Program-made: the position numbers and the translations under genes
Notes under the pieces: model-generated
Databases searched by the model: none
What the model saw: the letters and a program-made list of their open reading frames with translations, nothing else
What the model was told of the DNA's origin: nothing
Shown: positions 1 to 64,000 of the stretch, in pieces
How the letters are laid out: every line of letters begins with the position of its first letter
How positions within the stretch are numbered: the stretch's first letter is position 1
NCBI RefSeq assembly: GCF_900119085.1
Contig: NZ_FPIQ01000005.1
Span: forward strand, 90,795 to 154,794
Origin: Nitrosovibrio sp. Nv17
GTDB taxonomy: Bacteria > Pseudomonadota > Gammaproteobacteria > Burkholderiales > Nitrosomonadaceae
DNA length: 64,000 nucleotides
Direction of reading: 5' to 3'

Positions 1-173
1 CCAAGAAGCCCGCCGCGACCAAGGCCGCAGCCGAGAAGAAGCCTGCAGCGAAGAAAACCGCAGCACCCAAGGCCACGGCAACCAGGAAACCGGCGCCGAA
101 GGTCACGAGTACGCCCGATACAGCCAGTCCTGCATCCAGCTGGCCGTTTCCGCTTTCGGGGTCGCGCTCCTGA
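1..173 (+). CDS. C-terminal tail of a Lys/Ala/Pro-rich (histone H1-like or phasin-type) protein, partial
   Basis: The gene enters from the left edge; the frame starting at base 3 is open to a TGA at 171-173, leaving 56 residues. The visible part is built of KKPAA, AKKTAA and KPAPK repeats and closes with a non-basic end, SSWPFPLSGSRS. Such tails occur in AlgP/H1-like nucleoid proteins and in some polyhydroxyalkanoate granule-associated phasins, where they can bind DNA. The domain that would tell these apart lies outside the window, so only the basic, disordered tail is supported. A 9-bp hairpin lies about 95 bases downstream. Confidence 0.6.
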   Translation, partial: KKPAATKAAAEKKPAAKKTAAPKATATRKPAPKVTSTPDTASPASSWPFPLSGSRS

Positions 174-267
174 TTTTGAAGACTGCCCCTGCGGATCGGT
201 CTATCTCTTTCACGACATAGACTCGTCCGCAGCCATCACCGGGTCTCATCCCGGCTGCCGGGGAGGC

Positions 268-293
268 GCCTTCGTCCATTCGGTGACGAAGGC
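268..293. terminator. Perfect 9-bp inverted repeat, possible terminator hairpin
   Basis: GCCTTCGTC (268-276) and GACGAAGGC (285-293) pair perfectly around an 8-base loop. It lies between the stop of the Lys/Ala-rich protein and the next gene. There is no U-run after it, so it is a weak candidate for an intrinsic terminator and could instead be an mRNA-stabilising or regulatory hairpin. The rest of 174-404 holds no convincing gene. Confidence 0.3.
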
Positions 294-404
294 TGTACTT
301 GTCCTGCGCGCGGCTTTTTCCGATCGGGCCTTATTTGTGCTGGCAATATTCAGTGGACGAGGTTACCATTCATGTGAACCGAATCGACAAATCGTTTTGC
401 GAGA

Positions 405-689
405 ATGGCCATGGCTCATACGATCCCACAAACGTCACGCGACTACGACACGACCCGTGTCATCGAACGCCCGGATGGTTTCTACTGGCACGACGAGAAC
501 GAAAGCGAACGGGTTTTCGGTCCGTTTCCCACCCTGCTGGAAGCCATCCAGGACATGGAATACAACGCCGAATCCGACTATGAACCCGGTGAAACCCTGG
601 AAGAGGCAGAAGATGAGATCGGAATCTCGGGATGGGTGGATCAGGAAGCAGGGGAATCGGACAACAATCTGTTCCACTATGACGATTGA
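405..689 (+). CDS. Small acidic protein of unknown function
   Basis: A 94-residue, strongly acidic soluble protein with no signal peptide, membrane segment or cysteine. The middle reads DGFYWHDENE...RVFGPFPTLLEAIQDMEY, followed by an acidic stretch (ETLEEAEDEIGISGW). The GPFPTLLEAI pattern resembles short conserved hypothetical proteins of betaproteobacteria, but I can name no family or function. Two starts two codons apart (405 and 411) are both possible; neither has a strong ribosome site. It is transcribed in the same direction as fumC downstream but is separated from it by more than 100 bases. Confidence 0.65.
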   Translation: MAMAHTIPQTSRDYDTTRVIERPDGFYWHDENESERVFGPFPTLLEAIQDMEYNAESDYEPGETLEEAEDEIGISGWVDQEAGESDNNLFHYDD

Positions 690-788
690 CTTGACCGGCC
701 GGTTGTCCGTACCACTTCCGATACATGACGGTACGCGGGAGCGTTCCAGCCCGTTGCTTGCCTGAGACCCCGTGCGTGGCCGCCCGCG

Positions 789-806
789 CTCCGGCCTGCG
801 CCGGAG
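789..806 (+). promoter_or_regulatory. Hairpin covering a Shine-Dalgarno sequence ahead of fumC
   Basis: CTCCGGC (789-795) and GCCGGAG (800-806) form a perfect 7-bp stem with a CTGC loop. The right arm contains most of GGAGG (803-807), a good ribosome site five bases ahead of an in-frame ATG at 813. If that ATG is used, the stem would sequester the site. Whether the hairpin regulates translation is inference. Confidence 0.3.
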
Positions 807-875
807 GCATCCATGGAGATACGGCGTGCAGCGCCACGCGAATCCCTCCCTCCATTTCTCGGCCTCCCGATCGCC

Positions 876-2264
876 ATGAGTCATCGCGAAGAGCATGATA
901 CCCTGGGTACGGTACGAGTACCGGATACCGCGCTGTGGGGTGCACAAACCCAGCGTGCCATGCAGAACTTCAGAATCTCCGGCGAGCGCATGCCCCTGGC
1001 CCTGCTGCATGCGCTCGCACTGGTGAAACGAGTGGCGGCATGCGTCAACCGAGATCTGGGCCTGCTCGATGCCCGCAAGGCCGATGCCATCGTCCAGGCT
1101 GCAGACGAAGTGATCGATGGTCGTCACGAACAAGAGTTTCCCCTGGTGGTATGGCAGACAGGCTCGGGTACCCAGACCAACATGAACATGAACGAGGTGC
1201 TGGCAAACCGCGCCTCCGAGCTCCTCGGCGGCAAGAGAGGCATCGATCGACGGATCCATCCCAACGACGATGTGAACATGGGACAGTCGTCCAACGACGT
1301 TTTCCCCTCCGCCATGCACATCGCGGCGGCAGAATCCATCCATCGGCAGCTGAAACCGGCGTTGAGCACGCTGCGACGCACGCTTGCCACCAAGGCCGAG
1401 GCATTCTCCGGCATCGTGAAGATCGGACGTACCCACCTGCAGGATGCGACTCCCCTGACGCTGCAGCAGGAATTCTCCGGGTATGTCTCGCAACTGGACC
1501 ATGGACTGGCGCATCTGGACGCGTCGCTTCCACACCTGCACGAACTGGCGCTGGGCGGCACGGCAGTCGGGACGGGGCTCAATACGCATCCCGAGTTTGC
1601 CACACGTACCGCGGCGGAACTGGCACGGCTGACGGGATTACCATTTGTCACGGCTCCCAGCAAATTCGAGGCGCTCGCGGCGCATGATGCTCTGGTTCAT
1701 GGCCACGGTACGCTGAAAACCCTGGCGGCCTCCCTGATCAAGATTGCCAATGACATACGCTGGCTGGCGTCGGGTCCGCGCTGCGGTATCGGGGAGCTGA
1801 GAATCCCGGAAAACGAACCCGGCAGCTCCATCATGCCGGGCAAGATCAACCCCACCCAGTCCGAAGCCCTGATCATGCTGTGCTGCCAGGTGATGGGCAA
1901 CGACGTGGCGATCAACCTGGGAGGCAGCATGGGCAACTTCGAACTGAATGCCATGAAACCCCTCATCATCCATAACTTCCTGCAAAGCGTGCGCCTGCTG
2001 GCGGATGGCGCCAGAAGCTTCACCGACCACTGTGCGGCGGGCATCACTGCCAACCGGGCGCGCATCGATCAGTTGATGCGCGATTCCCTGATGCTGGTCA
2101 CTGCGCTGGCCCCGCACATCGGCTATAACAAGGCGGCGGAAATCGCCCTGAAGGCACATCACGAAAACAGCACGCTGCGGGCCGCTGCCCTGGCATCAGG
2201 CCATGTCACGACGGACCAGTACGAGGCCTGGGTCAGACCCGAGGACATGATCGGAGGGGGATAG
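876..2264 (+). CDS. fumC: Class II fumarate hydratase FumC
   Basis: Iron-independent fumarase: it interconverts fumarate and L-malate in the TCA cycle as a soluble homotetramer. From the ATG at 876 the protein has 462 residues, the usual FumC length, and begins with the family N-terminus ([20 protein letters not shown]). The catalytic histidine region [10 protein letters not shown] is visible with His187, and the signature [13 protein letters not shown] starts at Gly316 with the catalytic serine at 317. An in-frame ATG at 813 would add 21 residues and has the better ribosome site (GGAGG at 803-807), whereas 876 has none that is clear; the start is therefore chosen on family alignment. The patatin gene follows after 9 bases, suggesting co-transcription. 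Confidence 0.95.
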
Positions 2265-2273
2265 GCGAACCCG

Positions 2274-3479
2274 ATGGCTTCGCCGGCTTTTCCGAGGGTC
2301 GGACTGATCCTGACCGGAGGTGGCGCACGCGCCGCCTACCAGGTAGGTGTACTGCGAGCCATTGCCGCCCTGCTGCCGGAAAGGGCCCGCAACCCTTTTC
2401 CCGTGATCTGCGGCACCTCCGCCGGCGCCGTGAACGCCACCAGTCTCGCCCTGTCCGCACTAGATTTTCGGGAAGGCGTGGCACGGCTGTCGGCCGTATG
2501 GGAAAACGCCCACGTCGACCAGGCCTATCGCTCCGATCCCCCGGGCGTGCTCAGGAACTCCCTGCGGCTGCTGTCCACTCTTCTGCTCGGGGGAAAGAGC
2601 GAATCCACGCCGGTCTCGATGCTCGACAGTTCGCCCCTCTCCCGTCTGCTGGAGGCGCATCTCCCCTTCCATGCCATCCAGCACAACATCGAGAGCGGCG
2701 TCCTGCACGCGCTGGGCATCACAGCCTGGGGCTACACTTCCGGCCAGTCAGTCACGTTCTACCAGGGCGCGGGCAGCATCGTCCCCTGGAAGCGCAGGCG
2801 CCGCATCGGCGTCAGTACGCGCATCGGCGTGGAGCATCTGATGGCATCCTCAGCCATTCCCATTCTTTTTCCGCCCATCCGCATCAACCGTGAATATTTT
2901 GGCGATGGCTCCATGCGCCAGCTTGCACCCCTGAGTCCGGCGCTGCATCTCGGCGCGGAGCGCGTGCTGGTGATCGGGGTGCGCAAGCCCCCGGACACGC
3001 TGCCCGAGCGCATGGTCGTGAACGCTCCCCCCACACTGGCCCAGATTGGCGGACACATACTGGGCAGTATTTTTCTCGACAGCCTGGACGTGGATCTGGA
3101 GCGGCTGGAGCGCATCAACCGCACACTGCAGACATTCCCGGAGGCGCTGCTCAGAGGCAGCGGCATGTCCCTGCGTCAGGTGGAATCGATGGTCATCTCT
3201 CCCAGTGTGGAGATCCATGAAATCGCGGTTCACCATGCCCATACGCTGCCGCGCACCATACGGTTGCTCTATCGCGCCATCGGGGCACTGCGACACGATG
3301 GTTCGTCGCTCCTGAGCTATGTTCTGTTCGAGGAGCCGTTCTGTCGCGCACTGATCGATCTGGGGTATCAGGATACCATGGCCCAAAAATCGCGAATCCT
3401 GCGCTTCATCGGAATCGAGATGGGCACTGGTATAATCCGGGACAGCCCGGTTGCGGGCGTCTCCCCGGATGGACGCTGA
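2274..3479 (+). CDS. Patatin-like phospholipase family protein
   Basis: Predicted serine lipid acyl hydrolase of 401 residues. The patatin core is at the N-terminus: the oxyanion-hole loop GGGARAAYQ (residues 15-23), the nucleophile elbow GTSAG with Ser49, and the second half of the Ser-Asp dyad in DGS at Asp211, so the enzyme looks catalytically complete. There is no signal peptide or outer-membrane translocator, so it is not a type V secreted patatin like PlpD and is probably cytoplasmic or membrane-peripheral. A strong GGAGGGGG ribosome site overlaps the end of fumC. The substrate is unknown; turnover of membrane phospholipid is inference from the family. Confidence 0.85.
   Translation: MASPAFPRVGLILTGGGARAAYQVGVLRAIAALLPERARNPFPVICGTSAGAVNATSLALSALDFREGVARLSAVWENAHVDQAYRSDPPGVLRNSLRLLSTLLLGGKSESTPVSMLDSSPLSRLLEAHLPFHAIQHNIESGVLHALGITAWGYTSGQSVTFYQGAGSIVPWKRRRRIGVSTRIGVEHLMASSAIPILFPPIRINREYFGDGSMRQLAPLSPALHLGAERVLVIGVRKPPDTLPERMVVNAPPTLAQIGGHILGSIFLDSLDVDLERLERINRTLQTFPEALLRGSGMSLRQVESMVISPSVEIHEIAVHHAHTLPRTIRLLYRAIGALRHDGSSLLSYVLFEEPFCRALIDLGYQDTMAQKSRILRFIGIEMGTGIIRDSPVAGVSPDGR
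3428..3436 (+). promoter_or_regulatory. Extended -10 promoter candidate for the TerC gene
   Basis: TGG followed by a perfect TATAAT (3431-3436) forms an extended -10 element inside the 3' end of the patatin gene, about 90 bases ahead of the TerC start. No good -35 lies upstream, which is typical of extended -10 promoters. It would give the membrane protein its own transcript. Confidence 0.4.
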
Positions 3480-3523
3480 TTCCGGCATGACCCGCGGTTT
3501 CCATTCTTGCAGGGATTGTTTCC

Positions 3524-4252
3524 ATGGATATCGGAGATCCGCAGTTCTGGCTCGCGGTATTGCAAATCATCGCGATCGACATCGTACTGGGTGGGGACAA
3601 TGCGATCGTGATTGCACTCGCATGCCGGCGGCTGCCGGAGCAGCAACGCAATCTGGGCATCTTCTGGGGAGTGTTCGGCGCCATCGGGTTGCGGGTGGTC
3701 CTGATATTCTTCGCCCTCTCGCTGCTGGCGATTCCCTTTCTGAAATTGGTCGCCGCCTTGCTGCTGCTGTGGATCGGGATCAAGCTGCTCCAGCCTGCGT
3801 CCGACGGCGAGGGGCACGAAATCGACGCCAGCACCACATTGCCGGGCGCCATCAGGACGATCATCATCGCCGATGCCGTGATGAGCCTCGACAATGTCAT
3901 CGCGATCGCGGGGGCTGCCAAGGGCAGCATCGGGCTGGTGGTTCTCGGACTCGTGGTGAGCGTACCCATCATCGTCTGGGGAAGCAAGCTGGTCATGCGG
4001 CTCATGGAACGCTTTCCCGTCGTCATCGTCATGGGTGCCGGGCTGCTGGGCTGGATCGCGGGCGACATGAGCGTCAACGACGCCGTCGTCAGGGCATGGG
4101 TTGCCACCCACGCCGCCTTCCTGGACTGGCTTGCCCCCGTCTGTGGCGCGCTGCTGGTCGTGGTGATCGGCAAATGGCTGGGGGCAAGAACCCGCACGGG
4201 ATCCGAACCCATCACCGATCTTGCGGACGATGCGGACAGGCCGCCGACCTGA
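3524..4252 (+). CDS. TerC family integral membrane protein (YjbE-type)
   Basis: A 242-residue inner-membrane protein with about seven hydrophobic segments. Two intramembrane acidic motifs in matching positions of the two halves, LGGDNAIVIAL near the N-terminus and SLDNVIAIAGA in the middle, are the TerC/LysE-superfamily hallmark. Members of the family (Alx/MntP-like, YceF, YkoY) export manganese or protect metal enzymes during secretion; the specific ion here is not shown by the sequence. The C-terminal tail is hydrophilic and acidic. There is no room for a yybP-ykoY manganese riboswitch in the short leader, and I do not see one. Confidence 0.85.
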   Translation: MDIGDPQFWLAVLQIIAIDIVLGGDNAIVIALACRRLPEQQRNLGIFWGVFGAIGLRVVLIFFALSLLAIPFLKLVAALLLLWIGIKLLQPASDGEGHEIDASTTLPGAIRTIIIADAVMSLDNVIAIAGAAKGSIGLVVLGLVVSVPIIVWGSKLVMRLMERFPVVIVMGAGLLGWIAGDMSVNDAVVRAWVATHAAFLDWLAPVCGALLVVVIGKWLGARTRTGSEPITDLADDADRPPT

Positions 4253-4399
4253 AGCCGGGATGCCGTCGATCCGGATCCATGAACGACCGGAGCGGAAATC
4301 CCGCGCAAGGATGACGTGGGCAATGGAACCCGATCGGCTGGCGGGAGTAGCATATGCCATGGCAACCATAGGGATGGTGATCGCACCAGGGAGAACGAG

Positions 4400-4825
4400 A
4401 TGCTGAAGTTTCTATTGCCGGTGGATGGCTCCGAGGCCTCCAACCGGGCAATTTCCGGACTCATCGGCAGGCTGGAGTGGTATCGTGAAACACCGGAAAT
4501 CCATTTGCTGAACGTCCAGTTCCCGCAGCATGGAAACGTGACCCGGTTCATCGGCAGGGAAAACGTCGAGCAATATCACCAGGAAGAGGGCATGAAGGGG
4601 CTGGGGCCTGCCCGCGCGCTGCTGGAGGAGGCGGGTCTCGTCTGCCGCTACCACATCACTGTGGGCATCCCGGAGGAAGTGATCACCCGTTACGCGATGG
4701 AGATGGGGTTCGACCTGATCGTCATCGGGCCGCGCGGACTCGGCATGGTGAAGGGCCTGCTGCTGGGTTCCGTGGCCAGCCGGGTGATGCAGCTTTCAAC
4801 CGTGCCGGTGTTGCTCATCAGGTGA
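4400..4825 (+). CDS. Universal stress protein (UspA family), single domain
   Basis: A 141-residue cytoplasmic USP. It begins MLKFLLPVDGSEAS, the canonical first beta strand and nucleotide loop, and carries a complete ATP-binding signature G-x2-G-x9-G-S near the C-terminus (GPRG...GSVASRVMQ). It therefore belongs to the ATP-binding branch rather than the UspA-like non-binding branch. The ATG at 4400 is preceded by GGGAGAACGAG; a longer in-frame reading from 4316 lacks family similarity in the extra 28 residues. Stress or energy-limitation response is the known theme of the family. Confidence 0.88.
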   Translation: MLKFLLPVDGSEASNRAISGLIGRLEWYRETPEIHLLNVQFPQHGNVTRFIGRENVEQYHQEEGMKGLGPARALLEEAGLVCRYHITVGIPEEVITRYAMEMGFDLIVIGPRGLGMVKGLLLGSVASRVMQLSTVPVLLIR

Positions 4826-4874
4826 TCGACGAGTGCATGTCAATAAAAGGATAAAAACAAGGAGCCCGAAAGAA

Positions 4875-5363
4875 ATGAAGCAGCATCAATCAGGTCTGAC
4901 ACTGATCGAAACCATGATGGCGCTTGCCGCTGTTGGCATCCTGGCGACCATCGCCATTCCGCCGGCGTATCAACTGTACCGGGATGCGGTTGCACGCGAC
5001 CACGTGGCGGAGGTACTGGGCCTTCTGGAAGCGGCCCAGCCCTCGATTTCCGAATTCCGCAGGGATAACGGAAGATGGCCGACGAAGGCGGAATTTGAAG
5101 AGTTGTTCGCACAGCGTACACACCGGTATATCACCCAGCTCGCTCCACGGGTGCTTCCTTCCGGCTATCAGGTCACCGCTACTTTCAAAGAGGCGATAAT
5201 CAATGCGGGGCTCCCGGACGAAAGCATGGGAAGAACCCTGGTGATGGCAACACGAGATGGCATACGATGGATATGCAACGACAGCAGCGATCCCGCGACG
5301 GGCGTACCCGGGCTCGTTGCGGGCACCGTTCTGCCGCAGCACCGTCCGCCCGCCTGCAAGTAG
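4875..5363 (+). CDS. Type IV pilin-like protein (PilA/PilE family)
   Basis: Prepilin of 162 residues. The class III leader MKQHQSG is followed by LTLIE, giving the prepilin peptidase site after Gly7 and the conserved Glu at mature position 5, then a hydrophobic helix of about 20 residues. Two cysteines near the C-terminus (WICND and PPACK) could form the disulfide-bounded D-region loop typical of type IVa major or minor pilins. The mature N-terminal residue is Leu rather than the more usual Phe. AAGGAG (4859-4864) lies ten bases ahead of the ATG. No assembly genes are near, so the assembly machinery must be elsewhere. Confidence 0.85.
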   Translation: MKQHQSGLTLIETMMALAAVGILATIAIPPAYQLYRDAVARDHVAEVLGLLEAAQPSISEFRRDNGRWPTKAEFEELFAQRTHRYITQLAPRVLPSGYQVTATFKEAIINAGLPDESMGRTLVMATRDGIRWICNDSSDPATGVPGLVAGTVLPQHRPPACK

Positions 5364-5405
5364 GGCAGGCCCCCCGGCTCGCCCTGCCGTCGACCCCCTG
5401 CGCAC

Positions 5406-5433
5406 TTGACCCCAATCCTTCAGGGCTTATAAT
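5406..5433 (+). promoter_or_regulatory. Sigma70-type promoter, TTGACC-N16-TATAAT
   Basis: A -35 hexamer TTGACC (5406-5411) and a perfect -10 TATAAT (5428-5433) are separated by 16 bp. The predicted transcript would start near 5440, about 65 bases ahead of the membrane protein gene at 5506. This is the best sigma70 match I found in the window. Confidence 0.65.
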
Positions 5434-5505
5434 CCTGAATCGTGCGTGGCGCCCGTTTGCGACTGCCGCGGTTTGCCACGCAACCGACACTCCACCAGGG
5501 ACTAC

Positions 5506-5955
5506 ATGAACGAATTCACCGATCAGATAGCCGGGTACTTCAACAAGGTGCCCATGTGGCCTCTGGTGTTGCTCGCGGCGGGTATCGTTCTTACGGGAAT
5601 ATACGAACTGTATTACCGCAGGCAGCGTGCCAACGCCATCGATGAGTTCCGTTCCGCCATCCTCTCCACGCTAGCCGGCCTGTATCCCGAACCCAAGCAT
5701 TGGCCCAAGTGCATCGATACCTATCTGTGCGCCCGACTGCCCGCCATGCAGGAAATCATCGAATATTTCAGGCACTACGTGCCGCAGCAGAATATTCCGG
5801 CCTACAATCGGGACTGGGACAACTACTGCCAGTTCTGCCGCACGGAGGTGACCGACGACAGATGCGAGGCGGCGGAACTGAATCCCGGCACGGAACCGGA
5901 TCCCAAAAAAAGATTCCATACCCTGGTCTCCAATCTGCTCAGCCATGCCAATTGA
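5506..5955 (+). CDS. Membrane-anchored, cysteine-rich protein of unknown function
   Basis: A 149-residue protein. One transmembrane helix (about residues 14-33, PLVLLAAGIVLTGIYELYY) follows a short N-terminal region, and the rest is soluble and charged. The soluble part holds five cysteines: KCIDTYLC, a CxxC in NYCQFC, and one in DRCEAA. This arrangement could bind a metal or form disulfides, but I recognise no family. The ATG at 5506 is preceded by a CCAGGGA ribosome site and by the strong promoter at 5406-5433, so the gene looks genuinely expressed. The His-rich peptide gene lies 65 bases downstream and may share the transcript. Confidence 0.65.
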   Translation: MNEFTDQIAGYFNKVPMWPLVLLAAGIVLTGIYELYYRRQRANAIDEFRSAILSTLAGLYPEPKHWPKCIDTYLCARLPAMQEIIEYFRHYVPQQNIPAYNRDWDNYCQFCRTEVTDDRCEAAELNPGTEPDPKKRFHTLVSNLLSHAN

Positions 5956-6020
5956 ACACGCGACCGTGTGAACTGGGTGATTTTCCACTTTCGTCCCCTT
6001 ATCCTGCCTTGGAGAAAAAC

Positions 6021-6278
6021 ATGAAGAAACTGCTGTCGACGCTATCCGCCATCGCCCTCGCCGCTACCCTGAGTTCCGGTGCCTGGGCAGAAAAACATGA
6101 CGGCCACCACGGCGCGCACCACGATGGCGCGCACTCGAAAGGACACAGTGGTCACAAGGGGCATGGAAAGCACGGTGCAAAGCATGAATCTCATGCCGAC
6201 AAGAAACATGACACCAGGAACGGCACCCCCGCCGCGGAAGAACAGGAGCACGATGAAAAGGCCGAGAGAAAACAATAA
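6021..6278 (+). CDS. Small secreted histidine-rich protein
   Basis: An 85-residue protein with a clear Sec signal peptide ([20 protein letters not shown], predicted cleavage after Ala23 in WA-EK). The mature 62 residues contain 14 histidines, most in [13 protein letters not shown] and GHKGHGKHG clusters, plus many Lys, Asp and Glu, and no cysteine. It should be disordered and able to bind transition metals such as Ni, Cu, Zn or Co in the periplasm; this is inference from composition. GGAG lies six bases before the ATG. It follows the Cys-rich membrane protein, suggesting a small metal-handling pair. Confidence 0.7.
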
Positions 6279-6490
6279 CGGCGTTTCCATGGTACCGTCT
6301 GTCCCGATGGATCTTTCGCCAAAAGCGGGTATACCAAACCCGAATGTGGTCATGGAAGGAGATACTGCCGCACACCGATTCGTTCTACAATGGAGAACGA
6401 TCAAAGGCTGACGGTAGCGGTTCCACCATCGATTCCTTTCGTCGACCTGAAACCCGGAAGGATATCGACAACGAGTACGCGGCCCGCCTC

Positions 6491-7051
6491 ATGCAAAGCG
6501 TCGACCTGACCAACCACTTCCTGATCGCCATGCCCGCCATGGCGGATCCCTTTTTCTCGAAGACGCTGACCTATATCTGCGAACACAACGAGCAAGGCGC
6601 GCTGGGTCTGGTGATCAATCGGCCCATCGATCTGACGCTCAGGGATCTGTTCGACCAGCTGGATATCTCCGCCAGCGACGAGGCGAGCGGTGGACTGCAG
6701 ATCATGTTCGGCGGTCCGGTGCAACTGGATCGCGGCTTCGTCCTGCACCAGCCGATAGGTGACTGGCAGTCCACCATGGTCGTGAATCAGGAGGTGGGGC
6801 TCACCACGTCGCTGGACATCCTGCAGGCCATCGCGGACGGACGCAGCCCGGGAAGAATACTCGTCGCGCTCGGTTACTCGGGATGGGCGCCGGGCCAGAT
6901 CGAACACGAGCTGTCCCAGAATGCCTGGCTGACCGTACCGGCCTCTCCCGCCATCATATTCGAACTGCCATCGGAAGAACGGTTGACCGCGGCGATGCAC
7001 TCGCTGGGCGTGGACTTTTCCACTCTGTCGGATACGGCCGGGCATGCCTGA
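6491..7051 (+). CDS. yqgE: YqgE/AlgH family protein (DUF179)
   Basis: A 186-residue cytoplasmic protein starting [17 protein letters not shown], the standard start of the family, and containing [26 protein letters not shown] and [15 protein letters not shown]. The biochemical role of YqgE/AlgH is not settled. In proteobacteria it is nearly always adjacent to ruvX (yqgF), as here, where the two reading frames overlap by 8 bases. An upstream in-frame ATG at 6344 would add 49 residues without family similarity. The region 6279-6490 ahead of it shows no gene. Confidence 0.93.
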
Positions 7052-7535
7052 GGCGTTTACACTCCCGGTGCCCGGCGCGCCGGCCGATTGCAAGAACCCC
7101 GGCGATGCCGCGGGCACCGTGCTGGGGTTCGATTTCGGGGAAAAACGCATCGGTGTGGCGGTAGGAAACAGGGCGCTGCGACTGGCGCACCCACTTGCCA
7201 CGGTGACCGGCAAGGATGCGTCGCAGCGCTTCGATGGAATCCACGATCTCATCGATGCGTGGCGGCCCGTTCTCCTGGTGGTGGGCCTGCCCACCCACGC
7301 CGATGGCACCGAGCACGAACTGACACGGCTCAGTCGGCGCTTCGCGCGGCGCCTTGCAGGTCGCTTCGGTGTCGACACCGTCCTGGTCGACGAGCGCTAC
7401 ACTTCCCGCGATGCCGAGGCCGCCCTGCGGGAAATCGGCGTCGGGAGCAGGCGGCATAAAGCCATACTGGACCAGGTAGCGGCGCAGATGATCCTGCAAT
7501 CCTATCTCGATGGATGCGATGTCGCCGCTCCCTGA
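7044..7535 (+). CDS. ruvX: RuvX/YqgF, Holliday junction resolvase-like nuclease
   Basis: A 163-residue RNase H-fold protein. The first acidic strand is in [15 protein letters not shown], and the second conserved motif is [12 protein letters not shown] near residue 115. The family member in E. coli is needed for 5' processing of pre-16S rRNA, and the fold also matches Holliday resolvases. The protein has about 23 residues ahead of the core, slightly longer than usual, because the start overlaps the yqgE stop. It overlaps pyrR downstream by 26 bases, so the five genes from yqgE to pyrX appear translationally coupled. Confidence 0.93.
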
Positions 7536-8031
7536 TGCCGAGGTGCTGCTCGCCCGTCTGATCGACCGGATACGGCCCGACCTGACGCAGGCCACGGCAC
7601 TGGTAGGCATCCATACCGGCGGCGCCTGGCTGGCCGAGCGGCTGCATCGGCAGCTTGGCCCCGTCCTGCCCCTGGGTACCCTGGACGTATCCTTCTATCG
7701 CGACGATTTCGACCAGACCGGCCTGCGTCCCGAGGTACGGCGCTCGAACATCCCGTTCGAGGTCGAAGCCCGACACATCATCCTGATCGACGATGTGCTC
7801 TATACCGGCCGCACCATCCGCGCCGCGATCAACGAGCTGTTCGACTACGGCCGGCCCGCCAGCGTACGCCTCGCCACCCTGGTCGACCGGGGCGGCCGGG
7901 AGCTTCCCATCGCCGCCGACTACGTGGGCGCAAGCCTGGCCCTGCCGCCGGACACGATGCTGGTGCTGGTGCAGGACTCCGAAGGAAAACTGGGGCTGGA
8001 CCTGCATCCCAGAAATCTCCCGAAAGCATGA
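7510..8031 (+). CDS. pyrR: PyrR, uracil phosphoribosyltransferase-type protein
   Basis: A 173-residue type I phosphoribosyltransferase. The PRPP loop is [17 protein letters not shown] (residues 90-106), and the [14 protein letters not shown] flexible loop is present. In Firmicutes PyrR is an RNA-binding attenuator of pyr operons. In Gram-negatives it sits in the same place ahead of pyrB-pyrC' and its regulatory role is less clear; uracil phosphoribosyltransferase activity is the secure part. I see no PyrR-binding anti-antiterminator between the overlapping genes. An alternative ATG three codons in (7519) would reduce the overlap with ruvX. Confidence 0.92.
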
Positions 8032-8978
8032 GCCGCAACCCGCAACTGAACGAGCACGGTGAACTGCAGCACCTGCTCACCACCGAGGGATTGCCGCTCG
8101 CCATCCTGCGGCGGATCCTGGATACCGCCGAGTCATTCGTCGGCGTGACGGAACGAGACGTGAAGAAGGTTCCCCTGCTCCGCGGAAAATCCATCTTCAA
8201 CCTGTTTTTCGAACCCAGCACACGTACCCGCACCACGTTCGAGATCGCCGCCAAGCGCCTCTCGGCAGACGTGATCAACCTCAACATCGCGGCTTCCTCG
8301 CAATCCAAGGGGGAAACGCTGCTGGACACGGTCGACAATCTGTCCTCCATGCACGCGGACATGTTCGTGGTGCGGCATTCGCAGAGCGGCGCAGCCCACC
8401 TGATCGCGCACCACGTACGGCCCGACATCCGCGTGATCAACGCGGGGGACGGGCGCCATGCCCATCCCACCCAGGGACTGCTGGATATGTTCACCATTCG
8501 CCGCTATAAGCGCGATTTCCACAACCTCCGGGTCGCCATCGTCGGCGACATCCTGCACTCGCGCGTGGCCCGCTCGCAGATACACGCGCTCACCACGCTG
8601 GGAGTCCCGGAAGTGCGCGTGATCGCACCCAAGACGCTGCTGCCCGCGAGGGTCGAGCGCCTGGGCGTGCAGGTGCATCATGACATGGCCGAGGGGCTGA
8701 GGGATGCGGACGTGCTGCTGATGCTGCGCCTGCAGAGCGAACGCATGCTGAGCGCCCACATTCCCAGCACCCAGGAGTACTTCAAGTACTACGGGCTTAC
8801 GCAGGAAAAGCTGGCGCTGGCGAAGCACGACGCCATCGTGCTGCATCCAGGGCCGATGAACCGTGGCGTGGAGATCGACTCGGCGGTCGCCGACGGCGGA
8901 CAGTCGGTCATCCTGCCGCAGGTCACCTTCGGCATCGCCGTGCGCATGGCGGTCATGTCGATCCTGGCGAGCAACTGA
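8028..8978 (+). CDS. pyrB: Aspartate carbamoyltransferase catalytic subunit
   Basis: A 316-residue ATCase that makes carbamoyl aspartate from carbamoyl phosphate and aspartate, the committed step of pyrimidine synthesis. The carbamoyl phosphate motif FEPSTRTR is at residues 61-68, [15 protein letters not shown] supplies the second substrate site, and [11 protein letters not shown] is near the C-terminus. The start overlaps the pyrR stop as ATGA. There is no pyrI. The next gene is a dihydroorotase-like pseudoenzyme, so the holoenzyme is expected to be the class A PyrB-PyrC' dodecamer known from Pseudomonas. Confidence 0.96.
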
Positions 8979-8984
8979 GGCCGC

Positions 8985-10259
8985 ATGAAGCTGCTGATAC
9001 GGAACGGCCACCTCATGGATCCCGCCAACGGCATCGACGCCATCCAGGATGTCTCCATCGTGGCCGGCAAGATTCTCGGCGTCGGACCGCCCCCTCCCGG
9101 TTTCCACCCCAATCGCGAGATCGACGCGCGCGGCCTGGTGGTGTGTCCGGGTCTGGTGGATCTCTCGGCCCGCCTGCGCGAACCGGGTTTCGAATACAGG
9201 GCCACGCTGGAGTCCGAAATGGCGGCGGCGGCGGCCGGCGGCGTCACCAGTCTCGCATGCTCTCCCGATACCGATCCGCCGCTGGACGAACCGGGACTCG
9301 TGGAAATGCTGAAACACCGTGCCAGAAACCTCCATCTGGCCCACGTCTACCCCATCGGCGCGCTCACCCAGGGATTGGAGGGCGAGAAGCTCACGGAAAT
9401 GGCAGAATTGCGCGACGCCGGCTGCGTCGCCTTCGGTCAGGCGGATCGCCCGCTCGCCAGTGCACGGGTCATGATGCAGGCGATGCAATATGCTTCCACC
9501 TTCAGCTTCCGCGTATGGCTGCGCCCCCAGGATGCAAGCCTGGCCGACGGCGGTGTCGCCCACGACGGTGAGGTGGCGACGCGCCTGGGGCTTCCCGCAA
9601 TACCAGTGTGCGCGGAAACGCTGGCCCTGTCGAACATCATCCTGATGGCGCGCGAAACCGGGGCGACGGTGCACCTCTGCCGGATCTCCAGCGCAGAGGG
9701 CGTCTCCATGGTGCAGGCAGCGAAACGTCAGGGATTGGCGATAACGTGCGATGTCGCCGCCAACCACGTTCATCTGTCGGAGATGGACGTCGGCTTCTTC
9801 GACTCCAATTGTCATCTGATCCCGCCCTTGCGGGGGCTCAAGGACCGGGATGCCCTGCGCACGGGCTTGGAGAACGGCACGATCGACGCGATATGCTCCG
9901 ACCACGCGCCCGTGGATGACGACGCCAAGCTGCTGCCTTTCGGCGAAGCCGAGGCCGGCGCCACGGGCCTGGAACTGCTGCTGCCGCTAGCGCTGAAATG
10001 GAGCGCGGAGATGCGCCTGCCGCCATCGCGTGCCATTGCGAGAATCACGTCGGAACCGGCGAGGGTGCTGGGCGTGAACGCCGGGCATCTGACTCCCGGC
10101 GGGGCTGCGGATCTATGCATTTTCGATCCGGAGCACTATTGGAAGGTGGAGGCGGCAACGCTCAAGAGCCAGGGGAAAAATACACCCTTCCTGGGCATAG
10201 AACTGCAAGGCAAGGTAAAATACACGCTCGTCAACGGTAACATCATTTACCAGGGCTGA
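8985..10259 (+). CDS. pyrX: Dihydroorotase-like, probably non-catalytic PyrC' (PyrX)
   Basis: A 424-residue amidohydrolase-fold protein homologous to type I dihydroorotase. Active enzymes have a D-x-H-x-H metal motif followed by LREPG. Here the corresponding stretch is D59-L-S61-A-R63 followed by LREPG, so both first-strand histidine ligands are replaced, although the later SDHAP motif is kept. This is the known pattern of PyrC' subunits, which are inactive but required to assemble active PyrB dodecamers in Pseudomonas and relatives. Automated annotation would call it dihydroorotase; a separate active pyrC must exist elsewhere in the genome. It starts six bases after the pyrB stop. Confidence 0.85.
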   Translation: MKLLIRNGHLMDPANGIDAIQDVSIVAGKILGVGPPPPGFHPNREIDARGLVVCPGLVDLSARLREPGFEYRATLESEMAAAAAGGVTSLACSPDTDPPLDEPGLVEMLKHRARNLHLAHVYPIGALTQGLEGEKLTEMAELRDAGCVAFGQADRPLASARVMMQAMQYASTFSFRVWLRPQDASLADGGVAHDGEVATRLGLPAIPVCAETLALSNIILMARETGATVHLCRISSAEGVSMVQAAKRQGLAITCDVAANHVHLSEMDVGFFDSNCHLIPPLRGLKDRDALRTGLENGTIDAICSDHAPVDDDAKLLPFGEAEAGATGLELLLPLALKWSAEMRLPPSRAIARITSEPARVLGVNAGHLTPGGAADLCIFDPEHYWKVEAATLKSQGKNTPFLGIELQGKVKYTLVNGNIIYQG

Positions 10260-10291
10260 AGCTCGATTGCCCCTTTTTCACGCTGGCACCC

Positions 10292-12373
10292 ATGACCAAC
10301 CCTCTGCTAGACTTTTCGGGACTTCCGCGTTTCGCCGACATCCGTACCGAGCACGTGACTCCGGCGATACGGCAGTTGCTCGCCGACGGCCGCGGCGTCC
10401 TCGCCGCGATACGCGACGACGCCGCCAGGCCGACCTGGCAGAATTTCGTGCAGCCCATGATGGACGCCAATGAGCGCCTGACGCGCGCCTGGAGCCAGGT
10501 CTCGCACCTGAACGCCGTGATGAACGGTCCGGCGCTGCGCGAAACGTACAATGCGAACCTGCCCCTGATTACCCAGTACTTCGCCGAACTGGGGCAGGAT
10601 CCGGTGCTGTTCGAGAAGTTCCGCCGGATACGCGACGACGCGGATTTCGACGAGTTGAGCGCGGCGCGCAAGACCGTCATCGAGCATGAATTGCGGGACT
10701 TCCGGCTGGGCGGCGCCGAGCTTCCACCGGCCGAGAAAGAGCGTTTCCTGAAAATCCAGGAGGAACTGTCGGCGCTCTCCTCCCGCTTCAGCGACAACCT
10801 GCTGGATGCCACCAATGGCTACACGCTGCACGTGGACGACGGTACCAAGCTGTCCGGCATCCCTGCGGACGTGCTGGAAACGGCACGCAACCTTGCCGCC
10901 GCGAATGGCTCCACGGGCTGGACGTTCACGCTGCACGCGCCTGCCTACCTGCCTGTCATGCAATATGCGGACGACCGGGCGCTGCGCGAGACTCTGTACC
11001 ATGCCTATTCCACCCGTGCCAGTGAGCTGGCAAAACCGGAGTGGGACAATACCCCGCTCATCGACAGGATACTGGCGCTGCGCGGGGAAGAAGCGCAGAT
11101 GCTGGGATTCGACTGCTACGCCGAGGTCTCGCTCGCCACGAAGATGGCCTCGAGCCCGAGGCAGGTACTCGATTTTCTGGAGGAACTGGCCGGCAGGGCC
11201 CGGCCTTACGCCCAGCGCGACCTGGAGGAGCTGTCGCGGTTCGCCGCCGACAGGCTGGGGCTGGAGGCCCTGGAAGCCTGGGATCTGGCCTACGCCAGCG
11301 AAAAACTGCGCCTCGACCGCTATGCCTTCTCGGACCAGGAAGTCAGGCAATACTTCCCGGAAACCAGCGTACTGTCCGGCATGTTCAGACTGGTCGAGAG
11401 CCTGTACGGCATCACCATCGCAGAACCGCGGGATGCATCGGGCATCCAGCACTGGCACCCAGACGTCAAGTTCTTCGAAATCCTGGATGCGGCCGGCGAT
11501 CTGATCGGACAGTTCTATCTCGACCTGTACGCACGCCCGGGCAAGCGCGGGGGCGGATGGATGGACGATGCCATCAGCCGTCGACGCGTCCATGGGAAGG
11601 GCGAGGGAGGAAGCCGCATCCAGACGCCGGTGGCGTATCTCACCTGCAATTTCTCGGCGCCGGTGCCGCTTGATGGCCGAACCCGGCCGGCACTGTTCAC
11701 TCATGATGAAGTCATTACACTGTTCCACGAATTCGGGCACGGTCTTCACCACCTGCTCACGCGGATCGAGGATCTGGGGGTCTCCGGCATCAACGGAGTG
11801 GAATGGGACGCCGTGGAGCTGCCCAGCCAGTTCATGGAAAACTTCTGCTGGGAACGCGAGGTGCTGGCGGCACTGACCCGGCACGTCGATACCGGCGAAC
11901 CGCTCCCCCAGGCATTGTTCGAGAAGATGCTGGCCGCCAGGAACTTCCAGAGCGGGTTGCAGACCCTGCGTCAGATCGAATTCTCCCTGTTCGACATGCG
12001 CCTCCATACCGACTTCGCTCCCGGCGGAGGAAAAACGGTGCGCCAGCTCCTGGACGAAATACGCAGGCAGATCGCCGTCGTCATCCCGCCCGCATATAAC
12101 CGTTTCCCCAACAGCTTCTCCCACATCTTCGCCGGCGGCTACGCGGCCGGCTACTACAGCTACAAATGGGCGGAGGTGCTGTCGGCCGATGCCTATAGCC
12201 TGTTCGAGGAAAACGCCAACGGCGTGATCGATGCCGCCATCGGCGCACGCTTCCGTGACGAAATCCTGGCCATCGGCGGAAGCCGCCGGGCGCTGGAGTC
12301 GTTCATTGCGTTCCGGGGGCGCGAACCGAGCCTCGAGGCGCTGCTGCGCCACCATGGCATGGTGCCGGCCTGA
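10292..12373 (+). CDS. prlC: Oligopeptidase A (M3 family metallopeptidase)
   Basis: Cytoplasmic thimet-type zinc endopeptidase of 693 residues that degrades short peptides, including cleaved signal peptides. The zinc motif HEFGHGLHHLL begins at His479, with the third ligand in the following GVEWDAVELPSQF segment. Length and layout match E. coli PrlC (about 680 residues). It starts 32 bases after pyrX without a strong ribosome site, and nothing suggests a functional link to pyrimidine synthesis. Confidence 0.95.
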   Translation: MTNPLLDFSGLPRFADIRTEHVTPAIRQLLADGRGVLAAIRDDAARPTWQNFVQPMMDANERLTRAWSQVSHLNAVMNGPALRETYNANLPLITQYFAELGQDPVLFEKFRRIRDDADFDELSAARKTVIEHELRDFRLGGAELPPAEKERFLKIQEELSALSSRFSDNLLDATNGYTLHVDDGTKLSGIPADVLETARNLAAANGSTGWTFTLHAPAYLPVMQYADDRALRETLYHAYSTRASELAKPEWDNTPLIDRILALRGEEAQMLGFDCYAEVSLATKMASSPRQVLDFLEELAGRARPYAQRDLEELSRFAADRLGLEALEAWDLAYASEKLRLDRYAFSDQEVRQYFPETSVLSGMFRLVESLYGITIAEPRDASGIQHWHPDVKFFEILDAAGDLIGQFYLDLYARPGKRGGGWMDDAISRRRVHGKGEGGSRIQTPVAYLTCNFSAPVPLDGRTRPALFTHDEVITLFHEFGHGLHHLLTRIEDLGVSGINGVEWDAVELPSQFMENFCWEREVLAALTRHVDTGEPLPQALFEKMLAARNFQSGLQTLRQIEFSLFDMRLHTDFAPGGGKTVRQLLDEIRRQIAVVIPPAYNRFPNSFSHIFAGGYAAGYYSYKWAEVLSADAYSLFEENANGVIDAAIGARFRDEILAIGGSRRALESFIAFRGREPSLEALLRHHGMVPA

Positions 12374-12396
12374 GGGTGGCCTCCGGCGCACGAGGC

Positions 12397-12425
12397 TTGC
12401 AACCCCACCCGGGCAAGACTAGTAT
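12397..12425 (+). promoter_or_regulatory. Sigma70-like promoter candidate for the P460 gene
   Basis: TTGCAA (12397-12402) and TAGTAT (12420-12425) are separated by 17 bp in the gap after prlC. Each hexamer matches consensus at four positions. It would give a leader of about 105 bases ahead of the GTG start at 12538. Confidence 0.35.
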
Positions 12426-12537
12426 GAACCCTACCATAAAAAACACGGATTTCCTTCCATCAGGACGGGACCGGCGGGCAGCAATTCCCAACGGCGACCG
12501 GTCATGCAAGAGGGACCATAAAACAGGAGAAAACCAA

Positions 12538-13104
12538 GTGAAACGGTTGAGACATGCCACTACGATCATGCTGGCAGCCATGCTGGCCACCACGCTGCTG
12601 ATTGGCTGCGCCCAGACGCCCCGCACGTTCCAGACGCCGCAATACCAGGATGGCGAGCTGTCGGTTCCCGAGGACTACAGGAACTGGCCCAAGTTTCTAT
12701 CCGAAGTCCAGCGCACGGACGCCAAGCAGGTGCGCGAGATCTACATCAATCCCATCGGACACGCCACGAAGATAGGCGAGGCATTCCCGAACGGCACGCT
12801 CGCCGTGATGGAAATCTACAAGGCGCAGGAAGCCTCGGACGGCACCCTCCTGATAGGCGCCGACGGCAAGCTCGTCAAGGGCGACCTGCTCAAGGTGGCC
12901 ATCATGGGCAAGGGCGCCGGTTGGGGTGAGAGCGTGGTCCCGGCGGAGCTGAGGAATGGCGACTGGGTGTACGCGATGTACCTGGCCGACGGGAAGACCA
13001 AGGCGCCGGACGACCTCAACACCTGTCGCGCCTGCCATCTGCCGCTGACGAGCACCGACTACGTCTTCCGCTACGACGAATACTTCCAGAAGCGTACCAA
13101 CTAG
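12538..13104 (+). CDS. Cytochrome P460-family lipoprotein, c-type heme
   Basis: A 188-residue exported heme protein. The GTG start has a good ribosome site (AGGAG at 12525-12529). The signal peptide ends in the lipobox LIGC with lipidated Cys24, so the protein should be anchored to a membrane on the periplasmic side. A CxxCH heme c motif lies near the C-terminus (C163-R-A-C166-H167), as in cytochromes P460. Nitrosomonas P460 oxidises hydroxylamine using a heme cross-linked to lysine; cytochromes c'-beta share the fold but bind NO. Which activity applies here cannot be told from sequence alone. No nitrification genes are nearby. Confidence 0.8.
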   Translation: MKRLRHATTIMLAAMLATTLLIGCAQTPRTFQTPQYQDGELSVPEDYRNWPKFLSEVQRTDAKQVREIYINPIGHATKIGEAFPNGTLAVMEIYKAQEASDGTLLIGADGKLVKGDLLKVAIMGKGAGWGESVVPAELRNGDWVYAMYLADGKTKAPDDLNTCRACHLPLTSTDYVFRYDEYFQKRTN

Positions 13105-13194
13105 CAAGATACGCGGTACGCGCCGGCCAGCAGGACAGGTCGCGAGGTCACGAAGGGCCGGCTGTCCGGCATCGATCGGCGCGTTGGCGTAAAT

Positions 13195-15942
13195 TTAGCT
13201 CAGCTTTCCGTGGCACTGCTTGTATTTCCTGCCCGATCCGCACGGGCAGGGATCATTGCGGCCGACCTTGCCTCCCTGCCGCACGAATGGCTGATGCTTT
13301 TCCCGTTCGGGAGCGTGGGCACCCTGCTCTCCCCGTTCTTCCGCCCCATCCAATGCTTCCTCGTAGGCCGCATGGTGGTACTGGACGTTCACCGGCGGCG
13401 CCTGCCGGGTCTCGGCTGCAGCCTCCACCTGCTGCTCGCTCCGGATCTGCACCGTCATGAGCACCCGCGTGACCTCGGTCTTGATCTCCTCGAGCATGGC
13501 GGAAAACAGCTCGAAAGCCTCGCGCTTGTACTCCTGCTTGGGATTCTTCTGCGCATACCCCCTCAGGTGTATCCCCTGGCGCAGGTGATCGAGCGCCGCC
13601 AGATGCTCCCGCCAGTGGGCATCCAGGCTCTGCAGCATCACCGCTCTCTCGTACTGGTGCATCACGTCGGCCCCGACCTGTCCCACCTTGCCGGCATAAA
13701 GCTCGCCTGCCTGCTCGAGAATCCGCTGTCGCAGGATTTCCTCGTGCAGATCGGGCTCGCTCTCCAGCCATGCCTGCAGCGAAAGCGGCAACTGGTACTC
13801 GGCGGCCAGCGCCTTCTCCAGTCCCGGCACGTCCCACTGCTCCTCAAGACTCTCGGGCGGCACGTACAGAGACACGAGACCGCCCAGTACATCCCCGCGC
13901 ATGGCGATGATGGTCTCCGATATGTCCTTGGACTCCAGCAATTCGTTACGCTGCTCGTAGATCACCTTGCGCTGGTCGTTGGCCACGTCGTCATACTCCA
14001 GCAACTGCTTGCGCATGTCGAAGTTGCGGGCCTCCACCTTGCGTTGCGCATTCTCGATGGCACGGGTCACCCATGGGTGCTCGATGGCCTCGCCCTCCGG
14101 CATGCTGAGCTTCTGCATGATGCCCGCCACCCGATCGGAAGCGAAGATGCGCAGCAGCGGATCCTCCAGCGAAAGGTAGAAACGACTGGAGCCAGGATCG
14201 CCCTGTCGCCCCGAACGGCCGCGCAACTGGTTGTCCACTCGCCGTGATTCGTGCCGTTCGGTTCCGATGATATGCAGCCCACCCTGCCTGAGTGCCTCGT
14301 CGTGGAGCTGCTTCCATTCGCCCTGCACCGCCTGGATGCGGTCGACTTTTTCCTGCTCGCTCAGCCCTTCCTCCGCACGGATGCGATCGAGTTCGGGTTC
14401 TGGATTGCCGCCCAGCACGATGTCGGTTCCCCTGCCGGCCATGTTGGTGGCGATAGTGATCATCTTGGGACGGCCGGCCTGGGCGACGATCTCGGCCTCC
14501 CTCGCATGCTGCTTGGCATTGAGCACCTGGTGGGGCAACTGCTCCGCCGTCAGCAGGCCAGACAGCAACTCGTTGTTTTCGATGGAGGTGGTTCCCACCA
14601 GGACGGGCTGCCCCCTCTCGTGGCAATCCTTGATATCCAGGATGATGGCACGATTCTTCTCGGCCATGGTGCGGAACACCTGGTCCATGCGGTCGTTGCG
14701 TACCATGGGACGATGGGTGGGGATGATCACCGTCTCCAATCCATAGATCTGCTGAAACTCGTATGCTTCGGTGTCGGCGGTTCCCGTCATGCCGGCCAGC
14801 TTGTGGTACATGCGGAAATAATTCTGGAAAGTGATCGAGGCCAGCGTCTGGTTTTCTTTCTGGATCGTCACGCCCTCCTTGGCCTCGACCGCCTGATGCA
14901 GACCCTCGGACCAGCGCCTGCCGGACATGAGGCGCCCGGTGAATTCGTCGACGATCACCACCTCGCCGTTCTGTACCACGTAGTGCTGGTCGCGCTGGAA
15001 CAGCGCATGGGCACGCAGGGCTGCGTAAAGATGGTGAACCAGGCTGATGTTGGCGGGATCGTACAGGCTGGTGCCCGGAGCAAGCAGTCCACTCTGCGCC
15101 AACAGTTTTTCCGCGTGCTCGAAGCCTGCCTCGCTCAATGTCACCTGCTGGACCTTCTCGTCCACGCTGAAGTCGCCCGGGTCCTTTTCCGTTTCCTGAC
15201 GGGCAAGCCTGGGTATCAGCGCGTTCATGCGCACGTAGACGTCGGTATTGCCTTCCGCCTGCCCGGAGATGATGAGGGGTGTGCGCGCCTCGTCGATCAG
15301 GATGGAGTCCACCTCATCGACGATGGCAAAGTTGAGTACGCGCTGTACCCGTTCGGCGGGGTGCCCCACCATATTGTCCCGCAGGTAGTCGAATCCGTAT
15401 TCGTTGTTGGTGCCGTAGGTGATGTCTGCGGCATAGGCTGCCTGCTTGGCTCCATGATCCATCTGCGAAAGGATCACGCCGACGCTGATCCCCAGAAACT
15501 GATAGAGGCGCCCCATCCACTCGGCGTCGCGCTTGGCGAGATAGTCATTGACGGTCACCAGGTGCACGCCCTTGCCAGCCAGGGCGTTGAGGTAGGCCGG
15601 CAAGGTCGCCATCAGCGTCTTGCCTTCGCCAGTGCGCATCTCGGCGATCCTGCCAGCGTGCAGCACCATGCCCCCGATCATCTGCACATCGAAGTGACGC
15701 ATGCCCAGCACCCGCTTTCCGGCCTCGCGCACGACCGCGAAGACCTCTGGCAACAACGCGTCCAGCGTCGCTCCATCGGCAAGGCGTTGCCTGAACTCGT
15801 CGGTGCGGGCACGCAACTCGGCATCGCTCAGTGCCTCCACCTTGGCTTCCAGCGCATTGATCGCCGCCACCTTCTGAAAATACTGCTTGATCAGCCGATC
15901 GTTTCGGCTTCCGAAAACCTTCTTGAGCAGATTGTTCAGCAT
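13195..15942 (-). CDS. secA: Preprotein translocase subunit SecA
   Basis: The ATPase motor of Sec-dependent export, 915 residues. The N-terminal family start [20 protein letters not shown], Walker [10 protein letters not shown], Walker B with [15 protein letters not shown], and the helicase motif [16 protein letters not shown] are all present. The protein ends with the zinc-binding SEC-C tail [17 protein letters not shown] that contacts SecB. The ATG at 15942 has AGGA six bases upstream; a longer in-frame reading runs into the terminator of the neighbouring gene. An intrinsic terminator separates it from the M23 peptidase, so secA has its own transcript. Confidence 0.98.
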
Positions 15943-15976
15943 GGAATCCTGGGAAAGGAGTAGTAAATCGGCGTCC

Positions 15977-16012
15977 AAAAAATAAGGGGGTGAGGTTTTG
16001 AGCCTCACCCCC
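15977..16012 (-). terminator. Rho-independent terminator after the M23 peptidase gene
   Basis: On the minus strand a perfect 10-bp GC-rich stem (arms at 15986-15995 and 16003-16012, GGGGGTGAGG pairing with CCTCACCCCC) with a 7-base loop is followed by TTATTTTTT. This is a textbook intrinsic terminator for transcripts coming from the M23 gene, placed just before the secA leader. Confidence 0.88.
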
Positions 16013-16035
16013 CGCAATAGAGTATCGAATCCGGT

Positions 16036-16953
16036 TCAGCCAGGCATTTTCAGGAATCGTGACGGATTCTGCGGCAAACCCTTGTGCCTGACCTCGAAAT
16101 GCAGATGCGGACCGGTGGATCGGCCAGTGCTGCCCACTTCCGCGATCTTTTGCCCGCGCACCACCACTTCGCCCACCTTGACCAGCCGCCTGGATGCGTG
16201 GGCATATCGGCTGACGAGATCATTGCCGTGGTCAACATCTATCATATTACCATATTCGGCATGGAAACCGGAATATACCACGACGCCTCCCGCTGCCGCA
16301 TGGATCGGAGTACCTTTCACGGCAGAGAAATCCACGCCTTCATGAAAGATGCGCCGCCCGGTGAAAGGGTCGATGCGCACGCCAAAACCGGACGAGTACC
16401 ATTTTGCGTTGACCGGCATGATGGAAGGCATCATCTTCTTCTGCAGGCGATCCTGCATCAGAACGGAATCCAGCGCCCCGAACTTGTCGGCGCGGTCGTC
16501 CAGCAAGATGCCCATTTCCTGGATCCTGCTGCCGACCTCGGAAAACGACAGCTCCTGGGATGCCAGTGCGGAGACGGCGCCACCCTGTCCCGGGTCCTGG
16601 TTGAACAGGAATTCCTGCGGCTTGATGCCGGACAGCTCCGCCAGTCTCGCGCCTACCGAGTCGAGCCGCAACAACTGAGCCTGCATCTGCCCCATGCGAA
16701 TCGCCATCGCATTGAGACTGTCGCGCAGGTATGACTGGGTCTTTTCCTGCTCCTCCGCCTGTACGCTCAGCACCAGCGACCTGAGGGTGGGACTGTCGAT
16801 CTTGTCGGCATACCGCAGGGAGAGGTAGTTCAACGCCATCGCCAGCACCAGCGCAGCCAGCAGGAACGCCATGCCCAGGAATATGAGGTGTACGCGTGTC
16901 AGGGTGATGTTCCTGGCCTTTGCCAGATTGCTGGAAACTAGAATAATATTCAT
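16036..16953 (-). CDS. M23 family metallopeptidase, membrane-anchored (LytM-type)
   Basis: A 305-residue murein endopeptidase-like protein. One N-terminal transmembrane helix (about residues 24-45) is followed by a coiled, heptad-rich stalk (about 60-160) and a C-terminal LytM domain. The zinc ligands are visible in FHEGVDFS and GPHLHFEV, so the domain looks catalytically competent. Its position between dciA and secA downstream of the division cluster is conserved in betaproteobacteria. GGGGAGTAGGG just ahead of the ATG is a strong ribosome site. A role in cell wall hydrolysis linked to growth or division is inference. Confidence 0.9.
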   Translation of the reverse strand: MNIILVSSNLAKARNITLTRVHLIFLGMAFLLAALVLAMALNYLSLRYADKIDSPTLRSLVLSVQAEEQEKTQSYLRDSLNAMAIRMGQMQAQLLRLDSVGARLAELSGIKPQEFLFNQDPGQGGAVSALASQELSFSEVGSRIQEMGILLDDRADKFGALDSVLMQDRLQKKMMPSIMPVNAKWYSSGFGVRIDPFTGRRIFHEGVDFSAVKGTPIHAAAGGVVVYSGFHAEYGNMIDVDHGNDLVSRYAHASRRLVKVGEVVVRGQKIAEVGSTGRSTGPHLHFEVRHKGLPQNPSRFLKMPG

Positions 16954-16984
16954 CCCTACTCCCCGATTATCTAGTTATCTCATC

Positions 16985-17446
16985 ATGACCACGCGCAGAA
17001 TCGACTTTTACCTCGGTGCGCCCGGCATTTCCGCCAAGCAGCGGCAACTGCTCGACCACCTCGGCACGCTGGCAAGGATGCAACGGGCATTCATCGAGAT
17101 CACGCCACCGCAACTGGCCCAGCATTGCGTGCTGGGTGCATTCTCAGAAGGAAGTCTGACTCTGTGCGCTCACAACGGTGCGATCGCCGCAAAACTCAGG
17201 CAGATGGTCCCGTCGCTGTTATTAAAATTTAGGTCGAGAGGCCACGAGGTTACTGCAATTCGAATTACCGTGCAAGCCTATTTCCACTCACCGCCAAAAT
17301 CCGGCTCGCCCGCGAATGGATCAGCCGGAAAGCGGACAATAGGCCCCGGGGGCTTCGAAAGCCTGCGCAGGCTGACGGCGGGATTGCCGGAATCCCCCCT
17401 CAGGATGGCAATCGATTCGCTCCTGGAAAGGCAGGGTAAGCGATAG
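16985..17446 (+). CDS. dciA: DciA family protein (DUF721), replicative helicase loader type
   Basis: A 153-residue protein whose N-terminal half carries the DUF721 fold (KH-like core with LAQHCVLGAFSEGSLTLCAHNGAIAAKLRQMVPSLL split across strands and helices). The C-terminal half is basic and rich in Gly, Pro and Ser, as expected for the disordered tail of DciA. DciA proteins load DnaB onto DNA in the many bacteria that lack DnaC. It is divergent from the M23 gene with only 31 bases between the starts, and its ATG has no obvious ribosome site. Confidence 0.75.
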   Translation: MTTRRIDFYLGAPGISAKQRQLLDHLGTLARMQRAFIEITPPQLAQHCVLGAFSEGSLTLCAHNGAIAAKLRQMVPSLLLKFRSRGHEVTAIRITVQAYFHSPPKSGSPANGSAGKRTIGPGGFESLRRLTAGLPESPLRMAIDSLLERQGKR

Positions 17447-17642
17447 CGCATGCTTGTCGGGGCCCTTGCGCAGCGCATCCCGCCTGCCGTTGCTTGAACG
17501 CACGATACCCTCGCATCGTTTTCCATGAGCCGAGGTCCGATCCCCGCCCGGTTCGGGCCTGGCGGCTCCTGGCAAGCCAGGCGGCAAAAAGGAAGGGTGC
17601 TTCATGCATCGATGCATCTGAAGAAACGTGGAGGAAGACACC

Positions 17643-18296
17643 ATGAGGATATCCGGCATTCTTGGGCCGATACTGACGATAGGCCTGACCGCAGGTTGCG
17701 CCATGCAGCAGCCGCAACCGGTACAGTCATCGACGCCACCGGCGGAAACGAAAGCCGACGAACGCGATGTCGTTGTCTATTTCCTGCCGCTGGATGATTT
17801 CAATATGGAAGCTTCCGCATCCCTGGCCCGGCACTTTTCCGAAGAATTCGGGGTGCGCATGCGCAGCGCGCTGCCGATGGGATCCCGGGAACTGCGGCCG
17901 TTCGAAGGAACGCAGCAATACGCCGTGGAGGACATCCTGTCCCTTGCGGCCCCCGTGCTGGCACGCCTTCCCGCCCAGGCCCCGGATGCAAGCTACGTCA
18001 TACTGACAAATCGGGACATCAATGCGCGCGCGCGTACTTTCCGATATATGTTTTCGTGGCACGACAGCCTGTTGCGCGCCTCGGTGGTATCGACCGCGCG
18101 ATTGGCGGAACCGGGCGATTCGTCGCCGCGCGCCGCCTCCCTGCTGGCCGACCGGCTCGGCAAGATGGTTCGCCGGGCCATCGGGGAGCTGCAATTCGGC
18201 TGGAAGCGGTCGGGCAACATCGACGATGCGATGTATTCTCCCCTCATGGGCATCGAGGATCTCGATCGCATCGGACGCATGCATACGCCTGATTGA
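17643..18296 (+). CDS. Lipoprotein resembling archaemetzincin (M54) without zinc-binding residues
   Basis: A 217-residue predicted lipoprotein: the signal peptide ends LTAGC with Cys19, and GGAGG lies just upstream of the ATG. The order of blocks (ASYVILTNRDIN, TFRYMF, SVVSTARL, RLGKMVRRAIGELQFGW, MYSPLMGIEDLDRIG) follows archaemetzincins, in which D-l-y, nFVFG, SlaRL, the HExxHxxGxxH zinc site and a CVM..S..l.D.D segment come in this order. Where the zinc motif should be, AIGELQFGW has no histidine, so it would be a pseudoprotease. The similarity is my own alignment by eye and needs a profile search. It occupies the position where lpxC usually follows ftsZ. Confidence 0.55.
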   Translation: MRISGILGPILTIGLTAGCAMQQPQPVQSSTPPAETKADERDVVVYFLPLDDFNMEASASLARHFSEEFGVRMRSALPMGSRELRPFEGTQQYAVEDILSLAAPVLARLPAQAPDASYVILTNRDINARARTFRYMFSWHDSLLRASVVSTARLAEPGDSSPRAASLLADRLGKMVRRAIGELQFGWKRSGNIDDAMYSPLMGIEDLDRIGRMHTPD

Positions 18297-18374
18297 AGGC
18301 CGATCATCTCAAATTCCAACCTTTCCGGACGTGCGATTCCGGAATGCTTCTGCCTTCTGTCTCTATGCCATGTA

Positions 18375-19541
18375 TCAGTCCGCCTGCTTCCTCAGGAATG
18401 CCGGAATGTCCAGCACGTCCACACCGGACTGCTTCATGGCCTCGACCGTGGCGTCACGCCGCCGGTTGGTGCGTAGCGCGGCGGGGGCGTCCAGTTCCCT
18501 CCAGTTGACGGTATCCGGCAGCACGGCGTTGTCGGTGCCGGTGCGCGTGTGGACGACGCTCAGCGGCCGGGGCTGCGCGCGGTTGCCCACTCCGCCGAGC
18601 CCGGTTGCCACCATGGTGACGCGCAGGTCCTCATGCAGGTTCTCGTCGATCACGGTACCGACGATCACGGTGGCGTCGTCGGCGACGAAGGCCTTGATGG
18701 TACCCATGACCTCGTGCACCTCGCGCATCTTCATGCCCGAACTGGCGGTGATGTTGACCAGCACGCCACGCGCTCCCGCGAGATTCACGTCCTCCAGCAG
18801 GGGGCTGGCGACCGCCTGCTCCGCCGCCGCGCGCGCGCGCTCCATGCCGGAAGCGGTAGCGGAACCCATCATGGCCATGCCCATTTCCGACATGACGGTC
18901 TTCACGTCGGCAAAGTCGACGTTCACCAGGCCGGGGCAATTGATCACCTCGGCGATGCCCGCCACCGCACCGTACAGGACGTTGTTGGCGGCCTTGAATG
19001 CATCCAGCATGCTGATGTCCTCGCCCAGCACCGCCATGAGCTTGTCGTTGGGAATCACGATCAGCGAGTCGACGTGCTGCGACAGGGCCTCCATTCCGGC
19101 TTGCGCCGCCTTCAGCCGCTTCCCCTCGAAGGCGAAGGGTTTTGTCACCACTGCCACGGTGAGGATTTCCAACTCCCGCGCCACCTGCGCCACCACCGGC
19201 GCGGCGCCGGTACCGGTGCCGCCACCCATGCCGGCGGTGATGAACAGCATGTCGGCCCCTTCGATCAGTTCGGCGATGCGATCGCGGTCTTCCATCGCCG
19301 CTTCACGCCCGATCTCCGGATTGGCGCCGGCACCCAACCCCTTGGTGATCGAGGCGCCCAACTGGAGCTGAGTGCGCGCCTGGCTGCGCTTCAACGCCTG
19401 CGCGTCGGTATTGGCGGAGATGAACTCGACACCCTGCACGCCGTTCTGGATCATGTGATCCACGGCGTTGCCGCCGCAACCGCCGACGCCTATCACCTTG
19501 ATGACTGCTTCCTGAGCATGTGTATCCATTATTTCAAACAT
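18375..19541 (-). CDS. ftsZ: Cell division protein FtsZ
   Basis: Tubulin-like GTPase of 388 residues that forms the cytokinetic ring. The GTP-binding loop GMGGGTGTGAAP is at residues 104-115, and the T7 loop region NVDFADVKTVMSEMG follows. The C-terminal conserved peptide LDIPAFLRKQ, which binds FtsA and ZipA, is intact. AAAGGAG lies eight bases ahead of the start. It is the last gene of the division cluster and converges on the M54-like lipoprotein gene; the 78 bases between them contain only a weak 6-bp inverted repeat. Confidence 0.98.
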   Translation of the reverse strand: MFEIMDTHAQEAVIKVIGVGGCGGNAVDHMIQNGVQGVEFISANTDAQALKRSQARTQLQLGASITKGLGAGANPEIGREAAMEDRDRIAELIEGADMLFITAGMGGGTGTGAAPVVAQVARELEILTVAVVTKPFAFEGKRLKAAQAGMEALSQHVDSLIVIPNDKLMAVLGEDISMLDAFKAANNVLYGAVAGIAEVINCPGLVNVDFADVKTVMSEMGMAMMGSATASGMERARAAAEQAVASPLLEDVNLAGARGVLVNITASSGMKMREVHEVMGTIKAFVADDATVIVGTVIDENLHEDLRVTMVATGLGGVGNRAQPRPLSVVHTRTGTDNAVLPDTVNWRELDAPAALRTNRRRDATVEAMKQSGVDVLDIPAFLRKQAD

Positions 19542-19599
19542 GGCGTTTCTCCTTTAAAATGTCAGCCGCGCGACGTACTCGCCACTGCCGACCCCAACG

Positions 19600-20838
19600 T
19601 CAAAAATTCCCCTGAAACCAGCTCTTCATCCTCTCCAGGATGCGCTTGAACGAATTCCCCTGCAGCCGGGTATGCTGGTTGCGCTGGAACTGCTCCATCC
19701 CGGCCATGATCAGGCCGATGCCGGTAGCGCATCGCGGCGTCAGCACCACCTCGGCGAGCCCACCGCGATACTGGGGCAATCCCAGGCGCACCGGCATGTG
19801 GAAAATTTCCTCCCCGAGCTCCACCATGCCCTGGAGGGAACTGCTACCGCCGGTGATGACGATCCCCGACGAGAGCAACTCCTCGAAGCCACTGCGGCGC
19901 AGCTCGGCCTGCACCAGGGAGTAGAGTTCCTCCACCCGCGGTTCGATCACCTCGGCCAGCGTCTGCCGCGAAAGCTGCCGCGCGGCGCGCTCGCCCACTC
20001 CGGCCACCTCCACCATCGCGTGCGGGTCCGCCATGCCGCGCAGCGCGCATCCATAGCGGCACTTGATGTCCTCGGCGTCCTTGGTCGGGGTGCGCAGCGC
20101 CATGGCGATGTCGTTCGTGATCTGGTCTCCCGCGATCGGGATCACGGCGGTATGGCGAATCGCGCCGTGCGTGAAGACGGCGATGTCGGTCGTGCCCCCC
20201 CCGATATCCACCAGGCATACACCCAGATCCTTCTCGTCCTCCGACAGCACGGACATGGAGGAGGCCAATGGCTGCAGCACCAGGTCGCGTACCTCGAGAC
20301 CGCAGCGGCGGACGCATTTCATGATGTTCTGGGCCGCAGATACCGCGCCGGTGACGATATGCACCTTCACCTCCAGTCGGAGGCCGCTCATGCCGATCGG
20401 CTCGCGCACGTCCTCCTGACCGTCTATGATGAACTCCTGGTTGAGGACATGGAGCACCTGCTGATCATTGAGAATGTGCACCGCCTTGGCGGTCTCCATC
20501 ACGCGCTCCACATCCAGTCTGGATACTTCCCTATCCTTCACCGCCACCATGCCATGAGAATTGAAACTCCTGATGTGGCTGCCGGCGATACCCGTATACA
20601 CTTCCCGTATCTTGCAGTCGGCCATGAGCTCCGCTTCTTCCAGTGCGCGCTGGATCGCGCTCACGGTCGTCTCGATGTTGACGACCACGCCCTTCTTCAG
20701 CCCACGCGAGGGATGGCTGCCCATGCCGATCACTTCGAATCCACCTTCGGCCTTCGCCTCCGCGACAATGGCGACGATCTTGGACGTACCGATGTCAAGG
20801 CCGACGATCAAGTTCCTGCTGTCATTGAGCCTGGCCAT
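19600..20838 (-). CDS. ftsA: Cell division protein FtsA
   Basis: Actin-like membrane tether of the Z-ring, 412 residues from the ATG at 20838. Phosphate-binding loops LDIGTSKIVAIVAE and DIGGGTTDIAVF and the 1C-domain insertion characteristic of FtsA are present. The C-terminal amphipathic helix (RILERMKSWFQGNF) would bind the membrane. An ATG three codons upstream (20847) is equally possible. The gene overlaps nothing: ftsQ ends 41 bases upstream and ftsZ starts 59 bases downstream. Confidence 0.97.
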   Translation of the reverse strand: MARLNDSRNLIVGLDIGTSKIVAIVAEAKAEGGFEVIGMGSHPSRGLKKGVVVNIETTVSAIQRALEEAELMADCKIREVYTGIAGSHIRSFNSHGMVAVKDREVSRLDVERVMETAKAVHILNDQQVLHVLNQEFIIDGQEDVREPIGMSGLRLEVKVHIVTGAVSAAQNIMKCVRRCGLEVRDLVLQPLASSMSVLSEDEKDLGVCLVDIGGGTTDIAVFTHGAIRHTAVIPIAGDQITNDIAMALRTPTKDAEDIKCRYGCALRGMADPHAMVEVAGVGERAARQLSRQTLAEVIEPRVEELYSLVQAELRRSGFEELLSSGIVITGGSSSLQGMVELGEEIFHMPVRLGLPQYRGGLAEVVLTPRCATGIGLIMAGMEQFQRNQHTRLQGNSFKRILERMKSWFQGNF

Positions 20839-20878
20839 CTGTCTCATGCATCCGTAACCATTTCGATCATGCTCACCA

Positions 20879-21577
20879 TCACCGCACCGCGAATCCATTG
20901 GGATAGCGCAGATCCACATGGCTGGGCGGCGGACTCAGCCTTGCGAGGAGATGGTCGTGCGTCCTCACGTACCGGGCCAGGCGTGCCGTCATCTGTTCGC
21001 GTCCGAGCTCCAGCACGAGTCCGTCGTCCAGATGGACGCGCCAGGCGCGCCGCGGCGAAAGATCCATCCGGCCGATGCGCCGGCCCAGAGGCTGCAGCAA
21101 TTCCGTGAAGACCGCGTAGCGCCGCGCCATGTCGCCGGCGGTGCCAGCGGGGCCGTCGAACTGCGGCAGCGTCTCGTCGGATTCCCCGCTGAACGTCTCG
21201 CCATGGATGTTGACCAGCATGCCCTCGCCCCAGCGTGCCAGCGCCACGTGTTCTTCGAGGGTTACCTCCAGGGCCTGGGGCCACAGCCGCCGTATCGTCA
21301 CGGTGCGTACCCACGGCAGTTTCCCGAACGCACGGCGCATGGCGTCGAGGTCCAGCGCCAGAAAACTGCCGATGGGCTCGTCGCGAATAGCGGCTTCGGC
21401 CTGCGCGTGTGTAACATGCCGCGGTTTTCCACCCTCCCGATCGACGACGACGATCTCCCGCAGCGGCAGCACCGGCAGCCGCAACGCCCACTGGCCCGCA
21501 ACATACGCCACCGACAGGACGACCAGCAGGTACAGCGAGTTCGCAACCAAATCCAGCACTTCGTGGTCATCCCACAT
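20879..21577 (-). CDS. ftsQ: Cell division protein FtsQ
   Basis: A 232-residue bitopic division protein. A short cytoplasmic tail precedes one transmembrane helix (about residues 11-30), then the POTRA domain starts at [13 protein letters not shown] and the FtsQ beta domain follows. FtsQ links early and late divisome proteins through FtsB and FtsL. The start overlaps the ddl stop by 11 bases, indicating translational coupling. Confidence 0.93.
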
Positions 21578-22484
21578 GGGCGAGCTCCAGTATCCTCAAT
21601 ACCAGCCGGTCGAACGGGATCCCCGCAGCCTTCGCCGCCATCGGCACCAGACTGTGGCTGGTCATGCCGGGCGAGGTATTGGCCTCGATGAGATAGGCCT
21701 TGCCGGCTTCATCCCGTATCACGTCCACCCTGCCCCATCCTTCGCATCCCAGGATCCGGTACGCCTTCAGCGCCTGCGCCTGGATCGCCTCCTCTTCCGT
21801 GGCGGGCAGGCCACTCGGGCAGTCGTAGCGGGTATCGGTCGCCACGTACTTTGCGTGGTAGTCGTACAGGCCGCTCGCGGCCCGGATGCGCACCAGCGGC
21901 AGAGGCGTTTCCTCCAGTATGCCCACGGTCAGCTCCATGCCCGCGATGTACTGCTCCGCCAGCACCATCGAATCGTGCCGTGCCGCCAGTTCGTAGGCGG
22001 CCGGCAAATCTGCCGCCGCGACCACCTTGCTCAGACCGATGGTCGAGCCTTCCCGGGCGGGCTTGACGATCAACGGCAGACCCAGCGCCTCCACCACCGC
22101 GTCGGTCTTGCTGCCGGCGTCCATCAGCACATGGCGCGGCGTGTCGATGCCGGCCTGCTCCCACAACAGCTTGGTGCGCCACTTGTCCATCGCCAGGGCG
22201 CTCGCCATGACCCCGCTGCCGGTATAGGGCAGATCCATGAGTTCCAGCGCCCCCTGGATCGTGCCATCCTCGCCGTAGCGCCCGTGCAGGGCAATGTGCA
22301 CGCGTTCGAACCCCTGCTGCAGGAGCACCTCCATGCGTTGTCCCGCGGGATCGAAGGGATGGGCGTCCACGCCCTGGCGGCACAGCGCGTCGAGTACCGC
22401 CGCGCCGCTTTGAAGCGAAATCTCGCGCTCGGCGGAACGCCCGCCCAGAAGCACCGCGACCTTGCCGAAGCTTGTGTGCGTCAT
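21567..22484 (-). CDS. ddl: D-alanine--D-alanine ligase
   Basis: ATP-grasp ligase of 305 residues that makes the D-Ala-D-Ala dipeptide for Mur[15 protein letters not shown] near the N-terminus, [13 protein letters not shown], and the C-terminal [15 protein letters not shown] identify the family; the length matches the DdlB type. The start overlaps murB by four bases. Confidence 0.97.
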
Positions 22485-23503
22485 GATGCCCCCCCTTCCG
22501 GCCCGTTATCCGCCAGGCGCCCCGGGGCTACGCCCGATGCAGCAGGCACGCCGATGATGCGTACCTCCCGCACCAGATCGACGCCGGTCCTTTTCTTCAC
22601 CGTATCGTGCACCCGCCCGATCAGTGCCTCGATCTGCGCCGCAGTGGCCTCCCCGGTATTGACGATGAAATTCGCATGCTTCGGGGATACCATCGCCCCC
22701 CCTGCGCGCAGCCCCTTCAGTCCGCACGACTCGATCAGCCGTGCGGCGAAATCCCCGGGCGGATTGCGGAATACCGAACCGGCATTGGGCAGGTTGAGCG
22801 GCTGGCTGTCGTTGCGCCGGGCCAGCAGTTCCCGCATCTGCCGCCGCAGGGCGCTATCGTCACCGGCCCTCAGCCTGAAGCTCCCCTGGACGAACCATTC
22901 TTCGTTCGGGACATCGGCCCCGCCATCTTCCGACCGAGGCTTCAGCGCGACCTGCCGGTAGCCGATCTCATAGTCGCCAGGCGTGCGTTCGCGCAGCCGG
23001 CCGGTGCGATCGACCGTGCGCACCTGCTCGACGATTCCCCAGGTCTCCGCGCCATGGCATCCTGCATTCATCGCCAGCGCGCCACCCACCGTACCCGGTA
23101 TGCCAGCCAGGAATTCGGCACCCCCCAGATGGCGCGACGCGGCATACCGCGCCAGCTTGGCGCAGGTCACTCCCGCACCGGCGACGATCAGCCCGCCGCC
23201 CTCGCCCCCCTCGGCCGGTGACTGGCGCAGGTCGTCGAGGCGCGCATGCAGCACCACCACCGTGCCACGCACGCCCCCGTCCCGGACCAGCAGGTTGCTG
23301 CCCAGACCCATCACGTGTATCGGCTCGTCCTGCGCCAGACTGCGTAGAAAGTACCGCAGGTCATCCAGGTCGGCCGGGATGTAGAGCCGCTCGGCCGCAC
23401 CGCCCACCCGCCATGAGGTATGTTTTTTCAGCGGCTCCTGTACGCGCATCGTTCCCCTCAATACCCTCATTTCAGCAGACATCCCCCGATCGGTTTCCGG
23501 CAT
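22481..23503 (-). CDS. murB: UDP-N-acetylenolpyruvoylglucosamine reductase
   Basis: FAD-dependent reductase that completes UDP-MurNAc. FAD-binding [18 protein letters not shown] and [15 protein letters not shown] are present, and [16 protein letters not shown] carries the catalytic serine segment. Several in-frame starts exist: 23566 (seven bases after murC, AGGT upstream), 23503 (GAGG five bases upstream), and 23482 (closest to the usual family N-terminus). I chose 23503 for its ribosome site, giving 340 residues; the extra N-terminal residues lack family similarity. Confidence 0.93.
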
Positions 23504-23573
23504 GCCTGCCTCGAACCCGGCGATCTGCCGCGGGACCTGCCAGCCGATGTCTTTTTCCGCAAGCATGGCATGC

Positions 23574-24992
23574 TCAGACCTGGAACAGGCGCCCGATGCC
23601 GGACGCCACCCCACCTACCGATCCCGCCCCCATGACCAGGACAACGTCATTCTCTCGCACCACGCCGCGCACAGCGGCCGGCAACTCATCCACTGCTTCG
23701 ACGTATATCGGCTCGACTTTTCCGAGCACCCTCAGCGCGCGGGCGAGCGAGCGGCTATCGGCCGCCACGATGGGCGCCTCGCCCGCCGCATACACCTCGG
23801 TCAGCAACAGCACGTCGACGGTAGAGAGCACTCTGACGAAATCCTCGAACAGATCCCGGGTGCGCGAATAACGATGCGGCTGAAATGCCAGCACCAGCCT
23901 GCGGCCGGGGAAGGCTCCACGCACGGCGTCTATGGTGGCGGCCATCTCCACCGGATGATGGCCGTAGTCGTCGATCAGCGTGAAACTGCCGTCCGCATCC
24001 GCCCGGGCATCATCGGCCAACGGAATTTCTCCGTGGCGCTGGAAGCGCCGGTCCACGCCCCTGAAACTCTCCAGCGCGCTGACGATGGCCGTATCCGCGA
24101 CACCGATCTCGTTGCCGACGGCAATGGCTGCAAGCGCGTTCTGTACGTTGTGCAAGCCCGGCAGGTTCAGGACGATCCGAAGCTTGCGAGTCCGTCCGTT
24201 GACCCCCACCAGCGCGGTGAAGCGCATCCGGCCCGCATCGTGACGGATGTCGACGGCTCGAACCTGGGCGGTCTCCGACAGGCCATAGGTGGTGATGGGC
24301 TTGGTTATGCCTGCCACGATCTCGCGCACGTTGGCATCATCCACGCACAGCACTGCCATGCCGTAGAACGGCAGGTGCTGCAAGAAATCGATGAATGCCT
24401 GCCTGAGTTTGCCGATGTCGTGGCCGTAGGTTCCCATGTGGTCCGCGTCGATATTGGTCACGACCGCCAGGACAGGCTGCAGGTAGAGGAAGGAAGCGTC
24501 CGACTCATCCGCTTCCACCACGATGAACTCGCCCTTGCCGAGCTTGGCGTGGGAACCGGCAGCCTCCAGCCTGCCCCCGATGACGAACGTCGGATCCATC
24601 TGTGCCTCTGCCAGGATGCTGGCGACGAGGCTGGTGGTCGTGGTCTTGCCGTGCGTGCCGGCAATGGCGATTCCCTGGCGTAACCTCAGCAGTTCCGCCA
24701 GCATGATGGCACGCGGCACCACCGGCACCTTGCGCGCGCGCGCGGCGATCACCTCCGGATTGTCCGGACCGATCGCCGTGGAAACCACGACCGCATCCGC
24801 CGCTGCAACGTGGCCCTCGGCATGGCCCTGATGGATGGCGGCGCCCAGCTTCTTCAGGCGACGGGTGATCGCCGTACCGGACAGATCCGAACCGCTCACC
24901 CGGTAGCCCAGGTTGAGCAGCACCTCGGCGATACCGCTCATGCCGGAACCGCCGATGCCGACGAAGTGCACGTGCTTGACCTTGTGCCTCAT
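23574..24992 (-). CDS. murC: UDP-N-acetylmuramate--L-alanine ligase
   Basis: First Mur ligase, adding L-Ala to UDP-MurNAc, 472 residues. The N-terminal UDP-binding motif [18 protein letters not shown], the ATP loop [15 protein letters not shown], and [14 protein letters not shown] with the C-terminal nucleotide domain are all present. It follows murG after 10 bases. Confidence 0.97.
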
Positions 24993-25002
24993 GCGGTACG
25001 CC

Positions 25003-26076
25003 TCATGTCTTCACCATCTCCATGCAGGCCTCCGCCACTACGCGCGTGGCCTCCGGCCGTGCCAGCGTGTGTGCGTTCCGGGCCATCTGCAGCAATGCCT
25101 CGCGCGTCAGACCCCGCAGCAGATCCGCCAGCCCCTGCGTCGTCAATTTCTCCTGCGGCAGCAGCAGCGCCGCCTGCCGGTCGCTCAGGAAGCGAGCGTT
25201 GGCAGTCTGGTGATCGTCGACGGCGTACGGATAAGGCACCAGGATGCTGGCCACACCCGCCGCGGCCAACTCGGCCACGGTCAGTGCCCCGGCACGGCAC
25301 ACCACCACATCGGTGTCGGCATAGCGTGCAGCCATGTCATCGATGAAGGCGACCAGGTCGCCCTCCACTCCGGCCTGAGCATAGTTCCGCTTCAGGACAT
25401 CCAGATGCCGGGCACCCGCCTGATGCACGACCTGCGGCCGCAACGCCTCCGGAATCCGCCCCAGAGCCTGGGGCACGGTGGTATTCAATACTTGTGCGCC
25501 CAGGCTTCCGCCTACCACCAGCAACCTCAGCCTGCCGCTGCGTGCCGCGTATCGGGTATCCGGTGCCCCCAGTCGGCCGATGTCGCCGCGTACCGGATTG
25601 CCGGACACGATGACCTTGCCGTCCCCCGGGATCACGCCTGGAAATCCCAGCAGGATCCTGTCGGCGAGCCTCGCCAGGACGCGATTGGCGAGACCGGGGA
25701 TCGAATTCTGCTCGTGCACCAGCAATGGCCTGTTCAGGAAAGCGGCCATCAGCCCGCCGGGGAATGCAGGGTAGCCCCCCATGCCCAGCACCACGTCCGG
25801 GCGTACCCGGCGGATGATCGCAGCGCTCTGCCACAGCGCCGCCAGCAAGCGCGCAGGCAGTGTGAGCCAGGTCACGAGCCCCTTCCCTCTCAGCCCGGAA
25901 AACCGTATCGTCTCCATGACATAACCCCGTTGCGACATCAAAGCCCCTTCCATCCCCCGCTCCGTTCCCAGCCATACCACGCGCCAGCCCGCCGCCCGCA
26001 TGTAGTCCGCGACTGCCAGCCCCGGAAACACATGTCCTCCGGTCCCTCCCGCCATGATGAGTATGGTGAGGCTCAC
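25003..26076 (-). CDS. murG: UDP-N-acetylglucosamine transferase MurG (lipid II synthesis)
   Basis: GT28 glycosyltransferase that converts lipid I to lipid II at the inner leaflet. From the GTG at 26076 it has 357 residues and starts with the glycine loop [14 protein letters not shown], followed by [12 protein letters not shown] and the donor site [10 protein letters not shown] and [15 protein letters not shown]. The GTG overlaps the ftsW stop as GTGA, typical of a coupled start. A much longer reading in this frame upstream is a shadow of ftsW. Confidence 0.96.
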
Positions 26077-27236
26077 GCCGCGAACCCCTTCATCAATTGC
26101 CGATTCTCCCAGTCCACCCGCAGCAGCACCGCCAGCGCGATGCAGTTGGCGACGATGCTGCTGCCGCCGAAACTCATCAGCGGCAAGGTCAGTCCCTTCG
26201 TCGGCAGCACGCCCATGTTCACGCCCATGTTGATGAGCGCCTGTACGCCCAGCCAGACGCCGATGCCCTGGGCGACCAGCGCGGCGTAGGGACGCTCGCG
26301 CACTGCCGCTTGACGACCGATGATGAAAGCCCGTACCAGCAGCACCGCAAACAGCAGCATCACTGCCAGAATGCCGGCGAAGCCGAGTTCCTCCGCGATC
26401 ACCGCCAACAGGAAATCGGTATGGGCCTCGGGCAGGTAGAACAGCTTCTCGACGCTCCCGCCGAGACCGACACCCAGCCATTCGCCGCGCCCGAACGCAA
26501 TCAGGGCATGACTCAGCTGATAGCCTTTTCCATAAGGGTCGTCCCACGGATTCATGAATCCCAGAAATCGCTGCAAACGGTAAGGTCGCGCCCAGACCAG
26601 CAGCAGCAGGCCGATCCCCAACAATCCCGTCAGACCCGTGAACAGCCCGAGGCGCATGCCTCCCAGGAACAGCACCGCCATGATGATGCACGTGACGACC
26701 ACGAATGCTCCCAGATCCGGCTCCAGCAGCAGCAATGAGCCGATGACGAGAATGACGGCCAGCATGGGCAGGAAGCCCCTGCGGAAACTGGCGAGATGCG
26801 CCGCCTTGCGAACCGTATAGTGGGCGGCGTACAGCACCACGAACAGCTTCATGAACTCGGACGGCTGCAGGTTCACGATCAGCAGCGGAATCCAGCGCCG
26901 GCTGCCGTTGACCTCTCGGCCTATTCCCGGAACCAGCACCAGTGCCAGCAGTGCCAGCCCGGCGAGAAACAGGTACGGCGAGCACGCATGCCACGTCCGC
27001 ATCGGCACCTGGAATGCAACCGCCCCTGCCATCAGGCCCACCACCACGTAGGCGCCATGGCGGACGAGGTAGTAGGTGGACTGGCCATCGGTGCCGCGCC
27101 CCGCCTCGGCAATGGCGATGGAGGCGGAATAGACCATCACCGTTCCGAGACCCAGCAGCAGCACCGCGGACCAGACCAGGGACCGATCGAAGTCGGCTGG
27201 AGGCCGCCGGTAGTCCAGATCATTCTGATAGATCAT
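26073..27236 (-). CDS. ftsW: Lipid II polymerase FtsW (SEDS family)
   Basis: Septal peptidoglycan glycosyltransferase of 387 residues with about ten transmembrane helices. SEDS signatures seen include [10 protein letters not shown], the large extracytoplasmic loop with [27 protein letters not shown] split around its catalytic aspartate region, and the C-terminal [10 protein letters not shown]. It works with FtsI encoded in the same cluster. The start is two bases after the murD stop; the long upstream extension in frame is a shadow. Confidence 0.96.
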
Positions 27237-27238
27237 CG

Positions 27239-28660
27239 TCACGGCGAGGCCTGCGCAGCATCCGGAAGACCCTCCTGTATCCTCCGCACCGCCGCCACGA
27301 ACACTTCGGCGCGATGCGCGTAGTGCCTGAACATGTCGAGGCTGGCACACGCCGGCGACATCAGTACAGCGTCGCCTTTCCGTGCCAGCGCAAAACTCTT
27401 CCGCACCGCTTCTTCCAGGGTATCTGCACGATGCAGCGGCACCCCGCACCCTTCCAGGGCGGCGTGGATGCGTCCGGCATCGCGTCCGATCAATACCACC
27501 GCCCGTGCATGCCTTGTGACGGGAGGCGCCAAGGGAGAAAAGTCCTGCCCTTTGCCGTCGCCGCCGGCGATCAGCACCGCTGGTTGCATCATGCCTCTGA
27601 GCGCGGCCACCGTGGCACCGACGTTGGTCCCCTTGGAATCGTCGTAGAACGTCACGCCGCCGACCTCAGCCACCTGCTGCATGCGGTGCGGCAGTGCCCG
27701 AAACTCGCGCAGGGCCTGCAGCAGGGGATCGAGCGGCAGACCGACGGCCCGGCACAGCGCCAGGGCCGCGAGCGCATTGGCGGCGTTGTGCAGGCCCGCC
27801 ACGCCCAGTTCGCCGATCCGCATCAGGCGGACATCCCCTTGCGCCAGCCAGACATCGCCGTCGCGTAGCAGACCAAAATCGTCGCCTGCCGGACGATCGA
27901 GGCCGAAGGATACCTGTCTGCGTCCCGCCACAGCCATGGTACGCACCCGGAAATCGTCCCGGTTCAGCACCTGCACCCCGCCATCGGCCACGCTGGCCCG
28001 GAAAAGCCGGGCCTTGGCGGCGGCATAGTCCTCCATCCCCGCATAGCGATCGAGATGATCCTCGCTCAGATTCAATACCGTCGCCGCGTCGGCGGCGAGA
28101 CTGCGGGTGGCCTCCAGCTGGAAGCTGGACAGCTCCAGCACCCATGCCTGTGGCTGTTCGCCCGCGTCCAGGCGCCGCGTCAGCGCATCCAGCACCGCTG
28201 GTCCGATGTTGCCTGCCACCTCGACATCCCATCCCGCCTTCCTTGCCATCGCGCCCGTCATGGCGGTCACGGTCGTCTTGCCGTTGGAACCGGTGATGGC
28301 GATGATTCTCGGCCTTTCCGGGGCGACTCGTGCGATCGCCCAGGCGAAGAGCTCCATGTCCCCCGCCAGCGGCACGCCGCGCCGCGCCGCATCCCGCACC
28401 ACCGGCTCCGTGTGGGGCACTCCGGGACTGAGCGCGACCAGGTCGATGCCGGCCGCCACGCCGGCGATGGCGCCAGGCCCATCCGCACCTGTAGCGATGC
28501 GGCCGCCGGGCAGCAACCGTCTCAGCTCTTCGAGGCACGGCGGTACGGCGCGGGTATCGACCGCCCGCACCTCGGCACCCAGGCGCTGCAGCCATCGAGC
28601 CATGGAAAGGCCGGTTTCGCCCATCCCCACGACCAGTACCGCCTTGTTCTCCACGTTCAT
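27239..28660 (-). CDS. murD: UDP-N-acetylmuramoyl-L-alanine--D-glutamate ligase
   Basis: Second Mur ligase (adds D-Glu), 473 residues. [17 protein letters not shown] is the UDP-binding loop, [14 protein letters not shown] the ATP loop, and [10 protein letters not shown] and [15 protein letters not shown] are family motifs. It lies 13 bases after mraY. Confidence 0.97.
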
Positions 28661-28673
28661 GGACCGGTCTTCC

Positions 28674-29759
28674 TCATCTCAGCTTGAGTGACGACAGCCC
28701 GAACAGCACCAGCATCATGGTAATGATCCAGAAGCGCACCACGACCTGATTCTCCTTCCACCCCTTCAGCTCGTAGTGATGGTGCAGCGGCGCCATGCGA
28801 AAGATACGCCGGCCCAGAAGCTTGAACGAAGCCACCTGCAGCATCACCGACAGCGTTTCCACCACGAAGACGCCGCCCATGATGACCAGCACGATCTCCT
28901 GGCGCACGATCACCGTCACCGCGCCGAGCGCCGCTCCGAGCGCGAGGGCGCCGACGTCGCCCATGAACACCTCTGCGGGGTAGGCGTTGAACCACAGAAA
29001 GGCCAGTCCCGCACCCGCCAGGGCCCCGCAGAAGACGGCCAGTTCGCCGGCGTGCGGGATGTGGGGAATACCCAGGTACTTGGCGAACACCGCATGCCCG
29101 GCCGCATAGGCGAAGATCGCCAGCGCACTGCTGATCATCACCGTGGGCATGATGGCCAGGCCGTCGAGGCCATCGGTCAGATTCACCGCGTTGCTGGTGC
29201 CCACGATCACCAGATAGGTGAGCGCGACGAAACCGGCCACCCCCAAGGGAATCGCCACCTGCTTGAAGAAGGGCACGATCATGGTGGTCTGCGCCGGCAT
29301 TTCGGCCGTCACCGCGAGGTACAGTGCAACCGAGAAGGCAATCGCCGACTGCCAGAAGAATTTCGCCGCGACGGAAAGACCCTTGGGATTGCGGTACACC
29401 ACCTTGCGATAATCGTCCACCCAGCCGATCACGCCAAAGCCCAGCGTGGTCACCAGCACCACCCAGACGTAGCGGTTGCCGAGATCCGCCCACAGCAGGG
29501 TGGAGACGGCGATGGAAACCAGGATCAGCGCGCCGCCCATGGTGGGTGTCCCCGCCTTGACCAGATGAGTCTGGGGTCCGTCGTCGCGCACCGACTGGCC
29601 AATCTTGTATGCAGTGAGCTTGCGTATCATGGCGGGCCCGATGACGAATGAAATCGCAAGCGACGTGAGCGCGGCGAGCACGGTGCGCAGGGTGATGTAG
29701 CTGAATACGTTGAAGCCGCGCACATCCCGCGCCAGCCATTGCGCGAGTTCTAGCAGCAT
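28674..29759 (-). CDS. mraY: Phospho-N-acetylmuramoyl-pentapeptide transferase MraY
   Basis: Integral membrane enzyme making lipid I from UDP-MurNAc-pentapeptide and undecaprenyl phosphate, 361 residues with about ten helices. GTPTMGGAL, the catalytic [10 protein letters not shown] and [12 protein letters not shown] motifs, and HHHYELKGW near the C-terminus are all intact. Murein synthesis passes from this step to MurG in the same operon. Confidence 0.98.
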
Positions 29760-29819
29760 CGCGGGTACCCCGGCGCTGCAACGCCCGTCGTAACCCGCGC
29801 AAGACCAGACCGGAACGGA

Positions 29820-31214
29820 TCATTCATGATTCTGCTCGATGTTCTTTACCACGCGCTCCATGCGCATGAAACGCGACCCCTTGACGAGCACCGTCACGTC
29901 GGCTGCCAGCCGGCCTCGCAATTCCGCCAGCAATCCGGCGACATCGACGAAATGCCTCGCACCCTTGCCAAACGCCACCACCGCATGCGCGCTGGCTTCG
30001 CCCAGCGCAAGCAGTTCGTCTATCCCCAGTGTGCGCGCCTCCGCACCGATGCGCGCGTGAAATTCCCAGACGGCGTCTCCCAGTTCACCCATGTCGCCCA
30101 GCACCAGGATCTTTCGACCCGGTGCCTTCGCCAGCACCGCCAATGCAGCCTTCACCGACTCCGGGCTGGCGTTGTAGCTGTCGTCCATCAATGTCGCCCC
30201 GTGCAGCCCGCGTTTCGCCTGCATCCGTCCCGCCATCCCGCGGAACGCGGCAAGTCCGGACGCGATCGCCGTCCCGCCGATACCCAAGGCCACGGCAGCA
30301 GCCGCGGCGGCCAGCGCATTGCGCACGTTGTGCAGGCCGGGGACCTGCAGCCGCACCTCCTCACCGCCCCCGGGCAGTAGCAGCGTCACGTCGCTGCCCC
30401 TGAAGTCCGAGCGACAACGTGCCCCCACCGTGGGGGTGCCCGTCAATCCGAAATCGACCACTGCCCTGCTTCCGGCAAGTGTCCGCCAGCGTTCCGCATA
30501 CGGATCGTCGGCATTGATCACGGCGATGCCATGCGGATCGAGTCCTTCGAATATCTCGCCCTTGGCGCGTGCAACCGCCTCCAGCGATCCCAGGCCCTGA
30601 ACGTGCGCCGCTCCGGCATTGATGACCAGGGCAACGCCGGGTCGCGCCAGCCGGGTCAAATAGGCGATTTCGCCCGGACGGTTCATGCCCATCTCGATTA
30701 CCGCGTACCGATGCCGATCACGCAGCCTCAGCAGCGTCAACGGTACGCCGATGTCGTTATTGAAATTGCCCGCCGTTGCCAGCACCCTGTCGAGCTCGCC
30801 CGTATCCGGCGCTCCGCCGCATTCCGCCACCGTCTGCCGCAGAATGCAGGCGATCATCTCCTTGACCGTGGTCTTGCCATTGCTGCCCGTCACCGCCACC
30901 ACCGGGATGCCGAAGCGGTCACGCCATGCAGCAGCCAGTCGGCCCAGTCCCAGGCGAGTGTCCGGCACCTGGATCAGAGGCAGATCCGATCCCCCGTCAA
31001 CCACCACGTGATCGCGCGCGACCATCGCGGCGGCCGCACCCCGCGCCGCCGCCGCGGCCAGAAATTCATGACCGTCGAACCGCTCTCCCACCAAAGCCAC
31101 GAACAGATCGCCGTCGCCCAGCGTGCGGCTGTCGGTACTCACGCCGGCGAACACCGCATTCCGGCCGCTCCAGTCGGCCTGGAGAGCTTCCGCCGCCGCC
31201 CGTACCGCCATCAT
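29820..31214 (-). CDS. murF: UDP-N-acetylmuramoyl-tripeptide--D-alanyl-D-alanine ligase
   Basis: Last Mur ligase, adding D-Ala-D-Ala, 464 residues. [15 protein letters not shown] is the ATP loop, GMNRPGEIAYLTRLARP and DSYNASPESVKAAL are MurF motifs. The ATGATG start overlaps the murE stop by four bases. A 60-base gap to mraY has no obvious signal. Confidence 0.96.
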   Translation of the reverse strand: MMAVRAAAEALQADWSGRNAVFAGVSTDSRTLGDGDLFVALVGERFDGHEFLAAAAARGAAAAMVARDHVVVDGGSDLPLIQVPDTRLGLGRLAAAWRDRFGIPVVAVTGSNGKTTVKEMIACILRQTVAECGGAPDTGELDRVLATAGNFNNDIGVPLTLLRLRDRHRYAVIEMGMNRPGEIAYLTRLARPGVALVINAGAAHVQGLGSLEAVARAKGEIFEGLDPHGIAVINADDPYAERWRTLAGSRAVVDFGLTGTPTVGARCRSDFRGSDVTLLLPGGGEEVRLQVPGLHNVRNALAAAAAAVALGIGGTAIASGLAAFRGMAGRMQAKRGLHGATLMDDSYNASPESVKAALAVLAKAPGRKILVLGDMGELGDAVWEFHARIGAEARTLGIDELLALGEASAHAVVAFGKGARHFVDVAGLLAELRGRLAADVTVLVKGSRFMRMERVVKNIEQNHE

Positions 31215-32761
31215 GTCGCAGGCGCTGCGGCGGCAAGGCGCTGCAACGCTTCCCGGGCGACCCCGACGTCGCTGAAGGGAAACCTGGTCCCGCCCGCCTC
31301 CTGGTACGTCTCATGTCCTTTGCCTGCGATCAGCACGGCATCCTGCGCGCGCGCGCCGCGAATCGCCCGCTGGATGGCCGCCGCGCGGTCTGCCTCGATA
31401 TGGCAGGGATGGCTCGCGCCCGCCTCGATCTGGCTGATGATGGCGCGTGGATCCTCCCCGCGCGGATTGTCGCTGGTGAGAATCACCTCGTCGGCGAACC
31501 GGGTCGCCGCTGCGCCCATCAAAGGTCGTTTTCCGGGATCGCGCTCGCCCCCGCAGCCGAGCACGCAGGTCAACCTGGGAGCGTCGCTCTGTGGCCGCGG
31601 CTCCGCCGAAGTGCTGGCCAGCATCTCGCGCAGCGCCGTCAGTGCCTGCTCCAGCGCATCCGGGGTATGGGCGTAGTCCACCACCACCAACGGCCGGTCA
31701 CAGACACGCTCCATTCTTCCCGCCACCGGCGACACCTGCCGCAGCGCTCGCAAGGCGTCGGCCAAACTCCTTCCCCCTGCCAGCAGCACCGCCAGCACCG
31801 CCAGCAGATTCGAGGCGTTGAAGCGCCCCACCAGCCGGGTTTCAAGCGTGCCGCACTCGCTGCCGGATGCCGCTTCGAACACGACATCGAATACCATGCC
31901 TTCCGGATCGTGCCTGAGATTGCCGCCATGCAGCCGCGCGCGCTTTTCCGAAACCGGATATCGAGCGGCTGCATCGTCAAAACCGTACCCGATGATCGCC
32001 TGTCCGTCCGGAAGCCGTCGCGACAGTTCGATGCCGTATCCATCGTCGAGATTGAGGACGGCATGTCCCAGCCCGGGCCACTGGAACAGCCTTGCCTTGA
32101 CGGCCGCGTATGTCTCCATGCTGCCGTGGTAGTCGAGATGATCGCGGGAGAGATTGGTGAACACCGCCACCGCGAACGCCGATCCATTGACGCGCCCCTG
32201 CTCGATCCCGTGCGACGATACCTCCATCGCCACGCAACGTGCGCCCTGCCGAACATAGTCAGCCAGTATCCGCTGCAACTGCACCGCATCCGGCGTGGTA
32301 TGGGTGGCGGCGTCGAGCGCTTCGGGAAAACCGTTTCCCAGTGTGCCGATGACCGCCGTGCGATCGCCCAGAAGACTCAGGGCCTGCGCGATCCAATGAC
32401 TGCAGGAGGTCTTGCCGTTGGTGCCGGTGATGCCGACGAGCCGCAGTCTGCGTGAAGGATGGCCGTACACCCGGTCGGCGATGGCACCCGCACGGGCCCG
32501 CAATCCCTCCACGGGCAGATTGGGAACCTGCCACGCCGGCTCCCACGCAAAGCCGCGGGGCTCCCACAGGATCGCGTTGGCGCCGGCGGCCAGCGCCTGG
32601 GGGATGAACCGGCGCGCATCCAGGCGTTTGCCGGGATACGCCAGGAACGTATCTCCCGGCCTGATCAGGCGGCTGTCCGTAACAAGATTTTCGATTCCGA
32701 CCCCCAGGTTATCCAAGGCAAGGAAATCGTTCAGTTCTGCACGTTCCGGTTCCCGGCTCAT
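31211..32761 (-). CDS. murE: UDP-MurNAc-L-Ala-D-Glu:meso-diaminopimelate ligase
   Basis: Third Mur ligase, 516 residues. ATP loop ITGTNGKTSCSHWIA, and the substrate-selecting motif DNPRGEDP, which marks meso-diaminopimelate rather than lysine specificity and fits a Gram-negative wall. The ATG overlaps the ftsI stop as ATGA; the 25 residues upstream in the open frame lack family similarity. Confidence 0.97.
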   Translation of the reverse strand: MSREPERAELNDFLALDNLGVGIENLVTDSRLIRPGDTFLAYPGKRLDARRFIPQALAAGANAILWEPRGFAWEPAWQVPNLPVEGLRARAGAIADRVYGHPSRRLRLVGITGTNGKTSCSHWIAQALSLLGDRTAVIGTLGNGFPEALDAATHTTPDAVQLQRILADYVRQGARCVAMEVSSHGIEQGRVNGSAFAVAVFTNLSRDHLDYHGSMETYAAVKARLFQWPGLGHAVLNLDDGYGIELSRRLPDGQAIIGYGFDDAAARYPVSEKRARLHGGNLRHDPEGMVFDVVFEAASGSECGTLETRLVGRFNASNLLAVLAVLLAGGRSLADALRALRQVSPVAGRMERVCDRPLVVVDYAHTPDALEQALTALREMLASTSAEPRPQSDAPRLTCVLGCGGERDPGKRPLMGAAATRFADEVILTSDNPRGEDPRAIISQIEAGASHPCHIEADRAAAIQRAIRGARAQDAVLIAGKGHETYQEAGGTRFPFSDVGVAREALQRLAAAAPAT

Positions 32762-34494
32762 GCGCCACTCTTCGAACCCGGGGCCATGGTGAGCGATACC
32801 CCGTTGCGAACAGGAGCATCGGGGGGAACATTCCATATGCGCAGGGCACCCCCCATCACCCGGCTGAATACCGGCGCTGCCACCGCACCGCCGAAATACT
32901 GGCCCGAAGAGGGCTCATCCAGCATGACGGCGATGACGAACCGCGGGTTGGAAGCCGGCGCATAACCCACGAAGGTCGACAGGTAGCGATTCTTCGCATA
33001 ACCCTTTCCCTCCGGCTTGTGCGCCGTGCCCGTCTTGCCCGCTACGCGATAGCCGTCGACTCGTGCCTTCGGAGCGGTACCGCCCGGCTGCGCCACCATC
33101 TCCAGCATCCTGCCCACGGCGAAGGCGGTCTCCGGCGAAACCACCTGCTTGCCCGCCACCCGGGCATCCAGCCTCCGCAGCGAGACGGGCTTGAGCTCCC
33201 CCTTCGATGCGAACAGGGTATAGGCGCGCGCCAGTTGCAGCAGACTCACGGCGATGCCGTGGCCATAGGACATCGTCGCCTGTTCGATGGGACGCCAGGT
33301 GCGATGGGGACGCAATCTGCCGCCGACTTCGCCGGGGAAACCCGATCCGGTGGGCGCACCGAATCCCGATTCGCTGAGCATCTCCCACAGCGTCTGCGGC
33401 GCCAGCGACAGGGCGATCTTCGCGGAACCGACGTTGCTGGACTTCTGTATCACCTGCGCGACCGTCAGCGGCCCCTCCTTGTGGGCATCACGTATCACCG
33501 CCCGGCCGATGGAGAATGCGCCCGAACCGGTCTCGAGCACCGTGTCGGGGGTCACTTCCCCGGACTCCAGCGCGGCAGCCACGGTGAACGGCTTCAGGGT
33601 CGATCCCGGCTCGAACATGTCGGTCAACGCCCTGTTGCGCGCGCGCGACCCACGCATGCGCTGACGATTGTTGGGGTTGTACGTGGGCAGGTTGACGAGC
33701 GCCAACAGTTCTCCGCTCTGCGCATCAAGCACCACGATGCCGCCCGCCTTGGCCTTATAGGTATCGATCGCCTGGGTCAACTCGCGGAACGCAAGATACT
33801 GGATCCTGCTGTCGAGGGACAAGGCCATGTCTTTCCCGGACTGCGGCGCGCGGATGCTTTCCACGTCCTCGACGATACGCCCCTTGCGATCCTTGATGAC
33901 ACGGCGACTACCGGGCTTTCCCGCCAGCTCATCCTGCCACGCCAATTCCAAGCCTTCGCGGCCGATGTCGTCGACGTCGGTGAAACCGAGCACGTGCGCC
34001 GTCAGCTCGCCGGCCGGGTAGTAGCGACGATATTCGCGCTTGAGGAAGATACCCGGCAGGTTGAGCTCCACCACCCTGGCCGCGGTCTCAGGCGACAGGT
34101 GTCGCTTCAGATAGACGAAGTCACGACCCGCGCCCGGATACGAACCGCTGACACGCCGCTGGATTTCCTCGAAATCGACCTGTAACAGCTGCGCCAGCTG
34201 CTTCAGCTGCCGGGGCGTCGCCTCCACATTCTGGGGACTTGCCCATACCGACTCCACCGGGGTGCTGATTGCCAGCGGCTTTCCCTCCCGATCGGTGATG
34301 ATCCCGCGATCCGCACTCATTTCCAGCAAGCGGCTGTAGCGCGACTTGCCCTCCTGCTGCAGGAAGCCATTGTGCATTCCCTGCAGATAGGCCGCGCGTA
34401 CCGTCAACGCCACCATGCCCAGCAGGATGCAGGCCACCAGCAGGCGCGACCGGCCCGCCGGCAGGATCGCGCTCGGCGGGCGAACGGGCATCAT
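32758..34494 (-). CDS. ftsI: Peptidoglycan transpeptidase FtsI (PBP3)
   Basis: Class B penicillin-binding protein for septal crosslinking, 578 residues. One N-terminal membrane helix (about 16-35), the PBP dimer domain from about residue 60, and a transpeptidase domain with the nucleophile in GSTLKP (Ser298-Lys301), SSN in QKSSNVGS, and KTGTAHK. It overlaps ftsL by four bases. Confidence 0.97.
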   Translation of the reverse strand: MMPVRPPSAILPAGRSRLLVACILLGMVALTVRAAYLQGMHNGFLQQEGKSRYSRLLEMSADRGIITDREGKPLAISTPVESVWASPQNVEATPRQLKQLAQLLQVDFEEIQRRVSGSYPGAGRDFVYLKRHLSPETAARVVELNLPGIFLKREYRRYYPAGELTAHVLGFTDVDDIGREGLELAWQDELAGKPGSRRVIKDRKGRIVEDVESIRAPQSGKDMALSLDSRIQYLAFRELTQAIDTYKAKAGGIVVLDAQSGELLALVNLPTYNPNNRQRMRGSRARNRALTDMFEPGSTLKPFTVAAALESGEVTPDTVLETGSGAFSIGRAVIRDAHKEGPLTVAQVIQKSSNVGSAKIALSLAPQTLWEMLSESGFGAPTGSGFPGEVGGRLRPHRTWRPIEQATMSYGHGIAVSLLQLARAYTLFASKGELKPVSLRRLDARVAGKQVVSPETAFAVGRMLEMVAQPGGTAPKARVDGYRVAGKTGTAHKPEGKGYAKNRYLSTFVGYAPASNPRFVIAVMLDEPSSGQYFGGAVAAPVFSRVMGGALRIWNVPPDAPVRNGVSLTMAPGSKSGA

Positions 34495-34802
34495 GGAGCC
34501 CCGCCTTCCCCGGGAGCGACAACCACCGGGTCACTCGCCCGTACCGGCGAGATCACCTGTATGCGCGTGGCATCCGGCACGCGCATGCGCAACCGGCCGG
34601 TCGCGATCTGCTCGATGCGCGCCGGCATTGCCCAGGTACTCTGCTCGAGCTGCAGTTGCCCCCACTCCACGGCCAGCTGCGCCGTCTGCTCCTGCTCTTT
34701 TTCCAGTTCCACGAAAAGTTTGCGCGCCCGGTGCTGCGACGTCACCACCCCCAACGCGCAGGCGATGAGGATCAGTGTCAGCAGCATGTTGGTCCTGGCC
34801 AC
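34491..34802 (-). CDS. ftsL: Cell division protein FtsL
   Basis: A 103-residue bitopic protein with a transmembrane helix at residues 6-21 followed by a leucine-zipper-like coiled coil (HRARKLFVELEKEQEQ). It would form the FtsQLB complex with FtsQ and an FtsB encoded elsewhere. The start shown is a GTG at 34802; an ATG at 34787 has a better ribosome site (AGGA five bases upstream) and would shorten it by five residues. Confidence 0.9.
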   Translation of the reverse strand: MARTNMLLTLILIACALGVVTSQHRARKLFVELEKEQEQTAQLAVEWGQLQLEQSTWAMPARIEQIATGRLRMRVPDATRIQVISPVRASDPVVVAPGEGGAP

Positions 34803-34817
34803 GTCAGCCGCCCGTCG

Positions 34818-35777
34818 TCATCGGGACTCCGACTGCGACCCCGCCAGCGCGTCGACCCGTTCCGCCACTCTCATGGTCGCGCTCCTGGCCCTGGGATTGG
34901 CCGCCAGCTCCGCCATGCCCGGCCGCACCTTGCCCATCAGGCGCAGGGTACGACGGCTCAGGGCGTGCAATTCCCGCTCCCGCAGGGGAACGCCGCGCGG
35001 CAACGCATCGGCCTCTGCCGATGCGCGCATGAAACGCTTCACCATCCGGTCTTCCAGGGAATGGAAACTGATGACCACCAGCCGGCCGCCGGGATTCAGG
35101 CTGTCCACGCATTGCGGCAGGGCCCGCGACAAGGCGTCGAGTTCCTGATTGAGATGAATCCGTATGGCCTGGAAGGTACGCGTGGCCGGATTCTGATTTT
35201 CCCGGCTGCGCGCGCGCGAGCGCACGGTCGCCACCACCAGCGCGACGAGCTGGAATGTCGTGACAATGGGCTGCCGCGCCCTTGCCGCAACAATTGCTCT
35301 TGCAATCTGCCTAGCAAACCGTTCTTCGCCATAGTTCCTGATGACCTCCTCCAAGTGCGCCTCCGGGACCCCGGCCAGCCATTGTGCCGCCGTCTCGCCC
35401 TGGCTGGTATCCATGCGCATGTCCAGCGGCCCGTCCAGCCGATAACTGAACCCGCGGGATGCTTCCTCCAGTTGCGGCGAGGAGACCCCCAGATCCAGCA
35501 GGATACCGTCTACTCGCGCCACCCCCTGCTGCCGCAGCGCCTCCCCCAGTTGCGAGAAGCTCGCATGAATCAAGTGCAGGCGCGGATCGGGAATTCGTTC
35601 TCCCTCCGCCAGAGCGGCCGGATCCCGATCGAATGCCAGCAACCTCCCATGCGGCCCCAGCCGCTCCAGTATCGCGCGGCTGTGGCCGCCGCGCCCGAAC
35701 GTTCCATCCACATACACGCCGTCCGCTCGGACGACCAGGGCGTCCACTGCTTCCTGCAGCAGGACCGGGACGTGCAT
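34818..35777 (-). CDS. rsmH: 16S rRNA (cytosine(1402)-N(4))-methyltransferase RsmH
   Basis: SAM-dependent methyltransferase of 319 residues modifying the ribosomal P site. It starts [13 protein letters not shown], the family N-terminus, with the SAM loop [14 protein letters not shown], and ends with SYHSLEDR-type motif (here [11 protein letters not shown]) and ANPRARSA. The ATG at 35777 lies 19 bases after mraZ; a TTG 39 bases further upstream overlapping the mraZ end is possible. Confidence 0.95.
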
Positions 35778-35796
35778 CGACGCATCGGCCGCGCCG

Positions 35797-36240
35797 TCAA
35801 AGCGAGAAACCGTCAAGCTCCGGCGGAATGCCGTCCTTGAAAATGAGCGCGTCATCCATCTGCACGTTCCATTTCTCGGCATCCCACAATTCGAATTTCA
35901 TGCCCTGGCCCATCAGCACCACATCCTTGCTCAAGCCGGCAAACTGGCGCAGCAGGGGCGGCAGCAGGATGCGGCCGCCGCCATCCATCTCCACATCACT
36001 GGCGTTGCCGACGAGCAGGCGCTGCAGGTTCCGTATCCGGGAGTCGAAGCTGGACAAGCCAATGAGCTTCTGTTCCAGAGGTTCCCATACAGGCTGCGGA
36101 TAGATCAGCAGGCAGCGGGAAGGATCCGCGGTGACGATCATGCGCCCGGCGCACAGGGAGGCCAGAGCATCCCGGTACTTCACAGGAACCGCGAGTCGCC
36201 CCTTATTGTCCAGGCTGATAGGTGTGCTGCCGCGAAACAT
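35797..36240 (-). CDS. mraZ: Transcriptional regulator MraZ
   Basis: A 147-residue protein with two SpoVT-AbrB-type DNA-binding repeats ([19 protein letters not shown] and a second near [16 protein letters not shown]). MraZ represses its own dcw operon in E. coli and other bacteria. AGGA lies seven bases upstream of the ATG. It is the first gene of the 18-kb cluster, and MraZ-type boxes are visible about 95-110 bases upstream. Confidence 0.95.
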
Positions 36241-36622
36241 TCGGTTTCCTCGCGCTCCGGCAGCCGCTCGATCCCAGGAAATCGACCATCGGGAGAGAGA
36301 TGAACTGCACAATAATCCACTTTATTATTTTAAATCCCCATAATTACCCACTGTAATTAATAATATTCGTGAAGTCAAGTGAATACGATGCGTTTGTTGT
36401 TATGTGACAAGGACTTAAGGTAGAGATCGGCAAAATCCTTTCTCTGCCCCAATACCCTATTAAAATAAAGGGGATGTGGAAGACTGTTAAGGTTGTTTAC
36501 CAGATCGTGGCGTGAAAGCCCCTGCGGCATGGACGGAGAGCGAGCCGCGCGCACTGTCGGCGGCACGACCGGCTGTACCTACCGCTGGAGGAGGGTGGAG
36601 GCATGTCGTGAAGGGGAATGTC
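36241..36622. promoter_or_regulatory. AT-rich control region ahead of the dcw cluster
   Basis: A 382-bp stretch without a convincing gene, between the mraZ start and the relA stop. The part from about 36305 to 36480 is markedly AT-rich against the GC-rich surroundings. Read on the minus strand it contains a TTGACT (near 36380) and a TAAAAT (near 36330), hexamers that flank the MraZ boxes but are not at standard spacing from each other. The remainder, 36480-36622, is GC-rich and shows nothing I can name. Confidence 0.5.
36336..36350 (-). promoter_or_regulatory. MraZ-binding boxes
   Basis: On the minus strand TGGGT (36346-36350) and TGGGG (36336-36340) are spaced by five bases, the 10-bp repeat unit of TGGGN boxes bound by MraZ in E. 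coli and Neisseria. A third, imperfect TGGAT lies at 36315-36319. Autoregulation of the operon is expected from the family. Confidence 0.55.
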
Positions 36623-38902
36623 CTATCGCCGGGCGGCGGACATCACGTCTGGCACGTTCCGTATCCAGCCGAGAACCCGGTGCAATTGCGCCAGATCACC
36701 GATTCTCAGCGTGAACAGCATGACCGCGAGCTCCCGTCGGCACTGGGTGTGGGTGGCGATTACATTGATCTTCTCGCGCAGCAGGATGGTCGAGATGTCG
36801 TTCAGCAGCCCTGGACGGTCGAATGCCCGAATCTCGACGTCGACCGGATAGCCAGCACCATGCTTCGACGCATCCCAATCCGCTGCGACCAGACGTTCCA
36901 TGCTTTCCGCCGCCAGCCGCGTCAGGCTGGCGCAACCCTGCCGGTGGATGGTGATGCCGCGCCCGCGGGTGACGAAGCCGACGATGGCATCGGGAGGTGC
37001 CGGTTTGCAGCATTTCGCCAGGACCGTGAGCAACTTGTCGACGCCGACGATGAGCACGCCGTCTTCGGGCCCCGCGGCGGATCTCCTGTTTCCCGATGAT
37101 TCCGCCGCCACCGCCACCATGCCGGACGTGCCCGGTGCACTCGTCTCGGCGGCATCCATCCGGCCCTGCAGGAACCCGCTCAGCTGATGACTGTTGATGT
37201 CGCCGCGCGCCACAGCGGCAAGAAAGGCGTCGAGCCTGGAAAACCCGAATGCGGCAGCCACCTTCTCCAGTCCCAGCGCCGTCATGCCCTGGCGCTGCAT
37301 CTCCTTTTCCACGGTTGCCCGCCCTTGCAGGAGGGAGGTTTCGCGCTGCTGCGCGTTGAACCACTGCTTGACCTTGGAGCGGGCACGGGGACTCTTGAGG
37401 TAGCCCAGAGCGGGATTGAGCCAATCGCGGCTCGGTCCGCCCTGCTTGGCCGCGATGATCTCCACCCGTTGCGCGTTCTGAAGCGGGTGATCGAGCGTCA
37501 CCATGATGCCGTCAACCTTCGCCCCGCGGCAGCGGTGGCCAAGGTCGCTGTGGACGTGGTAGGCGAAATCGACCGGGGTGGCGCCGCGGGGCAGGGAAAT
37601 CACCTTGCCCTGGGGCGTGAGCACATAGACCGAATCCTGGAACAACGCGGTCTTGAAGTGTTCCGCCAGTTCCCCGGCGTCTTCCACGTCATTCTTCCAT
37701 TCCAGGATTTGCCTCAGCCAGACGATCTTTTCCTCGTAACGGGCATCCCGTCTCGCACCCTCCTTGTAGCGCCAGTGGGCAGCCACGCCCATCTCGGAGT
37801 GCCGATGCATCTCGTGGGTGCGTATCTGGATTTCGATCACCTTGTCTTCCGGCCCCATCACGGCGGTATGGAGCGAACGATAGTCGTTGCTCTTCGGCCG
37901 CGCAATGTAGTCGTCGAATTCCTTGGGAATCGGCGTCCACAGATTGTGCACCATTCCCAGCACGGCATAGCAGTCCTTGATGTCGTTCACCAGGATGCGC
38001 ACCGCCCGGGCATCGTGGATCTCCTTGAAGCCTACATCCTTGCGCCGCATTTTCCTGTATATGCTGTAGATGTGCTTGGGACGCCCGGTCACCTCGGCCA
38101 CGATGCGGGCCTGATGCAGTTCCTGCTGCAGTTTTGCCACCACCCTGGCGATATACCGCTCCCGGCTGTCACGGGTCTCTTCGAGCAGCCGGGCAATCTC
38201 CTGGTAGCGCTCGGGCTCGAGTATCCGGAACGACAGATCCTCCAGCTCCCACTTTACCCGCCACAACCCCAGGCGATTGGCGAGGGGGGCGAAGATCTCC
38301 AGCGTTTCAATCGCCACCTCCACGTGCCGGGCAGCGTCATTGGCAACGAGGTGCCGCATCGTCTGCACGCGATCGGCCAGCGCGATGATGACCACGCGTA
38401 TGTCTTCCGCCATCGCCAGCAGCATTTTCCGCAGCGCCTCGATCTGGGCGCCATGATCCACCCCACGACGCCCGCTCTTCTTTGCCGCTCCCAGGATGTG
38501 GATGCGGCCCATGCGCACCACGCCTTCCACCAGGTGGGCCACCGTCTCGCCGAAGGCCGATTGCAGCGCCTCCCGGAAACCCTCCGGCGAATCCGGGGTG
38601 CCGCACAGCAGTCCCGCAACCAGGGTGTCGGCATCGACCCGCAGTGACGCCAGGATCGATACGACCCCTGCCACATGCCGATCGGCCGCCTCGCCGTCCG
38701 GCAGGCGTCTGCCTGCATACAGCGGCTGGGAAAACGTCCATGCGCGCCGCAGGGTGTCGGCCTCCCCGGCAGAAGCGGGCAGCGCGGACAACACGGGCTC
38801 CAGCCAGGCGGCGGTTGCCGCGGGCAGGGGATCAGGCGGCGGCATTCCCGGCATATCGGACAAGGGGCGGTTCACTGCGACAATCGGGCATTCTGATTTC
38901 AT
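36623..38902 (-). CDS. relA: RelA-type (p)ppGpp synthetase
   Basis: Ribosome-associated stringent-response synthetase, 759 residues. The N-terminal hydrolase domain has lost its HD motif (LLCGTPD at 98-104 where SpoT has LLHDVVED), and the synthetase domain has EFDD at 328-331, the ExDD form of monofunctional RelA rather than the RxKD of bifunctional Rel/SpoT. TGS, CC-type (AKCCKPAPPDAIVGFVTRG) and C-terminal ACT regulatory domains follow. So a separate SpoT should be elsewhere. The start overlaps the comEC stop by four bases. A start at Met17 or Met20 is also possible. Confidence 0.95.
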   Translation of the reverse strand: MKSECPIVAVNRPLSDMPGMPPPDPLPAATAAWLEPVLSALPASAGEADTLRRAWTFSQPLYAGRRLPDGEAADRHVAGVVSILASLRVDADTLVAGLLCGTPDSPEGFREALQSAFGETVAHLVEGVVRMGRIHILGAAKKSGRRGVDHGAQIEALRKMLLAMAEDIRVVIIALADRVQTMRHLVANDAARHVEVAIETLEIFAPLANRLGLWRVKWELEDLSFRILEPERYQEIARLLEETRDSRERYIARVVAKLQQELHQARIVAEVTGRPKHIYSIYRKMRRKDVGFKEIHDARAVRILVNDIKDCYAVLGMVHNLWTPIPKEFDDYIARPKSNDYRSLHTAVMGPEDKVIEIQIRTHEMHRHSEMGVAAHWRYKEGARRDARYEEKIVWLRQILEWKNDVEDAGELAEHFKTALFQDSVYVLTPQGKVISLPRGATPVDFAYHVHSDLGHRCRGAKVDGIMVTLDHPLQNAQRVEIIAAKQGGPSRDWLNPALGYLKSPRARSKVKQWFNAQQRETSLLQGRATVEKEMQRQGMTALGLEKVAAAFGFSRLDAFLAAVARGDINSHQLSGFLQGRMDAAETSAPGTSGMVAVAAESSGNRRSAAGPEDGVLIVGVDKLLTVLAKCCKPAPPDAIVGFVTRGRGITIHRQGCASLTRLAAESMERLVAADWDASKHGAGYPVDVEIRAFDRPGLLNDISTILLREKINVIATHTQCRRELAVMLFTLRIGDLAQLHRVLGWIRNVPDVMSAARR

Positions 38903-41355
38903 CGGGGCCAGGAAGCTGCGGGTGGTGCGGGCGGGCTGGACGCAGAAGGGTCAGCCTGCCAATAGCGGGGATACAGGGTGCGCGCACGCCTCACTGCCGG
39001 CACGCCTCCCATGAAACGCAGCAGTATGGCTCCATCCTGGTCGCTGCGCAGCAGCGTGCTCCCCTGTCTCCGATAGCGTTCGACCACCTCTTCCCGGGGA
39101 TGACCGAAGCGATTGCGGTAACCCACGGTGAATATTACCAGCCCAGGAGCCACCTGGCGCACGAACGCTTCGCTGGAAGATGTCTTGCTCCCATGATGGG
39201 GAGCCACCAGCACCGTCGCGGCCAACTGCTCACCGCTCTCCTTGAGCAGCCTGCGCTCGGCCTGCTTGCCGATGTCCGCGGGCAGCAATACGCTGCCGTG
39301 GGCAGACGTGACCTTCAGCACGCAGCTCCCGGCGTTGCTCCCGACCTTGCGCCTGGCATCGCGCTGCGGTGGCGGATGCAGCATGTCGAAGCGCACGCCG
39401 TCCCATTCCCAGGACTGCCCCGCAAGACAGGGGCGCTGCCTGGCGGCGGCTCGCCGGATCGGATGATCGACACCCAGGGAGGACACCAGCCATTCCACCG
39501 GTACCGCCTCCAGCACCGACAGCGCCCCACCGCTATGATCCGAGTCGGCGTGCGTGACGACCATGACGTCCAGGTGTCCGATCCCTTCGCCGCGCAGGTA
39601 AGGAACGATGATGCGGTTGCCACTGTCCGCTCCGGTGCCGAAAGCCGGACCCGTATCGAACAGCAGCGCATGCTGCGCCGTGCGCGCCACCACCGCCAAC
39701 CCCTGCCCCACATCCAGCACCGTGAGCCACAGGGTCCCGGGTTCCGGCCTCGGCGGGAATACCAGAAACATGGGCAGCAGCGCCACCGCTCCCAGCCAGC
39801 GGGCAGGAAATCCGCTAGTGAATCTCGGACCACCCCCGAGACCGAACCCCAGTCCTCCTGGAAGCAACATCCAGATGATGCCGACCATCGCCGCACCCAC
39901 CGTCCATGGCGGCGGCGCATGCTGGCTCCATACCGCTTGCGGCAGACTACCCATCCATTGCAGCATTTCCATGCAGGCGTGCATGATCATATGCGCCGGC
40001 AACAACAGGATGTCGAGAAAAGGCAGTGTCGCCAATAGTGTCAGGGGAACCACCACCAGACTTACCAACGGTATGGCGATGGCATTCGCGATGGGCGAGA
40101 CCAGCGATACCTGCTGGAACATCGCCAGCAGCAGGGGTACCAGGCCGAGCGTGATGGCCCACTGCACCCGTACCCATCCGGACAGCCAGTGCTCGGCGCC
40201 AATCCTCCCGGCCGCGACCAGCATGATGACCGCCACCGCGCCGAACGACAGCCAGAAACCGGGGGCGAGCACTGCCCACGGGTCCAGCACCACCACGCAC
40301 AGCAATGCCCAGGCCAGCACGGTCGTGGCGGACGCCAGGCGCCCCAGCCAGAGGGCAAGCGCCATCGCTGCCAGCATATAGACCGTGCGCTGCGCCGGCA
40401 CTTCGAAGCCTGCCAGCAGCGCGTACCCGAACGCGGCGGCCAGTCCGGCGATCACCGCTGCCTTGCGGGCCGGCAGCCACAGCAGCAGAAGGTGGCTCCT
40501 GCGCCAGAGCCCGTAGGCCAGGGCAAACACCAGGCCCGAGACCATGGTCACGTGCAGCCCCGAGATACTCATGAGATGATTGACGCCCGTGCGCGTGAAC
40601 ACCTGCCATTGCGTCCGCGGGATCGCACGCTGGTCGCCCACTGCCAGCGCGACCAGCACCCCGGCATGGTCATAGCCGGGCAGCGCCGCGAGATGGCGTT
40701 CGCGTATCGTCTGGCGCAGGCGCGCGATCCGGTAAGTGGGCCGATCCACCTGCTCGGCCAGACGCAGGGTGCCGTCGCCGCTCCGGACATAGCCGGTGGC
40801 CCGGATGCGCCGTTCCAACGCCCATCTCTCGAAATCGAAACCGTGGGGATTGACGCTGCCATGCGGGCGCTTGAGCCGTACCGTCATCTGCCAACGCTCG
40901 CCCGCATTGGGCCTGCGCGGAGCGGCCTCCGGAGAAAGCGCCTTTCCGGGCCGGCGCCGCTCGTTGTACCACGTCAGGAGGATACGCTCGGGAACGGCCG
41001 CCCCTTCCGTCAACACCTGCTCCACGTCGAATGTGAAGCGTACCCCGTCTTCTCCGATCTGCGGGAGATCGGCCACCACCCCGGCCACCCGGATATTGCG
41101 ACCCTCCCATTCGGCGGGAAGGGCATCCGCCAGGCGCCAATGGGCGCACGCCGCCGCCCAGAAAAACCCGGCCCCCGCAGCCACCCCGACGAGCATCATC
41201 CGGACGACGATCGGCGGGATCGCAGGCAGGCGCGCGAGCGCCACCACCAGCGCGATCCCCGGCAGCAGCAGCCAGGCCCAGTGCAGCAGGGGCAATTCTG
41301 CCTGCTGTTGCAGCCACGCCATACCCGCTACGCATGCAAGAACAGACGCTCGCAT
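38899..41355 (-). CDS. comEC: DNA internalization-related competence protein ComEC/Rec2
   Basis: Inner-membrane channel for single-stranded DNA uptake, 818 residues. An N-terminal DUF4131-type region with three hydrophobic segments is followed by the competence domain with multiple helices (about residues 210-480) and a C-terminal metallo-beta-lactamase-like domain (about 530-790) holding VVTHADSDHSGG. The layout is complete and there is no frameshift, so natural transformation is possible if the pilus and ComEA are present; the pilin gene at 4.9 kb may be relevant. Confidence 0.94.
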   Translation of the reverse strand: MRASVLACVAGMAWLQQQAELPLLHWAWLLLPGIALVVALARLPAIPPIVVRMMLVGVAAGAGFFWAAACAHWRLADALPAEWEGRNIRVAGVVADLPQIGEDGVRFTFDVEQVLTEGAAVPERILLTWYNERRRPGKALSPEAAPRRPNAGERWQMTVRLKRPHGSVNPHGFDFERWALERRIRATGYVRSGDGTLRLAEQVDRPTYRIARLRQTIRERHLAALPGYDHAGVLVALAVGDQRAIPRTQWQVFTRTGVNHLMSISGLHVTMVSGLVFALAYGLWRRSHLLLLWLPARKAAVIAGLAAAFGYALLAGFEVPAQRTVYMLAAMALALWLGRLASATTVLAWALLCVVVLDPWAVLAPGFWLSFGAVAVIMLVAAGRIGAEHWLSGWVRVQWAITLGLVPLLLAMFQQVSLVSPIANAIAIPLVSLVVVPLTLLATLPFLDILLLPAHMIMHACMEMLQWMGSLPQAVWSQHAPPPWTVGAAMVGIIWMLLPGGLGFGLGGGPRFTSGFPARWLGAVALLPMFLVFPPRPEPGTLWLTVLDVGQGLAVVARTAQHALLFDTGPAFGTGADSGNRIIVPYLRGEGIGHLDVMVVTHADSDHSGGALSVLEAVPVEWLVSSLGVDHPIRRAAARQRPCLAGQSWEWDGVRFDMLHPPPQRDARRKVGSNAGSCVLKVTSAHGSVLLPADIGKQAERRLLKESGEQLAATVLVAPHHGSKTSSSEAFVRQVAPGLVIFTVGYRNRFGHPREEVVERYRRQGSTLLRSDQDGAILLRFMGGVPAVRRARTLYPRYWQADPSASSPPAPPAASWPR

Positions 41356-41391
41356 CGGACTTTCTCCCTGCCACCGGATTCAGGAGGATGT

Positions 41392-41421
41392 TTGCACGCA
41401 GGCTGGGTATTTTCGTACACT
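41392..41421 (+). promoter_or_regulatory. Promoter candidate placing transcription start at the DUF2062 start codon
   Basis: TTGCAC (41392-41397) and TACACT (41416-41421) are separated by 18 bp. Transcription would begin at about 41427-41428, exactly at the GTG. The hexamers are imperfect (three and four matches), so this is tentative. Confidence 0.3.
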
Positions 41422-41427
41422 CTGCCC

Positions 41428-41979
41428 GTGCTGCGAAAATTCTTCAGAAAATACCTGCCCACCCACGAATCCGTCCGGCAAAACCGGTTCATCGGACTGT
41501 TCGGCAAGCACCTGCAGCACCACAACCTTTGGCACCTCCATCGCCGATCGGTAGCGGGCGGCGTGGCGGCGGGGCTGTTCGCCGGACTCATCCCCGGCAG
41601 CAATCCGGTGCAGTTTTTTTTTGCCGCCCTGTTCTCGATCGCCTTCAAGGTCAATCTTCCGGTAGCGGTATTCACCACGCTCTACTCCAATCCCCTGACG
41701 ATCGTACCGATCTATATCGCCGCCTACGCCATCGGCGATCTCGTCACCGACGACGGCGGCGGCAACGTACCCCAGGCCGAGCTGCACCTCATGGACAAGC
41801 CCATCGGCGAATGGATCCCCGCGCTGATCGGCTGGCTGGAGGCCCTGGGCAAACCGCTGCTGGTGGGAATCCCCTTGCTGGCGCTGCTCCTGGCCACGGC
41901 CGGATACCTTGCGGTACGCGTCGCATGGCGGCTGTATGTGATATACGCATGGCGGAAGCGGATGGAGCACCGACACTGA
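41428..41979 (+). CDS. DUF2062 domain-containing membrane protein
   Basis: A 183-residue protein starting LRKFFRKYLPTHESVRQNRF, the usual family start, with GLFAGLIPGSNPVQFFFAAL and two or three hydrophobic segments, ending in a basic tail. Function unknown; it is commonly found next to comEC and lolCDE in betaproteobacteria, as here. The GTG at 41428 fits the family and could be leaderless (see the promoter just upstream). A TTG at 41392 with a strong AGGAGG site (41382-41387) would add 12 residues. Confidence 0.82.
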   Translation: MLRKFFRKYLPTHESVRQNRFIGLFGKHLQHHNLWHLHRRSVAGGVAAGLFAGLIPGSNPVQFFFAALFSIAFKVNLPVAVFTTLYSNPLTIVPIYIAAYAIGDLVTDDGGGNVPQAELHLMDKPIGEWIPALIGWLEALGKPLLVGIPLLALLLATAGYLAVRVAWRLYVIYAWRKRMEHRH

Positions 41980-41988
41980 CGCGCCGTC

Positions 41989-42023
41989 GCCGGCCACCGC
42001 CGGCCCGCGGAAAGACTCCGCGG
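41989..42023. terminator. Two tandem GC-rich hairpins between convergent genes
   Basis: GCCGGC-CACC-GCCGGC (41989-42004) and CCGCGGA-AAGAC-TCCGCGG (42005-42023) abut each other in the 48-base gap between the converging DUF2062 and lolD genes. Neither has a clear U-run on either strand, so a role as a bidirectional transcription or mRNA-end barrier is inference from position. Confidence 0.35.
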
Positions 42024-42027
42024 CTGC

Positions 42028-42705
42028 CTATTCTGCCAGTACCCCGTCCACCAGGCACAGCGTTCGCCCTGTCTTCCTGGCCAGATCCAGGTCATGGGTG
42101 ACGATGACGAGGCTCGCGCCCACCTGACGATTGAGCTCGAGCATCAGCTCGAACACGCCTTCGGCGGTATGCCGATCGAGATTGCCCGTAGGCTCGTCGG
42201 CAAGCACGCAGGCGGGCTGGGTCACCAGCGCCCGCGCCACCGCGGCGCGCTGCCGCTCCCCGCCGGAGAGCTCGCCCGGCGTATGGGCAAGACGGTGACC
42301 CAGACCCACACGTTTCAGAATCTCCGCCGCGCGCTCGCAGGCTTCGGTGCGCGGGGTGCGCCGGATCAAAAGCGGCATGGCGACATTTTCCAGCGCGCTG
42401 AATTCGGGCAACAGGTGATGAAACTGATAGATGAAGCCCAGCGACCGATTGCGCAGCCTGCACCGCTCGTCCTCGCCCAGCGATACCATGCTGCGACCCA
42501 TGATGCGTACGTCGCCGCCGGTCGGTGCATCCAGCCCCCCCAGCACGTGCAGCAGCGTGCTCTTGCCCGATCCCGAGGCACCCACGATGGCAAGGGTATG
42601 GGCCGCGGGCACATCCAGGTTCACGCCCAGGAGCACCGGGACTTCCTGCTTTCCCTGGAAATAGCTCTTGCGCATGTCCTGGCAGGCGATGACGGCTTCA
42701 CTCAT
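42028..42705 (-). CDS. lolD: Lipoprotein-releasing ABC transporter ATP-binding protein LolD
   Basis: A 225-residue ABC ATPase powering release of outer-membrane lipoproteins from the inner membrane. Walker [13 protein letters not shown], signature [15 protein letters not shown], and Walker B with [11 protein letters not shown] are intact. The start overlaps the lolC stop by eight bases, so the two are coupled. Confidence 0.95.
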
Positions 42706-43945
42706 AGCGCAGCGCCTCCGCCGGATTGACCCGCGATGCCCGATAGCTGGGATAGATCGTCGCCAGCAGCGTCAGTACGAACGACACCACGGCCACGGCG
42801 ATGATGTCGGCCGCCTGGGGATCGGATGGAATCTCGCTGATGTAGTAAACCTCCCGCGACAGGAACTGGACGCTGAACACGCGCTCGATCACGGCGATCA
42901 CCGACTCGATGTTGTACGCCAGCGATACGCCTCCCAGGACGCCGAGCGCGGTGCCCAGGATCCCGATCAGGGTACCCTGCACGATGAAGATTTTCATGAT
43001 GCTGCGCGGACTGGCTCCCAGGGTACGCAGGATGGCGATATCCGGCTGCTTGTCGGTCACCGCCATCACCAGGGTCGATACGATGTTGAACGCCGCCACC
43101 GCGATGATCAGCGCCAGGATGAGCGAGAGCATGCGCTTCTCGATCTGTATCGCGCGGAAATAATTGGCATGCTGACGTGTCCAGTCGCTGATGAGGACCG
43201 CCCGCGAGATCGTCGATGCCAGATCCTGCGCCACTTGCGGTGCGCCGAACAGGTCGTGCAGCTTCAGGCGCACCCCTGACACCTGGCCGGCCTCCATGCG
43301 GTAGAGTCTACGCGCATCCTCTATGTTGATCAGTACCAGGCTCGAGTCGTATTCGAAGTGCCCCGCCTCGAAAATGCCGGTGACCGTGAACTGCTTGAGG
43401 CGCGGCAGCATGCCGGCAGGCGTCACCTGGCCCTGGGGCGAGATCAGCACGATCTTGTCCCCGGTGAATACGCCCAGGGCTCGCGCCAGCTCCGATCCGA
43501 TCACGATGCCGAACCGGCCCGGCACGAGATCCTCGAGTCGCCCATCTATCATCATCCGGGACAGATCGGCTACTCCGTCCTCCAGCTCTGGAGCAATGCC
43601 CCTGACCGCCACACCGCTGACTCCCTGGTCGAACGACACCATGCCCTGCGCGCTCACATACGGCGCAGCGGCCTCGACCTGCCCGTGCGCCAAGGCTTCC
43701 CGCGCCACGTCCCGCCAATCCGTCAGTCCGCCGTTGAATCCGCTGATCTGAATGTGGGACGCCACGCCCAGGATGCGCGAGCGCACTTCCTTCTGGAATC
43801 CGTTCATCACCGACATGACGGTAATGAGTGCCGTCATGCCCAGGGTGATGCCTAGCAGGGATATCAGCGAGATGAAGGAAATGAAGTGATTGCGGCGCTT
43901 GGCACGTGTGTAGCGCAGACCGATGAACAATTCGTAGGGCGACAT
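42698..43945 (-). CDS. lolC: Lipoprotein-releasing ABC transporter permease LolC/LolE
   Basis: A 415-residue permease with four transmembrane helices: one near the N-terminus (after the family start [20 protein letters not shown]) and three at the C-terminus, flanking a large periplasmic domain. The C-terminal half contains the FtsX-type permease segment. Only one such gene is present, so either it forms a homodimer (LolF-type) or the partner is elsewhere. The start at 43945 fits homologs; an ATG at 43987 would add 14 residues. Confidence 0.92.
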
Positions 43946-44151
43946 GGGTTCGCGGCCCGGAGCATGAAAGATGCCGAAGTGTGCCATATTCCAACAGGGC
44001 TTAACAGGCTGGAGATGGTTCCGTCCCGCCGTTCGATCGACCACTCATCCGCCAGTTTCAGTACAATGATCCCTCGGCGCATCGTCGCCGCCATGCCCGG
44101 CACCCATGAGAGGAGTCACGCCACGGAAAAGGACCGCAACACCCTCCGCAC

Positions 44152-45567
44152 ATGATTTTCCCAATCCTCCGCCCTCCCCGCGCGCATCCTGCCGCCCGCG
44201 CCCCGTGTTTTGGAGAAACCGGACTCCGCCCGGTCGGCACACTCCGGCCCCAATGGATTCCGGCGATGCTTGGACTGCTCTGCCACACGCCATTCGCCTG
44301 TCCGGAGGTCGTCCATACAGCGGATCCCGGCACCTACCGTATGCAGCTCAGACAACTCGGCCCCGGTGACCGCCTGCAGCTGATGCCGGGGGAATACCGG
44401 GACGGCCTGCCCATCCATCACCTGCAGGGTACTCCCGGGCACCCCATCACGATCTCGGGCCCGGAAGGAGAACCCCTCGCGATCTTCATTGCACGGCCCG
44501 GGCACAATACGATCAGCATCGTCAATTCGCGATACGTCACCATCCGCGATCTGGTGCTGGATGGACGCAACCTGCCGGTGGACGGTGTCAAGTGCGAGGG
44601 ACATGCGGACTGGGCACACCACATCACGCTCGCAGCGCTGCGCATCCGCGGCCACGGCCACAACCAGCAAACGGTGGGCATCTCCACCAAATGCCCGGCG
44701 TGGGACTGGACGATTCGCGAAAATGTGATCGAAGGCGCCGGAACCGGCCTTTATCTGGGCAACTCCGACGGGCGCGCACCTTTCATCGGCGGACTGATCG
44801 AGCACAACCTCGTCGTCGGCACGCGCGGCTACAACCTGCAGATCAAGCACCAGCAGCCCCGCCCGGCACTGCCCGGCATGCCGGACGAGGATCGTGTGAC
44901 GATCATCCGCCACAACGTGTTCAGCAAGGCACAGGGCGGATCCGAAGACATGGCGAGACCCAACGTCCTGGTGGGGCACTGGCCGCTTTCCGGTCCCGGC
45001 GCACGCGACCGCTACCTCGTATACGGCAACTTCTTCCACCAGAACCCGTACGAGGCCCTGTTCCAGGGGGAAGGGAACATCGCCCTGTACAGCAACCTGT
45101 TCGTCAACCACGCGGGAGACGCGGTGCGGCTGCAGCCGCACAACGACACCCCGCGCGCAGTGGACGTGTTCCACAACACCGTGGTGGCTGGCGGCTCGGG
45201 TATCGTACTGGAGCGGCGCGAACACGATCCCGAATATCCGCAATTCGTCACGGCCAATATCGTATTCGCCGGGATACCGATCCGGGGCGCATCCCTGAAG
45301 GGGAACCTGACCGGGTCATTCGACGCCGCACCCAGGCATCTCGTCCGGCCGTTCGCTCCTCTGGGCGCGATGAGTCTGATGCCAGCGGGTGCGGGCATGC
45401 GATTGCAGCCGGACGCCCTGGCGCGCTTTGGCGCCTACCTTCACGCCAACCTGGATTTCGACGGCTACGCATGGGAAACCGACGTCGCAGGAGCCTACGC
45501 GCCCGGTCATGCGCACGGGCACTGGCGACCGGCCCTGGAAATCAAGCTTCTGCGCACCAAACCCTGA
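44152..45567 (+). CDS. Right-handed parallel beta-helix protein of the XrtA locus
   Basis: A 471-residue protein whose body is a run of beta-helix coils of the PbH1 type, seen as repeating VTIRDLVLDG, WTIRENVIEG, GGLIEHNLVVG, TIIRHNVFSK, YLVYGNFFHQ, ALYSNLFVN and DVFHNTVVAG. Such proteins are polysaccharide lyases, epimerases or carbohydrate-binding proteins, and one is often found near exosortase clusters. No catalytic residues can be assigned. The N-terminus is uncertain: no clean signal peptide is seen from 44152, and an ATG at 44266 precedes a short hydrophobic stretch. A TACAAT at 44062-44067 is a possible -10 upstream. Confidence 0.75.
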   Translation: MIFPILRPPRAHPAARAPCFGETGLRPVGTLRPQWIPAMLGLLCHTPFACPEVVHTADPGTYRMQLRQLGPGDRLQLMPGEYRDGLPIHHLQGTPGHPITISGPEGEPLAIFIARPGHNTISIVNSRYVTIRDLVLDGRNLPVDGVKCEGHADWAHHITLAALRIRGHGHNQQTVGISTKCPAWDWTIRENVIEGAGTGLYLGNSDGRAPFIGGLIEHNLVVGTRGYNLQIKHQQPRPALPGMPDEDRVTIIRHNVFSKAQGGSEDMARPNVLVGHWPLSGPGARDRYLVYGNFFHQNPYEALFQGEGNIALYSNLFVNHAGDAVRLQPHNDTPRAVDVFHNTVVAGGSGIVLERREHDPEYPQFVTANIVFAGIPIRGASLKGNLTGSFDAAPRHLVRPFAPLGAMSLMPAGAGMRLQPDALARFGAYLHANLDFDGYAWETDVAGAYAPGHAHGHWRPALEIKLLRTKP

Positions 45568-45584
45568 GCGGCGGGCAGCCAGCC

Positions 45585-47717
45585 ATGCGCATCCTGCTCG
45601 CCATCCTTGCCCTGATCGCCTACGGATCGCTCTACCCCGGCGACTTCGCCCCCCCGGAACCCGGCGCCCTGCGACAGTTCCTGACCGACTGGAGCCTGTT
45701 CACCACCCAGGGCGACCTGCTCGGCAACATCGCTCTGTTCTTTCCGCTGGGAGCGGCCTGCATGCTCCTGCGCCCCGACTGGATGAAGGATTCCGTCCAT
45801 ACCTTCCTGCTCGGCCTGTTTGCGCTCACCTATTCGTTTGCCCTCCAGCTGGCGCAGGTATGGCTGCCCACTCGCACCGCGGGACTGGCCGACGTGCTGT
45901 GGAACATGACGGGGCTGCTTCTGGGCATGGGGGTGGCGCATGCGATCGGCAGGTACCGGCCCAAGCTGGCTCACATCCCGGGCGCCGGCGCATCGGCGCC
46001 CCTGTGGATCCTGCTGCTATGGCTGCTCACCGAACTGCTGCCGCTGGTGCCCACGCTGGACTGGCAGAAATTCAAGGATGCGCTGAAACCGCTGCTCCTC
46101 GGTTTCGAATTCTCCTTCTCCGCTGCGCTCATGCACGCAGCGGGCGTGATGATCGCGGGCATCGCCCTCGCGGCGCTGGGGCGGCGCCCGGCATGGTGGC
46201 TGGGAGGCGTGCTGGCCTGCGTGGGGATGGGCAAGCTCATCATCATCCATCTGGCCGTGGATGGATCGTTCTTCGTGGGTTCGCTGGCGGGCTACACGGG
46301 CTTTCTGGCGACGTCGCGATCCGATCGCACACGCCCGCCCGCATCGGCCTTCTGGCTGCTGCTGGCCGCCTGGAGCATCGCCGCGCTTTCCCCGTTTTCC
46401 ATTGCACCGGCCGGGAGCTTCAACGGCATCCCGTTCGCCACCATGCTGCGCGGGTCGATGGAGGTCGGCGCGCGCGGGCTGACCCAGTCGCTGTTCGTCT
46501 ACACCGCCCTGCTATGGCTGCTGCATCGGATGGGGACAGGGTTCGCACGGGCCACGGGGGGACTGATGGCAGGGTCGTTTATCATCGAACTGCTGCAGAT
46601 GGGAATGCTGGGCCGTACGGCGGACGTGACGGAACCGCTGCTGGTACTGCTGGTGGGCTGGGCCCTGTCGCGGATGCATCGGCCCGGTATCCCCTCGGCA
46701 CAGGCGATCGACAGCCCTGCGCCGGCGCACGGTACGGCAGCGCACATGAGGGAGGATCGAATAAGCGCAAGGCAGGTCCTGGCCATCATGGCTGCAGGCG
46801 TGGCCCTGTGCACTGCCGTCGGCTGGCTCGTCGCCCGATCGCCATGGGTGCCCTACAACGTGCGCGAACTGGTCTATTCCGGGCATCCCTTCCGGTCGCT
46901 CGTGCTGCTTGCGATCCTGGCATACTGGGCGGCGGGCTTCACCATCCTGATCGTACGGCGGCTGTCACGGGGGGAAGCATATCTGCTCGGCCTCCCGCCC
47001 CTGGTGCTGCTGCACGGACTGGGGGCATGGCTGCTGCTGTGGCTGGCGGTGCCCGACGAAAGCTTCCACGATATCGTCGGTTCCCCGATTCTGGACTGGC
47101 CCTGGAAATGGGAAGTCCTGGGACGCTTCCTGGCGGTGTTCGGCTTCTACAGCGTCGCGGCGACCGGCGGCACCATCGCAGCCGCCCGGCATGCCCTCCC
47201 CGGCCGCGGAGCATGGACGGCGATGCTGGGCTGGACGATCGGCGCCTGCCTGCTGCTGCCGGTCTTCTACTACGTCATGGTGATGGCGGCAGCCACCGAC
47301 AACGTGGTCGAACTGATCGCCGGCAACGGCAGCGTGACGGGATTCCTGCTGATCGGCCTGGCGATGGCCGGCATCGCATTCGGCGGAACCAGCGTGGCGC
47401 TGGGACTCATGCCAACGACCGGCGCGCGCGGCGCGGCACTCGCCGGGACGCTCGTCAGCGGGATGCTGGTCTATCTTGCGCTGCACCTCGGCACGGAACA
47501 GGTGATCGTCAAGTACGGGCGGGTCTTCTCCGCGCTGCAGTTCCTGCTGAGCAGTGACCGTACTCAACTGGCAACAACGGAAGAGCTCATCCTGCGCTAC
47601 CTGACGCTGTGGAGCGCCCTCGTCGCGACCATCGCGATGGTGCAATATCCGCTGTGGCGCCGCAGTCTCCCTGCCCGTCCCGGAACCGAGGTCGGCCGCA
47701 TATCACCGGCCGCCTGA
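45585..47717 (+). CDS. Large VanZ-like integral membrane protein
   Basis: A 710-residue protein made almost entirely of hydrophobic helices. The first half looks like a VanZ-type domain (family-like SLYPGDF, QGDLLGNIALFFPLG, ADVLWNMTGLLLGMG) with a second, related half-domain near residues 250-370 (ADVTEPLLVLLVGWALSRM). After a hydrophilic linker near 370-390 comes a further set of helices I cannot assign. VanZ proteins occur in many exosortase loci, usually at about half this length; the function is not known. It follows the beta-helix gene after 17 bases, so the two form a transcription unit facing the XrtA operon. Confidence 0.75.
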   Translation: MRILLAILALIAYGSLYPGDFAPPEPGALRQFLTDWSLFTTQGDLLGNIALFFPLGAACMLLRPDWMKDSVHTFLLGLFALTYSFALQLAQVWLPTRTAGLADVLWNMTGLLLGMGVAHAIGRYRPKLAHIPGAGASAPLWILLLWLLTELLPLVPTLDWQKFKDALKPLLLGFEFSFSAALMHAAGVMIAGIALAALGRRPAWWLGGVLACVGMGKLIIIHLAVDGSFFVGSLAGYTGFLATSRSDRTRPPASAFWLLLAAWSIAALSPFSIAPAGSFNGIPFATMLRGSMEVGARGLTQSLFVYTALLWLLHRMGTGFARATGGLMAGSFIIELLQMGMLGRTADVTEPLLVLLVGWALSRMHRPGIPSAQAIDSPAPAHGTAAHMREDRISARQVLAIMAAGVALCTAVGWLVARSPWVPYNVRELVYSGHPFRSLVLLAILAYWAAGFTILIVRRLSRGEAYLLGLPPLVLLHGLGAWLLLWLAVPDESFHDIVGSPILDWPWKWEVLGRFLAVFGFYSVAATGGTIAAARHALPGRGAWTAMLGWTIGACLLLPVFYYVMVMAAATDNVVELIAGNGSVTGFLLIGLAMAGIAFGGTSVALGLMPTTGARGAALAGTLVSGMLVYLALHLGTEQVIVKYGRVFSALQFLLSSDRTQLATTEELILRYLTLWSALVATIAMVQYPLWRRSLPARPGTEVGRISPAA

Positions 47718-47899
47718 ACCTGGACGGCTTTCGCCTGCCAGAGATGTCAATCGCCAGCGGCAAGACGCGACCGGGCAAATGGTCTCGATCCCGATCCAGC
47801 CGTCGCCCCTGCGTCGATGGCGAAGAACGCCTCCATCACCTGGCCGCGAGCCGGCGTGCCCATCCCACCATCGAGCATACGCTTCGCTTTCATGCCCTG

Positions 47900-49876
47900 T
47901 TAATGGTACGCGGACACGCTCGCGGCCCGCGCAACCGCCCGTTCCTCGTACGGCTGCCCGCTTGTCGGCAGGCGGGCATGGTCCACGGATAGCACGTTGC
48001 GCAGAAACGATTCGAACATCAGCAGCGACCACAGCGGCGCACTGTGGTCGCGCCTGCCCGACTGGTGCTGTGCCAGCAATTCTCCGAGGAAGGCCCGGTC
48101 GAAGATTCCCGTCTCGGCCAGCACCGGTCCCAGCAGCGCCTCCTCGATCCTCTGCCGCAAAGGGCCGCGGAACCATTCCGCGAGCGGCACCGAGAATCCC
48201 ATCTTGGAACGATAGAGCACCTCGTCCGGCAGGTAGGGTTCGAGTCCCTTCTTGAATACGTACTTGCCCTGGTGCCCCTGCAGCTTGAAGGACACCGGCA
48301 GTCCGGATATCCACTCGACGAGTTCATGATCCAGCAGCGGCACGCGCACTTCCAGGGCGTGCGCCATGCTGGCGCGGTCCACCTTGGTCAGGATGTCGCC
48401 CACCAGGTAGGTTTTCATGTCCAGGTATTGCACACGGGACAGCGGATCATCGACGGGGCACCGCCCGGCGTGCTCGCGCAGCACCTCCACCGCCCGGTAC
48501 CCCTCGAGGCTGCGGCTGAAGTCGCCGCTGAACAGGCGTCGACGCATGGCGTCCTTCATGATGGAAACGCCATGAAAATAGCCTTCCACGGAATCGCGCG
48601 CCAGGGCCTCGAAGGTGGACTTGGCACGCAGCACCTTGGGTGCCCAGTCGGCCTTGGGATAGAGTCCGCCCAGCAGGCCGAACAGAGGCCGGCGCAGTCC
48701 CAGCGGCAGCATGGAGCGCAACCGCTCCTCATACAGGTGCCAGCGGTAGCGGCGATATCCCGCAAGATTCTCGTCCCCGCCGTCCCCCGACAGGGCGACG
48801 GTCACGCGTTTCCTGGCCAGTTCGCAGACGCGATAGGTCGGCATGGCCGAACTGTCGGCAAAGGGCTCGTCGTACAGCGTGGCGAGCCTGTCCACGAGGT
48901 CGAAGTCGTCCGGCTCCACCTGCTCGACGTCATGCCGGGTATGGTAGCGCTCCGCCACCATGCGGGCGTACTCGGATTCATTGAAGGCGGGATTGCCGAA
49001 GGAAATGGAGCAGGTGTTGACCGGCTCATCCATCAGATTCGCCATCATCGCCACCACCGCGCTGGAGTCCACTCCTCCGGACAGGAACGCTCCCAGCGGG
49101 ACTTCCGTCATGAGATGGAGGCCGACCGATTCACTCAGCCGGGCGATCAGCCCCTCCTGCGCCGCCTCCAGACTCATGGGGTCGTGCGGGACGAACGGCA
49201 CGTCCCAGTAGCGCTGCGGTTGCGGCACGTCCCGCCCGGTCGAGAGCCTCAGCGTATGCCCCGGGGAGAGCTTGAACGCCTCGCGAAAGATCGTCTTCGG
49301 CTCGGGCACGTAGCCATACGCGAAGTAGTCCTCGATGGCGCGAGGATCCATCGTGCGCGCCAGGCCCGGATGCGCCAGCAGCGCCTTGAGCTCGGAGGCG
49401 AACGCCAGCATGCCGTCGTCGAGCAGGGCGTAATAGAGCGGCTTGATGCCGAGCCGATCCCGGGCGAGGAACAAGGTCTCCCGGTTCCGATCCCACAGGC
49501 CGAAGGCGAACATGCCGCGAAAATGGTCCACGCATCGCTCGCCCCATTCCTCCCAGGCGTAGACGATGACCTCGGTGTCGCAATGGGTGCGGAACGTATA
49601 GCCACGGGCGACCAGTTCCGCCGTGAGCGCCTGGAAATTGTAAATCTCGCCGTTGAACACGACGACCACGGTGCCGTCGGCGTTGAACAGCGGCTGCTGC
49701 CCGCTGGAAACGTCCATGATCGAAAGGCGCCGATGGCCCAGGCCCACGCCGGGCTCGGTATGAAGCTCGCCTTCATCGGGACCGCGATGGATCTGAAGCT
49801 GATTCATGCGCCACAACAGCCGCCGGTCGATCTCGCGCCTGCCGCGCGTGTCAAACAATCCCACGATTCCGCACAT
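47900..49876 (-). CDS. XrtA-associated asparagine synthase-like amidotransferase
   Basis: A 658-residue class II glutamine amidotransferase of the AsnB family. Cys2 after the initiator (MCGIVGLFDT) is the glutaminase nucleophile; RGPDEG and VFNGEIYNF complete that domain, and the synthase half carries the pyrophosphate loop FLSGGVDSSAV and LSGDGGDEN. Members in exosortase A loci form a distinct subfamily thought to modify the exopolysaccharide or its precursors. It is the last gene of the minus-strand operon. The 182 bases beyond it, between converging genes, show no clear terminator. Confidence 0.92.
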   Translation of the reverse strand: MCGIVGLFDTRGRREIDRRLLWRMNQLQIHRGPDEGELHTEPGVGLGHRRLSIMDVSSGQQPLFNADGTVVVVFNGEIYNFQALTAELVARGYTFRTHCDTEVIVYAWEEWGERCVDHFRGMFAFGLWDRNRETLFLARDRLGIKPLYYALLDDGMLAFASELKALLAHPGLARTMDPRAIEDYFAYGYVPEPKTIFREAFKLSPGHTLRLSTGRDVPQPQRYWDVPFVPHDPMSLEAAQEGLIARLSESVGLHLMTEVPLGAFLSGGVDSSAVVAMMANLMDEPVNTCSISFGNPAFNESEYARMVAERYHTRHDVEQVEPDDFDLVDRLATLYDEPFADSSAMPTYRVCELARKRVTVALSGDGGDENLAGYRRYRWHLYEERLRSMLPLGLRRPLFGLLGGLYPKADWAPKVLRAKSTFEALARDSVEGYFHGVSIMKDAMRRRLFSGDFSRSLEGYRAVEVLREHAGRCPVDDPLSRVQYLDMKTYLVGDILTKVDRASMAHALEVRVPLLDHELVEWISGLPVSFKLQGHQGKYVFKKGLEPYLPDEVLYRSKMGFSVPLAEWFRGPLRQRIEEALLGPVLAETGIFDRAFLGELLAQHQSGRRDHSAPLWSLLMFESFLRNVLSVDHARLPTSGQPYEERAVARAASVSAYH

Positions 49877-49887
49877 ACCGGACCCCT

Positions 49888-51093
49888 TTATGACGACCGT
49901 ATTCCCAGGGCCTTGTCATAGACCTGGAGATATCCGCGTGTCATTGCCTCCATGCTGAACCCTGCCTCGACCAGACGCCGGGCCGCCTTGCCGTGCCGCA
50001 CAGCCTGATCGGGGGCCCGGTAGTACGCCAGGATGGCCTGCGCCAATGCTTGCGGGTCCGCCGGCGGAACCAGCATCCCGGTATGTCCTTCCCTCACCAG
50101 TTCGCCATTGCCGCCGACGCGGGTGGCCACCACCGGCAGACCGGTGGACATGGCTTCCAATATGGTGTTGGAGATCCCCTCTCCGAGCGAAGGCAGGACG
50201 AAGAGATCCATGGCGCGCATCAGTTCGGGAATGTCGGCGCGTTCGCCCGGCAACCAGGCAAGCGATTCCGCTCCCGCTTCCCTGAGCATCCCGAGGCACG
50301 CCGCCCGGGTAACCCCCTCGCCCACGATCAGCAGTCGCAAACGTTCGCGGGCCATCGGCTCCTGCTCCAGGACCTGCAGAAATGCCCGCACCAGGCCGGG
50401 GTAGTTCTTCACGTCCGCCATCCTGCCGACACTTCCCACGACAAAGGCGTCATCCGGAAAAAATTCCCGGATGACGCCATCCATGCGTGCTCCGTCGCGC
50501 GGATGGAAGCGCACACTGTCCACGCCGTTGTAGACCTGGTCGACGCGCTGCGGGACCGCCCCCACCGTCTCGACCAGCCAGCCTTCCAGATCCCGGCTGA
50601 CGGGGATGAAATGATGGATGAGCGGGCGGATTACCCTGCGCAGGAGATTGTACTTGCGATTCTTTCCATGAAGATCGAACATGTCCCGCCCATGCTCGCC
50701 ATGAATGCGCACGCGCACGCCCGCAGCCGCGGCCACGACCTGCGCCTCCATCGTGCCGAGATTGCGGGTGTGCACGATATCCGGCCGCAGGCGCCGCAGC
50801 AGCCGGAACAGGTTGCGATAGACGGCAAGGTCGTGCCCTTCGCGCTTGTTCAGCGCGAAGATCTCCACGTCCTCCCTCAGGATGCGGCGGCGAAAATCCG
50901 AATAACCCTTCAGGCAGACGATGGCGTGCCGGTATCGCTCGACCGGCATATGGTTAATCAGGTTGACCAGGCCGTTCTCGAGACCGCCCACGCCCAGATG
51001 ATGGATGACGTGGACGATGAGCGGAGGCCGTGCGACGGCGCTCATCGAGAGCCCCATCGATGATGCCGGTCGGGCGCTAATGCTGCCATGCAT
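49888..51093 (-). CDS. XrtA-associated family 1-type glycosyltransferase (TIGR03088-like)
   Basis: A 401-residue GT4-type (GT-B fold) glycosyltransferase. The acceptor loop HHLGVGGLENGLVNLI and the donor site LPSLGEGISNTILEAMSTG are present, the latter with the conserved E-x7-E spacing. Expected to act in exopolysaccharide assembly in the cytoplasm. The ATG at 51093 has GGAGGG nine bases upstream and overlaps the xrtA stop by 17 bases; a Met at 51045 is closer to the family start. Confidence 0.9.
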   Translation of the reverse strand: MHGSISARPASSMGLSMSAVARPPLIVHVIHHLGVGGLENGLVNLINHMPVERYRHAIVCLKGYSDFRRRILREDVEIFALNKREGHDLAVYRNLFRLLRRLRPDIVHTRNLGTMEAQVVAAAAGVRVRIHGEHGRDMFDLHGKNRKYNLLRRVIRPLIHHFIPVSRDLEGWLVETVGAVPQRVDQVYNGVDSVRFHPRDGARMDGVIREFFPDDAFVVGSVGRMADVKNYPGLVRAFLQVLEQEPMARERLRLLIVGEGVTRAACLGMLREAGAESLAWLPGERADIPELMRAMDLFVLPSLGEGISNTILEAMSTGLPVVATRVGGNGELVREGHTGMLVPPADPQALAQAILAYYRAPDQAVRHGKAARRLVEAGFSMEAMTRGYLQVYDKALGIRSS

Positions 51094-52663
51094 GCCTGAG
51101 TCCCTCCGTCAGCGCTGGCGCCATGTGGTCGACAAAAGCCTGGAGGCTCGGCGTGGCCTCTTCCGGGTCCTCTTCATAGGGCGTCGCGAGAACGATCTCG
51201 GCGCCATCGTCCCCTCTGCCGAGGAGCCTGTTTCGCGCCAGAAGAAATTTCGCCATGTAGGGACTCGCCGTTTCTTCCCCCCCGACCCAGTACCAGCGCC
51301 AGACGAGCAGTCTCCGCGCCGGCGCGTGCAGCTGGCTCTGCCTCACGGTCATGGAACGCGATCCCCGCGCGATGCTGCGGGTACTTTCCCCGACGTTGCG
51401 CCAGCGCGACCCCATCTCGGGCACGAGCAGGTTCTCGGTATTGACCAGCTCCTCCCCCTGGCGCTGGTTACGGTAGTAGTGGACGTACAGATCCACGCTG
51501 CCGTCGCTGCTGCGGTAGCTTCTCAGGTACCCTGCAGTCGCCCCCACGTATACCGGCTTCCAGTCGGAAGCCGGTTCCGTGGCGGCCCTCCACTCCCCGC
51601 TCGCGACAGGTATCTCGACCTGGGGCGCGGTGCTGCGGGAGAATCTGTCATCCAGATAGTCCGCCGCCGCCGGCCAGACCAGGGCAATGAGCAACACCGC
51701 GCCGGAGGCAAGCAATGTGCCGCCCAGCGGCGCATCTGCAACCTCGAGGCCGGAATGCGAGCCGGACCGGGAGATCGTGCCGGCGTCCTCGCCAGCTTCG
51801 TCATCCTCGCGCCAGAACGAGCCGATCCAGAACAGCACCAGCATCACGACGCCGAAGAACACCCAGCCATAGATGAGATGATCGACCCCCACGGCCAGCC
51901 GCATGTCGCTCAGATGGCCGGTCATCACGATCAGGTAGGCGCGGATGCCGTTGGCGACGATGGGCACGATCACCGACAACGCGATGAACCCCAGGCGGCG
52001 CTTGAGGCTGCGGTAGGTGAGATAGGCATACAGCGTGCCCAGGGTGAAGGATGCGATCAGATAGCGCAGGCCGCTGCAGGCCTCCACCACCGACCAGTTC
52101 CCTGTCGGAATGGTGAAGAAGCTGCCCTCGCGGTAGACGGGAATGCCGGTCAGTTGCAATGCGCGCACGGTGAAATCGGCGGTGAAGTCGATGAGGGGAG
52201 GAATCAGGACGTCGCCAAACGGGACCGCCAGGAGGAGGTAGGCCAGCGGAAAGGCCAGGGCCCAGGCCATCCGGGTGCCCAGGATGACCCAGACGGCGAC
52301 CGGGATCATGGCGATCAGGAAATACTGCTCGAGTACCTGAACACTGGCGAGCGTGGACAGCAGCCAGCAGAATCCCAGCACTCCGAGCGCCGCCAGCGCC
52401 AGCGGGCAGGGGCGCGAACGCAGCGTCGCCAGATGATGGCGACGGCCCCAGATCAGGTAGGCGCTGAAGGGAAAGATGAGAAAACCATGAGCGAAGGTGT
52501 CGGAACGCTCCCAGATGGAGATCATGGACCAGGTGGTCTCATGGTAGCCCACCAGAATCGCCGCCACGACGAGCGCCGTCACCCATGCTGCCATCTTCAG
52601 GTGATGCTGATCCGGGATCGTGGAAACACCCTGCACGATCTCCTGGGGGGTGTGCGCGCTCAT
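51077..52663 (-). CDS. xrtA: Exosortase A (XrtA) fused to an EpsI domain
   Basis: A 528-residue polytopic membrane protein, the transpeptidase-like enzyme expected to cut PEP-CTERM proteins and attach them at the cell surface. About eight helices span residues 25-275, with the catalytic triad Cys196 (EACSGLR), Arg241 (NGIRAY) and His262 (VDHLIYGW) all present. The C-terminal half (about 300-528) is an EpsI-type periplasmic domain, in other genomes sometimes a separate gene. It overlaps the upstream glycosyltransferase by four bases and the downstream one by 17. Confidence 0.95.
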   Translation of the reverse strand: MSAHTPQEIVQGVSTIPDQHHLKMAAWVTALVVAAILVGYHETTWSMISIWERSDTFAHGFLIFPFSAYLIWGRRHHLATLRSRPCPLALAALGVLGFCWLLSTLASVQVLEQYFLIAMIPVAVWVILGTRMAWALAFPLAYLLLAVPFGDVLIPPLIDFTADFTVRALQLTGIPVYREGSFFTIPTGNWSVVEACSGLRYLIASFTLGTLYAYLTYRSLKRRLGFIALSVIVPIVANGIRAYLIVMTGHLSDMRLAVGVDHLIYGWVFFGVVMLVLFWIGSFWREDDEAGEDAGTISRSGSHSGLEVADAPLGGTLLASGAVLLIALVWPAAADYLDDRFSRSTAPQVEIPVASGEWRAATEPASDWKPVYVGATAGYLRSYRSSDGSVDLYVHYYRNQRQGEELVNTENLLVPEMGSRWRNVGESTRSIARGSRSMTVRQSQLHAPARRLLVWRWYWVGGEETASPYMAKFLLARNRLLGRGDDGAEIVLATPYEEDPEEATPSLQAFVDHMAPALTEGLRHAWQH

Positions 52664-53928
52664 GCCGGATCTTCCGCAGACTCGAGGTAGCCTTCCACGG
52701 AATACGTGTATGGAATGTCGGGCGGCATGGCAACCGACTGCGAAAGCAGCGCATCCACGCGCGCCAGCCCGCTTTCCCAGGTATAGTCCTTCAGGATGCG
52801 GGCCCTGGCAAGCTGCCCTCTGGCCTGGTGCGCGGGGTGCTGAAGCAACGCAATGATCTGCTGGACGAATTCACGTTCGTTGGCGGCGACCAGCAACTCC
52901 TTGCCGGGCAGGGCGCAGATTCCCTCCATCGCCTGCGGCGAGGCGATCACGGTCTTCTCCATGGCCATGGCCTCCAGCACCTTGTTCTGGATGCCGCGGG
53001 CGATGCGCAGGGGTGCCACCGCCAGCGACGCATGGGCGAGATAGGGCCGTATGTCCGGCACGGAGCCCGCTACCCTGACACCGGCAACGGCGGACAGGGT
53101 CATTACCCTCGCGGTGGGCCTGGCGCCGACAATGTGGAACTCGATATCGGGCAGGCGCCGGCGCAGCGCGGGGAAAATATCGCGCACGAACCATTCGACC
53201 GCATCCACGTTCGCCCAGTAATCCATGGCCCCGGTGAAGACCAGAATGCGGCCGGACGCGGCATACGGATTGGGATACTCGCGGCCGGGAGAAAAATAGT
53301 CGGTATCGACACCATTGTTGAAGTGCGTCACCTTGGTTGCGGCCTCCGGTGCAAGCCGCCTGAAAAGATCGGCCTCCGCTGCGGAAACGAAGGCGGCCCC
53401 GTCGAACTCCGCGGCAACCCGCCTTTCATACTCCAGCAGCAATCTCGACTCGCGCCGGTATATCCAGTTCATCGGCCATCCGCGCGTGGCCGCGTACTGC
53501 ATCCACTTGTCGGAATCGATGTCGACGAAATCGATGATGCGGCGCGCCGGTGCGGCATGCCGCACGTACTGCGCCATTCCCGAGGAAAATACCAGGATGC
53601 CGGGGATCGACCGTGTCTCGAGCATGCCGTTCACCCATGCCTGCAGGCGTCCGCTCCGATAATAGGGCAGCGTCAGGGGCTGCCGCAGCAGCATGCCGCC
53701 CAGGCTGCGCAGGCGCGCGATACGCGGAGAAAGGTCGATGAAGCAGGTCTCGCCGCAAAGACCCTTCACCGTCTCGATGTGAGCCCGGTCTCTCGGATCG
53801 TCTATGAATGTGCCCAGATGCACGCGATAGCGCCGGCTCAGGTGCTTGAGCAGGTGGTAGGAGCGTATCTTGTCCCCCTTGTCCGGAGGGTAGGGGATAC
53901 GATGTACGAGATAGAGCAGATCCTGCAT
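52660..53928 (-). CDS. XrtA-associated glycosyltransferase (TIGR03087-like)
   Basis: A 422-residue GT-B glycosyltransferase of the sugar transferase subfamily found in exosortase A loci. The N-terminus YLVHRIPYPPDKGDKIRSYH is typical, and the C-terminal donor half has ILVFTGAMDYWANVDAVEWF and ARGIQNKVLEAMAMEK. Its stop overlaps the xrtA start, indicating coupled translation. The sugar it transfers is unknown. Confidence 0.92.
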   Translation of the reverse strand: MQDLLYLVHRIPYPPDKGDKIRSYHLLKHLSRRYRVHLGTFIDDPRDRAHIETVKGLCGETCFIDLSPRIARLRSLGGMLLRQPLTLPYYRSGRLQAWVNGMLETRSIPGILVFSSGMAQYVRHAAPARRIIDFVDIDSDKWMQYAATRGWPMNWIYRRESRLLLEYERRVAAEFDGAAFVSAAEADLFRRLAPEAATKVTHFNNGVDTDYFSPGREYPNPYAASGRILVFTGAMDYWANVDAVEWFVRDIFPALRRRLPDIEFHIVGARPTARVMTLSAVAGVRVAGSVPDIRPYLAHASLAVAPLRIARGIQNKVLEAMAMEKTVIASPQAMEGICALPGKELLVAANEREFVQQIIALLQHPAHQARGQLARARILKDYTWESGLARVDALLSQSVAMPPDIPYTYSVEGYLESAEDPA

Positions 53929-53932
53929 GCGC

Positions 53933-55018
53933 CTAACCCAGATTCCTCACGACATAGGGACCCACGAAATTGGCGAGCGCCAGCGGCAGCTTCTGCCACG
54001 CGCGGATGAACAGGCGGTACTTCGGATTGAGCGGATTGTGGTCGGGCACCGCGCGGGCGCGATGGAGCTGGTACTCGTAGTGCAGCGGCTGCGGCTCGAA
54101 CCCCCAGTTCTTCTTGAAGTCATGCGATCCCGTGCCGCGCTTGCTGCGCCCGAAGTCGAAAATCCGGATTCCCCTTTCACATGCGCGCCGCATCAGCTCC
54201 CAATACATGAAGTCGTTCGCTGCCAGCTCCCTGGCTTCGCCGGTGCCTCCGCCATAGTAGGGCAGCACCTCGTCCCGAAAATAGAAGCTCATCACGCCGC
54301 TGAGCGTGCGCCCCGCATTCTGCACGACCATGAGCTCGCAATCCTGGGCGAATGTTTCCTTGAGAAGCCGGAAATACTTCCTTGAGAATACCGGCGTGCC
54401 CAGGCGGTGCACGCTGGTGGAGTAGGCCAGGTAGAAACGTCCGATATCCTCATCGAGCACACTTTCCAGGCCGGCCTTGATGCCTTTGCGCACCATTGCC
54501 CGCTGCTTGCGCGGAATCGCCAGCATGTTCTGCTCCGTCTCCGGATACAGCTCCTTTCGAAACGTCACGTAGAGATTCTTGGCGTGCCAGCCGGGGTGCC
54601 GTACCTCAAGATTGCGATACTCGAGGAAATCGACGTTCAGCCGCGCAGCAAGCGCCTGGGCTTCCTGGTCGAGCGCAATGCGGGCAGGTTCCGAGACCGC
54701 GGCAATGCCCCCATAGACGCAGAACGGCAGCGAACTCAGGCTATGGCCGAAAAGCCTGCTGTCGATCTCGACGAGGGGCAGCACCGCCTGAATCTCTCCG
54801 CCCGCCTCCGCGTAGAGATACCACGTCCTGTGGCCCAGCGCCTGCTCGATGACTGTTTTCCAGCCTGCCCGATGAAAGAAGGTGGCTTCCGGACAGGCAT
54901 GGACGAACGCATCCCACCTTGCCGCGTCGCGCGGCTGGCAGGCACGGACGGACAGCGCGCCGTCCCGTGCAGGGGCGGCCTGCGGCAACCGCTGGAATGC
55001 ATCGGCCACGCTGTTCAC
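53933..55018 (-). CDS. FemAB family XrtA-associated protein
   Basis: A 361-residue GNAT-fold protein of the FemAB type, which in Staphylococcus adds amino acids to cell wall precursors. Family features include YLYAEAGGEIQAVLPL, LPFCVYGGIAA and FDFGRSKRGTGSHDFKKNWG. The role in exosortase loci may be aminoacyl decoration of the polysaccharide or lipid-linked precursor, which is inference. The GTG at 55018 overlaps the deacetylase stop as GTGA, with GGAGGGG five bases upstream; a much longer in-frame reading upstream is a shadow. Confidence 0.92.
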   Translation of the reverse strand: MNSVADAFQRLPQAAPARDGALSVRACQPRDAARWDAFVHACPEATFFHRAGWKTVIEQALGHRTWYLYAEAGGEIQAVLPLVEIDSRLFGHSLSSLPFCVYGGIAAVSEPARIALDQEAQALAARLNVDFLEYRNLEVRHPGWHAKNLYVTFRKELYPETEQNMLAIPRKQRAMVRKGIKAGLESVLDEDIGRFYLAYSTSVHRLGTPVFSRKYFRLLKETFAQDCELMVVQNAGRTLSGVMSFYFRDEVLPYYGGGTGEARELAANDFMYWELMRRACERGIRIFDFGRSKRGTGSHDFKKNWGFEPQPLHYEYQLHRARAVPDHNPLNPKYRLFIRAWQKLPLALANFVGPYVVRNLG

Positions 55019-55866
55019 GCGCTCCCCTCCAGGAAGATCCGGTCCATGCGGCCCCACTGGAAATCGCGCGTCAACGCCCGGATGCGCCCTTCCATGCGAT
55101 CGAGATTGTAGTAGTGGCGAAAACGCGTCTTCATGCCGATACCCGGCTGGCGCGGCTGTCCCGGGTCGATCTCCCAGGGATGGAAATAAAAGATCGCGGA
55201 ACGACCCTCCCGATGATTCAGCCGCTGCAGCAGCCAGCGCGAGACCGGATAGGGCCAGAGCCGGAAGTAGCCTCCGCCCCCGGCGGGAAAGTTGCGCTGG
55301 AACAGCTGCAAAGTGGTGATCGGCACCTCCAGCAACCCGTGCTGGGGACGCGGATGGTATGGGAAGCGCGGCGCCTCCGGCATGCCATAGTGATCGTGCC
55401 GGATGGGATAGATGCTGGAGCTGTAGCGATAACCCGACTCTTCCAGCACATCCAGCGCCCACAGGTTGTGGCGACCGATGGAAAAACTTGGCGCGCGATA
55501 GCCCAGCACCGCCTGCCCGCCAATATCCTCGAGCAGTGCCTTGCTGCGCACGACATCCTCCCGGAATTCATGGGAAGCCTGGTCGGTGACGCGTTGATGC
55601 CCCCAACCATGGCTGGCGAGTTCGTGGCCGCCCGCCACGATGCGCCTGACCATGCCGGCGTGGCGCTCCGCGATCCACCCCAGGGTGAAAAAGGTTGCCT
55701 TGACCTCCTTCTCATCCAGCAGGGCCAGGATGCGATCGATATTGGATTCGACCCTGCACACACGAGAGGCCCACGATTCCCTCGGGATATAGGGTGCAAA
55801 CGCCGATACCTGGAAATAGTCTTCCACATCGATCGTCATCGCATTGCGTATGGATGCTGCGCTCAT
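55015..55866 (-). CDS. XrtA-associated polysaccharide deacetylase
   Basis: A 283-residue NodB-type (carbohydrate esterase 4) deacetylase. The catalytic Asp region is TIDVEDYFQV (Asp13), the zinc histidines are in SHGWGH (His86, His90), and GYRAPSFSIG follows. It lacks a signal peptide, as usual for this locus-specific subfamily, so it may act on lipid-linked or nucleotide sugars in the cytoplasm. It starts 44 bases after the ATPase stop with GAGG upstream. Confidence 0.93.
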   Translation of the reverse strand: MSAASIRNAMTIDVEDYFQVSAFAPYIPRESWASRVCRVESNIDRILALLDEKEVKATFFTLGWIAERHAGMVRRIVAGGHELASHGWGHQRVTDQASHEFREDVVRSKALLEDIGGQAVLGYRAPSFSIGRHNLWALDVLEESGYRYSSSIYPIRHDHYGMPEAPRFPYHPRPQHGLLEVPITTLQLFQRNFPAGGGGYFRLWPYPVSRWLLQRLNHREGRSAIFYFHPWEIDPGQPRQPGIGMKTRFRHYYNLDRMEGRIRALTRDFQWGRMDRIFLEGSA

Positions 55867-55909
55867 CCGGACGTCCTCGCTTCCACGGTTCCTGTCCTTC
55901 GCCCGCGCG

Positions 55910-56929
55910 TCAGGGACTGCGCCGGGCCTCGTCCCTGTGCAGATGCTTGCTGACCTCCGCCAGGGCAAGGATCTGTTTGAGAAGCTCCAGCACCGACACG
56001 ACGGACTCTTCCAGCTTGACGATCCGCTCGTCGATATGGGCGAGGCCCCCGGATGCCTCCCCCACCGGCGAATGGGCACCGCCGGTATCGACGTGGTCGT
56101 CATCCATCGACGACATATCGAATTCCTGTCGAATGTCACGGATGACCTCGGCCACCTCGGCATTGCCGAAACGATGCAACTGCTCCAGGCAGCCCATCAG
56201 CAGGAGCCTGTCGCACAGCGTGTTGATCCTGCGCGGAATGCCGCCGGTATGGGCAAAGATGGTCTCGAACGCGTCTTCGTCGAACGAGGGATCGCCGTTC
56301 CAGCCGGCGGTGTTCAGGCGATGCTCGATATAGGAATGCGTTTCCGACAGATCCATGGGGCCAAGGTGGTAAGTGGCGGTCACCCGCTGCCGCAACTGCA
56401 GCATGTCGCCCCCCAGCAGGGTCTTCCTGAACTCCGGCTGACCCAGCAGGAACGTCTGCAGCAGCGGCTTGTCGTCCGTCTGGAAATTGGACAGCATCCT
56501 CAGCTCCTCCACCGTCTTCGGGGAAAGGTTCTGTGCCTCGTCCACCACCAGAAGGGTGCGCTTCCCCTGCCGCTCGCACTGGCGGAAGAACGATTCCAGG
56601 GAAATCAGCAGGGAGGCCTTGCTGGCATTCTCGTGGGGCAGGCCGAATGCCGCCGCGACCATCCTGAGCGTATCGTCCGAGTCCAGGTGGGTGCTGACGA
56701 TCTGTGCAGCCAGGACGTTCTCGGATTCCAGCGTACGGAAAAGGTTGCGCACCAGCGTGGTCTTGCCGGCCCCCACCTCGCCGGTGATGACGATGAAGCC
56801 CTCGCCCTGGGAAAGGCCGTACTGAAGGTAGGCCATGGCGCGCCGATGGCCCTTGCTGCCGAAGAAGAAGTTCGGGTCGGGCCGCAGCTGGAAGGGCTTG
56901 ACCCTGAAACCGTAGTAGGATGCGTACAT
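55910..56929 (-). CDS. XrtA-associated ExeA-like secretion ATPase
   Basis: A 339-residue AAA ATPase related to ExeA/GspA. Walker A GEVGAGKT (50-57), Walker B LLVVDEAQNL and sensor-like GGIPRRINTLCDRLL are present. The C-terminus is a coiled coil (LEESVVSVLELLKQIL). Family members in exosortase loci are thought to energise assembly of the export machinery. It starts twelve bases after the beta-barrel gene stop. Confidence 0.92.
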   Translation of the reverse strand: MYASYYGFRVKPFQLRPDPNFFFGSKGHRRAMAYLQYGLSQGEGFIVITGEVGAGKTTLVRNLFRTLESENVLAAQIVSTHLDSDDTLRMVAAAFGLPHENASKASLLISLESFFRQCERQGKRTLLVVDEAQNLSPKTVEELRMLSNFQTDDKPLLQTFLLGQPEFRKTLLGGDMLQLRQRVTATYHLGPMDLSETHSYIEHRLNTAGWNGDPSFDEDAFETIFAHTGGIPRRINTLCDRLLLMGCLEQLHRFGNAEVAEVIRDIRQEFDMSSMDDDHVDTGGAHSPVGEASGGLAHIDERIVKLEESVVSVLELLKQILALAEVSKHLHRDEARRSP

Positions 56930-56940
56930 CGCCGCCGCTC

Positions 56941-58569
56941 CTAGAAACTCATGTTCAGAAAAGCGGTCACGGCATTCTCGCGATAATTGGCCGCAGCCTG
57001 ATTGGAATCCCGTTGAACGTGCCGGAATTCAAGCATGCCCTGCACCATGGGATTCGTGCGCAGATTCCTCGACACGGTCGCCCTGCCGATGATGAAATCA
57101 TCTTCCCGGTCGGTCGAAAGGAAAGCGTAGCGCGTAAAACCGACGTTCAGGCTGGCCTGCGTCAGCGCGGATACCCGATAGCTCCACGTCGCACTGGCTC
57201 CGCTCTGCCGGGTGTTGTTGAGCAACGAGGTATTCACCCCCAGCAGGCCGATGTCGTCCGATTCCGGAGAATATGCCCGGCGCGTCATGTTGAATCCCCT
57301 GAGCATAAACGTGTGCCTCTTTCCGTTTATCCCCATGGAAACCTGCAGGCGCTTTTGCAGGAACAGGCGATTGGTGAGGAAATTGCTCGGATCCAGGAAG
57401 GATCCGCCCCCACCCGGGAACCCCGGACCCAAGCCGGGACTGCCCAGCGACGGTCCCGACCCCATGCCCGGATTCTGGGAACCGATGAGCTGCCCCAGGC
57501 CGCCCAGACCGAAGCCGCCCGCCCCCATGCCCGTCTGCTGGTTGAAGGTGGTGATGTTCTCATCGTAAGTAAGGTTCCAGACCGTCATCCGGGTACGATG
57601 GTTGAGCAGAGCGGAATAGGTGTCGCCGAAGAATCTCTGCCCCGCGTTCAGCATGACGCTGGTGCGCTCGTTCGGCAGCCAGGAAAAACCGACCGTCCAC
57701 GTGGGGCTGGAAGGACTGCCCCGAATCGACAGAAAACTGTTGCGCTCGTAGCCCCCGCTCGCCATCAGGCTGAATTGGGAAGTGACCTTGTACTGTAAAC
57801 TCGCCATGGTACGCTCCAGTTCCACGGTGCGTCCGGTGCGGCTGAAGTTGATCATCTGGTGGTCGTAGTTGACTCCCCAGCCCAATACCTGGAAATCGTC
57901 ACCGCTGTTCAGGCTCGCCTGAAAGGCATGCCGTTCGCTGTTGCGGAGCGCCTGCGCGCTGGACTCGACGATGCCGTAGGTATAGCGCACCTGGCCCGAG
58001 GCAAGTCCTTGGAAACGGTGGCGCAGGTAGGGGCTGACGGTATAGGTGCTGACATTTGCCCTGTTGCCCGTCACATTGACGTTGTCAAGCCCTTGCGGAC
58101 CGAACAGGGAGGCATTCTGCTGCATCATCAATGCAGTTCCGTCGAGAAAGAAAAGGTTCTCGATCAGTTCGGCAGTCCCGCGGGAATTGAGCTGGTGCCT
58201 CATCCGGGACAGGCCGCTCTGATTCGCGTAGATGAGATTGTTCATCATGTAGTCGGTCACGAAGGTGAAACGCCGCCCCACTCCATACACGGACACGCCG
58301 GGATTGATCTGGGTCACGAAATCGGAGCTGTCGGCGCCGTCCGTTCTCAGCCGGATGTTGTCCGAGTAGGTACCTCTTATATTCAGGCGTGGAACGATGC
58401 TCCATCCTCTTTCCGTTCCGCCGCCGCTCGCCGCCCCCCCGAACGCCGGACTCTGTCCGCTCCGCGGATCCTGCTGCCCGTAGGAATGCGCGGATGACAA
58501 CAGCGCGGCCAGAATGGCAAGCCATATGATCGAACACAGGCTGTCGCGATAGCGCCGGTTTTCAGACAC
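56941..58569 (-). CDS. XrtA-associated outer-membrane beta-barrel protein
   Basis: A 542-residue secreted protein: signal peptide (hydrophobic core CSIIWLAILAALLSS, cleavage near residue 31) and then alternating aromatic strands characteristic of an outer-membrane barrel (for example FTFVTDYMMNNLIYA, YLRHRFQGLASGQVRY). It ends with a C-terminal phenylalanine (FLNMSF), the barrel insertion signal. Residues 347-389 are an unusual Gly/Pro-rich stretch between strands (see findings). Likely outer-membrane part of the polysaccharide export path. Confidence 0.88.
   Translation of the reverse strand: MSENRRYRDSLCSIIWLAILAALLSSAHSYGQQDPRSGQSPAFGGAASGGGTERGWSIVPRLNIRGTYSDNIRLRTDGADSSDFVTQINPGVSVYGVGRRFTFVTDYMMNNLIYANQSGLSRMRHQLNSRGTAELIENLFFLDGTALMMQQNASLFGPQGLDNVNVTGNRANVSTYTVSPYLRHRFQGLASGQVRYTYGIVESSAQALRNSERHAFQASLNSGDDFQVLGWGVNYDHQMINFSRTGRTVELERTMASLQYKVTSQFSLMASGGYERNSFLSIRGSPSSPTWTVGFSWLPNERTSVMLNAGQRFFGDTYSALLNHRTRMTVWNLTYDENITTFNQQTGMGAGGFGLGGLGQLIGSQNPGMGSGPSLGSPGLGPGFPGGGGSFLDPSNFLTNRLFLQKRLQVSMGINGKRHTFMLRGFNMTRRAYSPESDDIGLLGVNTSLLNNTRQSGASATWSYRVSALTQASLNVGFTRYAFLSTDREDDFIIGRATVSRNLRTNPMVQGMLEFRHVQRDSNQAAANYRENAVTAFLNMSF
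57403..57531 (-). repeat. Low-complexity Gly/Pro/Met-rich loop within the beta-barrel gene
   Basis: Residues 347-389 consist of GMGAGGFGLGGLGQ, PGMGSGPSLGSPGLGPG and GGGGS type elements, an imperfect short-period repeat. It sits between predicted strands, most likely a long surface or periplasmic loop. Confidence 0.7.
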
Positions 58570-58574
58570 TTTTC

Positions 58575-59476
58575 TCAGGCGCTTTCTGGCTGATGGTAGT
58601 AGTAGCCATAATACTCGCCGCCCGAGAACGATCTGGCCTTGTTGTAGATCAGGTTCACCACGTCACACGATTCGAGTTGCCGCAGCATCTCCTTGACCGC
58701 CTGCTGCGAGGTCTTCTCGGCTTCGACCACCACCACGATCTGTCCCATCTGGCTTGCCAGCACGTGCGCCTCGCTGGTGAGCAGCAACGGGGGGGAATCG
58801 AAGATGACGACACGATCCGCGTAGCGCTGTGCAAGCTCCTTCAGGAGGGTTGCCATGCTCTGGCTGGCCAGAAGTTCGGTGGAATGCGAGTGCCGCGTGC
58901 CCGCCGTGAGCAGCGTCAGTTTCTCGACATCGGTTTTTATCAGCACGTCCGCCAGATCGAGATTGTCCTCGAGCAGGATGTCCATCAGGCCCTTTTCCGT
59001 GCCCAGCCCGAGAATCTTGGGAACCGTGGGACGGGCCACGTCGGCGTCGACCAGCAGCACCCTGCGATCCATCTCCATCGCGATGCTCATCGCCAGATTG
59101 ACCGTGCAGAAACTTTTCCCCTCGCCCGCCAGGGCGCTGGTCACCATGATGAGGTTGCCATTCCTGATCTTGCCTGCCCCCTGGTTGAAGGCATTGGTCA
59201 GCAACGGCCGCTTGATCACGCGGAACTGCTCGGCAACCTGGGTTCTGCCCTGATCCGGCGTGACGATGCCGTACTTGCGCATCTTTTCAAGATTGAGCTT
59301 GATGTACTTCGAGGTGGTAGGCGAAGACGGGGCGCCTTCCGCGGGAGAGTTCCAGTCCGGCGCCTCTTCCTTGGGTGGATTCCGATCGGCGCTTGCCGGC
59401 AAGCCCCCCCAACGCGCGGAACACCGGTTCTGGCCTCCTGCCTGAGCTTCCCGGCCGCTCTCTCGATAATGCTCAC
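58575..59476 (-). pseudogene. XrtA-associated tyrosine autokinase, frameshifted near the N-terminus
   Basis: BY-kinase of the CpsD/CapB type controlling polysaccharide length with its chain-length partner encoded upstream. The kinase body (58575-59402 frame) has Walker A LAGEGKS, Walker A' VLLVDADVARP, Walker B VVIFDSPPLL, and a tyrosine-rich tail GGEYYGYYYHQPESA for autophosphorylation. The expected N-terminus, SIIERAAGKLRQEA, is in another frame starting at a GTG (59476) with GGAG upstream. The two frames meet at seven G on the coding strand (59404-59410); one more G would join them into 300 residues. As given, only a shorter protein from the TTG at 59402 could be made. A sequencing error, a slippage-prone switch or real decay are all possible. 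Confidence 0.8.
59404..59410 (-). other. Seven-base homopolymer at the kinase frameshift
   Basis: C7 on the plus strand (G7 in the mRNA) lies exactly where the kinase N-terminal reading frame must change. Homopolymers of this length are prone to both polymerase slippage and sequencing miscounts. Confidence 0.85.
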
Positions 59477-59739
59477 GTCATCTCCAATGAGTTGGGTTGG
59501 AATCCATCGATATCCGCTCCCTCTGCCGTCCTTGCGGATATCCTGCAGAAACGGGGCGGGACGGCGAAACACGGAGCCGAACCGATATCCACACACATGA
59601 GAAAGGGACGGTCCTCTACAGACCCGGGATCACCGGCGCAACCACGGAAACCTGTAGATCCTGCCCCATCGGGAGTCCGATCCCCGGCCATGGCGCCTGC
59701 CCATCTTCCCGCCATGGTCGATCATGCCCGGGATCCCAG
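59477..59739. other. 263-bp gap between chain-length and kinase genes
   Basis: Adjacent genes in this operon otherwise overlap or are mostly separated by a few bases to 160 bases, so this gap stands out. It contains a minus-strand open frame of 80 codons (59473-59715) whose stop overlaps the kinase GTG as GTGA, but its sequence shows no recognisable domain and no good ribosome site. I see no terminator or promoter I would defend. Confidence 0.4.
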
Positions 59740-61272
59740 TCAAACCATCTTTGTCATCAAGGTACCATACAGACCCAGCAGGGACAGCAAGGACAGGCCG
59801 AACGCATACAGCCGCTTCCTGCTCTTTGCCTTTTCCTGATCGGTCCAGATCATGGGAACCGACCCCAGGATCGGCCTGCCGGTTATTTCGCGCAGGCTCA
59901 CCTGGCTGTGAAACGTGGGCCGGACCTGGCTGATGACGAAGGCAAGCCCGATTCCGGCCAGCAAGGACCCCGCAAACACGAGAGAGAAGAACTTGCTGCG
60001 ATCCGGCCCCACCGGCCGGTCGGAGACGGTCGGCGGATCGATGATCCTGAACGACATCAGATCCGTCACGGAGCCCAGTTCGCCGGATATCTTCGCCGAC
60101 TCGCGGCGCTCCAGAAGCTTCTCGTAGTTGGCCTTGTTCACCTGGTAGTCGCGATTCAACTGGGCAAGTTCCGCCTCCACCTGCGGCACGGCATTGCTCA
60201 ATGACTGGAGGCGATTATAACGCGCTGTGTACTCTTCCACACGGGCTTTCATCGAAGCCACGTCGGCTTCCGCCTCGGCCAGGGCCACATTGAGTTGCTG
60301 CAGCATCGGGCTGTAGTTCTTGCCGGGATCCGAGACATTGCGCACCATGAGCTTGGCTTCCTCCTTCTTGCGCTCTTCCAGCTGCGCGATCAGCCGCTTC
60401 GTGGAAATGATATCGGGATGCAGTTCCGTGAAATTCAGCCTGAGCGTATCCAGGTTCTTGTTCAGCTCGCTGATCCGGGAGTCGATCTCGACATTGACGA
60501 TGGCGGGGGAAATCGCCTCGCCCTGATCCACCATCATGACAGGCTCATCCCCGGTGATCTGTCTCCTGATCGCGTCCCGGGCGTGTTCCGCCTCCCGCAG
60601 GTCGAGCCGTGTCTTGTTGAGATCCTCGCTCGCAGCCGCCAATTGCGAATAGTAGTCTCCTCCCTGCTGGGGCATCAACCCGATGTTCTTCTGCTTGAAT
60701 TCCTTGAGCCTGTTTTCCCCCTCAACCAGTTTTTCCTCGTAGCTCTGGATCTGTTCGTCGATGAAACGCAGCGCCGCGACGGAATCCTGGCGCTTGTCCC
60801 CCAGTCCCCCTTCCACGAAGATCGTCAGCAGGGATTGCACGATGTCCTTGGCGAGCTTCGGATTCTGGTTGTTGTAGTGGATCGTGAAAAGATTGTCGCG
60901 GCCGGTGGTTCCCAGCTTGATCTTCTCCATCAGTTCCTTGACCCGCCTCTCGTAATCCTTCGGATCCTGAATGCCCAGGTCCAGGTCCACCATGCGGATG
61001 ACCCGCTCCACGTTGGGCCGGCTGATCAGCGTCCGGCTCATGATGGAAACCTGCTGCTGCAGATCGGGAGAAATCGTCATGCCCGCCATGAGAGGCTTGA
61101 GCACATTCTGTGTATCCACGTAGATCCGGGCCGACGCCTGGTAGTCGTCGGGCAGCTTGTAGACGATGATCCAGCCGGTGATGGCGATGAGCCAGGCGGC
61201 GGCAACGGAAGCCCAGCGGTATTTCCATATCCCTTTCAGGTAGATCAGCAGTTGGGTAGTCAAATCTTCCAT
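59740..61272 (-). CDS. XrtA-associated chain-length determinant (Wzz/GNVR type)
   Basis: A 510-residue inner-membrane co-polymerase. A first transmembrane helix (about 22-38) follows the family N-terminus EDLTTQLLIYLKGIWKYRW, then a long periplasmic coiled coil (about 150-400) and a proline-rich segment (DPPTVSDRPVGPDRSK) before the second helix near 430-450; a short hydrophobic segment ends the protein. No kinase domain is fused; the partner kinase is the next gene. The start is the ATG at 61272 with AGGGA upstream. Confidence 0.92.
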   Translation of the reverse strand: MEDLTTQLLIYLKGIWKYRWASVAAAWLIAITGWIIVYKLPDDYQASARIYVDTQNVLKPLMAGMTISPDLQQQVSIMSRTLISRPNVERVIRMVDLDLGIQDPKDYERRVKELMEKIKLGTTGRDNLFTIHYNNQNPKLAKDIVQSLLTIFVEGGLGDKRQDSVAALRFIDEQIQSYEEKLVEGENRLKEFKQKNIGLMPQQGGDYYSQLAAASEDLNKTRLDLREAEHARDAIRRQITGDEPVMMVDQGEAISPAIVNVEIDSRISELNKNLDTLRLNFTELHPDIISTKRLIAQLEERKKEEAKLMVRNVSDPGKNYSPMLQQLNVALAEAEADVASMKARVEEYTARYNRLQSLSNAVPQVEAELAQLNRDYQVNKANYEKLLERRESAKISGELGSVTDLMSFRIIDPPTVSDRPVGPDRSKFFSLVFAGSLLAGIGLAFVISQVRPTFHSQVSLREITGRPILGSVPMIWTDQEKAKSRKRLYAFGLSLLSLLGLYGTLMTKMV

Positions 61273-61428
61273 GCTTACAGATCCCTGATGAAATGGTGGC
61301 CGAATTTCCTGAGGGAAGCCGTTTCCCGGGACCTGTCCGCCTGCGTAGCGCGAGGCAGGGCCCATGCGCCCCTGTCGATCGTCATACCCTGCGCTGCCAT
61401 GAGAAACACGCCTCCCATCCCGGCCGAA

Positions 61429-62055
61429 TCAGAAAAAGCTCTCGGGTATCACCAGCACATCGCCCTGGCGCACGGGAACGTTCGCCGAGATGTCGCCATC
61501 GCGGATCAGGTCATCCAGCCTGACGCTGAACTGCTGCTGTTTCCCGTCCACGTTGCGAATGATCCGGGCCTTGTTGCCGGCGGCGAAATCCGTGATGCCG
61601 CCTACCGCGATCAACACGTCCATCAGCGTCATCTCCTCGCGGTAGGGCAGCGCCTGGGGTCTGGCCGCCTCGCCGATGACGCGCACCTGCTCGGAGTACG
61701 GCCCGACGAACTGGGTCACCACCACCGTCACGACGGGCTGCTGGATATATCTGGACAATGCTTCCTCGATGTCACGCGCCAGTTGCGTGGAAGTCTTGCC
61801 GCTGGCGGGAAGATCCTCGACCAGAGGCGTGGTGATCTTTCCATCGGGACGCACCGGTACCGACATCGAAACTTCCGGATTGCGCCAGACGATGATATCC
61901 ACGCTGTCGCCCGGCCCGATCAGGTAGTCATGCGCGACATGCCTTTCGTCGGGAGAAAGCGGGGGATAGGATGTGCATCCGCCAGACATCAGTATTGGAA
62001 ACGCGATGGCGAGGCAGGCCAGCCATTTCCTGGTGCCGGGATGGAAAGTGTTCAC
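61429..62055 (-). CDS. XrtA-associated polysaccharide export lipoprotein (Wza-like)
   Basis: A 208-residue outer-membrane export protein: signal peptide ending in lipobox MSGGC with Cys27, a Poly_export domain (YLIGPGDSVDIIVWRNPEVS) and a SLBB-type domain (VRVIGEAARPQALPYREEMT). It is the short, locus-specific form without the extra domains of Wza. The GTG start has AGGAA seven bases upstream. It is the first gene of the eleven-gene XrtA operon. Confidence 0.93.
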   Translation of the reverse strand: MNTFHPGTRKWLACLAIAFPILMSGGCTSYPPLSPDERHVAHDYLIGPGDSVDIIVWRNPEVSMSVPVRPDGKITTPLVEDLPASGKTSTQLARDIEEALSRYIQQPVVTVVVTQFVGPYSEQVRVIGEAARPQALPYREEMTLMDVLIAVGGITDFAAGNKARIIRNVDGKQQQFSVRLDDLIRDGDISANVPVRQGDVLVIPESFF

Positions 62056-62514
62056 TGGATTTCCTTTCTGTGTTTATTGAAGAGGGGCCGGGTCTGGGGG
62101 GCAGAGAGCGACCGTGAATACGGCAGCCGACATCTGCGCAGCCTAGGGCGACTGGATTGGGAATAATACCGTATGTCACGGAATCCAAGTATTTTTATTA
62201 TAACAATGTACACCATGAACAGCATTTATACACCCACCCCTTCCTGGAACTGGAAAGATTATCCGCCCGGAGAGCGCCATCTCCTGTGGGAATTCTCACT
62301 CCCACGAACTCTTCTCCATGGTACGGCGGCATCGTAGCAACTTCGGCAACGCAAGCAAATAGGACTTTGGTACGATAGGGTTCCTGGCCATCGGCCCCCG
62401 GTCATCGCATCCACGGTAGCGCCCTCCTCCAACCCACCACGCTCCAGGATACCCTTGTTGCATATTCCTCCCCGCGATATTCCAGCCGCCGCACCTTGCC
62501 CTTGCCGATCGGGC
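62056..62514. promoter_or_regulatory. Divergent control region between the XrtA operon and tsaE
   Basis: 459 bp without a convincing gene. The part near 62165-62235 is AT-rich and holds the extended -10 element listed separately. I looked for a sigma54 GG-N10-GC pair, since some exosortase systems are RpoN-controlled, and found none on the minus strand. No attenuator or riboswitch is apparent. Confidence 0.45.
62197..62205 (-). promoter_or_regulatory. Extended -10 promoter candidate for the XrtA operon
   Basis: On the minus strand TGT precedes a perfect TATAAT (62197-62202), giving an extended -10 element, with only a weak -35 (ATGCTG at 62220-62225). The leader would be about 135 bases before the GTG of the export gene. 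Confidence 0.4.
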
Positions 62515-62991
62515 ATGCTGGAGGGAGAAGCCGCGACGCTGGCGCTCGGCGCGGAGCTCGCATCCCTGCTGCATGCCGGCCTCGTCGTCTTCCTGGAAGG
62601 CGACCTGGGTGCGGGCAAAACCACGTTGGCAAGAGGGATTCTACAAGGCCTGGGCTACGAAGGCAAAGTGAAAAGTCCCACCTATAATCTGGTTGAAGTT
62701 TATGAAATTTCTAGGTTATACTTCTATCACTTTGATTTCTATCGATTCGATAATCCTGAAGAATGGGAGGAAGCAGGGTTTCGTGAATACTTCAACGGGG
62801 AATCGGTCTGCCTGGTCGAATGGCCCGAAAAAGCAGGCGCATCGCTGCCGGCAGCCGACCTGCGGGTCCGCCTCGGCGTCGCCGGAACGAACCACCGCCA
62901 CGTCGAGGTCCAGGCCCCCACGGAGGCGGGAGCGCGGTGCCTGAAGCGATGGCAGGCCCGCGGCAGCCTGCTGGCGCCTCCCGCGCCATAG
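62515..62991 (+). CDS. tsaE: tRNA threonylcarbamoyladenosine biosynthesis ATPase TsaE
   Basis: A 158-residue P-loop protein that works with TsaB and TsaD to make t6A in tRNAs. It starts LEGEAATLALGAELASLL with Walker A GDLGAGKTT and continues SPTYNLVEVYE and HFDFYRFDNPEEWEEAG, all family motifs. A stretch of about 110 bases near the middle (62671-62790) is strikingly AT-rich compared with the rest (see findings). The ATG at 62515 is chosen from family alignment; a TTG at 62455 would add 20 residues. Confidence 0.93.
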   Translation: MLEGEAATLALGAELASLLHAGLVVFLEGDLGAGKTTLARGILQGLGYEGKVKSPTYNLVEVYEISRLYFYHFDFYRFDNPEEWEEAGFREYFNGESVCLVEWPEKAGASLPAADLRVRLGVAGTNHRHVEVQAPTEAGARCLKRWQARGSLLAPPAP

Positions 62992-64000
62992 AGTCCCTTT
63001 GCCCTTCATCTCCATTCTTGCGTTTCGCCTTTTCCCTGTCGCTGGCCATGCTCCTGCTGTCCGGCCTTGGCAATCCCGCCCTGGCGGATACCCGCGTCAA
63101 CGCAGCCCGGGTATGGCCGGCGCCCGAGTACACGCGCCTTACCCTCGAATCCGCCGCGCCCATCCGCTATTCCCTGAGCACCATCGGGAACCCCGACCGC
63201 GTCGTCCTCGACCTGGAGGGCGTCGAGCACGGCGCCGAACTGGAGAGTATGCCAGCCCGGATTCACCCGGACGACCCGTACATAAGAGCCCTGCGCATCG
63301 GCCGCTTCAAGCCGACGGTGCTGCGCCTGGTGCTGGACCTCAAGACCGAGGTGCAGCCGCAGGCATTCGTCCTCAAGCCGGTGGGCGACTACGGCTACCG
63401 CCTGGTGCTGGATGTCTACCCCCTCGTCCCGCCGGACCCGCTCATGGCGCTCCTGGACGAGCATGGCCGCGGCACGGCAACGCCATCGCAGCCGGATCCC
63501 GGCGCGGGCAGCGGCAGCGCGCAGCCCCTCGGCAAGACGGCCGCGACCTCCACGGTGGCCCGCAAGGAGCGGCCCGAAGTCGCGCGGCTCATCACAATCG
63601 CCATCGATCCCGGCCACGGCGGCGAGGATCCCGGCGCCGTCAGCCGCGGCGGAACCCATGAAAAGGACATCACCCTGGCGATCGCCCGCAAGCTCAAGGC
63701 CAAGATCGACCGGGAGCCCAACATGCGCGCCGCCCTGACGCGCGAGGGCGACTACTTCATATCGCTGCCGATGCGCCTGGAGAAGGCGCGCCAGGTGCAC
63801 GCCGACCTCTTCGTCTCGGTGCATGCGGACGCCTTCATCAAGCCCCACGCGCGCGGCTCTTCCGTGTTCGCCCTATCGGAAAGCGGCGCCACGTCCGCGG
63901 CGGCACGCTGGCTGGCGAAGAAGGAAAACGAGGCAGACCTGATCGGCGGGGTCAACCTGGACGTCAAGGATCTCTACCTCAAGCGCACCCTCTTGGACCT
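62949..64000 (+). CDS. amiC: N-acetylmuramoyl-L-alanine amidase AmiC type, partial at right edge
   Basis: Periplasmic murein amidase that splits daughter cells. The open frame continues to the window edge without a stop, so the C-terminus is missing. An N-terminal signal with core FSLSLAMLLLSGLGNPALA ends before DTRVNAA, followed by the AMIN domain (VNAARVWPAPEYTRLTLES) that localises it to the septum. The Amidase_3 domain holds the zinc ligands in AIDPGHGGEDPGA (His), HEKDITLAIA (Glu) and FVSVHADAF (His). The start is uncertain: ATG 62949 overlaps tsaE, TTG 63018 gives a typical signal length, ATG 63048 is shorter. The tsaE-amiC order is common in betaproteobacteria. Confidence 0.9.
   Translation, partial: MAGPRQPAGASRAIESLCPSSPFLRFAFSLSLAMLLLSGLGNPALADTRVNAARVWPAPEYTRLTLESAAPIRYSLSTIGNPDRVVLDLEGVEHGAELESMPARIHPDDPYIRALRIGRFKPTVLRLVLDLKTEVQPQAFVLKPVGDYGYRLVLDVYPLVPPDPLMALLDEHGRGTATPSQPDPGAGSGSAQPLGKTAATSTVARKERPEVARLITIAIDPGHGGEDPGAVSRGGTHEKDITLAIARKLKAKIDREPNMRAALTREGDYFISLPMRLEKARQVHADLFVSVHADAFIKPHARGSSVFALSESGATSAAARWLAKKENEADLIGGVNLDVKDLYLKRTLLD

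Follow-up and report, generated by a model that had tools for sequence, protein, structure and literature searches.

The window, which is the whole stretch of 64,000 nucleotides that was analysed (G000:C31:90795-154794), belongs to a genome of 2.84 Mb in 56 contigs, whose genus-mates include named Nitrosospira and Nitrosovibrio. Its minus strand carries an XrtA polysaccharide cluster that encodes an export protein, a chain-length determinant, a tyrosine autokinase, an outer membrane protein, an ATPase and exosortase A (Table 1). Matches to TIGR03109, TIGR03007, TIGR03027, TIGR03016 and TIGR03015 all fall within 51-62 kb, which gives the kinase both an exosortase A and polysaccharide genes as neighbours. 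The G+C content is 62.6-62.9% in contigs C31, C30 and C9 of this genome, which include the whole window, against 52.7% in 400 kb of genome G021. At the kinase locus the window has 59.8%, where 22 congeners have 49-53%; such a difference is large for members of a single genus.

Table 1. Features of the kinase gene and of the surrounding XrtA cluster, in positions of the window
Feature	Position	Strand	Basis
Native GTG start of the kinase, GGAG just 5'	59474..59476	-	read from sequence, duplex energy
Conserved head SIIERAAGKLRQEA and first linker residues, frame 1	59411..59476	-	sequence, relatives
G7 tract, frame junction	59404..59410	-	sequence, run count, congener linkers
TTG, putative start; no other start-type codon lies close to the tract in the core frame	59400..59402	-	duplex scan; start use inferred
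Kinase core with tyrosine tail (open frame; 275 aa counted from the TTG)	58575..59402	-	ORF, profile, structure-set match
Out-of-frame continuation of the head ORF	59216..59403	-	ORF list
Chain-length determinant of the XrtA system (TIGR03007, 699.9 bits), partner gene on the upstream side	59740..61365	-	profile
XrtA/PEP-CTERM exopolysaccharide export protein (TIGR03027)	61429..62055	-	profile
PEP-CTERM system-associated outer membrane protein (TIGR03016)	56941..58569	-	profile
XrtA/PEP-CTERM system-associated ATPase (TIGR03015)	55910..56929	-	profile
Exosortase A (TIGR03109), EpsI-type C-terminal domain	51077..52663	-	profile

Direct reading of the minus strand places the conserved head and the intact core of the XrtA-associated tyrosine autokinase gene in different frames. 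The native start is a GTG with the SIIERAAGKLRQEA head in the same frame, and the GGAG that lies 5' of it reaches a duplex energy of -6.4 kcal/mol at best, with a spacing of 4; GGAGAAAGC-GTG is found at the equivalent position in many congeners. Translation from this GTG gives SIIERAAGKLRQEARTGVPRVGG and then proceeds in a frame unlike that of the kinase until 59216, and this head frame counts 86 aa from the GTG, while the listed ORF begins farther upstream, at 59596. In the core frame a TGA stands at 59480-59478, and the next 25 codons contain no ATG, GTG or TTG; the TTG at 59402, one base past the tract, follows, and from there the frame stays open to 58575. The two frames part at the GGGGGGG tract, as had been described in the initial annotation, which also recognised an N-terminus with a good ribosome site that is out of frame with the core. 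From the start codon to the GIVTPD core there are 206 bases in the window, which leave a remainder of 2 modulo 3, and the remainder is 0 in the 13 congeners whose start was located (9 of the 23 genus rows gave no start match and were left out of this count). No single reading frame leads from the native start to the tail, and the gene is a broken member of TIGR03018. A conserved head out of frame with a conserved core is beyond chance, while a G7 tract alone is not.

The core scores 285.9 bits against TIGR03018 (pepcterm_TyrKin), whose curated cut-off is 230.65. It resembles the members of this family in its score and in its XrtA cluster neighbours, and differs from them in that head and core lie in different frames. 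The sequences AGEGKS, LLVDADVARP, VVIFDSPP and EYYGYYY are read in the core, which also aligns with VpsO; we take them to be the Walker A, A' and B motifs and the C-terminal tyrosine cluster, and their presence agrees with the earlier view that Walker motifs and tyrosine tail are preserved. Within a set of solved structures the core matches the bacterial tyrosine kinases VpsO (E 6.6e-26), BceF (2.6e-23), a CapA1/CapB chimera (1.9e-22) and Wzc (6.3e-16), with best alignments that leave the head region unmatched. In kinases of the type found in the window, and in contrast to Wzc, the membrane chain-length protein is a distinct polypeptide.

Among 110 loci tested for the head, 107 matched the core, of which 67 have the head in frame, 37 are without the head motif and 3 have head and core disconnected; these rows include some genomes twice. 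When the genus genomes are counted once (L008-L030), head and core share a frame in 21 of 23, and the two disconnected cases are the window and Nitrosospira sp. Nsp11. The loci without the motif are titled Janthinobacterium, Duganella, Rugamonas or Oxalobacteraceae in 36 of the 37 cases, all with intact cores, and the remaining one is L034. Since many Oxalobacteraceae homologues lack the head, the kinase fold can do without it. The linker between head and core is poorly conserved, both in sequence and in length. No G run occurs in the linkers of the 13 measured congeners, whose longest runs are 5 bases of A or T, and a break at the site equivalent to the G7 tract was not found in any homologue examined. 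These relatives were compared as one genome per species, all of them from species other than that of the window.

Between the window and G021 the core has a dN of 0.032 and a dS of 1.598, so that its dN/dS of about 0.02 is a rough value because dS is saturated. The chain-length gene (dN 0.060, dS 2.217) and the ATPase gene (dN 0.072, dS 2.324) also have saturated dS in this comparison. When the mean dN to other genomes is divided, window by G021, the ratio comes to 1.35 in the core, 1.45 in the chain-length gene, 1.33 in the ATPase and 1.20 in the outer membrane protein, and relative to these three neighbouring genes the window core shows no sign of relaxed constraint. The initial annotation had argued against old decay, and the low dN/dS, rough as it is with saturated dS, together with a relative dN that lies within the 1.20-1.45 of the neighbours, bears this out; an old pseudogene was rejected for the window. 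A core under undiminished constraint fits a recent mutation, a sequencing error or a core that is still in use.

The kinase frame is broken in 3 of the 23 genus genomes, each time by a different lesion, namely in the window, in Nsp11 and in G007. Nsp11 (G010; L045 and L022) has an in-frame TAA in the linker, at about 4027-4032, and its core, which is intact, shows no excess dN past the stop. G007 (L028) has a TAA at codon 266 where its sister G003 (L029) has CAA, and its kinase stops after 265 residues, versus 297 in G003, and has lost the last strand and the tyrosine tail. Both lesions are stop codons away from repeats, which favours ordinary loss of function. A query for core lesions in 109 loci flagged only Nsp11 (twice, as L022 and L045) and G007; it began after the tract and was by its design unable to flag the window. 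In N. briensis Nsp8 (L052 and L021 are this one genome) the partner gene is affected: the frame of the chain-length determinant shifts by one base towards the end of the gene, near 3369. A similar flag in the chain-length gene of L116 is explained by N runs. The export protein is free of lesions in 17 of 17 named genus loci and the ATPase in the 16 of 17 that were covered, and none was seen in the outer membrane protein, for which only 9 of the 17 loci were covered to 90%. Apparent internal stops also occur in rows of more distant genomes.

The headless homologues, with their intact cores, invite the reading that the core of the window is made alone from TTG 59402, with the G run as its ribosome site, and that the head is dispensable and the break tolerated. 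The G run forms a Shine-Dalgarno-like site for this TTG with a duplex energy of -7.8 kcal/mol, stronger than the -6.4 kcal/mol of the native start, and the Nsp11 core beyond its stop, which has no excess dN, agrees with this reading. However, the spacing of 3 is short, the energy barely passes the 5% quantile of the background, -7.2, a well-placed internal start was not found in Nsp11 (the best value in the scanned codons is -3.5), and the head is kept in frame in nearly all genomes of the genus, so that independent synthesis of the core is very unlikely. Recoding, in which slippage of the ribosome or the polymerase within the run of Gs would yield full-length kinase in useful proportion, draws on the position of the run at the frame joint and on a viral thymidine kinase, for which frameshifting on seven Gs is described as giving a low amount of functional product (PMC5009743). 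Against it, no examined homologue is broken at this site and the RNA around the tract shows no stimulatory structure, with a z of 0.90 and 161 of 200 shuffles that fold at least as well. A shift site that is not conserved and the lack of such a structure speak against programmed frameshifting, which was rejected, and against transcriptional slippage, and recoding is extremely improbable.

A sequencing or assembly artefact, by which the cells would carry an in-frame gene and one G would have been lost from the consensus, predicts the intact core equally well. The window is the only genome broken at the G7 site, and a break at a homopolymer in a single genome is the classic profile of an error; one source (PMC3711429) expects singleton frameshifts validated by BLASTp to be, for the most part, sequencing errors and not true indels. 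To survey the quality of the assembly, 207 conserved genes from G021 were compared with 656 kb of G000 over 220 kb of alignment, which gave 8 flags, of which 1 looks genuine, the kinase being caught separately by a short-head check. The genuine-looking flag is a small conserved protein with a frameshift near its 3' end (L151 near 18137; G000:C30 near 158137), which has no run of 6 or more at the break and could itself be an error. Inside the 207 genes there are 13 in-frame G/C runs, nine of 7, three of 8 and one of 9; BLAST segments cannot cross frames, so that the counted tracts are in frame by construction, and breaks were sought separately.

An earlier survey of 157 genes had given 7 flags, all judged spurious, and a spike-in control, carried out with this smaller set only, detected 96 of 109 planted deletions and missed 13. 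The short-head check of 41 genes gave three hits, which are the kinase, an antisense case and a gene rich in lysine codons that 275 N interrupt. The flags set aside as spurious comprise a merged rpmH/rnpA ORF, one located at a contig end, one that on reading seems to overlap a gene in antisense, a stop within an over-long start, one antisense to the chain-length gene, and a557918 and b192792, which were judged from longer ORFs in other frames alone. The run of 275 N (L142 10520-10794) lies just before the start of the window, inside the lysine-rich gene, and may be a scaffold gap or a mask. Pieces of the ammonia monooxygenase genes end at contig ends, and together with the N run they would fit a short-read assembly.

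With one other frameshift-like case in 207 genes and 13 runs in frame, an assembly generally prone to homopolymer errors was rejected, and the survey makes an error at the kinase less likely. In addition, the stop codons that break the same gene in Nsp11 and G007 are not of a kind that homopolymer errors can give rise to, and the lesions of G007 and Nsp8 shift weight from error to real loss. The initial annotation had considered a sequencing error equally plausible as a switch; that rating was too high in the light of the survey, and we regard an artefact as the second most likely reading, possible but rather unlikely.

The same annotation had proposed that the tract could act as an on/off switch, in which reversible changes of tract length turn the kinase, and hence the polysaccharide, on and off. 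The tract does lie within the coding region of a gene that is otherwise intact, and its length can be compared with published ones. A seven-base G tract in the coding region of glpK of Mycobacterium tuberculosis, which also acquires frame-breaking indels, is described as a phase-variable site (PMC11898584), and the tract of the window equals it in length; that source reports variation in many isolates, whereas the window is one sequence only. Surveys of Campylobacter use a cut-off of 7 G/C, which the tract meets, and switching is shown directly in C. jejuni for tracts of 8 or more (PMC6321876), while the cut-off in Neisseria surveys is 9 or more (PMC5953494), above the length found here. In Lactobacillus johnsonii a spontaneous mutation of a polysaccharide tyrosine kinase (EpsC D88N) alters the colony type (PMC3609815), which is a substitution with a demonstrated phenotype, while the change in the window is a frameshift known from sequence alone. 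A literature search for Nitrosospira and phase variation returned nothing on Nitrosospira, and its match concerned Vibrio.

Several results speak against the switch. The tract is private to the window among the congeners measured, no examined homologue breaks there, and the lesions of the relatives are not at repeats. G/C runs of 7 or more are under-represented, not enriched, in the sequence surveyed: the window has 10 G7 runs versus 25.9 expected, and runs of exactly 7 number 25 in 656 kb versus 92 in three first-order simulations. The mismatch repair genes MutS (1057 bits) and MutL are present. According to the initial annotation, further inactivating changes in the kinase of relatives would count against a switch; such changes exist, and the one in G007 falls in the core itself. 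Phase variation at this locus is consequently improbable. Another G7 run lies at 58434-58440 in the next gene downstream, where it keeps the frame of the outer membrane protein close to its start.

The best explanation, to which we give about an even chance, is that one base was gained or lost by accident, and recently, at the G7 tract, so that kinase start and core are no longer connected, and that this is one of several independent losses that affect the XrtA kinase/chain-length pair in this genus. It is favoured by a break that falls at the G7 tract with both the start signal and the core intact, in a genus where other genomes mostly keep the two in frame. An ordinary slipped-strand error would have produced the indel in the fast-evolving linker, translation from the native GTG would make the head and then enter a dead frame, and full-length kinase would be absent or made at leak level only. 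This supposes that the indel is present in the cells and not just in the assembly and that kinase output falls; the indel would be recent, since the window core is without relaxed constraint.

If the accidental loss is real, it adds another independent case to the kinase/chain-length machinery of an ammonia oxidiser, and whether nitrifiers readily shed their polysaccharide, for example in culture, becomes testable. If the change is an error, it calls for caution with kinase annotation in draft genomes, and if it is reversible it would mean phase-variable control of polysaccharide in a soil nitrifier. A more speculative combination, which we hold to be decidedly improbable, would make the XrtA kinase and chain-length genes of Nitrosospira a contingency point, where chance mutations that abolish polysaccharide production recur and are selected, in culture or in soil. 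In the window's high-GC species an acquired G7 tract would then let such a loss be undone, which would amount to a switch at an early stage, in a nitrifier that lives freely.

A minor observation concerns the head of the kinase, whose SIIEKA motif is present twice in tandem in L031, L055, L057, L070 and L086, an arrangement that suggests a repeatable docking element.
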